NCBI GenBank assembly: GCA_947447825.1
Contig: CANFLL010000040.1
Coordinates: 1-35,304, forward strand
Direction of reading: 5' to 3'
Length of the DNA: 35,304 nucleotides
Origin: Chitinophagaceae bacterium
GTDB taxonomy: Bacteria; Bacteroidota; Bacteroidia; Chitinophagales; Chitinophagaceae
Numbering within the stretch: the first letter of the stretch is position 1; every line of letters begins with the position of its first letter. The notes below the pieces were generated by a model that made no database searches, was not told the DNA's origin, and was given only the letters and a program-made list of their open reading frames with translations. Position numbers and translations under genes: made by a program. Positions 1 to 35,304 of the stretch are shown piece after piece.

Positions 1-178
1 ATTCACTTGAGTCAGTCCACGACTCAGGTGAGTCCTTGTCTGACTCAGGTGAGTCGTCGACTCGCTCAACTGAATCTTTGTATAACTCAGGTGAGTCATC
101 GACAGACTCAGGTGAATCTTTGTATGACTCAGGTGAGTCGTGGGCTGACTCACCTGAGTCATGGACTGACTCAAGTGA
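1..178 (-). repeat. 21-bp tandem palindromic repeat array, copy A (8 units)
   Basis: Eight head-to-tail 21-bp units. Each unit consists of a 14-bp near-palindrome, GACTCA-GG-TGAGTC or its CC-centred form, plus a 7-bp linker (such as CTTGTCT, GTCGACT, TTTGTAT, ATCGACA). The period of 21 bp equals two turns of B-DNA, so the palindromes lie on one helical face. Some units keep symmetry with different bases: ATTCA-GT-TGAAT at the inner end, beside GACTCA-GG-TGAGTC elsewhere. It matches unit for unit the array at 34520-34696, in opposite orientation. Confidence 0.9.
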
Positions 179-235
179 ATATATGCGTGATTCAGTTGAA
201 TAAATGGAAGAAAGAGGACAAAAGAAAGTGCTCAT
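1..235 (-). CDS. Acidic heptapeptide-repeat protein, copy A (partial, runs off left edge)
   Basis: Unrecognised family. On the minus strand an ATG at 235 opens a frame of 78 codons that reaches base 1 without a stop. The N-terminus reads MSTFFCPLSSIYSTESR, followed by eight heptads of the type S-P-E-S-x-x-D (the x-x pairs include VH, AH, YK, VD, DK and WT) and the start of a ninth. Copy B near 34463 has the same N-terminus, the same number of heptads and the same last complete heptad (SPESWTD). No signal peptide or membrane segment is visible; the repeat is strongly acidic. The opposite strand is also open (77 codons), because a 21-bp repeat without stops is open in several frames. I favour this frame because the C/T and G/A variation inside the repeats is synonymous for Asp and Glu here but changes Ser/Asn in the opposite frame. 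It could instead be a non-coding structured element. C-terminus not in window. Confidence 0.4.
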   Translation of the reverse strand, partial: MSTFFCPLSSIYSTESRIYSLESVHDSGESAHDSPESYKDSPESVDDSPELYKDSVERVDDSPESDKDSPESWTDSSE

Positions 236-380
236 TTTGATATGCTGGGTGTTTGGGATAAGCATCGAGAGAGTTTAGAACTTTATGAGAGTTGGAACGG
301 CTGCATATAAGTTTATCGCTTTTACTCATGAAATTAGCGTTTGAACTCCTGAGGGATAACGCTCATTTTAATTTGTCAAA
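236..380 (-). repeat. Conserved leader of repeat element, copy A
   Basis: About 145 bp preceding the heptad ORF, aligned by eye with the leader of copy B (34316-34462) at roughly three quarters identity. It starts with TTTGACA and ATTAAAATGA, then the block CGTTATCCCTCAGGAG, then CTAATTTCATGAG, AAAGTTCTAAACT and GCTTATCCCAAACAC. Homology stops abruptly at 380. A short frame beginning MSKSDK inside the leader resembles MRKSDK in copy B, but a 2-base length difference after the CCCAAACAC block throws it out of frame with the heptads here. Substitutions in the leader show no third-position bias. It is therefore more likely promoter, leader RNA or DNA element than coding sequence. Confidence 0.6.
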
Positions 381-507
381 GCAAAATAAAACTCTCTTTT
401 TATTTTTTCATTGAGCTGATATCTATCTTGAATCTCGTTTTCAAATTCTTCATACAAAATAGATTATTTTAACAGATGCAATGCCAAATAGCCATTTAAA
501 GTTCTTA

Positions 508-1458
508 TTACCAGCTATATGCATCAAACCCTCCCCTAAGTTTCACAGAACCCTCGTTAGTGTCAGCTTTATACTCAAAATGCACTGGATGCCATTGCAG
601 TTCTTTTTCATTTCTTCCATCGGCTAAATCAATGTATCTATTTTGAATAGCCATTGAATAATTTTTCCCAATTTGAGTAACAGGGCATCGAAAAGTAGGG
701 TCAAAACGAACCCAACCTTGTTTTCTCAAATAAACCTCTGTCCAAGCGTGTAAAGGATTTGCATCTTGTGTATCTACCACTATACCACAAACAGATTTTG
801 CTGGTATTCTATTTGCTCTTAACAGAGCAACAAACAAATCGCTGAAGTCGGTACATTTCCCTTCGCCACTTTCAAGTACTTCTGCTGCCCCTATTGACTC
901 CTTTTTTTTATATTTCAAACTACTATCCACAAATTCGTATGTTCTTGTGGCTGTTTCTATATCAGTTCTTTGCTTGAGCTGAACGGAAGAAGCAACTATG
1001 GCTCTGTCTTTACATTCAATAAATTTTTCTGGCTTCAGGTATCTTGAAAAGTTTACAACAGTGTCTTCATTTTTATCTTTGATGATATTATAGATGGTAA
1101 GGTTGCCCGTTATAACTAGTTTAAAACTTTCAGTTACGTTATGGAATCTAAATACGGCATAAGTATTATCCTCTCTAGTGTATATAGAATCTGGCTGAAT
1201 AGGAAAAGTCAAATTATTAACTGTCTGCTTATCTTTTTTCGTTACGGGTATCATCATTTTAAGCATAATGGAATTAATGTGTCCCCGTACGCGAAACTTA
1301 AATTCAGCCTTTAAGCGCACTTCTTTTCCTACAGTTGAAGGATTATTAAAATTAGAATACTTTACGCTACTAAAACTTAAAGAACTGGTAATTACTACAA
1401 ATATCCACAGGCAATTGTTAAACTGTTTTTTGGAAAATTTGATACTTGTTTTCATCAT
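508..1458 (-). CDS. Secreted transglutaminase-like (papain-fold) protein
   Basis: A 316-residue protein with a hydrophobic N-terminal segment (about residues 15-32, NCLWIFVVITSS...) that fits a signal peptide or anchor, so it probably acts in the periplasm or on the envelope. The transglutaminase-like core lies at about 190-260 with the expected triad: Cys202 in GEGKCTDFSDLF, His237 in NPLHAWTEVYL and Asp253 in VRFDPTF. Such domains act as proteases or acyl-transferases, but substrate and reaction cannot be told from sequence. Residues 40-150 look like a beta-rich accessory domain. The start could be Met1 or Met2. It stands alone on its strand, with copy A of the repeat element downstream and about 500 bp of gene-free sequence upstream. 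Confidence 0.8.
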   Translation of the reverse strand: MMKTSIKFSKKQFNNCLWIFVVITSSLSFSSVKYSNFNNPSTVGKEVRLKAEFKFRVRGHINSIMLKMMIPVTKKDKQTVNNLTFPIQPDSIYTREDNTYAVFRFHNVTESFKLVITGNLTIYNIIKDKNEDTVVNFSRYLKPEKFIECKDRAIVASSVQLKQRTDIETATRTYEFVDSSLKYKKKESIGAAEVLESGEGKCTDFSDLFVALLRANRIPAKSVCGIVVDTQDANPLHAWTEVYLRKQGWVRFDPTFRCPVTQIGKNYSMAIQNRYIDLADGRNEKELQWHPVHFEYKADTNEGSVKLRGGFDAYSW

Positions 1459-1974
1459 TTATTCAGACGATTGTATGGTTATTCAGACTTTTTAACTTTT
1501 CACAAACATAATTAGAAAATTGGGAATAAAAAGGTGTTAAATATGTTTTAATTTAATTGCTTACCACATTGTCAAATTAGATACGAATCAAAACAAGGCA
1601 TTGCAGTCTTATCTGCAATTCATCCCTTTTTAATCAATCAAAAAAACGTTAAAAGCATCAACCTAAATAAGGTTTATTGCACAAACCTTCAACGTTAACT
1701 ATCCAATTACTGAAAGTCAACTGGTAAAAACGAAAATTTCTTCCAAAAACATGGCAATTCGAGCAAGAAAACATTGTTTTCGTGTCAAAAAACGGACTTT
1801 TTTCTCGTGAAAAACAACCTTTTTTGATACGATTTTACTCGGTCTTTGCTGCAATTAATGCATGCGTGAGCGTTAATTTGCCAATTGTGGTAGTAGATGG
1901 GTTAATTATGGAAAAGTACTGTATCCTTTGGCAACAATCTACGTTTTACGGCTAATAGTAGTATCCTTTTGCCA
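1459..1974. other. Gene-free stretch
   Basis: About 515 bp between the transglutaminase-like gene and the broken ORF at 1975-2434. I see no ORF with family resemblance, no tRNA and no strong hairpin with a T-tract. The sequence is AT-rich and probably contains the transglutaminase promoter on its left side. Confidence 0.4.
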
Positions 1975-2434
1975 TTAATACAGATAAATGTCTGCATCGC
2001 CCACATTGCTAACCGTATCGTCAATGGCAACCCTTTTATTCATCGTATAACTTCCTATTTGCATCTTAAGGTTTCTTACTTTTATCTTTTTAATGTTTGC
2101 CACCACCACAAAACCATACATGCCAATGGCATTTACATTATCAGCATAAAACTTCAGTAGAAAAGTTCCTATCTTCCGAATGAATGCGGTTGGTTTCTCC
2201 AAGTATTATTTTTTTTTTGCCAGTATTTCTGACCATATTTTGTGGCTTAATAAAAGCTTTCATTTTATGAAATGGCTTTTTCTCCTTTAAAATATCAATA
2301 TCCAAGTCTATTTTTTGCTTGGCAAGCATCAAAACAAGCGCTTCATAATCACCCTCTTCAGCAAACTTGGCTTTCATACTTGCTAATAGTTCGATAGATT
2401 TCAATAAGTCAGTAGAATAACCGATATGTGCCAT
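1975..2434 (-). pseudogene. Broken small ORF of unknown function
   Basis: Two overlapping minus-strand reading frames look like halves of one gene. The first starts at 2434 (MAHIGYSTDLLKSIELLASM...) and encodes about 75 helical, charged residues before a run of ten A (T at 2209-2218 on the plus strand), then 21 residues of different character and a stop at 2141. The second frame is open from about 2202 to 1975 and reads beta-rich sequence (FLLKFYADNVNAIGMYGFVVV, ending VGDADIYLY). The A10 run invites slippage, but removing one A alone creates TAA at the junction, so a simple one-base repair there does not fuse them; the shift would have to lie slightly downstream. No family recognised. It may be two small genes, a decayed gene or an assembly error. 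Confidence 0.35.
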
Positions 2435-3050
2435 TTTATTCTTTATTAGTCAAAGGAATTATATGGTAGTTTGAGAGAAAATGTAAGCTAATGTATAGAT
2501 ATATATAATTAATGAAAGATTTTTGATGTTTGTATGGCAAGGGGAGATGCGTGGATTTGCAGAAAACCCCCTGGCAGTTAAACCTTGGACTAATTGGTAA
2601 ATCTTTATTATTTTATCATTTATTTCAGGCCAGTAGAAATGAAAGGCGACATGGCTTGTTGTTGTCTTTGTAATTCAATGTAAAACTATAGGGATATATG
2701 ACAATATTTTTTTAACCCCCTGTAGTAATTAGTAAAGGAATATGTTTTTGCAAAACAATCTATGTATTCTTTTTGCTTCAAACCCAATACACCATAATGC
2801 AAATTCTGTCCTTTCTGTGATTGAATGGAATATTTATGAAAAGTTGAAATAAGATAAACGTCATTTTTCTCTGTTTGTTTATGGAGGGTAGCTTAATAAA
2901 AAGTCTGAAATGTAATTACGCAGGGAGGGGAAATGTCAGAGGAAATTTATTCAAATCGTTGCACTTTAAGGACGTAAAGAGGGAGAGTAAAAAAGTGATT
3001 CTTAATTTTTAACTTAACTACCTATTATATTTACAATAAAAAATGCTAAA
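2435..3050. other. Mostly gene-free stretch with possible transposase remnant
   Basis: About 615 bp upstream of the glycosidase gene. Apart from the candidate remnant at 2686-2892 I see no gene. A box TATATTTA at 3026-3033, 18 bp before the glycosidase ATG, is one base off the Bacteroidota -7 consensus TAnnTTTG. Confidence 0.35.
2686..2892 (-). pseudogene. Possible piggyBac-like (DDE_Tnp_1_7) transposase remnant
   Basis: Minus-strand open frame of 68 codons with no ATG start, bounded upstream by TAA at 2893-2895 and ending in TAG at 2686-2688. It reads NDVYLISTFHK early and KTYSFTNYYRGLKKY near the end. In piggyBac-type DDE transposases a strand reading roughly K-D-V-x-x-L-S-T-x-H is followed at similar distance by a segment of the form S-Y-S-x-x-R-K-x-x-K-W-Y-K-K. 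The match is by memory and weak. Catalytic Asp residues and the N-terminal two thirds are absent, so it would be a dead fragment. It could also be random sequence. Confidence 0.3.
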
Positions 3051-4427
3051 ATGAAAATTATTCAGCTTAAATTCGGGATGCTTTGTATATTAATAATCCT
3101 AACTATTCCTATTTCTTATTCTCAGATACCAGATAGTGTTGCTGAAAACATAAAGATTATAAAAAAACAGGTTTTTCAAGACTATAAACAGATGTATAAG
3201 CCTCCCGTTGGTGCTTTACTGTATCCTTTCATCACACCTGGAAGTCATTCTTATGCAAATGTTCTTTGGGATTGGGATTCTTGGTTGAGCAATATTGCTT
3301 TGCGCCAAATTTTGCAGGATCAAGGGAGTGATGCTGATAAAGTAGAAGCCTTATCATTTGAACAAGGCTGCATACTCAATTACCTTGCTTATACTGATTC
3401 TGTTGATGGGTATATGCCCATGGTTATAGGCAAAAACTCGGACCCTGCCAAGCTTAAACCTGCCGATATTTATAGCACTAATATGCATAAACCAGTTATT
3501 GCACAGCATGCTGCTTTTTTAACGAAACTAAATAGTGGCAATGCAGATTGGCTGCGCAACAAGTTTGGGAGCATGCGAGGATTTATAAATAATTATCAAA
3601 CCCATCACCATAATAAAGAAACTGGTCTTTTCTTTTGGCAGGATGATTTGGCAATTGGTGTAGATAATGACCCTTCCACATTCTTCCGGCCAAATAGAAG
3701 TTCGGCTTCCATCTTTTTAAATTGCCTCATGTTTAAGGAATTGAAAGCAATGGCTTATTTGTCAACTTGTTTAAAACAGGATTCGTTAGCACAAAAATAT
3801 GAAAAAGATGCGGAGGCATTAAAAGATTCCATTCGAACTAATTGTTGGGATGAAAAAGATGGTTTTTATTATTCGGTAGACCTTAATCTGCGCCCAATTA
3901 TGAATCAGCCGGCCATCATTTTTGGACATTCAATGATTTTGCATAAGGGAATGCCTAGAACTTACAGTGGATTAATTCAAAGATTTGGTGTTTGGTCGGG
4001 TTTTATGACAATGTGGGCAGGTATTGCAACGCCTGATCAGGCCAAAAGAATGGTTGCTGAAAACTATAAAGACACTCGGACTTTCAATGCAAAATATGGT
4101 ATTAGAACACTGTCTAAACTAGAAAAGATGTACAGCCTAAGGGCTAGTAGCAACCCTTCTAACTGGTGGGGACCAATATGGGGAATATCTAATTATATGA
4201 CTTACAGAGGCCTATTGAAATATGGTTTTAAAAAGGAAGCAAATGATTTAGCTTGCAAAACGATTTTGCTTTTTGGCAATGACTTCAAAAAGGAGGGGGC
4301 ACTTCATGAATATTATAATCCTGAAAGTGGTGAACCTATTATGAATAAGGGATTTCAGAATTGGAATTATTTGGTGCTAAACATGATTGATTGCCTAGAA
4401 GGCAAAAAAGCAATTGAGGAGTATTAA
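3051..4427 (+). CDS. Secreted GH63/trehalase-like alpha-glycosidase
   Basis: A 458-residue protein with a clear signal peptide (about residues 1-24, LCILIILTIPISYSQ), so exported. The body fits the (alpha/alpha)6-barrel glycosidases of the GH63/GH37 group. The substrate-pocket motif VLWDWDSWLSN lies at 71-81. The region FFWQDDLAIGVDNDPS at 195-209 holds the candidate acid (Asp198/Asp199, with Asp205 nearby). HEYYNPESGEP at 419-429 supplies the candidate base Glu420, followed by the typical GFQNWNY. These features match bacterial GH63-type exo-alpha-glycosidases and mannosylglycerate/glucosylglycerate hydrolases. The substrate cannot be fixed from sequence. It is not next to sus-type genes and appears monocistronic. 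Confidence 0.8.
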   Translation: MKIIQLKFGMLCILIILTIPISYSQIPDSVAENIKIIKKQVFQDYKQMYKPPVGALLYPFITPGSHSYANVLWDWDSWLSNIALRQILQDQGSDADKVEALSFEQGCILNYLAYTDSVDGYMPMVIGKNSDPAKLKPADIYSTNMHKPVIAQHAAFLTKLNSGNADWLRNKFGSMRGFINNYQTHHHNKETGLFFWQDDLAIGVDNDPSTFFRPNRSSASIFLNCLMFKELKAMAYLSTCLKQDSLAQKYEKDAEALKDSIRTNCWDEKDGFYYSVDLNLRPIMNQPAIIFGHSMILHKGMPRTYSGLIQRFGVWSGFMTMWAGIATPDQAKRMVAENYKDTRTFNAKYGIRTLSKLEKMYSLRASSNPSNWWGPIWGISNYMTYRGLLKYGFKKEANDLACKTILLFGNDFKKEGALHEYYNPESGEPIMNKGFQNWNYLVLNMIDCLEGKKAIEEY

Positions 4428-4615
4428 GGAGATAGGAGGGACGCGCAATTTTTTTTGATGATAGTTCCTTTAAAAGGTCTTTCTCGCAATTTTCATTTTG
4501 GAAAAGCTTTGAGCGGTTTAATATAGTATTGCTTAGAAGGAATTGTTTAGTTGAGATTTGGCTAATATTGCAAACAATAATGTTATTTTTATAATGCAAA
4601 TCAAAATTGTTAGCT

Positions 4616-5320
4616 ATGTCTTTACGCCAAACAACATCCAATACACCATTCAATATATTTCTTTTTATTGCCTTTTGGTTCGTTTTGACAATTGAATGTT
4701 ATGGATTATACAAAAAAGAATATTCGCTGTACACATATTCGCGAATGGGGGTATCTCCAATTTTAATTATACGAATACTCACTTCAGAAGCAAAAAAAGC
4801 AAATCTTTACGCTTTATTTGTCTTCTTCTTTTCGCTTTTTGCTGATGGCTTTGTAATTTTTGGAAACAGTGTAATTGCTAATCTAGGGTTGAGTCTTTTC
4901 AGTTTAAGTTATTTGGTAATGGGGTGTTATTTCAACCAGATAAAACAAAACCATAATCTAAATAATGTTATTTTAGGTGTGTTTACGGCCGTTTTAGTGA
5001 TGGTTAATTTATTATGGACATTTGCTCCAGAGTTGCAATCAAAGGTCTTTTATATGCAAGTACTTGTTCATTCATGCATTATTTTGTTTATAACGTATTC
5101 ATTAGTTCAAGTTTATAATCGATTGAAGGGAATAAATGTACTCAAATTGTTTACCTATTCAGTAGCACTAATTATTCTCACAAATTTGATTTATGCAATA
5201 GATGTATTATTTCTAAAGCGAGCTTATCCATTAATTGATGCGTTTGTAGGGTTAGGCAATGGCTTGTATTTGTATTTTTTCACAAAAGCAGTGTTTGCAT
5301 CCATAAAAAGAAATGTATGA
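4616..5320 (+). CDS. Multipass membrane protein, YhhN/TMEM86-like
   Basis: A 234-residue protein of seven to eight hydrophobic segments. The spacing and motifs, such as FFSLFADGFVIFG (about 70-82), the following GLSLFSLSYLVMGCYF, and the C-terminal DAFVGLGNGLYLYFFTKA, resemble the YhhN family, whose eukaryotic relative TMEM86 is a lysoplasmalogenase. The family call is moderate because the key acidic residues are only partly recognisable. ATG at 4616 is preferred; an in-frame TTG at 4607 is possible. The gene starts about 190 bp after the glycosidase and ends about 480 bp before sdhC, so it probably has its own promoter. Confidence 0.55.
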   Translation: MSLRQTTSNTPFNIFLFIAFWFVLTIECYGLYKKEYSLYTYSRMGVSPILIIRILTSEAKKANLYALFVFFFSLFADGFVIFGNSVIANLGLSLFSLSYLVMGCYFNQIKQNHNLNNVILGVFTAVLVMVNLLWTFAPELQSKVFYMQVLVHSCIILFITYSLVQVYNRLKGINVLKLFTYSVALIILTNLIYAIDVLFLKRAYPLIDAFVGLGNGLYLYFFTKAVFASIKRNV

Positions 5321-5767
5321 TTTAGTACATTTTGATTAAGATATATTGGGCAAACAGTGAGAAAAAATAAAATTGACATGAAACCAAAAAACGAGTATTG
5401 CACATTACTGAACGTAGACTGCTAAAAGTATAAGATGCTAAGTTTTTATTCGTTTATTTTTTAACTAAACCTAATCCTTTTAAATTTTTTAAAGGAGTTA
5501 ATAAATATTTGTTTAAAATTGCCAACTATTGAAAATCTCTTTGATAGCATAGTCTCTTTTTCTGGAGACTTGTGGGTTAAAGTAATCTTGTTGAGATGAA
5601 ATTTATTGTTTTTATTCGAAATTGATATTTTCATACAACATTTAGTTGCTTTTTTATGTTACATTAAACAAAGACAAATTATTCATTACATATTAAATTT
5701 TTCATCACGACAGCGTTTTCGCAAAATAAACCTAACGATAATCATTAAAAAAGTATTTGACTATCAT
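5321..5767. other. Intergenic region upstream of sdhCAB
   Basis: About 450 bp without a gene. It contains small hairpins (TCCTTTTAA...TTAAAGGA near 5475-5497, AGTCTC...GAGACT near 5551-5570) without strong T-tracts, and probably the regulatory region of the succinate dehydrogenase operon. Confidence 0.35.
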
Positions 5768-5775
5768 TACATTTG
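5768..5775 (+). promoter_or_regulatory. Candidate -7 box for sdhCAB
   Basis: TACATTTG matches the Bacteroidota sigma-ABfr -7 consensus TAnnTTTG exactly and lies 26 bp before the sdhC ATG. No good TTTG box is present at the expected -33 spacing, so the assignment is tentative. Confidence 0.4.
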
Positions 5776-5801
5776 CACTCGCTAAACAAAAAAATTGCTC
5801 A

Positions 5802-6470
5802 ATGACCTGGAAAGAAGTCTTTACGTCATCAGTTGGTAAAAAGTTGGTAATGAGTTTTACCGGAATCTTCCTGATATTATTTTTAATTGTACACGCTGGT
5901 TTGAATGCCTGTATTTGGGCAAACGATGGAGGTGTAATGTTCAATCAGGGGGCACACTTTATGGGTGCAAATGTTGTTCCTCGTATTTTAGAAATTGGTT
6001 TGTTTGTTGGTTTGTTTCTACACATCATTCAAGGGTTGATGTTAGAATTTAGTAATCGTAGCAAGAGAGGTACAGATTACGCAGTAAGCTATAGTAAAGG
6101 TAGTAAATGGTATAGTAGAAGTATGGGCTTGCTTGGAACTATTATTTTGATTTTCTTGGTGATTCACTTATCAGACTTCTGGCTTCCAAACCGTGTACAT
6201 CAAGGATTCTTACTTGGAGAAGAGATTAACCTATATGATAAAATGAAAGAAGAATTCAGCGAATTATGGGTTGTTATTGTATATGTAGCTGGATGTCTTT
6301 CTTTGGGTTATCACTTAGCGCATGGCTTTCAGAGTGCTTTCAGAACAATTGGTGTTCACAATAAAAGATACAATGCAATATTTAGTTGCGTTGGATACGG
6401 ATATGCAATTATCATCCCTCTTGCCTTTATCATGATGCCAATAAGTTTCTATTTTCATTGGTTGAACTAA
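5802..6470 (+). CDS. sdhC: Succinate dehydrogenase cytochrome b subunit
   Basis: A 222-residue membrane anchor of the b558/fumarate-reductase-like type, with five predicted membrane helices in one polypeptide and no separate sdhD. It carries haem-ligand candidates in helices: His31 (LIVHAGLN), His74 (LFLHIIQG), His122 (LVIHLSDFW) and His161/His164 (GYHLAHGF). It anchors SdhAB in the inner membrane and passes electrons to menaquinone. ATG at 5802 (MTWKEVFTSSVGKKL) is chosen over the TTG at 5757, because the extra residues lack family resemblance and the putative -7 box lies between the two. First gene of sdhC-sdhA-sdhB. Confidence 0.92.
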   Translation: MTWKEVFTSSVGKKLVMSFTGIFLILFLIVHAGLNACIWANDGGVMFNQGAHFMGANVVPRILEIGLFVGLFLHIIQGLMLEFSNRSKRGTDYAVSYSKGSKWYSRSMGLLGTIILIFLVIHLSDFWLPNRVHQGFLLGEEINLYDKMKEEFSELWVVIVYVAGCLSLGYHLAHGFQSAFRTIGVHNKRYNAIFSCVGYGYAIIIPLAFIMMPISFYFHWLN

Positions 6471-6527
6471 CTGGCCTCGAGCTTGTTGTATTACACAAAA
6501 TAAATTTTAATTCTAAATAAGAGTAAA

Positions 6528-8501
6528 ATGTTAGATGCAAAGATTCCTGCAGGTTCTTTAGACAACAAATGGACGGATTACAAAGGGCATTGTAAATTGG
6601 TTAATCCAGCTAACAAGCGTAAATTAGAAGTAATAGTTGTAGGTACAGGATTGGCAGGTGCTTCTGCTGCTGCTACATTGGGAGAACTTGGGTACAAAGT
6701 GAAAGCTTTTTGTTTTCAGGATAGTCCACGTAGAGCACACTCTATTGCGGCACAGGGCGGCATTAATGCTGCAAAAAACTATCAGAATGATGGCGATAGT
6801 GTTTTTCGTTTATTTTATGATACAATAAAAGGTGGCGACTATCGTGCAAGAGAAGCAAATGTTCACCGTTTATCTGAAGTAAGTGGCAATATTATTGACC
6901 AATGTGTGGCTCAAGGTGTTCCATTTGCTAGAGAATATGGCGGATTGTTAAGTAACCGAAGCTTTGGGGGAACACAAGTCCAACGTACATTCTATGCAGC
7001 TGGTCAAACAGGGCAGCAACTATTAATAGGTGCATATCAAGGGTTGGAAAGACAAATTTCATTAGGAAATGTTACTATGTATTCTCGCCATGAAATGCTT
7101 GATATAGTAATGGTTGATGGGAAAGCACAAGGTATTATTGCTAGAGATTTAATTACTGGTAAATTAGAACGTCATTTTGGTCATGCGGTACTTTTGTGTA
7201 CGGGTGGCTATGGTAATGTATTCTATCTATCTACCAATGCAATGGGTAGTAATGTTACCGCTGCGTGGAAAGCTCATGTTAAAGGTGCTGCTTTTGCTAA
7301 TCCTTGTTTCACTCAAATTCACCCTACCTGTATTCCTGTAAGTGGAGATCACCAAAGTAAATTGACTTTGATGAGTGAAAGCTTACGTAATGATGGACGT
7401 ATCTGGGTGCCATTGAAACAAGGAGATAACAGGAAACCAACTGATATCCCTGAGGAAGAAAGAGATTACTACTTAGAGAGAAGATACCCTGCATTTGGTA
7501 ACCTTGTTCCAAGAGATGTTGCTAGCCGTGCTGCAAAAGAACGTTGCGATGCTGGTTATGGTGTTGGTACAAGTAAACAAGCTGTTTATTTGGATTATTC
7601 TGCTGCCATTGAACGTTATGGTAAAATTGAGGTGAGCAAGAAAGGGTTGTCAAATGTTTCTAAGGAAGAAATAATAGTCTTGGGTAAGGAAGTAGTTAAA
7701 GAAAAGTACGGTAACTTATTTGATATGTATCAAAAGATAACTGGCGAAAATCCTTACGAAATTCCAATGCGTATTTATCCTGCGGTTCACTACACTATGG
7801 GTGGTTTGTGGGTTGACTATGAGTTGCAAACAACTTTAAAAGGAGTATATGCACTTGGAGAAGCAAATTTTAGCGATCATGGTGCTAACCGTTTAGGTGC
7901 TAGTGCTTTAATGCAAGGTTTGGCTGATGGATACTTCGTTATACCATACACTATTGGTAACTACTTGGCTGACGAAATTTATTCAAAATCAATTTCTACG
8001 GATCATCCAGCTTTTGTTGAAACAGAAAAAGCCGTCAGCGACAGAATTAGTACGTTGAAAAGTATTAACGGTAAGCAAAGTGTTGAAAGTTTCCACAAGC
8101 GTTTGGGTAAAATAATGTGGGACAAATGTGGAATGGCTCGTAATGCGCAAGGATTAACAGAAGCAATCTCTGAAATTCAAGCATTGAAAAAAGAGTTTTG
8201 GAGTGATGTGAAGATTCCAGGAGGAATAAATGAAATGAACCCAGAATTAGATAAAGCTAACCGTGTTGCCGACTTTATAGAACTAGGTGAATTGATGTGT
8301 AAAGATGCATTAAATAGACAAGAAAGTTGTGGTGGTCACTTTAGAGAAGAATACCAAACTCCAGAAGGAGAGGCCCTAAGAGATGATGCAAACTTTATGT
8401 ATGTTGCAGCTTGGGATTATGAAGGTAATAGTAATTGGAATTTGCAAAAAGAACCTTTGATTTATGATGTAATCAAGCCTAGTCAAAGGAATTATAAATA
8501 A
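6528..8501 (+). CDS. sdhA: Succinate dehydrogenase flavoprotein subunit
   Basis: A 657-residue flavoprotein, normal length for the Bacteroidota type. The N-terminal Rossmann motif [12 protein letters not shown] is at 37-48. His71 in [13 protein letters not shown] is the expected covalent FAD attachment residue. HPTCIP at about 264 and [19 protein letters not shown] at about 320-335 are substrate/catalytic segments, and [11 protein letters not shown] and [18 protein letters not shown] complete the FAD domain. It oxidises succinate to fumarate in the TCA cycle (or the reverse) on the cytoplasmic side of the SdhC anchor. It follows sdhC by 57 bp, with a purine-rich AGAGTAAA just before the ATG. 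Confidence 0.97.
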
Positions 8502-8576
8502 ATAAACAGAAGAAAGTTTTTTCAAATCTTAAACATATTAATATACATCTTTCCTTTGGGAATGTAAATCGAGTAT

Positions 8577-9341
8577 ATGGAACATAAGAACATAAATCTT
8601 ACATTAAAAGTTTGGCGTCAGCAAAGCACCGTTTCAAAAGGTGAGTTCGTATCTTATCAAGTAAAAGAAATTTCCCAAGAAATGTCTTTTCTGGAGATGT
8701 TTGATGTACTTAACGAACAATTAATACTGGAAGATAAAGAACCAATTGCTTTCGATCATGATTGTCGTGAAGGTATTTGTGGAATGTGTTCAATGTACAT
8801 AGATGGCAAACCTCATGGTCCATGGCAAGCGAATACTACTTGTCAGTTGCACATGAGAGCGTTCAATGATGGTGATACAATTACCGTTGAACCTTGGAGA
8901 GCACAAGCCTTTCCAGTACTAAAAGACTTAGTTGTTGACAGAACTTCTTTTGATCGCATTATCCAAGCTGGGGGGTATGTTAGTGTAAATACTGGGAATG
9001 CAGTAGATGGTAACTCTCTTCCTATCAATAAGAATGATGCTGATGCTTCTTTTGCAGCGGCAATGTGTATCGGTTGTGGTGCTTGTGTGGCTGCTTGTAA
9101 AAATAGTAGTGCCATGTTGTTCTTGAGTGCCAAGGTTTCTCATTTGGCCTTATTACCTCAAGGGGATCCTGAACGCCAAAGCCGTGTTGTAAATATGGTG
9201 GCTCAAATGGATAAGGAAGGATTTGGTGCTTGTACCAATACGGGTGCCTGCGAAGCAACTTGTCCTAAGGAAATTTCTCTTTCTAACATTGCAAGATTGA
9301 ATCAAGAATATTTATTGGCTAGTTTTACTGCTTCTAATTAA
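8577..9341 (+). CDS. sdhB: Succinate dehydrogenase iron-sulfur subunit
   Basis: A 254-residue protein carrying the three clusters of the complex. The [2Fe-2S] ligands are Cys63, Cys68 and Cys71 (CREGICGMC) and Cys89. The ferredoxin-like pair of motifs is [11 protein letters not shown] (Cys164-Cys174) and [12 protein letters not shown] (Cys219, Cys225, Cys229). It carries electrons from the SdhA flavin to the haem/quinone site in SdhC. It begins 75 bp after sdhA and is the last gene before a clear terminator, so sdhCAB is one operon. Confidence 0.97.
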
Positions 9342-9362
9342 ATTTGAACTTTTTTATAATTC

Positions 9363-9394
9363 AAAGGTTGTTTCGAAAGAAGCAACCTTTTTTG
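9363..9394 (+). terminator. Terminator of sdhCAB
   Basis: Hairpin AAAGGTTG...CAACCTTT with additional TTC/GAA pairing inside, followed by TTTTTTG, 21 bp after the sdhB stop codon. Confidence 0.85.
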
Positions 9395-9485
9395 TTTTAT
9401 GAACTTTCAAGTTAGCTGCCAATCCGTCGTGATATTTTTTAGGGTATTAGCTTTGTTAATAAAGTTTAAATTAAATTTTTATAAT

Positions 9486-10079
9486 ATGAATACAAAGAGT
9501 ATAACCTTAATTGTAATTGGTTTATTTGTGTTGTTATTAGGATTTACTGGTTGCAATAGTTATAATGGTCTAGTATCAGGAGATCAAGAAGTAAAGAAAG
9601 CGTGGAGTGATGTAGAAACTAATTATCAACGCCGTAGTGATTTGTATAATAGTGTTATTAAAACAATAGAAGGATCCGCAAATTTTGAAAAATCTACATT
9701 GAGGGACGTTTTGGCAGCTAGGGCAAGTGCTACTCAAATAAAAGTTGACATTAATAATCCCGCAACTCTGCAAAAGTTTCAAGCCGCTCAAGGTCAGTTA
9801 CAAAGTTCGTTTGGTAGATTGATGGCTATTGCAGAAGCTTATCCAGATTTGAAAACTTCAAAATCTTTTCAAGATTTTCAAACGCAGATTGAAGGAACTG
9901 AAAATAGAATAAATATTGCCCGCAAAGATTATAATACAAGTGTAGAAGGATATAATCTACAAGTACGCCATTTCCCAAATAACATATTTGCAGGGATATT
10001 TCATTTTAATGAAAAAGCTTATTATCAAGCAGATGCTGGTTCAGAGATTGCTCCCAATATTCAATTTAATATCAAATAA
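9486..10079 (+). CDS. lemA: LemA family protein
   Basis: A 197-residue protein with an N-terminal hydrophobic segment ending in LLLGFTGC, which could serve as a lipobox (Cys about 22) or signal anchor. It is followed by the coiled, helical LemA domain: EVKKAWSDVETNYQRRSDLYNSV, later VLAARASATQIK and a Phe/Gln-rich FQAAQGQLQSSFGRL. LemA proteins are envelope-associated with poorly defined function and are very often encoded next to TPM-domain proteins, as here with the two following genes. ATG at 9486 is chosen because the 29 extra upstream residues of the longest frame are not family-like. Confidence 0.88.
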   Translation: MNTKSITLIVIGLFVLLLGFTGCNSYNGLVSGDQEVKKAWSDVETNYQRRSDLYNSVIKTIEGSANFEKSTLRDVLAARASATQIKVDINNPATLQKFQAAQGQLQSSFGRLMAIAEAYPDLKTSKSFQDFQTQIEGTENRINIARKDYNTSVEGYNLQVRHFPNNIFAGIFHFNEKAYYQADAGSEIAPNIQFNIK

Positions 10080-10090
10080 AAACTCCTCCA

Positions 10091-10552
10091 ATGTTACCAT
10101 GGTTTAAAAAGAAAGCGATTGATTTTTTTTCCATTCAAGAGAAAGAACGAATAGTTGCGGCAATTAAAGATGCAGAACACCAAACTAGTGGCGAAATAAG
10201 GATTCATATTGAAAGTAAATGTTTGTCTAATACGCCTCTTAATCGGGCAGTTGAATTATTTAGTAGCCTTGAAATGTATAAAACGAATGGTCGTAATGGT
10301 GTTTTGATTTATGTGGCATTGAAAAGTAAAAAACTAGCTATTTATGGTGACGAGGGAATACACCAACAAATAGGAAAAGAGTTTTGGAATAATCAAATAG
10401 AGATGATGGTTCATTACTTCAATGCTAATGATTTTTTGGAGGGAATTGTAGCTACTGTTGGTGAGGTTGGTAATGTGCTGAAAGAACATTTTCCTTATGA
10501 CAATAAAAATGACTTTAATGAATTGCCTGATGATATTCTATTTGGTATTTAA
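10091..10552 (+). CDS. TPM-domain protein, cytosolic-type (no signal peptide)
   Basis: A 153-residue protein containing a single TPM (DUF477, Psb32-like) domain: IQEKERIVAAIKDAEHQTSGEI, then RNGVLIYVALKSKKLAIYGDEG and a C-terminal helical part. No signal peptide and no glycine-rich tail, unlike the next gene. It starts 11 bp after lemA, so the two are almost certainly cotranscribed. TPM domains have been linked to phosphatase-like activity in plants and to membrane-protein repair; the bacterial role is unclear. Confidence 0.8.
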   Translation: MLPWFKKKAIDFFSIQEKERIVAAIKDAEHQTSGEIRIHIESKCLSNTPLNRAVELFSSLEMYKTNGRNGVLIYVALKSKKLAIYGDEGIHQQIGKEFWNNQIEMMVHYFNANDFLEGIVATVGEVGNVLKEHFPYDNKNDFNELPDDILFGI

Positions 10553-10603
10553 GTAACTAATGCACAATTCCCTTTTTATATTTATACAATTCCATTCCTA
10601 TTA

Positions 10604-11377
10604 ATGTCATTAGTAATGAAAAGACTCCTTATTTTATTGGTTTTAATATTATCCACTTGGGCTTCCAATGCGCAAAATGCAGTTCCATTGCCTAATCCTC
10701 TAAGATTGGTTGTTGACAATGCAAATGTTCTTACTCAAAATCAAATAAATGTCCTTGAAAACAAATTAGATGCCTTTAATGATACTACTTCAAATCAAAT
10801 AGTAGTATTGACTGTTCCATCACTGAATGACCAATCTATTGAGGATGTAGCTGTTGCTACTTTTAGAAGTTGGGGAATTGGCGATAAGAAAAACAATAAC
10901 GGTGTTTTGGTGCTCGTTGCTATCAAAGAGAGAAAGGTAAAAATTGAAGTTGGTTATGGCTTGGAAGGTGCAATACCTGATGTTACTGCAAAAGATATTA
11001 TTGAAACCACTATTGTTCCAAGTTTTAAGAAAGGTGATTACTTCAAAGGAATTAGTGATGCTATAGACAATCTTTCTCTAGCAGCGGCTGGCGAATACAA
11101 GATACAAAAACAAAATGGTGATACCAACAGTGGTGGATATAGCACTTTTATTTTCTTTTTTATGATTGTTATAGTTTTTGTTATAATGATTAGTGGGAGA
11201 GGCGGCGGAGGTAATGGAAGAGGAGGCGGTGGTCTTTGGTTAGCTGCGCCTTTATTATTTGGGTCTGGAGGTTTGGATAACCATAATACAAGTGGGGGGA
11301 GCTTTGGTGGGGATGGCAGTTTTGGCGGTTTTGGCGGTGGAAGTAGTGGTGGTGGTGGTGCAAGCGGAGGGTGGTAG
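10604..11377 (+). CDS. Secreted TPM-domain protein with glycine-rich tail
   Basis: A 257-residue protein with a signal peptide (best read from the second Met, 10616: MKRLLILLVLILSTWASNAQ). The TPM domain spans about 30-160: VVDNANVLTQNQINVLENKLD, SNQIVVLTVPSL, GVLVLVAIKERKVKIEVGYGLEG. A membrane helix follows at about 180-197 (FIFFFMIVIVFVIMISG), then a Gly/Ser-rich C-terminal tail. This is the classic YgcG-like architecture found with LemA. Third gene of the lemA-TPM-TPM cluster, 51 bp after the previous gene. A start at 10616 is as likely as 10604. Confidence 0.85.
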   Translation: MSLVMKRLLILLVLILSTWASNAQNAVPLPNPLRLVVDNANVLTQNQINVLENKLDAFNDTTSNQIVVLTVPSLNDQSIEDVAVATFRSWGIGDKKNNNGVLVLVAIKERKVKIEVGYGLEGAIPDVTAKDIIETTIVPSFKKGDYFKGISDAIDNLSLAAAGEYKIQKQNGDTNSGGYSTFIFFFMIVIVFVIMISGRGGGGNGRGGGGLWLAAPLLFGSGGLDNHNTSGGSFGGDGSFGGFGGGSSGGGGASGGW

Positions 11378-11426
11378 TTTGGATACTTGAATCAATTAAA
11401 TTAGTTTTGGCAAAATAATTTAATTT

Positions 11427-12245
11427 ATGATGAATGTTAGAATTGTTACGCTAGGTATTATCCTATTTATAAATGTATTTAATGCAAAATCTCAAAAAAT
11501 TAGTACGGGTACTAAGCTTCAAATAAAGCAAATTCAAAAGCTCAATAATTCTAGTAACATGATGGGCATGGATATGCAAACCGTAATGAATGGAACTAGT
11601 GATGTTGTTGTAGAAATAAAATCTGTAAAAGATAGTACCATAGTTCTTACAGCTAAAACTGTTCATTTATCAGGATCTGTTAGCTTGATGGGGCAAGAAA
11701 GTGCTTATGATTCCAATGATTCTACTACTATGAAAAGTCCGATGGCTGCCCCTTTTTTAGCTGATCTGAATAAACCTAAGGAATTTGTTTTTGTCAATGG
11801 AAACCTCATTTCTGAGAATAAAAACAAAACTAATGATCCTGTCATAAATACAGGTTTGCAATTGAATCTTTCTGAATTAATAGGTCAATTATTTATTTCA
11901 TCTGTATTTAAAAATAAAAGTGAAGGTTACAAATGGACATCAGAGGAAAAAAGTAATGGAGATTCTATGAAATCAATCTCGATATATTCTGTTTCCAAGT
12001 CAACTGAAAAAATAACAGAGATTACATCTACTACTACACAATCTATTAAAGGCACCAATACGATGATGGGAATGGATGTTACCCAGAATTTAACTGGTTC
12101 TCGAACATCTGTTTTAACCTATGACAGAGTAACTGGTATATTATCTAGTATCAGTCAGAATATAGAAATGAAAGGAACGGCAGAAGCAATGGGTACGTCA
12201 ATTCCTGTCAATACTAAAGGGACTATTACTACTACCGTAAAGTAG
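11427..12245 (+). CDS. Secreted protein of unknown function (DUF6263-like)
   Basis: A 272-residue protein with a signal peptide (about 1-22, IVTLGIILFINVFNAKSQ). The rest is beta-rich with Met-rich patches (SNMMGMDMQ at about 43, GTNTMMGMD later) and many Ser/Thr residues. The alternating pattern resembles the DUF6263 proteins common in Bacteroidota, but I am not certain. It follows the lemA cluster by 49 bp on the same strand and may be cotranscribed. Its last codons lie in the left arm of a perfect hairpin (12213-12264). Confidence 0.55.
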   Translation: MMNVRIVTLGIILFINVFNAKSQKISTGTKLQIKQIQKLNNSSNMMGMDMQTVMNGTSDVVVEIKSVKDSTIVLTAKTVHLSGSVSLMGQESAYDSNDSTTMKSPMAAPFLADLNKPKEFVFVNGNLISENKNKTNDPVINTGLQLNLSELIGQLFISSVFKNKSEGYKWTSEEKSNGDSMKSISIYSVSKSTEKITEITSTTTQSIKGTNTMMGMDVTQNLTGSRTSVLTYDRVTGILSSISQNIEMKGTAEAMGTSIPVNTKGTITTTVK

Positions 12246-12264
12246 TAGTAATAGTCCCTTTAGT
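12213..12264. terminator. Perfect 23-bp hairpin between convergent genes
   Basis: Arms 12213-12235 and 12242-12264 are exactly complementary (ACTAAAGGGACTATTACTAC... against its reverse complement), with a 6-base loop CGTAAA. The left arm encodes the last residues of the preceding gene, and its TAG stop lies in the loop/right arm. It sits between that gene (+) and ftsK (-), as a bidirectional terminator would, but no T-tract follows on either strand, so the mechanism is not the standard one. Confidence 0.6.
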
Positions 12265-12303
12265 AAAGTGGTACAACACAAGACATCAATCTAATAATCA
12301 AGT

Positions 12304-15033
12304 CTATAAATTCAAATTGTCTAAATATTCTTCCAATTCTGTCTCACTTTTAAATAACACTTCTCTTGCCTTACTACCAAGGTTAGCACCTACAATTCCA
12401 GCTCTTTCTAACTGATCCATTAAGCGACCCGCACGGTTATAACCAAGTTTCATCCTACGTTGAATTAGAGAAGTACTACCCATTTGGTTTTGAACAATCA
12501 GCCTTGCAGCATCTGCAAATAGTGGATCTTTATCACCGCTGTCGAAGTCCTTACTCTCCATTTCTTTTTCATCAACATACTCTGGCAACAAGAAAGCTTC
12601 TGGATAGCCAAGTTGATCACCTATAAATTCGCACACTCTTTCCACTTCTGGCGTATCCACAAATGCACATTGCAAACGAGTAATCTCTCCATTATAGCTA
12701 ATAAGCATATCTCCTTTACCTATTAATTGTTCGGCCCCACCTGCATCAAGAATGGTACGGCTATCTATTTTTGAAGATACTTTAAAGGCAATTCGTGCAG
12801 GGAAATTCGCTTTAATAGTACCTGTAATAATGTTTACAGACGGACGTTGTGTAGCAATAATTAGGTGAATTCCTATGGCACGAGCCAACTGTGCTAAACG
12901 AGCAATCGGCATTTCCACTTCCTTGCCAGCAGTCATAATCAAATCGGCAAACTCATCTACTACTAGCACAATGAAAGGTAGATATTGATGTCCTTTTTGT
13001 GGGTTTAAACGTCTGTTAGTAAATTTCTCGTTGTATTCTTTGATGTTTCTACATCCAGCTTCTTTCAGTAAGTCATACCTATTGTCCATCTCAATACAAA
13101 GGGCATTAAGGGTATGAACCACCTTTTTGGTATCTGTAATAATGCTCTCTTCTTCGCCCGGTAGTTTTGCTAAGAAGTGCTTTTCAATTACCCTATACAG
13201 ACTTAACTCTACCTTTTTAGGATCTACCAATACAAACTTTAATTGAGATGGATGTTTCTTGTAGAGTAATGAAACTAGCAATGTGTTGATACCTACAGAT
13301 TTACCTTGCCCTGTAGCTCCAGCCATCAATAAGTGAGGCATAGTGGCAAGATCTACAATAAAGTTTTCATTATCTATTCTTTTGCCAATGGCAATTGGTA
13401 GTGAAAAAGGACTATTAATAAACTTATCCGACATTAATAATGTCTTCATGCTCACCACAGTCTTTTTAATGTTTGGTACTTCAATACCTATCGTTCCTTT
13501 TCCAGGTATAGGCGCAATAATACGTATTCCTAGTGCTGCAAGGCTAAGTGCAATGTCATCTTCTAAGTTTTTAATTCTACTTATACGTACACCCGGTGCA
13601 GGAACAATTTCATAAAGCGTTACAGTTGGTCCAACAGTAGCTGCAATACGCTGAATGGCAATATCATAGTTCATCAACGTTGAAACAATCTGATTCTTGT
13701 GCATTTCTAGTTCGGCGGGGTCATGAACAATTTTTTCACTTCCATGCGTTTCAAGTATTTCAAGAGGGGGGTATTTATAATCTCTAAGGTCTAAAGTAGC
13801 ATCATAATTAGTATTAAGTCCTTGTTTAGGTATGATTGGCGGATTAAATACAAATGGGGTTTCTTCTTCTTCAATCAAATCTTCATCTTCTTCTAAAATA
13901 CCATCTTGTGTGTCTTCATGTTGAGTATTCACGATTGTATCTTCTACAGAAGGTTTAATTTCAAGCTCCATTCCCCCAAATCCTTCTTTTGCCAAAGCAG
14001 CTTTAGCAATATCATGTACTGTAGGAATATCTGTTTCTAATGGTTGATTCAGATTCAAACTTGATTCATGTATCTTGTTGGTATCATCAATAAATAATTT
14101 TCCACCATCTTCTGCAATCTCTTCGGGTATATGTTCATTTATACTAAATTCAATCAGTGGGTTTTCTTTTGCAGTTGTTGTTTGGGGCATTATTACGGAT
14201 ACTCCTGCATTATCCCCTTTAAGCCTATTGTTGTTTGTAGGCAAAGTAAGTTCGCTCTCTTCTGTTGTCTCAATTGTGTCTGTTTTAGCAATGGGAATGC
14301 TACTATTTTCCTCCCCAGTTGTTTTTTGTTCTGAATGAAAAAAAGGCATTTCTGTATCATCAGCCTCGTCAAACTCATTAATAGACAATATTCCTTTTTC
14401 TTTTCGTTTAAATTCTGGCCATTTGAATGTTGGATTCACTCTCCATATAAAATAACTGAACACAGATGTGATAAGTAATGCACCTGTGCCAAAGTTTCCA
14501 ATCCATTTCACAAACCAGTCATTTATCAACTCGCCAACAGCACCACCCCAGCTAAAATCGCTGAAACGTGCAAAGAAGGAAAGCGTCACGCTGAGTACAA
14601 TCAAGCCGACGATTACATAGCGAAGGTTTCTTATCAAACTAAACACTTTTTTGCCAAATAATAGGTTTACGCCCAATACAAAAAAGAATGTGCAGAACAA
14701 GTAGGAGGCAAGCCCAAAGCCATTGTAAATGAATGTGTGGGCACTGTATGCGCCCAAAACCCCCAATAGGTTATGAATGACCACATCGTTTGTGGCAAAT
14801 ATTTTAATGCCAAATTGGTGCACTTTGTCTTGGTCATCTTGCCAAGTGAAAAGGTAAGATGTAAAGGCAATAAACAAAAACAACGAAAACAAAAGACTCG
14901 TTGCGCCCGCAATTTTTGTGGTGCGTTCGTCTTTCACAACTTCAGTCACGGTTACCTGCACCTCTTTATCCGGATTAAGCTCTTCAGGGCTTGGTGGGGG
15001 AGGGGCGGTTTTCTTTCTTAAAAGATTAGCCAT
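12304..15033 (-). CDS. ftsK: DNA translocase FtsK/SpoIIIE
   Basis: A 909-residue protein with the full FtsK layout. The N-terminus (about 40-200) has four membrane helices anchoring it at the septum. A low-complexity acidic linker runs from about 210 to 420. The motor has alpha and beta domains with Walker A GATGQGKS at 572-579, Walker B FIVLVVDEFADL, and the conserved IIATQRPSVNIITGTIKANFPARIAFKV. The C-terminal gamma winged helix (LFADAARLIVQNQMGSTSLIQRRMKLGYNRAGRLMD) recognises KOPS-like sequences and activates XerCD. It pumps chromosome DNA during division. A TATATTTG box lies a few bases before the ATG, suggesting a very short leader. Confidence 0.97.
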   Translation of the reverse strand: MANLLRKKTAPPPPSPEELNPDKEVQVTVTEVVKDERTTKIAGATSLLFSLFLFIAFTSYLFTWQDDQDKVHQFGIKIFATNDVVIHNLLGVLGAYSAHTFIYNGFGLASYLFCTFFFVLGVNLLFGKKVFSLIRNLRYVIVGLIVLSVTLSFFARFSDFSWGGAVGELINDWFVKWIGNFGTGALLITSVFSYFIWRVNPTFKWPEFKRKEKGILSINEFDEADDTEMPFFHSEQKTTGEENSSIPIAKTDTIETTEESELTLPTNNNRLKGDNAGVSVIMPQTTTAKENPLIEFSINEHIPEEIAEDGGKLFIDDTNKIHESSLNLNQPLETDIPTVHDIAKAALAKEGFGGMELEIKPSVEDTIVNTQHEDTQDGILEEDEDLIEEEETPFVFNPPIIPKQGLNTNYDATLDLRDYKYPPLEILETHGSEKIVHDPAELEMHKNQIVSTLMNYDIAIQRIAATVGPTVTLYEIVPAPGVRISRIKNLEDDIALSLAALGIRIIAPIPGKGTIGIEVPNIKKTVVSMKTLLMSDKFINSPFSLPIAIGKRIDNENFIVDLATMPHLLMAGATGQGKSVGINTLLVSLLYKKHPSQLKFVLVDPKKVELSLYRVIEKHFLAKLPGEEESIITDTKKVVHTLNALCIEMDNRYDLLKEAGCRNIKEYNEKFTNRRLNPQKGHQYLPFIVLVVDEFADLIMTAGKEVEMPIARLAQLARAIGIHLIIATQRPSVNIITGTIKANFPARIAFKVSSKIDSRTILDAGGAEQLIGKGDMLISYNGEITRLQCAFVDTPEVERVCEFIGDQLGYPEAFLLPEYVDEKEMESKDFDSGDKDPLFADAARLIVQNQMGSTSLIQRRMKLGYNRAGRLMDQLERAGIVGANLGSKAREVLFKSETELEEYLDNLNL

Positions 15034-15038
15034 ACTAA

Positions 15039-15046
15039 CAAATATA
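15039..15046 (-). promoter_or_regulatory. Candidate -7 box for ftsK
   Basis: On the minus strand TATATTTG is an exact match to TAnnTTTG and ends only 5 bp before the ftsK ATG. Initiation from it would give a leaderless or nearly leaderless mRNA. No clear TTTG -33 box is seen at the usual spacing. Confidence 0.35.
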
Positions 15047-15233
15047 CAATTCGTTTAAAAGAGGTATTCTAATTATAATGTCATGTGGATTACTTCTTTG
15101 TAGGAATAGAGGGGGGAGGGTGGTGTGAATAACTAAATGAAGTTTTAAATTTTGAATGATAAATTATCAATTACGTTACGCTGAACAATTACAATTATAC
15201 ATAACCTATAACTCGAAATTTAAAATTAAAAAC

Positions 15234-15731
15234 TTAAAACAGTGTCTGAATTCCGTTTGCCAATCTGAACTCATGTTGCAATAACCATTTTTTTCTTTGC
15301 ATACCACCCGAATAACCCACAAGGCTTTTATCTGTGCCTATCACACGGTGGCACGGCACAATAATCGCTATTTTATTTTTACCATTCGTACTAGCCGCTG
15401 CCCTAATTACCTTGGGATTACCAAGCTTTTTAGCCAAATCCATATAACTGATGGTTTTGCCAAAAGGAATCCCTAATAATTCATTCCAAACTTGTTGTTG
15501 AAAATCTGTACCTTCTTGATGGATGGCAATGTTGAAAGTTCTTCGTCTTCCCTGAAAAAACTCTATTAGTTGTTCAGTGCATTGGTGTAGCACATCGCTA
15601 ACACCTGGTATGCCATGAGCCATTTGGTTACTATTATCCAAAAAGCTAATCTCTGTAATATAGCTTTCGGTGCCACCAATTTTGATTACTCCAATTGGGC
15701 TGTCATAATATGTATAATAGTATTCTTGCAT
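15234..15731 (-). CDS. ogt: Methylated-DNA-protein cysteine S-methyltransferase
   Basis: A 165-residue O6-alkylguanine-DNA alkyltransferase. The active site PCHRVIG has acceptor Cys127; the helix-turn-helix region FQQQVWNELLGIPFGKTISYMDLAKKLGNPKVIRAAAS precedes it, and LVGYSGGMQRKKWLLQHE follows. It moves alkyl groups from O6-alkylguanine to its own cysteine in one suicidal reaction. There is no AdaA regulatory domain, so it is the stand-alone Ogt type. It lies 200 bp upstream of ftsK on the same strand. Confidence 0.93.
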   Translation of the reverse strand: MQEYYYTYYDSPIGVIKIGGTESYITEISFLDNSNQMAHGIPGVSDVLHQCTEQLIEFFQGRRRTFNIAIHQEGTDFQQQVWNELLGIPFGKTISYMDLAKKLGNPKVIRAAASTNGKNKIAIIVPCHRVIGTDKSLVGYSGGMQRKKWLLQHEFRLANGIQTLF

Positions 15732-15829
15732 AATCTCCTTTATAAAACGGGATAATGCAGTAGATATTGCGATAAGGCTAATATATTTTATTCTTTTTTT
15801 TAAAATTGATGGAAGTTAGTAGTTTATAT

Positions 15830-15899
15830 TCAAAAGTCGATAGTCAAAAGTCGATAGTCGAAAGCAGATAGTCAAAAGTTGATAGTCAAAAGTTTAAAG
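15830..15899. repeat. 14-bp tandem repeat, five units
   Basis: Five consecutive 14-bp units: TCAAAAGTCGATAG twice, then TCGAAAGCAGATAG, TCAAAAGTTGATAG and TCAAAAGTTTAAAG. It lies between ogt and the FN3-like gene, outside any coding frame. Confidence 0.9.
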
Positions 15900-16059
15900 T
15901 TGTTCGATTAGTATCCTTTTGGGAAATAAAAGTATTTCGAAATGATTCAAAGATTTTGGAGAATAATTAATTGAATTACCTAATAATGAGCAGTCACAAA
16001 ATGTTTAAATTTAGTTGCACATAGCAAAAGAATATTATTACATTGAAATTCACTATTTG

Positions 16060-16674
16060 CTACTCTTTTCCTGCACTCACTTTAATAGGCATACTGTAAG
16101 CACCCCGTCCAGGTGTGTTGATACCCGCAATTCTATAATGGGCTGTGTCGCCCGGAGGAAGGTTAATAAGCGTGACACTGCATTTTGAAGGTGTGGCTTC
16201 TGTATCTTTAAAAATGATGCCATCTGTACTTGATTGAACAACATAACGATCGGCACCAACCAACTTATCCCATGATAACTTCAATTGACCAATCATGTCG
16301 CTTGTTTTTCCTTTTAATCCATATACCCTACCCAAAAGTTGTGATGCTGTACCGCTTCCTTTAACAGTTAATGAAGCTGTTTCTATTTTTGTGGCATCAC
16401 CTCCACTGGCTTGCTGGATGTAAGCCAAGAATTTAACCATTATTTTTCTATGTGCTTTCAATTGTAGCCGCATTACGTTTGTAGCTGCTGGCCCTTTTTT
16501 GCGGGAGAGATTATATTTTGATTCTAGCAAGCTTGCTGAATCCCTAATTTCAATTAGTGTAGGGCTTGGTGTGGTATAGAAAGTGCTTTCTAAAGTGGCA
16601 TCTGCTATTTCTCTTGTGCGCACTATAATTTGAACAACTGTTAATCCCCTGAAACCTAATACTGCTTGTGACAT
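16060..16674 (-). CDS. Fibronectin type III-like domain protein
   Basis: A 204-residue protein. The N-terminal part (about 1-110) is helical, with VVQIIVRTREIADATLEST and LQLKAHRKIMVKFLAYIQQAS, and matches no family I recognise. The C-terminal 90 residues look like an FN3 module: LKLSWDKLVGADRYVVQSSTDG, then TLINLPPGDTAHYRIAGINTPGRGAYS. No signal peptide is visible, so it may be cytoplasmic or leave by a non-Sec route. Similar short FN3-tailed proteins are common in Bacteroidota. No cotranscribed partner: ogt begins about 330 bp further on, with a repeat tract between. Confidence 0.6.
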   Translation of the reverse strand: MSQAVLGFRGLTVVQIIVRTREIADATLESTFYTTPSPTLIEIRDSASLLESKYNLSRKKGPAATNVMRLQLKAHRKIMVKFLAYIQQASGGDATKIETASLTVKGSGTASQLLGRVYGLKGKTSDMIGQLKLSWDKLVGADRYVVQSSTDGIIFKDTEATPSKCSVTLINLPPGDTAHYRIAGINTPGRGAYSMPIKVSAGKE

Positions 16675-17982
16675 AATGTTACGATTTGAATTGTTTAAAA
16701 AAGAAATTTAATAAACCTTGTTTTCGTAAGCCATCAATACAGAAAATAGAGGGAAAATTTGAAGGGAAGCATTTGATAGTTGGTGTTAAACTTTTTTTGA
16801 AATGATCAGTTTTAAAAAAATGTCAACTGCGTTGTGTTTCAATGCATGTGTATCCAAAAAAGGTTCAGTTGGGTTTTAATAAATTATCAGTTATTTTACT
16901 GTCCAAGCGTAAGCTTATGTTTGAAAATAACTTGCAATTATTGTCATTTTGCATGAAATTAAGCCAAACCTGAATGTTTTCATGCCAACTTTACACCCTT
17001 TTAACATATAACCGCTTGTTTTCCAGTCTGTATCATGCATTATTTAACTGAATGCACATGCGTTTATACTAAAATGCAACGCTTTATTCAAAGAGCTAGA
17101 GACTTTTTTGTTTAGGTTATACACCCAAATTTCAATGCCTTTTTCTTTCTCATCAAAGGTGTGGTTAATAGTTGGATAAGTATTGAATTACTTTTCAATA
17201 ATACAACGGAAAAAATTGGGTTAAACGTAAAAGAGTTTATATTATTGTGAGTATTGTGATTTTGTTAACATTTTTGATTGGTTTTTTATTACAATTCATA
17301 CTAATCAAGGTGTGAAAGCCTCTTTGGATGTTACATATTTGTAGGAATGTATATATTCTAATTGGCAAAATATATTGAGCATGCTACCCCCCCCTGTATT
17401 GTGACTCCTATTAATTATTAATTATAATTAATGACTATCCGCTATTTGGTAAAATATTTCACGATCCTCATTAACACTTCGCTGTCATCCCGTAGGATCT
17501 AACCGTGTTATACAAATACCATAATTTTGTTAGATATCTATGGGATGAAAGCGAAGATTAAGGAGAAAGTAGTGAATTACCAATTAGCGGATAATCTTTC
17601 AAAATTTATTAACCATACGGTATTCTCCCAATGGGTACACACGTAACTACCTATTGATAACAGCCACATGTTACTTAATTTTGAAGCTGTTTTATAAAAT
17701 TGAAATCAAGCCTTACTTACAATACTAGCTCGCTCTGTTAATAACCCTCACCATTATAAAGTTTCTTACGGACATTTCCCATTTAGTTCAAAGCTACAAT
17801 TGTATGGTTTGCCTTGTTAATTGACTAAAGAACCAAGAATACTAACCCAATAGAATTCATTTATTGAATTTTTAAGAGAATATATTTGTGAAAACGGTAG
17901 TTTAATTACCGATTATTAAAAAAAGGTTAAGCTAGCAATGACTATTTTCTTACCTTCGTAGCTATTTTAATGGTTGTTTATT
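16675..17982. other. 1.3-kb gene-free stretch upstream of the adhesin
   Basis: No convincing ORF on either strand. It contains a run of eight C (17387-17394), the large palindrome at 17433-17596, and, close to the adhesin, TACCTTCG at about 17951-17958, one base off the TAnnTTTG box. It probably carries the promoter and control region of the adhesin locus. Confidence 0.5.
17433..17596. mobile_element. MITE-like 164-bp imperfect palindrome
   Basis: The left arm 17433-17503 and right arm 17529-17596 are reverse complements over about 70 bp at roughly 75-80% identity, with a 25-base AT-rich loop. The best matched blocks are the outer tip (GA[C/T]TATCCGCTA, then TTGGTAA), the middle CTTCGCT.TCATCCC and the inner TATCTAAC/GATCTAAC. 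Complementarity ends sharply outside the GA tips. Size and form fit a miniature inverted-repeat element or a long-hairpin RNA. No target duplication is obvious. Confidence 0.5.
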
Positions 17983-20900
17983 ATGGCAAAGAATATATTA
18001 TTACTCCTATTTGTTTCATTTTGCTTGTCCGCAGCAGCTCAAACCCCAAAATGGAAATTAGTCACTACACAGATATCTAAAGGGAAGTATCCAGGAAATG
18101 ATTATATACAATTATTAGTGGATGGTAAAAATACTTGTAGTGAGGTTACTGGAGGTGATAGCGTTGCTAACCTTAGTAGAGTGGCCATTTATGATTCTAA
18201 TCTTGATTCAATATATATAACTCGTGGAACAGATACCACATGGGGGCTAGGTTCTGGTAAATATCGTTTTCCTGCAAAAGCACCTTGGGATTCTATTTCT
18301 TTTGGAACTCAAATACTCGTTTACAATGATAAAAATACAAATAGTGAAGTTGGAAACATATTAGGATATAGTTTCCCCAACTTGTACATAGTTAAACTAA
18401 GTCAGTTAGAATTAATTGATAGTGCAAATGTTGATACTGCTTCTATTCAGTCTGTGGATTCGATTTTGCCATCACCAAAAGCACTTGGTTTTTCAAATCA
18501 ACAAGGTGTTATGGCCATATTGAAAAATCCTATCTATCCTCCAAATTTCACAACTTCTGCCAGTGATTGGCTTTCATCATCTTCCTTAGGGAATGAATTG
18601 CCTGCGGGTAACAAAAACGAAATTGACACTTGGATTCCCACTTTGTTAGTGCCTGCTACTCACAATTTTTCATTTTATATTACTGCCGATCCTGGAATGC
18701 GTATTTTAACGATTGGTACAGATACTATTACAGGGAAGACTATTTATGATACCATCAAGGAATGTGCGCCCAAACAAGTACTATTAACCAAAAAAGGGCT
18801 TACTCTTTCGCCTAGTGATGTTAGTTTTACTTGGTTGGTGAATGGAGTGGCTGATACTATTTTTACGTTGAATGGTTCTGGGCTTACTGACACTTCTTAC
18901 TATGGTGGAGATACGCTTACTGTTTCAATGTATCAAAATACTAACGTTTTACTAAAAGGTACAACTACTCTCAAATGTATTACTGGAAAGAAAAAAGACT
19001 CTTATTATGCATACACTAGACCCAGTGTTAAAGATATTCCTTCTCCTTTGAAAGCAACTATTTTTACAGATGATACACTTTCTAAACCACTGTACAATAG
19101 ATACTACAAAGACACGGCAGGTATAATAGATTCAACACTTATATACATGGGCTTTTGTTATGGTAGTAGGGCTAAGTTCCATGCACATCCAGATTCTACC
19201 ACATCCTCTGATGTATATGAATGGATAAGAAATGGTGTTGTTGTATCTTATGACACTACCTATATTGATAGTAACATTATAAAAGGAATTGATACCTTGC
19301 TATTTCACATAAGGAGTAATGTTCCTTGTCTTGTTAAGAACGACTTTTATGATACCATACTTGTTAGAGGATTAGACTCCTTGCCAATACCTAAAGTGTT
19401 TATTACGGGTGATTCTGGTATATGTTCTAATGTGAGTGATACATTCAGAGCTGTTTTTAGCCCTAATGCAATTGGTGATTCTTCTGCAGTTTATAATTTA
19501 GCTTGGTATGTGGGGGGAGTACTTACATTCTCAGATACTACAAACTATTTTGATGGTGATATTAGGCCTAAGGAATTTATTTTTTCCGATTTTACAAATG
19601 TTCAGGGAGATTCCTCTGTGTATGCAGTGTTATTAGCTAAAAAAACATTGAGCTGTCCTTATTACGATTCTGTAATGACAAACCCACCTGATTCTTTAAC
19701 GGATACGAGTAACTCAATTCATTTACAGATTACGCCATTTGTTACTCCAACAGTTGCAAACATTATTGCAACACAAGATGGATTGTGTGCAAGACCATTT
19801 GTGGATAGTATTCAGTTCACTGCCACCACTGATAGCATTAATAATGGTGCTGGTAGTAACCCTAAGTTCCTATGGTATGTTAATGGAGTATCAGTAGATA
19901 ATGGTGATGTTATTTTATTCGATAGTGCCCATGGTACACGCTCAGGAAGGGATACAATTATTAATAATCGAGATACTTCCATTTTAATCACTAATGGTGG
20001 CCTATATTATGATTATGATTCAATTGGCGTTAGGGTTATCAATACCACTGCAAAATGTTTTGCAGTAAGTGATACTTCTGATTTTAAGTATTTAGTACTT
20101 AAAACATTCGACCCTTATCCACCAACTGTTTCACTAAACATTAATACTTCTCAATCCTTCCCACTGTGCCAGTTAGATAATGTTGCAAGCATTCCTTTCA
20201 CTTCTTCTGGTGTGAATTTAGGTGTCAAACCAAAATATATTTGGTACGTTAACAACATACCAGTTAATGATAGTACGAGTAGTTATTTATATGATAGGGT
20301 TAATGCAAACGACTCTGTTAAGCTCGAAGTGTATAGTAGTGTGGCTTGCGCAAGAAACCGAGATACCTTTGCAATTCAACCAATCACTATTACCCCGCCA
20401 TTTACTGCTGCTGTTTATATAGATACTACCACAAATAATAGTAACCCAACATCAGTTTGTTTGAATGATTTCTTTAAGTTATTTCTTTTCGAAACAGATG
20501 GTCAAACTTTGGAGAACAACTCTACAACTTTTGATATTTACATAAACAATAATCTATATCAACAAGGGCTTCAATTACCATTAAATATTTCAGCTTCAAG
20601 TTTGAGTAGTGGTACGAATTCAGTTTTTGTTGTCACCCACAGTGGTGTTAACTGCACAGCTAACAAGAATGATACTAGTAACGTTATTACGATAATAGGC
20701 AAAACCGTACCTAACGTAAACCCTATCTCAGGATCATTAGTTAGTGACGGTGCAAATGCAGTTTGTGTTGGTTCATTTAAAGGAGTAAGTGAGTCAACTA
20801 TCGGTGGTACATGGTCAGTAACACCTGCTACTGCTTTAAAAATAGATACTTTTGGGGTAATAAATGGTGTAGATACTGCTAAGGTTACAGGCCTAGATAA

Positions 20901-23900
20901 TAATAGTAGCCCAGCAACGCTTACTTACACTGTTAAAGATGCCACAAATGGTTGTTCAACTTCTGTGAGTACAACAGTATCCATCAATTTAAATTCTTTC
21001 CCTCAGGATGTAATGGTCTATAAAACACGTTGCACTTTTGACCCTCTAAATATTGATACTATCTACAACAGTGGAAGTGTAGGAAACTGGTACACTAGCA
21101 ATAGTAGCATTGCTACCGTTCAGGATTATGTATTTACTGACATAAATGGTAACCAACAACATGCAGGCATTGTAACTGCTGTAGGTAATGGAAAGGTTTA
21201 CATATATGATTCTATTTTTGCGCCAGATTGCGGTAGCACTGTAAGGATTGACACCCTATTGGTTGGACCTCCAGTTATAGATTCTATTACTGGCGACAAA
21301 GTTATTTGCCTATATCCTAATGGTTCAACACAACTGACTGCTCACGTTTCCGGTGACACGGCACATTTATGGAGTAGTGATAATTTGAATGTAGCAACGG
21401 TTGATACAAATGGATTGGTTACCACTGTGGGGCAAGGAGATGCCAACATAACCTTTACTGCTTATAATGTTTGTACAGGTGGTTTCTCATCTGCTTCTAG
21501 TAGTTATCAAATTCATGTAGGTGCGCCCACTTATGCAGGTAATATTTCTGGAACAAGTAATCTTTGTGTTGGCTCAAGTACAACATCAAATCCATTTACT
21601 AGCAATGTGTCTGGCGGTATTTGGAGTATTAAAGATCCAATTTATGCACAGATTGATTCTGTATCAGGTGTAGCCACTGGTAAAGTGGTTGGTTCAGATA
21701 GCATTTTATATACTGTTTCCAATAAATGTGGTTCTTTTTATACTTCTTGGCCAGTTACCATTTCAACAGAACCTGCTAAATACCCTATTACTTCAAGTGA
21801 TTCGATTGTGTGTACTTCTTTCGGGAATAATACCCTTCAACTTTCAAATGCACAAACTACAGGTGGTTCATGGGAAAGTCTTAATACTGATCTAGCTACT
21901 GTTGATCCTAATTCAGGATTAGTTACTGGTTTAAGTAATGGTCTTGCGACAATTAGATATACTGTTACTCAAAGTTGTGGTAGTTACAATACTGATACTA
22001 TAATTGTTGTAGGTGCGCCAGTGAAAGGGTCTTATCTATATAATAGTCCGATTTGTACAAAAGATACAGTTAAAATATCCAATACAATTCGTGGTGCTAA
22101 GTCGTATTCTTGGAGTGTTATTAAGCAAGATGGTAACAATTTAAAAACTATCGAGGGTAATCAGCCAACAGGTGTTTTTACAGGTGTAGATGGTGGAAAT
22201 GCTACTATTCTTTTTGTGGCGTTTAATAGATGTGGCTCTTCATTGAAAGATTTGTCTGATTCTTCAAACTATGTAAACATTAAAGTTAATGGCTTACCTG
22301 CCATTACTACCATAGCTGGTAAATCTGAGGTATGTTTGAAAGATACCACCACTTTGGTTGCTGGTTCAGTGTTGAATGGAGTTTGGAGCAGTGAAAGTGC
22401 AAATGTTGCTACTGTTTCACAATCTGGATTCCTTACTGCTGTTGGAACAGGATCGACCTCAATTAGTTATAAAGTCTTTGATGCCTCAACAGGTTGTCAC
22501 GATTCTGTTACTACTATTTTCAAAGTAGATTCTATACCTGTTGTTCCTGCAATAGTTGGTGCAAATAACTTATTCTGTACTAATAGAAATATTTTACTTA
22601 CAGATGCTAAACTTAATGGTGTATGGTTTAGTAGTGATAATTCAATTGCAAAGGTTGACCTTACTGGTATTGTTACTGGAGTGAAATCTGGAAGTGTTAA
22701 TATCGTTTATAAATTCACAGATAGTCATGGATGTAAAGATTCTTCAATTGCACCAATAAACGTATTTACAACACCAATTGTAACCCCAATAGTTGCTAGA
22801 AAGTCTGAGTTATGTGTAAAAGAGGTTATAACCTATACTAATAATACTGCTAAAGGTGTTTGGTTCTCGACAGATGCCTCAGTAGCGAATGTTAATTCGG
22901 ATGGTGCAGTCACTGGTTTAAAGGCAGGGGTTGATACCATAATTTATAAAGTAACTACTACTGATGGGTGTGCTGATTCTGCTAAATTAATTATTACTAT
23001 CGACTCAGTTCCTACAGTAAATCCAATTGTTGGTGCTGATGTTCCTTTCTGTTATGGCAGAACAGTTTCTTTAACTGACTCTTTAATTGATAATAATTAT
23101 TTTGCAAAATGGAAGAGTCAAAATACAACTATTGCAACAGTTAACCAAGACGGTAAAGTGTCTTGTATTCAGCCAGGTAGCACCAATATAGATTATACGG
23201 TTACAAATGGTAAAAATTGTTCAAACACAGCTACTGTTTCTATTACTGTAAATGCAATACCTCCAATAGGACCTATTGAGGGTGTTGATAAAATTTGTGT
23301 TGGGGTAACTACATCTCTAACAAATATACTTGCGGGTGGCGTATGGAAAAGTTCCTCACCTTTAATTGATGCGATAGACTCTGTTTCTGGTAAGCTAACA
23401 GCACTTGCTGCAACAAAAGACGAAACTGTAACTATAAGTTATAAAGCTTTTAATAATGGCTGTGATACAAGCGTAAGTAAGGCTATTCTTACTCAACCTA
23501 AACCATCAATACAACCGATCAGTTATACTAAGGATTCTGTAAATACAGGGTTGACTATTAAGCTTAATGATGCAACTAAACCTGGTACTTGGTCAAGTTT
23601 AAATGAAAATATTGCTTCGGTAGACATTGACAGTGGCGTTGTTAAAGGTGTTTATCCTGGTAAGGCACAAATAGTATATACTGTTAAAAGTTCAGCACTT
23701 TGTGAAGCTTACGATACATTATTGATTACAGTTCTAACACCTTTGGTTGATGTGTATGTTCCTAACTTCTTTAGTCCTTCAAGTACGAATGATTCTGATA
23801 AAGTGTTTAAGGTATTTGGTCAAAGCATATCTGCGATAGATTTTAGAGTATATAGTCCGTGGGGTACAATGGTTTATCATACAACAGACATTCATTCAAC

Positions 23901-24036
23901 GGGATGGGATGGAAAATATAATGGAACAGATATGCCAACAGGTGTATATGTCTACACCGCAAGAATTACAGTAAAAGACTTAGATAATAAGCAAAGTGTT
24001 ATTACTAAAAAGGGAGCTGTTAATTTAGTAAGATAG
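17983..24036 (+). CDS. Giant Ig-like-repeat surface adhesin with type B T9SS sorting domain
   Basis: A 2017-residue exported protein. A signal peptide is at 1-20 (NILLLLFVSFCLSAAAQ). The first ~900 residues are several Ig/PKD-like segments with paired cysteines and many Asp/Thr residues. From about 940 to 1920 come roughly eleven BIG2-like bacterial Ig repeats of about 85 residues, each of the form GVWSSxxxxIATVDxxGxVTGxxxGxxxIxYxV...GC. The last ~95 residues are a CHU_C/type B C-terminal domain (VPNFFSPSSTNDSDKVF, GWDGKYNGTDMPTGVYVYTA), the signal for export by the type IX system. ATG at 17983 is preferred to the upstream TTG at 17974. It heads a three-gene locus with the PorP/SprF and OmpA genes. 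Confidence 0.9.
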   Translation: MAKNILLLLFVSFCLSAAAQTPKWKLVTTQISKGKYPGNDYIQLLVDGKNTCSEVTGGDSVANLSRVAIYDSNLDSIYITRGTDTTWGLGSGKYRFPAKAPWDSISFGTQILVYNDKNTNSEVGNILGYSFPNLYIVKLSQLELIDSANVDTASIQSVDSILPSPKALGFSNQQGVMAILKNPIYPPNFTTSASDWLSSSSLGNELPAGNKNEIDTWIPTLLVPATHNFSFYITADPGMRILTIGTDTITGKTIYDTIKECAPKQVLLTKKGLTLSPSDVSFTWLVNGVADTIFTLNGSGLTDTSYYGGDTLTVSMYQNTNVLLKGTTTLKCITGKKKDSYYAYTRPSVKDIPSPLKATIFTDDTLSKPLYNRYYKDTAGIIDSTLIYMGFCYGSRAKFHAHPDSTTSSDVYEWIRNGVVVSYDTTYIDSNIIKGIDTLLFHIRSNVPCLVKNDFYDTILVRGLDSLPIPKVFITGDSGICSNVSDTFRAVFSPNAIGDSSAVYNLAWYVGGVLTFSDTTNYFDGDIRPKEFIFSDFTNVQGDSSVYAVLLAKKTLSCPYYDSVMTNPPDSLTDTSNSIHLQITPFVTPTVANIIATQDGLCARPFVDSIQFTATTDSINNGAGSNPKFLWYVNGVSVDNGDVILFDSAHGTRSGRDTIINNRDTSILITNGGLYYDYDSIGVRVINTTAKCFAVSDTSDFKYLVLKTFDPYPPTVSLNINTSQSFPLCQLDNVASIPFTSSGVNLGVKPKYIWYVNNIPVNDSTSSYLYDRVNANDSVKLEVYSSVACARNRDTFAIQPITITPPFTAAVYIDTTTNNSNPTSVCLNDFFKLFLFETDGQTLENNSTTFDIYINNNLYQQGLQLPLNISASSLSSGTNSVFVVTHSGVNCTANKNDTSNVITIIGKTVPNVNPISGSLVSDGANAVCVGSFKGVSESTIGGTWSVTPATALKIDTFGVINGVDTAKVTGLDNNSSPATLTYTVKDATNGCSTSVSTTVSINLNSFPQDVMVYKTRCTFDPLNIDTIYNSGSVGNWYTSNSSIATVQDYVFTDINGNQQHAGIVTAVGNGKVYIYDSIFAPDCGSTVRIDTLLVGPPVIDSITGDKVICLYPNGSTQLTAHVSGDTAHLWSSDNLNVATVDTNGLVTTVGQGDANITFTAYNVCTGGFSSASSSYQIHVGAPTYAGNISGTSNLCVGSSTTSNPFTSNVSGGIWSIKDPIYAQIDSVSGVATGKVVGSDSILYTVSNKCGSFYTSWPVTISTEPAKYPITSSDSIVCTSFGNNTLQLSNAQTTGGSWESLNTDLATVDPNSGLVTGLSNGLATIRYTVTQSCGSYNTDTIIVVGAPVKGSYLYNSPICTKDTVKISNTIRGAKSYSWSVIKQDGNNLKTIEGNQPTGVFTGVDGGNATILFVAFNRCGSSLKDLSDSSNYVNIKVNGLPAITTIAGKSEVCLKDTTTLVAGSVLNGVWSSESANVATVSQSGFLTAVGTGSTSISYKVFDASTGCHDSVTTIFKVDSIPVVPAIVGANNLFCTNRNILLTDAKLNGVWFSSDNSIAKVDLTGIVTGVKSGSVNIVYKFTDSHGCKDSSIAPINVFTTPIVTPIVARKSELCVKEVITYTNNTAKGVWFSTDASVANVNSDGAVTGLKAGVDTIIYKVTTTDGCADSAKLIITIDSVPTVNPIVGADVPFCYGRTVSLTDSLIDNNYFAKWKSQNTTIATVNQDGKVSCIQPGSTNIDYTVTNGKNCSNTATVSITVNAIPPIGPIEGVDKICVGVTTSLTNILAGGVWKSSSPLIDAIDSVSGKLTALAATKDETVTISYKAFNNGCDTSVSKAILTQPKPSIQPISYTKDSVNTGLTIKLNDATKPGTWSSLNENIASVDIDSGVVKGVYPGKAQIVYTVKSSALCEAYDTLLITVLTPLVDVYVPNFFSPSSTNDSDKVFKVFGQSISAIDFRVYSPWGTMVYHTTDIHSTGWDGKYNGTDMPTGVYVYTARITVKDLDNKQSVITKKGAVNLVR

Positions 24037-24040
24037 AAAA

Positions 24041-25045
24041 ATGATGAAAATGAAAAAGGTTTTTTTTATAATGTTACTAGGGGTGTCTACTTTAGTTAAG
24101 GCACAAGTTGATCCCCATTTTTCACAGTATTACATGCATCCATTGTGGTTAAACCCTGCCTTAACAGGAGCTATCAATGGGGATTATCGTGTAGCTGCAA
24201 TTAATAGAAATCAGTGGAGTAGTATAACTAATGCTTTTTCTACTCAAGGTTTAATGGCTGATTTAAAGACAGATAAGAATATAAATTTAGGACTTAGTCT
24301 TTTGCAACAAAATGCTGGTGATGCTGGCTATAAGTACTTTAACGGATTAGCTTCAATATCCTATTCTGGAATCAAGTTTGGAAAAGAGGGACTAAAGATT
24401 TTAACTTTTGGAATGAGTGCTGGTTTGGTAAATAGACGCTTTGATTTTACTAATGGGCAATGGGGAGATCAATATACTCCATTTTTAGGCTATGATATCA
24501 GTAAAACCTCAGCTTATTCGCGTACTGGTAAAAAGTCTGTATCAACGTTAGATCTGAGTGCTGGTATAGCTTATTATGATGGTGATCCAGAAAAAAAGAT
24601 AAATTTCTTTGGTGGATTCTCCGCAGCACACCTTAACCAAGCTAAGGATTTATTTATAGATACTACTATCAATAATGGTAAAGTGCCAATGCGTTTCACT
24701 CTGCATGGCGGTGCAAGAATTCTTCTTTCTGATAGAGCTAGTGTTGTGCCAAACGCATTGATAATGAAGGAAGCCGGAACAACAGAAATGATGCTTGGTG
24801 GATATTTGCAATTGGCTGCTACTGATGATTTTGATATTATGGGTGGTTTAAATTATCGTTTTAATGATGCTTTTTACCCTTATCTAGGAGTCAATTTTAA
24901 CAATTTTATTATTGGATTAAGTTACGACTTAAACACATCTACTTTAGGTTCTGGTGCAAAGGGATCAAGTAGCTATGAGTTTTCGTTGATGTATACAAAT
25001 AAGAAAGGTACAGATAAAGGATTCTTTAAATGTCCTAGATTTTAA
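24041..25045 (+). CDS. PorP/SprF family type IX secretion outer-membrane protein
   Basis: A 334-residue protein with a signal peptide (about 1-21) and the family start VDPHFSQYYMHPLWLNPALTGAINGDYRVAAINRNQWSS. The rest is amphipathic beta-barrel sequence (many G-L-S-x-x-Y strands), ending in YEFSLMYTNKKGTDKGFFKCPRF. PorP/SprF paralogues work with type IX secretion and are often needed for secretion or surface attachment of the type B CTD protein encoded beside them. The gene starts 4 bp after the adhesin stop, so coupled expression is very likely. Met1, Met2 and Met4 are all possible starts. Confidence 0.92.
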   Translation: MMKMKKVFFIMLLGVSTLVKAQVDPHFSQYYMHPLWLNPALTGAINGDYRVAAINRNQWSSITNAFSTQGLMADLKTDKNINLGLSLLQQNAGDAGYKYFNGLASISYSGIKFGKEGLKILTFGMSAGLVNRRFDFTNGQWGDQYTPFLGYDISKTSAYSRTGKKSVSTLDLSAGIAYYDGDPEKKINFFGGFSAAHLNQAKDLFIDTTINNGKVPMRFTLHGGARILLSDRASVVPNALIMKEAGTTEMMLGGYLQLAATDDFDIMGGLNYRFNDAFYPYLGVNFNNFIIGLSYDLNTSTLGSGAKGSSSYEFSLMYTNKKGTDKGFFKCPRF

Positions 25046-25083
25046 TATAGAACAATTTTATAATTCTATAAACGATAAAATTA

Positions 25084-27492
25084 ATGTTGAAGCGTATATT
25101 TTTTGCCGCACTAGTGCTTATTTTACAACAATATGCAAATGGTCAATCTTCCTTTGCTCTAAAGAAAGCTGATATTTATTATAAGGATAGTTCATACTAT
25201 AATGCTATTCTTAATTACGAAATTTATCTAGGAATTAGAACAGCTCCTGCCCTATATGCGCCATATTCTAATAATAAGAAAAAAAAGTTATTATCTGTAG
25301 ATGAAGTAACTGATAATAAGCGCAACTCTGATGGAGCTTTTTATAACTTAGCTCAATCTTACAGATATTTAAATGATTATGTTACTGCCGAGAAGTGGTA
25401 TGAGAAACTATTAGAAACTCGTTCTTCAAAGTTTCCTTTAACTAGGTTATGGCATGGCATCTGTTTACGTGCAATGGGAGATTATAAATCTGCTGAAAAA
25501 GATTTAAGACGTTTTGTAAAGGATAACGCTAAAGGTGATCAAGACTATACCACATTGGCTAATAATGAATTAAACACGATTAGTTTTATTAGACAACAAG
25601 TAGAAACCAAAAGGCCTCCTGCTTTTGCAATACACAAGCTTAAAGGTGATGTTAATAAAATTGAAGGTGCTTATTCTCCTATTGTATTGAATGATACAAC
25701 GCTTCTTTTTACTTCTGCCCGTATTATTGATACTGTTGGTCAGTTTAGTAAAGTAAACAGCCATGTTAATCATTTATTTACTAATACTATTTCTCTAATA
25801 GATTCAGTTGTTGGTAATTCTACAAAATTGAAATTTCCTTCTTCTATTTCAAGTAATGAAGGTACCCCTACTATTTCTTCTGATGGTAATTCTATCTATT
25901 TCACTAGATGGGAAGGGACAGAAGGAAAAATTAGCTCATCAATTTATGTAAGCAGAATGAAAGCTGATAGCAGTTGGGGAGATCCTGTTAAGTTAGATGA
26001 AAAGATAAATAAAGTTGGTTATAATTCTAATCAACCTTTTTTAACAGATGATGGTAAGTATTTATTATTTGCTTCTGATAGACCTGAGGGGCTTGGTAAA
26101 TATGATATTTGGGCTTCTGCTTTAGACACCTCTGGTTTTGCAGAACCATTCAATCTTACTACTATTAATTCTAAGGATGATGATAAAGCCCCTTTTTACC
26201 ATACTAGTAGTAAAACATTGGTTTTTTCTTCAAATGGAAGAATTGGAATGGGAGGTTTTGATTTATACATGGCTACTGGAGATTTAACCTCTCTTTCTAC
26301 TCCTGTAAATATGGGGGCTCCAATTAATTCTGTTAAAGATGATAACTACTTTTTCAGTGCTTCTAAGGATTCATTGATGAAGAGGGCATTTGTTAGCTCT
26401 GATCGTGCATCTGAGTGTTGTTTAGAGGTTTTTACAATTGAAAGACTACCAAAGAAAATATTTAAACAAAAGATTGATGGTTTACTGTCTGATTGCAAAA
26501 CTGGTTCACCAATACCTTATGCTTCTATTACCATCAATAATTCTGTTGATACTTCTAAAAATATTAAACTTGGTACAAATGTTAAAGGTCTCTTCCTTGT
26601 TAATTTAACCGATTCAACTGCGGGATTAACGTTTAAAAGGAAAGGGTATAATGATAGAACGCAGGCATTTAGATTTAATAATGACATCTATGTTGATACT
26701 ACTTTTTTGATAGAGGTTTGTTTAGCTAAATCTAAAAAGCTTAATCATAAGCTTCACCTAGATGCAACTGTGGTGGATTGTGAAACTAAAAAGCCACTCT
26801 CAAAAGCTTTTGTTACAGTCTTAAATGCTGTTGATACAAGTAAAAATGTAGTTTTAGCAACCTCGACTCTAGGTACATTCAAGTATGATTTAAATGATTC
26901 TATTGATGGCTTTTGGTTTGAAAAGAAAGGCTATTATGATAAGGATGTTCATTTTAAGTTAGAGTCTGATTCAATTGACAATGACACAATCTTTAAAAGT
27001 ACATATTGTATGGAAGTTTTTAAAGCTGAAAATACAAGTAATCCCTCACAAATAGTTTCTGAGAAGATTGTTACCAAAGTTGTTGAGAATATTAATAGGA
27101 GTGATTCAGTTACAGTTCATTTTGACTTTAATAAAACTGAATTGAAACGTGAGGCAATTGAACAATTAGATAATATCTTGGCTATACTTAAAACATATCC
27201 AACTATTTTCTTAGAATTGAACATTAGTGGACATACGGATGCTAAAGGTTCCGAGGAGGTTAACCTAAAAGTTGGTCGTCAACGTGCAATGGCTTGCTTG
27301 GACTATATGATTCAAAAAGGAATTAGTGAGTCAAGACTTAAATTAGTTTCTAGAAGTTACCATGATCAGGTTGCACCTGATTTTATTAATAATAAAGACA
27401 ATCCGGACGGACGGGCTAAGAATAGAAGGGTTGTGATTAAAGCAAAAGCTTCTTTATTAGCTCCTTCTAAAACGAACTCTTCTAATAAATAA
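25084..27492 (+). CDS. PorE-like OmpA-family protein (TPR, beta-propeller, carboxypeptidase-regulatory-like and OmpA domains)
   Basis: An 802-residue envelope protein with a signal peptide (1-20, ending QYANGQ). Domains in order: TPR-like helices at about 20-165 (YYNAILNYEIYL, YNLAQSYRYLNDYVTAEKWYEKLL); a PD40/WD40-like propeller at about 190-450 with repeated ISSDGNSIYFTRW, LTDDGKYLLFASDR and KTLVFSSNGR blades; two related carboxypeptidase-regulatory-like modules at about 465-550 and 560-650 (DCKTGSPIPYASITI and DCETKKPLSKAFVTV); and an OmpA peptidoglycan-binding domain at about 675-790 (VHFDFNKTELK, SGHTDAKGSEEVNLKVGRQRA). This is the PorE architecture. It probably tethers the PorP/adhesin machinery to peptidoglycan. 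Two regulatory-like modules rather than one is a variation. Followed by a strong terminator. Confidence 0.88.
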   Translation: MLKRIFFAALVLILQQYANGQSSFALKKADIYYKDSSYYNAILNYEIYLGIRTAPALYAPYSNNKKKKLLSVDEVTDNKRNSDGAFYNLAQSYRYLNDYVTAEKWYEKLLETRSSKFPLTRLWHGICLRAMGDYKSAEKDLRRFVKDNAKGDQDYTTLANNELNTISFIRQQVETKRPPAFAIHKLKGDVNKIEGAYSPIVLNDTTLLFTSARIIDTVGQFSKVNSHVNHLFTNTISLIDSVVGNSTKLKFPSSISSNEGTPTISSDGNSIYFTRWEGTEGKISSSIYVSRMKADSSWGDPVKLDEKINKVGYNSNQPFLTDDGKYLLFASDRPEGLGKYDIWASALDTSGFAEPFNLTTINSKDDDKAPFYHTSSKTLVFSSNGRIGMGGFDLYMATGDLTSLSTPVNMGAPINSVKDDNYFFSASKDSLMKRAFVSSDRASECCLEVFTIERLPKKIFKQKIDGLLSDCKTGSPIPYASITINNSVDTSKNIKLGTNVKGLFLVNLTDSTAGLTFKRKGYNDRTQAFRFNNDIYVDTTFLIEVCLAKSKKLNHKLHLDATVVDCETKKPLSKAFVTVLNAVDTSKNVVLATSTLGTFKYDLNDSIDGFWFEKKGYYDKDVHFKLESDSIDNDTIFKSTYCMEVFKAENTSNPSQIVSEKIVTKVVENINRSDSVTVHFDFNKTELKREAIEQLDNILAILKTYPTIFLELNISGHTDAKGSEEVNLKVGRQRAMACLDYMIQKGISESRLKLVSRSYHDQVAPDFINNKDNPDGRAKNRRVVIKAKASLLAPSKTNSSNK

Positions 27493-27509
27493 GTTATTTA
27501 ACTTATTAC

Positions 27510-27545
27510 AAAGGCAATATCTTCTCAGGTATTGCCTTTTTTTTA
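27510..27545 (+). terminator. Terminator of the adhesin-porP-porE-like locus
   Basis: Stem AAAGGCAATA / TATTGCCTTT with a 10-base loop, followed by a T-tract, 18 bp after the stop codon. Confidence 0.9.
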
Positions 27546-27593
27546 TTTTATAAACTAATCTATTTCATCCTTGTTACTATATAAATTCTTGAG

Positions 27594-28169
27594 ATGATAA
27601 TAAAACATAGAATTGTAGTTGCTATAACTGGTGCTAGTGGTTCCATTTATGCAAAAGTATTATTGGATAAACTAATGTTACTCTCCAATCAATGGGATGC
27701 CGTTGGTGTTGTAATGAGTAAAAATGCAAGAGAGGTTTGGTATACAGAATTAGGGAATGAAGACTATGATAAATATCCGGTGTCTTATTATGAGAAAACT
27801 AACTTCTCAGCACCTTTTGCTTCGGGGTCTGCAAAGTATAATTCTATGATAGTAGTTCCTTGTAGTATGGGAACACTTGCTAGAATTGCCAATGGCGTTA
27901 GTGACGATTTAGTAACACGTGCCGCCGATGTTATTTTGAAGGAAAGGCGAAAACTAATTTTAATGGTAAGGGATTCCCCTTTTAATCTTATTCATATAAA
28001 AAACATGGAATCAGTAACTCTCGCTGGTGGAATAATATGCCCGGCTTCCCCTTCTTTTTACAGTCGCCCAACCACCATTGAAGAAGTTGCAGCTACTGTT
28101 GTTGATAGGGCTTTAGACCTTGCTGGCTTTGATATCGACACTTTTAGATGGGGGAAAGGGAATGAATAA
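27594..28169 (+). CDS. ubiX: Flavin prenyltransferase UbiX
   Basis: A 191-residue protein with the family landmarks VVAITGASGSIYAKVLLDKL (phosphate/FMN loop, about 8-27), VVPCSMGTLARIANGVSDDLVTRAADVILKERR and LILMVRDSPFNLIHIKNM, ending in PSFYSRPTTIEEVAATVVDRALD. UbiX joins a dimethylallyl group to FMN to make the prenylated flavin used by UbiD-type decarboxylases. No ubiD is in the window. In a menaquinone-using Bacteroidota the partner is probably an MqnL-like or other UbiD decarboxylase elsewhere. Single gene between two hairpins. Confidence 0.93.
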   Translation: MIIKHRIVVAITGASGSIYAKVLLDKLMLLSNQWDAVGVVMSKNAREVWYTELGNEDYDKYPVSYYEKTNFSAPFASGSAKYNSMIVVPCSMGTLARIANGVSDDLVTRAADVILKERRKLILMVRDSPFNLIHIKNMESVTLAGGIICPASPSFYSRPTTIEEVAATVVDRALDLAGFDIDTFRWGKGNE

Positions 28170-28190
28170 TATAATAATTCATTCCCCTTT
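28155..28190 (+). terminator. Terminator of ubiX overlapping its stop codon
   Basis: Stem AAAGGGAATGAAT / ATTCATTCCC(C)TTT with loop AATATAATA; one bulged C. The left arm includes the last ubiX codons and stop. Convergent with hisC; the AAA/TTT edges could serve both strands. Confidence 0.7.
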
Positions 28191-28301
28191 AGTTTATTCA
28201 CCATAACAATATTGAACCTATAATATACATATAGCAAAAAATAGAATAGTTTATTTCTTCTTATTGGTTGACCTGATTTTTTATATTTTTCTTTTTGTAT
28301 T

Positions 28302-29363
28302 TTAATTTTCGTGTTGTTCAACCCAATCAAGTATGGAGTCTACTAAAATTGTATTTTCTTTTTCTGTGCCAATAGTAATTCTTAAACAATCTTCACATAG
28401 CTTCACATTACTTCTATCCCTTACCACAATTCCTTTTGTAAGCAAGAATTCATATACTTTATGTGCATCTTTTATTTTTACTAATAAAAAGTTGGCATCA
28501 GATGGAAATACTTTTTCTACTGTAGGTACTTGTTGCAATACATCTGCTAAGGCAATACGCATATCCACTATTTCAGTAATCATGTCATTTACTTGCCCAA
28601 CTTCTTCTAATGCCTTTAATGCTAGCTCCTGAGTAGCTTGATTAATGTTGTATGGTGGTTTGGTTTTATTAAGAATTGATATTATTTCTTTTGATGCAAA
28701 TGCCATTCCTAATCTCAAGGCTGCCAATCCCCAAGCCTTACTAAATGTTTGTAGGACTACGAGGTTTTTATATTCTCCAAGTTCTTGTATAAATGTTTTT
28801 TGTTTTGCAAAGTTTATATATGCCTCATCGATAACCACTAAGCCATCAAAATTATTTAGAACAATTTCAATGTCTGCTCTATTCAATGAATTTCCTGTTG
28901 GGTTATTTGGAGAACAAAGCCATATAATCTTTGTATTTTCATCAATTAGTGTTTCAATATGTGCTAGGTTTAATTGAAAGTCCTCCAATAATGGAGCTGT
29001 CTTAATAGATATGTCATTAATGTTAGCACTTACTTGATACATGCCATAAGTAGGGGGGCAAATTATCACATTATCCTTTCCTGGGTTACAAAAACATCTA
29101 TAGAGTAAGTCAATACATTCATCACTTCCATTTCCTAAAAAGATATGTTCAGAGGTAATCCCTTTAATGGCACTTAAAGCGGTCTTAACTGCATGTTGAT
29201 GAGGGTCGGGGTAACGGTTGTACCACTTTAATAGAGGACTTCCTAAGCTATTCTCATTGGCATCAAGATATACATCTGCACTTCCACTAAATTCATCACG
29301 AGCAGACGAATATGATACTAAATTTTTTATATTTTCTCTGGTAACTTTTTCTAAATCGAACAT
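28302..29363 (-). CDS. hisC: Histidinol-phosphate aminotransferase
   Basis: A 353-residue class-I/II PLP aminotransferase of HisC length and pattern: YLDANENSLG (33-41), YPDPHQ, FLGNGSDECIDLLYRCF, CSPNNPTGN with Asn153/Asn154, VIDEAYINF with Asp179 and Tyr182, and the PLP lysine Lys209 in TFSKAWGLAALRLGMA. It converts histidinol phosphate and 2-oxoglutarate to imidazole acetol phosphate and glutamate, or the reverse, in histidine synthesis. Other his genes are not in the window, so it stands outside any his operon. A related aminotransferase specificity cannot be excluded, but YLDANENSLGSP is typical for HisC. Confidence 0.88.
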   Translation of the reverse strand: MFDLEKVTRENIKNLVSYSSARDEFSGSADVYLDANENSLGSPLLKWYNRYPDPHQHAVKTALSAIKGITSEHIFLGNGSDECIDLLYRCFCNPGKDNVIICPPTYGMYQVSANINDISIKTAPLLEDFQLNLAHIETLIDENTKIIWLCSPNNPTGNSLNRADIEIVLNNFDGLVVIDEAYINFAKQKTFIQELGEYKNLVVLQTFSKAWGLAALRLGMAFASKEIISILNKTKPPYNINQATQELALKALEEVGQVNDMITEIVDMRIALADVLQQVPTVEKVFPSDANFLLVKIKDAHKVYEFLLTKGIVVRDRSNVKLCEDCLRITIGTEKENTILVDSILDWVEQHEN

Positions 29364-29394
29364 GCCTACTTCTTTTTATATTTTCTAAGCGGCA

Positions 29395-29402
29395 CGAAAA
29401 TA
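29395..29402 (-). promoter_or_regulatory. Candidate -7 box for hisC
   Basis: Minus-strand TATTTTCG, one base off TAnnTTTG, followed by GTGCCGC and ending 31 bp before the hisC ATG. Weak evidence, no -33 box seen. Confidence 0.25.
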
Positions 29403-29580
29403 ACTTTTATAACCTTTTAATAGTAATATATAACTTCTTTTATTTATTCAGCAATAAACATTAAGCGTTTCAACTTCAAGATTTATTTGGGTTTAAGCTA
29501 ATCAGGTTTTAGGTTGGGGTTTCAATTATCCAGAATCTTATAGCCTATTTTATTTATGGAGTGAACTTTTGAATTACATA

Positions 29581-29613
29581 AAAAAAGGAAAGAGAATTAA
29601 TCTCTTTCCTTTT
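29581..29613 (-). terminator. Terminator of glgC
   Basis: Near-perfect stem AAAAAAGGAAAGAGA / TCTCTTTCCTTTTTT with loop ATTAA; symmetric A/T flanks make it usable on both strands. It lies about 55 bp past the glgC stop and before the hisC promoter, on the minus strand. Confidence 0.85.
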
Positions 29614-29667
29614 TTTATTTATGCTTTAAAATATGTGAAGATTGCTCTGTGTTATTGATATATAAAT

Positions 29668-30951
29668 TTATATTACAAAGCCATCATGAAGGATAGCTCC
29701 TTTTTTAACAACTATAATACCATCTTTCACACTGTAAAGTGGATGATCTGTGTTTTCTAAGTGTTTGCCTCCTATAATTCTTACATCATTTCCAATGCGG
29801 CAATTTTTGTCAATAATTGCATCTTTAATGTAGCATCTTTCACCAATCCCAATCCTAGGAATTCCTTTTTGTAAGCTTTCTTCCATTACTTCAAGGGTTT
29901 CGTAATAATCGTTACCCATTATGTACGAACTTACAACTGTGGTTCCATAACCAACTCTTGACCGAATACCCACCACGCAATGTTCAAGACGAGAGGCGTT
30001 AATAATTGACCCTTCTGCAATTAATGTTTTTTCAAGTGTAGTGCCACTAATTTTTGCAGGTGGAAGCATTCTAGCACGTGTGTATACTACATTCTCATTA
30101 TCGAATAAATTAAATTCAGGTATATCTTGTGTAAGAGCCAAGTTAGCTTCAAAAAAGGAATGTATGTTTCCTATATCTGTCCAATACCCTTCATATTGAT
30201 AGCTAGACGTTTTAAATTCAACTATCGAGTTTGGAATTATCTCTTTACCAAAATCAGTAGCATTTGGGTGTCTATCTTTTAGTAGTGTATTCAATACTTG
30301 TTTATTGAAAACGTAAATGCCCATTGAGGCTAAATAGTTACGTCCTTGTTGTTGCATTATTGCCCCAGTATCACTTACCCATTCATTTAAAATGTCTTTT
30401 CCTGGCTTTTCTATGAAAGAAGTAATAATGTGATCCTCATCTGTTTTTAGGATGCCAAATTCAGTTGCATCTTGTGCATTAACAGGTATGGTTGCAATTG
30501 AAATATCTGCACCTTTTTCCTTGTGTGCTTCAATCATTGCTGCAAAATCCATTTGATATAATTGGTCTCCGCTCAATATCAAGATATGTTCAAACTCAAG
30601 GTTCGAAATATGTCTAAGTGATTGTCTAACAGCATCTGCTGTTCCTTGAAACCACCCTGGGTTATCAGGCGTTTGTTCAGCTGCCAAAATATCTACAAAT
30701 CCAGTACTGAATGCACTGAAATGATAGGTGTTTTTGATGTGCTTGTTTAGAGACGCAGAATTAAATTGCGTTAAGACAAACATTCTGTTAATTGTACTAT
30801 TCATACAATTACTGATTGGAATATCAACTAATCGATACTTACCTGCAATAGGTACGGCTGGTTTTGAGCGTGATGCAGTTAGTGGAAACAGGCGGCTTCC
30901 AGCTCCTCCGCCAAGGATTACTGCCACTACTTTTTTACTTAAAGAGACCAT
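29668..30951 (-). CDS. glgC: Glucose-1-phosphate adenylyltransferase
   Basis: A 427-residue ADP-glucose pyrophosphorylase. N-terminal nucleotidyltransferase motifs: VILGGGAGSRLFPLTASRSKPAVPIAGKYRLVDIPISNC (about 12-50), GTADAVRQ, and LSGDQLYQMDF with the catalytic Asp; then FIEKPG, GIYVFNKQVL and YWTDIGNIHSFFEANL. The C-terminal third is a left-handed beta-helix with hexapeptide repeats (RIGIGERCYIKDAIIDKNCRIGNDVRI). It makes ADP-glucose from glucose-1-phosphate and ATP for glycogen synthesis. No glgA or glgB is adjacent. It starts with ATG at 30951, diverging from the dgkA gene across 278 bp. Confidence 0.95.
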   Translation of the reverse strand: MVSLSKKVVAVILGGGAGSRLFPLTASRSKPAVPIAGKYRLVDIPISNCMNSTINRMFVLTQFNSASLNKHIKNTYHFSAFSTGFVDILAAEQTPDNPGWFQGTADAVRQSLRHISNLEFEHILILSGDQLYQMDFAAMIEAHKEKGADISIATIPVNAQDATEFGILKTDEDHIITSFIEKPGKDILNEWVSDTGAIMQQQGRNYLASMGIYVFNKQVLNTLLKDRHPNATDFGKEIIPNSIVEFKTSSYQYEGYWTDIGNIHSFFEANLALTQDIPEFNLFDNENVVYTRARMLPPAKISGTTLEKTLIAEGSIINASRLEHCVVGIRSRVGYGTTVVSSYIMGNDYYETLEVMEESLQKGIPRIGIGERCYIKDAIIDKNCRIGNDVRIIGGKHLENTDHPLYSVKDGIIVVKKGAILHDGFVI

Positions 30952-31229
30952 ATATAAAAGATTTATTCATTGAGAACAAGCAAAAAAAAATTGCGGTGCA
31001 ATATATTATTTATTCCGCTCTTTATGTCTTTTTCCTGTAAATACTTTGCTAAAACGGGGCAAGTATTCTGCATTAATATTTATTCATTGTAACACTATTT
31101 TTCACAATGAAAAGTTTACCTATCTCATTCTATTTTTTATCTAGCATAGTTCTTTGTATTAGTGAAATGCTCATCTAAAATAATGGGATCATTTTGTAGG
31201 ATTTAGCGTTATTTGCACTAAATAGTTAT

Positions 31230-31601
31230 ATGAAACCCAACAAACAGAATTTTTCGGTATCACTTTTTAATGCCTTTGAGGGTTTATATTATTTCTTTAA
31301 GAATGAGCGAAACGGACAGATACAATTGTTGATTTTGCTTTTAACAATGAGTTTAGGGTTTTACTTCTGCATAACTCGATCAGAGTGGCTTTCTGTAATA
31401 GTCTGTTTTGCATTAGTCCTTTCTTTAGAAATGATAAATACTGCAATAGAAAAACTCTCTGATATGGTTGAACCAAACCTTAACCCGCATATCAAAATAA
31501 TTAAGGACGTTACTGCTGGGGCAGTGTTTTGGGCTTCCTTTATTTGTGTAATTGTTGGGGCTGTGATATTTATACCAAAAATTAAACAGCTTTTAACATG
31601 A
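31230..31601 (+). CDS. dgkA: Diacylglycerol/undecaprenol kinase (DgkA family)
   Basis: A 123-residue membrane protein with three membrane helices (about 32-49, 53-70, 97-116). It carries the family signature LEMINTAIEKLSDMV (Glu67, Asn70, Glu74, Asp78), then IKIIKDVTAGAV with Lys92, Asp93 and Ala96, which bind Mg-ATP and lipid. Gram-negative DgkA phosphorylates diacylglycerol; the broader family in Bacteroidota may prefer undecaprenol, and sequence does not decide. Followed by rplY after 155 bp with its own promoter-like box. Confidence 0.9.
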   Translation: MKPNKQNFSVSLFNAFEGLYYFFKNERNGQIQLLILLLTMSLGFYFCITRSEWLSVIVCFALVLSLEMINTAIEKLSDMVEPNLNPHIKIIKDVTAGAVFWASFICVIVGAVIFIPKIKQLLT

Positions 31602-31728
31602 TGGTTTAAGTTTAACCACAGTAGTATTTAATTTAATATAATTGGGTTGTGTATCAGATATAATCATCATCAGCTAATTATTTCAGATAAAAAGGGTTTC
31701 GTACCTATTATTCAACTAATAAATCCCC

Positions 31729-31736
31729 TACTTTTG
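31729..31736 (+). promoter_or_regulatory. Candidate -7 box for rplY
   Basis: TACTTTTG is an exact TAnnTTTG match ending 20 bp before the rplY ATG, followed by CCGCC. No convincing -33 TTTG at 19-21 bp spacing. Confidence 0.45.
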
Positions 31737-31756
31737 CCGCCTAAAAATTTTAAGTA

Positions 31757-32347
31757 ATGAAGACAGTTACAATCGAAGGACAATTGAGAACCGGCGTTGG
31801 CAAAAAAGCAGCCCGTCAACTACGCGCTCAAGAATTAGTGCCTGGTGTAATTTATGGTGGGTCAACAGAATTAACTTTTGCTGCACCAGCAAAAGCTTTC
31901 AAACCATTAGTATACACAGGAGAGTTCCAGTTTGCGGAAGTGAACTTGGACGGAAAAAGTTATAAATGTATCTTAAAGGATCTACAGTTTGATACTGTAA
32001 CCGATGTATTGATACACGTTGATTTGCTTGAACTTGTTGATGACAAGAAAGTATTGGCCGATTTACCGTTGAAATACGTAGGTACTTCAAAAGGGGTTAA
32101 AGAAGGTGGTAAATTAGTAGTTAAAATGAAAAGCGTTAAGGTTAAAACCTTACCTAAATTCTTAAAAGAATCTATCGAGGTGGACATCACTAATTTAGGT
32201 TTGAATGAGAACTTGCGTGTTTCTGACATCGTTACTTCTGACATAGAAATAATGAATTCCCCTCGTATTCCAATTGCGTCTGTTGTAATGACTCGTCAAT
32301 TGAAACAAGCAGAAGCTTCAGCTGCTAAGGACGAAAAGAAGAAATAA
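31757..32347 (+). CDS. rplY: 50S ribosomal protein L25 (general stress protein Ctc type)
   Basis: A 196-residue L25/TL5/Ctc protein. The N-terminal 5S-rRNA-binding domain (about 1-90) contains RTGVGKKAARQLRAQELVPGVIYGG and YKCILKDLQFDTVTDVLIHVDLLEL. The C-terminal beta domain (about 95-180) carries the typical GVKEGGKL and VDITNLGLNENLRVSDI. The lysine-rich end AKDEKKK is usual in Bacteroidota. It binds 5S rRNA at the central protuberance of the large subunit. The gene for peptidyl-tRNA hydrolase (pth), often next to rplY, is not here; a strong hairpin follows instead. Confidence 0.96.
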   Translation: MKTVTIEGQLRTGVGKKAARQLRAQELVPGVIYGGSTELTFAAPAKAFKPLVYTGEFQFAEVNLDGKSYKCILKDLQFDTVTDVLIHVDLLELVDDKKVLADLPLKYVGTSKGVKEGGKLVVKMKSVKVKTLPKFLKESIEVDITNLGLNENLRVSDIVTSDIEIMNSPRIPIASVVMTRQLKQAEASAAKDEKKK

Positions 32348-32388
32348 TTCATTTCTCTACGGAATTTATAATTCAGAAAACAAATTAT

Positions 32389-32428
32389 ATACTCCCAGTT
32401 GCAACTTGCAACTGGGAGTATTTTTTTA
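32389..32428. terminator. Bidirectional terminator between rplY and dihydroorotase
   Basis: Perfect 16-bp stem ATACTCCCAGTTGCAA / TTGCAACTGGGAGTAT around a single C (so the real loop takes in a few stem bases), followed by TTTTTTT. It serves rplY on the plus strand and touches the 3' end of the convergent dihydroorotase gene. Confidence 0.92.
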
Positions 32429-33769
32429 ATCCCTATCAAAAAGTAGCCTATCACCTTTAACCGATTCATCAAAACCATTAGTTGAATAAGCCAAATGACC
32501 ACTCACAAATGTGTGTGTAATGCTTGCTGGCATCCTAAAACCTTCTAATGGACTCCATCCACATTTATATAAAATATTCTCTTTAGAAACAGTATATCCC
32601 TCATTCATATCCACCAAAACTAAGTCGGCCATATAACTTTCTCTAACAAAACCTCTATCTTTTATCTCAAAACAAGTTGCCACATTATGGCTCATTTTTT
32701 CTACCACTTTCTCCATGCTTATCTTCCCTTGTTGCACATAATAAAGCATCAAACCCAAACTATGTTGCACTAATGGCAATCCTGCATGTGCTTTTTCATA
32801 CGGTTCATCTTTCTCAGCCCAAGTATGAGGGGCATGGTCTGTGGCAATAACATCTAGCCTATCATCTAGCAAAGCCTCCCATAAAGCTGTTTTGTTGTTT
32901 GGAGATTTAATAGCAGGATTACATTTAATTTGATTACCCAATCTTTCATAATCATCACTTGTAAAATGGAGGTGATGCACACACACCTCTGCGGTAATTC
33001 TTTTGTCCTCCAAAGGAAGCATGTTCCCAAATAATTGTAACTCTCTTGCTGTAGATATATGAAGAATATGAAGACGGCTATCAAATTTTTTGGCCAACTG
33101 AATAGCTTTAAAAGAAGATTCAAAGCAAGCCTCTTCATTCCGAATTATTGGGTGGTCAGACGGATGTAATGTTCCTATTTGTTCTTTAAGGTTGCGTAGG
33201 TTGCTCTTAATTATGCTTTCTTCTTCGCAATGGGTAGCTATTAATAGTTCACTGTTTTCAAATATTTTACCAAGCATCAATGGGTTATCTACCAATAAAT
33301 TACCTGTGGAGCTGCCCATAAATATCTTCACTCCACAAACTTCCTTTTTCTTCTTATTGGTCTGTAGAACCTCTTCCAAATTGTCGTTTGCTGTGCCCAT
33401 AAAAAACGAATAGTTAGCCAAGGAACTCTGTTTGGCAATGGCATATTTTTCTTCTAGCAATGCTTGTGTAAAAGTAGGCGGATTGGTGTTTGGCATTTCC
33501 ATAAAACTAGTTACGCCACCAGCAACGGATGCTTTTGCTTCCGACTGAATATTGGCTTTATGGGTTAAACCAGGTTCTCTGAAATGAACTTGATCATCAA
33601 TGCATCCAGGTAAAAGGTATTTGTTGGTACCATCAATTTCAACTACCGCTCCTTTGACTCCTATTGATGAATCTATTCTCTCAATTCTTTTATTTTTTAT
33701 TAGTACATCACCAAATTTTTTCTTGTTATCAGATACAATGCAGGTGTTTTTTATTAAATAATTAACCAT
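32426..33769 (-). CDS. pyrC: Dihydroorotase
   Basis: A 447-residue amidohydrolase. Landmarks: LLPGCIDDQVHFREPGLTHKANI at 52-74, GGVTSFMEMPNTNPP, THCEEE, LHILHIST, and the metal/catalytic Asp in DVIATDHAPHTWAEKDEPY, followed by GLPLVQHSLGLML. It closes carbamoyl aspartate to dihydroorotate in pyrimidine synthesis. The first His of the usual metal motif H-x-H is Gln60 here (Q-V-H62); I recall the DDQVHFREPG form as common in Bacteroidota, so it is probably a lineage trait and not a dead enzyme. A hydantoinase or allantoinase call is less likely. Ends within the hairpin shared with rplY. Confidence 0.87.
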   Translation of the reverse strand: MVNYLIKNTCIVSDNKKKFGDVLIKNKRIERIDSSIGVKGAVVEIDGTNKYLLPGCIDDQVHFREPGLTHKANIQSEAKASVAGGVTSFMEMPNTNPPTFTQALLEEKYAIAKQSSLANYSFFMGTANDNLEEVLQTNKKKKEVCGVKIFMGSSTGNLLVDNPLMLGKIFENSELLIATHCEEESIIKSNLRNLKEQIGTLHPSDHPIIRNEEACFESSFKAIQLAKKFDSRLHILHISTARELQLFGNMLPLEDKRITAEVCVHHLHFTSDDYERLGNQIKCNPAIKSPNNKTALWEALLDDRLDVIATDHAPHTWAEKDEPYEKAHAGLPLVQHSLGLMLYYVQQGKISMEKVVEKMSHNVATCFEIKDRGFVRESYMADLVLVDMNEGYTVSKENILYKCGWSPLEGFRMPASITHTFVSGHLAYSTNGFDESVKGDRLLFDRD

Positions 33770-34193
33770 AGTTTCTTTTTTTACAATTTATTTTGCGGGG
33801 CAATATACAAGATTTCGATTTGTGCTAATAGATTGATCATATTTAAGGATTGTGATGAATATTGAAGATAAATGAGGTTGGAATTTGGGGAAAAGGAAGA
33901 TAGTTTATAAAATTATCAACTATCAGATTTGAAAAGAATAAAAGAGTGATTTTATATTTGAAAGGAATAAATTGTGACAAATTTTTATTGGTTTAAGTTA
34001 ACGCATCCTAATTATTATTAGTATAAATAGGAATATCTCAAATACAAATAGAGCAATTGCTGCAGAATGCAGCATCTTTTTAACTTATCACCTATAACGT
34101 ATTACTTATAAATTCTTTGTTTACTGCAAATTATTCTACACAAGTTGTCATTAAACTTATAATTTAATAAGTAAGAAATCTATAAAAAGTCTT
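33770..34193. other. Gene-free stretch
   Basis: About 420 bp of AT-rich sequence between the dihydroorotase start and the 42-bp repeats. No ORF or RNA gene is recognised; the left end should contain the pyrC promoter. Confidence 0.4.
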
Positions 34194-34309
34194 TTTACTA
34201 GTATCTGATTCCAGAGAGTCCCTCAATGAGTTAATTTAACTGCTCCCATATTCCAGAGACTACCTAAATGAGTTTGTTTTACTAGTATCAGATTCAAGAG
34301 ACTACCTAA
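34194..34309. repeat. 42-bp tandem repeat, three units, just outside copy B
   Basis: Three diverged units with a 42-bp period: the core TTC[C/A]AGAGA starts at 34209, 34251 and 34293. Shared parts include TTTACTAGTATC[T/A]GATTC, AGAGACTACCTAA and AATGAGTT. The middle unit has lost part of its left half. A fourth copy lies at 35011-35060 on the other side of the repeat element, same orientation. Confidence 0.75.
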
Positions 34310-34315
34310 TTCTAA

Positions 34316-34462
34316 TTTGACAGATTAAAATGATCGTTATCCCTCAGGAGCTATACCGCTAATTTCATGAGGAAAAGTGATAAATTTTTATGCACCGGTT
34401 TCGACTCTAAGAAAGTTCTAAACTTTCTCGAAGCTTATCCCAAACACGCAGAAAATTTCAAA
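34316..34462 (+). repeat. Conserved leader of repeat element, copy B
   Basis: Counterpart of 236-380, inverted relative to it. Starts TTTGACA, then ATTAAAATGA, CGTTATCCCTCAGGAG, CTAATTTCATGAG. It contains an inverted repeat AGAAAGTT-CTA-AACTTTCT at about 34409-34427, less perfect in copy A. An ATG at 34367 opens a frame (MRKSDKFLC...) that in this copy joins in phase with the heptad ORF, but not in copy A. A role as promoter or leader RNA is inference. Confidence 0.6.
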
Positions 34463-34879
34463 ATGAGCTCTTTCTTTTGTCCTCTTTCTTCCATTTATTC
34501 AACTGAATCACGCTTAAATTCACTTGAGTCAGACAAAGATTCACCTGAGTCAGTCCACGACTCACCTGAGTCAGACAAAGATTCACCTGAGTGACTCGAC
34601 GACTCACTTGAGTCAGACAAGGATTCACCTGAGTCAGTCGACGACTCACTTGAGTCAGTCAAGGACTCACCTGAGTCGTGGACTGACTCAGGTGAGGAAA
34701 TGACGTTTTTTGATGCTAAAATTGCTAGAGTAAATGATGTATTCATTGACAGTAAAGGGTTTAAAGGAGTTTGTAGATTATACTCAACAGAATTTGGTTT
34801 GCGAAATGAGAGAAGCTTCATTCATTTGAAATCAAAGGAATTAATCATTCCTTATGGTCAAATCAATTTTCACAAGTGA
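34463..34879 (+). pseudogene. Acidic heptapeptide-repeat protein, copy B, with in-frame TGA
   Basis: ATG at 34463 gives MSSFFCPLSSIYSTESR, identical to copy A except one residue, then eight heptads S-P/L-E-S-x-x-D. The fourth heptad carries TGA at 34592-34594 where copy A has TCT (GAGTGACTC instead of GAGTCAGTC-like sequence). Past the stop the same frame stays open through the remaining heptads (last SPESWTD) and into a 60-residue non-repeat tail starting EEMTFFDAKIARVND and ending at TGA 34877-34879. The tail alone could be read from ATG 34700, with GAGG just before it. An in-frame upstream start at 34367 would add 32 residues. No known domain recognised. It may be a recently broken gene, a readthrough or recoding case, or non-coding structured DNA. 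Confidence 0.4.
34520..34696 (+). repeat. 21-bp tandem palindromic repeat array, copy B (8 units)
   Basis: Eight 21-bp units built on GACTCA-CC-TGAGTC or CACTTGAG-centred variants with 7-bp linkers of two alternating kinds (AGACAAAG-type and AGTCCACG/AGTCGACG-type). The same number of units and the same distal end (GACTCACCTGAGTCGTGG, then ACTGACTCA) as copy A at 1-178. Confidence 0.9.
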
Positions 34880-35010
34880 AACCAACCTCAATATTTTATT
34901 CTCACAAAACAAGGGTTTACCTGTTGTTCTAAAGATTTTAATAAAAAAAGAATGCCTAACCTCAAAATATTAAACACAAGCATTATGAAATCTAATGTGT
35001 CAATGTAGAA

Positions 35011-35060
35011 CTAAATGAGTTTGTATTACTAGTATCAGCTTTCAGGGAGTGCTTCAACTA
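35011..35060. repeat. Distal copy of the 42-bp repeat
   Basis: CTAAATGAGTTTGTATTACT followed by AGTATCAGCTTTCAGGGAGT closely matches 34264-34302. Together with the array at 34194-34309 it brackets copy B as a direct repeat. Confidence 0.7.
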
Positions 35061-35203
35061 CTTTTTTTGCCAATCAAAGAACTCCGCATTTCATTTAGTG
35101 ATTTCTTTGGTAGATAATAAGTTATTAAATGTCTAAATATATACCTTAGTTTCGAGGTGTACTTTCAATGTCGTTAAGTTAAGGAATTTTTGATTGATTT
35201 TAT

Positions 35204-35211
35204 TACTTTTG
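35204..35211 (+). promoter_or_regulatory. Candidate -7 box near right edge
   Basis: TACTTTTG, an exact TAnnTTTG match, 64 bp before the ATG at 35276. No -33 partner at the expected spacing. Confidence 0.3.
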
Positions 35212-35275
35212 TGACTTGAAAAAAAGTTGTAGGATTATAGGGGTAATTTATTAACACATATAAATACGAATCTGG

Positions 35276-35304
35276 ATGACGAAGATTTTAAACGCCGTAA
35301 CACC
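35276..35304 (+). CDS. Possible gene start cut by window edge
   Basis: ATG at 35276 opens nine codons (MTKILNAVT) that run off the window, downstream of a TAnnTTTG box. Another frame through the same bases (NLDDEDFKRRNT) is also open but lacks an ATG. Too short to identify. Confidence 0.3.

Follow-up and report, generated by a model that had tools for sequence, protein, structure and literature searches.

Organization of the repeat element on the contig

The DNA analyzed here (the window) is the entire contig C40 (35,304 nucleotides) of the draft genome G000 of a Chitinophagaceae bacterium, which comprises 4.65 Mb in 187 contigs and is 97.42% complete. Two inverted copies of a repeat, A and B, lie close to its opposite ends, as the initial annotation had recognized, and their match (E = 1.1e-72) is far beyond chance. 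We found that the repeat as first delimited is only part of a larger element with a unit of ~570–720 bp, bounded by the inverted ends TTCTACTTTGACAGATTAAA / TCTAATGTGTCAAAGTAGAA. Twenty full copies of 573–720 bp possess TTCTACTTTGACAGATTAAA on one side and the inverse of TTCTACTTTGACACATTAGA on the other, or close variants of these. The outer boundary, formerly placed at TTTGACA, is shifted by 6 bp farther out, to TTCTAATTTGACA (34310) and TTTTGCTTTGACA (386), and copy B extends beyond 34879, as far as the terminal repeat on its other side (35010). Copy A is half-missing because the window is the whole contig and the copy stops at the contig's end; the apparent end of its array is therefore the end of the assembly (Table 1).

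The two copies share a 51-base start segment with a single mismatch, exactly as first described. The leader, initially estimated at ~75% identity, is more similar than that, namely 83–84% (127/153 aligned columns; 124/147 when counted from TTTGACA). Each array does hold eight 21-bp units, yet these are followed by a partial 17-bp unit, which gives 185 bp in both copies. The arrays of A and B are only 85% identical (157/184) and thus hardly better conserved than the leader, contrary to the original impression of a highly conserved array next to a moderately conserved leader.

Table 1. Features of copies A and B and of the insertion target of copy B (window coordinates)
Feature	Position	Strand	Remarks
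Copy A, 5' part only	1..386	-	cut by the end of contig C40
Copy A 21-bp array	1..185	-	
Copy A left terminal inverted repeat TTTTGCTTTGACAAATTAAA	367..386	-	3 mismatches to TTCTACTTTGACAGATTAAA
Host 42-bp tandem array, insertion target of copy B	34193..34309	.	adjoining unit = uninterrupted site
Target-site duplication CTAA, left copy	34306..34309	.	
Copy B, complete element, 701 bp	34310..35010	+	terminal inverted repeats at both ends; pattern and alignment with 19 other full copies
Copy B left terminal inverted repeat TTCTAATTTGACAGATTAAA	34310..34329	+	1 mismatch to TTCTACTTTGACAGATTAAA
Copy B leader segment	34310..34462	+	83% in alignment to copy A
Copy B conserved start segment	34463..34513	+	50/51 identical to copy A; codon signature not clear
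Copy B 21-bp array	34513..34697	+	8 units + 17 bp, near-palindrome GAYTCANNTGARTC central in unit
Copy B tail segment	34684..35010	+	first bases overlap the last partial unit of the array
Copy B right terminal inverted repeat	34991..35010	-	minus strand = TTCTACATTGACACATTAGA; 3 mismatches to pattern
Target-site duplication CTAA, right copy	35011..35014	.	

Copy number and distribution

The element proved to be a dispersed multicopy family, as had been suspected, since merged leader and tail matches (best-scored candidates of each search) fall into 46 distinct places of the 187-contig host genome. Both halves are present in 29 of these, while 11 retain the leader only and six the tail only; where a contig ends within the element, two such halves may derive from a single copy. 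The leader query (best 40 of 78 candidates scored) gave 42 matches at E ≤1, of which 41 at E <1e-19 represent 40 places, i.e., A, B and 38 others. The tail query (best 40 of 97 candidates scored) gave 41 matches, largely in the same copies; five weak ones (on contigs C15, C82, C25, C69, and C4) were excluded from the count of places. As the best 40 candidates were scored per search, weak copies are undercounted. The terminal pattern TTCTACTTTGACAGATTAAA, allowing ≤3 mismatches, occurs 30 times in forward and 26 times in reverse orientation in the host genome, against 1 and 0 matches of a reversed control. A contig end is found within ~230 bp of ten of the 46 places, including copy A. The 5' boundary is free of any ORF of ≥150 residues running across it in 31 of 32 copies examined, which is a weak test of intergenic position; the exception (L063) is a copy devoid of its 5' part. 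Plasmid records searched for the element gave no match.

The leader thus recovers dozens of copies in the host genome, but the whole element was not found in other species of the genus. It was seen in the host genome only, with congeners searched by leader, tail, and end pattern (best-scored candidates), because the leader and tail hits in congeners are either other repeats or stretches of 25–29 bases. The end pattern (≤2 mismatches) matches one to five times in each of G001, G004, G007, G009, and G011, and none of these matches was shown to be the element. The leader hits in congeners trace back to a stretch of ~25 bases that forms the terminus of another MITE (GGGTGCATAAAAGTTTTTCGCTT) and recurs inside the leader of the element. 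That other MITE, of ~130 bp with GGGTGCATAAAAGTTTTTCGCTT ends, is found in congeners G002, G004, G009, and G010 (L075, L076, L077, L081, L084, L086, L087, L090, L091), and several of its copies enclose a AGACGCATATCAATGCGTCT-like palindrome. Tail hits in G003 and G004 belong to a different dispersed repeat of ~100 bp, TTTATACTCAACAGAAATTGGTTTGCG...AAATCATTTAATCAGTGGT (L135, L136, L137), which resembles part of the element's tail, while those in G005 and G010 span 25–29 bases. Judged by these shared stretches, the element may be a mosaic of resident repeats.

Target-site duplications and kinship with IS701

Among 40 leader-bearing copies, 21 have both ends recognizable, and 13 of these are flanked by identical 4-bp sequences (nine TTAA, three CTAA, and one TTAC). 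Shuffled pairings of the flanks give a mean of 7.5 matches (P = 0.001), and the four matching pairs other than TTAA compare with 0.7 expected (P = 0.0013). The remaining eight copies lack identical flanks; in a few of them the end seems displaced by 1–2 bases. Copy B also reveals its empty site: when its flanks are joined at CTAA, the sequence equals the adjoining 42-bp unit of the interrupted host array at 33 of 36 positions. With its own inverted ends, a 4-bp duplication and an empty site, copy B argues against a composite transposon, in which two insertion sequences would move the segment between them. The earlier rejection of such an arrangement therefore stands as far as can be seen, the other end of copy A being missing.

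We found that the ends of the element are of a known type. According to a review of these families (PMC2266710), IS701 elements are 1400–1550 bp long, generate 4-bp repeats and terminate in ---YACT-Y--YR, a consensus that its authors do not regard as representative of the whole family. The sequence TTCTACTTTGACA agrees with every fixed position of this consensus. When bacterial and archaeal genomes were scanned with TTCTACTTTGACASATTARA, at least 98 stretches were identified; of the 80 listed, 76 are from organisms named as Bacteroidota. Four of the listed loci (L203, L176, L195, and L199), all from taxa other than the host, carry such ends 1498–1619 bp apart with stop-to-stop ORFs of 473–486 residues between them; in L154 the ends are 1270 bp apart and enclose an ORF of 378 residues. 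The transposase scan covered L203 and L195 of the four large elements, and both proteins score well above the cut-off of 150 for NCBIfam transpos_IS701 (NF033540), with 241.7 and 233 bits, respectively, and also exceed the Pfam DDE_5 cut-off. L203 and L199 have matching flanks (TTAA and TTAG, respectively), and L176 is bordered by TTAT on one side and TTAA on the other. Short end pairs, 90–612 bp apart, occur in 29 of the 80 listed loci, with no ORF of ≥100 residues listed between the ends. Thus, among the matches listed (L147–L226), both short TTCTACTTTGACA-ended elements and 1.5–1.6-kb transposons are widespread in Bacteroidota. In a congener, G004, locus L124 (1999–3478; contig C59) holds a broken IS701-like DDE_5 element, which is bordered by TTAA on both sides and whose ends resemble ours, with 2 and 3 mismatches.

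The element itself has no recognizable gene of its own. Full copies measure 573–720 bp and encode no DDE transposase, which excludes an autonomous IS701 element, and a Pfam search with two translated reading frames of copies A and B gave no hit. A DDE_5 or L203-like transposase was not detectable in the host draft genome (187 contigs, 97.42% complete), so that for this genome we infer the mobilization. We did not count the missing autonomous partner as defining, because partners can be lost. Several candidates for this role were rejected. The DDE_5 gene of G008 is associated with other ends (TTACTGATGTTACGCA), and ours are absent at the expected place; they are likewise absent at the expected place around the DDE_5 gene of G002, a locus cut by a contig end. 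Among leader-only copies inspected by eye, L042_5318 looks like a decayed copy, L058 runs from the leader into an apparent IS3-type first ORF, and L061 continues from the leader into unrelated sequence. L053 (3769–4163; contig C79 of the host genome) is a truncated leader copy followed by a different, unrelated 21/63-bp array.

The inverted ends, the 4-bp duplications, the empty site, the dispersion, and the presence of the same ends on Bacteroidota IS701 elements lead us to assign the element, by sequence, to the non-autonomous IS701-type MITEs. The initial annotation knew of no described family of this form, and regarded a match to a known IS family as evidence against its view. Such a match exists in part, as the ends and the 4-bp duplications are those of the IS701 family, while the element and its array have no description in the literature that we searched.

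Sequence and constraint of the central 21-bp array

The array unit consists of the near-palindrome GAYTCANNTGARTC and a 7-bp spacer. We compared 186 interior units from the 31 of 39 arrays that could be cleanly cut into units (one of those retained, L067, is anchored within its array). Best conserved are the arms of GAYTCA-NN-TGARTC; the central dinucleotide is variable, as is most of the spacer. The inner six arm positions (TCA, TGA) are fixed in 183–186 of the 186 units. Accordingly graded are the arm pairs: the four inner ones are formed in 183–185 units, the fifth in 167, and the outermost in 140. One arm position is occupied by C in 113 and by T in 73 units, and the G opposite to it is fixed in 179; the resulting T-G combination, present in 69 units, would pair, as a wobble, in leader-strand RNA alone. 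Pairing of each arm with the next unit is possible as well, and the full copy B folds with z = -7.07 relative to 20 shuffles.

The arrays comprise from two to nine units, and yet in all 30 arrays with both ends their length is equal modulo 21. This regularity extends into the tail, whose first ~70 columns show zero indels across 34 aligned copies. Tail columns 1–60 (1,983 aligned bases) contain 0 indels vs. 84 in the next 240 (~7,450 aligned bases), copies less than 70% identical to the consensus being excluded from these rates (L063 for the tail). At the rate of the remaining tail, a calculation by hand gives some 22 indels expected in those 60 columns, or ~16 once the lower substitution rate is taken into account. 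Between a point just left of the array and ~70 bp beyond its right end, the only indels are whole units. The simplest reading of this shortage is a constraint on spacing or structure, with a peptide as the rival. The centre is less free to vary than a neutral passenger, and the MITE reading alone does not account for that.

It might be argued that the array is the functional part, i.e., a structured RNA or a DNA binding array with two helical turns per unit, selected at each locus, and that mobility is secondary. The fixed inner arms around a variable centre and spacer, the T-G combination suited to leader-strand RNA, the stable fold of the full element, and the near absence of indels from the central stretch are all consistent with such a function. 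Yet unit number varies from two to nine, and variation in the arms is mostly one-sided, without compensatory pairs, and the two outer pairs form in fewer units than the inner ones. Furthermore, a search of positions 34100–35304 of the window against Rfam yielded four hits with E ≤1, none of which came near its gathering score. We consider this explanation rather unlikely, and prefer to see the array as cargo of the MITE.

Protein-coding potential

The initial annotation read the start segment and the array as a protein (MSxFFCPLSS...) with heptad repeats, and neither codon statistics nor the integrity of the frame sustains this. In copy B the ORF is broken by a stop codon in frame, and the same forward frame is interrupted in 20 of the 31 clean arrays, with one TGA recurring in many of them. 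Changes per codon position amount to 42, 36, and 50 of 575 in the forward start segment, and to 31, 47, and 31 of 594 in the reverse direction; there is no clear third-position excess in the frame of either strand.

Another possibility is that the centre constitutes a small gene of ~80 residues running opposite to the leader strand, beginning with MNTSFNLAILASKNVIY and continuing through DSGES-type heptads to FKRDSVE and a stop, in which case the element would spread and protect a heptad-repeat peptide. The indel-free stretch does coincide with this frame, the nearest indels lying just beyond its ATG and stop; array length shifts only by multiples of 21 bp, and the frame (-3) is open across 24 of the 31 clean arrays. 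However, the other seven arrays contain stops and a different reverse frame is open almost as often (22 of the 31), so that openness follows from the repeat. The N-terminal part is the one that lacks a third-position excess in the reverse counts given above, and the TCA and GGT codons of the array are invariant at the third position, in contrast to variable first and second positions, although other codons do vary at the third position. The reverse frame of copy B has no Pfam match up to E = 1. We concluded that the array is not under clear protein constraint, and regard such a gene as improbable.

21-bp arrays as a wider feature of the genus

The array of the element is not the only one of its kind. 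In a 400-kb sample of the host genome (contigs C1–C5), we counted 30 tandem arrays of ≥80 bp, of which 24 repeat with a period divisible by 21, and the 42-bp array into which copy B inserted also belongs here. None of these 24 lies inside an ORF of ≥200 residues, and ORFs of ≥80 residues cover eight of them. Samples of 5 to 354 kb from 11 congeners contributed 27 such arrays out of 40, in 6 of the 11 genomes; the largest sample, that of G011, was taken mainly from contigs with leader hits, and in this genome 2 of 19 arrays lie inside ORFs of ≥200 residues. Altogether, 51 of the 70 long tandem arrays in the genus sample (1.03 Mb; L245–L284, L308–L326) show periods of 21 bp or multiples thereof. 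In contrast, 0.66 Mb of other genera (11 of the family and 8 of the order), mostly richer in G+C and including two tiny samples without any G or C, presumably masked sequence, yielded three long arrays, one of them (168 bp) with a 21-multiple period. The density of 6.0 per 100 kb, when extrapolated, corresponds to nearly 300 such arrays in the host genome.

The units of these arrays are mostly unrelated, although some families of arrays or of flanks reappear in the sample, with matches elsewhere for 26 of 72 queries drawn from arrays and flanks. Folding better than that of shuffled-unit controls (p ≤0.05) was detected for 9 of 20 host arrays and 4 of 19 arrays of G011; hairpins are thus enriched in arrays of the host genome, but not universal. 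Around the 24 host arrays we found only weak 14-base inverted pairs, none convincing, and these arrays are therefore not evidently MITEs. The literature searched contains no description of a class of 21-bp arrays. As a tentative proposal, which we hold to be possible rather than probable, the genus might have a dedicated, undescribed process that makes and maintains hundreds (by extrapolation) of intergenic arrays whose unit is fixed at 21 bp, or two DNA turns, mostly unrelated and often hairpin-forming, one of which the MITE captured and now spreads under selection for spacing and palindromes.

Proposed origin of the element and comparison with known systems

Taken together, we favor, with a probability of about 0.9, a reading in which copies A and B belong to a non-autonomous MITE family with IS701-type ends that is moved by the IS701 transposase of another element, and in which the array is carried along, forms hairpins, and is a member of the class common to the genus. 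An IS701 transposase from another element, now lost from the host genome or unassembled, would recognize the ends and move copies into TTAA/YTAA-like sites. The central array would travel with the element and may gain or lose whole 21-bp units through slippage or unequal exchange. Its palindromic units are probably best read as DNA or RNA hairpins rather than peptide, and it would represent one of the many intergenic 21-bp arrays of the genus. We consider it most improbable that the element acts as a recombination-prone repeat serving to invert or rearrange the chromosome, as in the inversion of the 34-kb segment between A and B envisaged by the initial annotation. Copies in opposite orientation on contigs C40 and C39, and the ten places near contig ends, would fit such a role. 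However, draft assemblies are expected to break at repeats, and A and B, only ~83–85% alike in leader and array, are poor substrates for homologous recombination.

Compared with insertion sequences of the IS701 family (PMC2266710; NF033540), our element has ends that fit ---YACT-Y--YR, 4-bp duplications, and the same 20-bp ends as the 1498–1619-bp Bacteroidota elements, but it is 570–720 bp long, lacks a transposase and contains a central 21-bp palindromic array. The short elements with TTCTACTTTGACA ends, which come mainly from Bacteroidota and account for 29 of the 80 loci listed, have ends identical in type; they are shorter than the present element, and the comparison concerns ends alone. 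The element is therefore ordinary in kind, as a MITE of a known transposase family, and unusual in content, owing to the palindromic 21-bp array with constrained spacing. We know of no internal tandem hairpin array in MITEAba12. This MITE, like other bacterial MITEs, resembles our element in being non-autonomous, dispersed, and derived from insertion sequences, as far as its description goes (PMC6382973).

An apparently unknown repeat is thereby turned into a MITE with IS701-type ends, and its exact ends can be used for finding copies elsewhere. Its array led to a wider feature, that of 21-bp periods which dominate the genus sample and are almost absent from the other genera sampled. For the genomes of this genus it raises the question of what fixes 21 bp, whether helical phasing, a polymerase or recombination step, or 7-bp slippage. 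The closest parallel to this class seems to be the intergenic heptanucleotide repeats TAACTGA of Beggiatoaceae, which are reported (PMC4679880) to be likewise abundant short-period direct repeats of one bacterial lineage. Yet these consist of one 7-bp word, whereas the genus studied here has 21-bp units of many sequences, one of them inside a mobile element. Periods based on 7 were also observed outside the genus, in 9 of 18 control arrays from the same family, and the window itself includes, at 15826–15893, a 14-bp tandem repeat, ATAGTCAAAAGTCG, in 4.9 copies.
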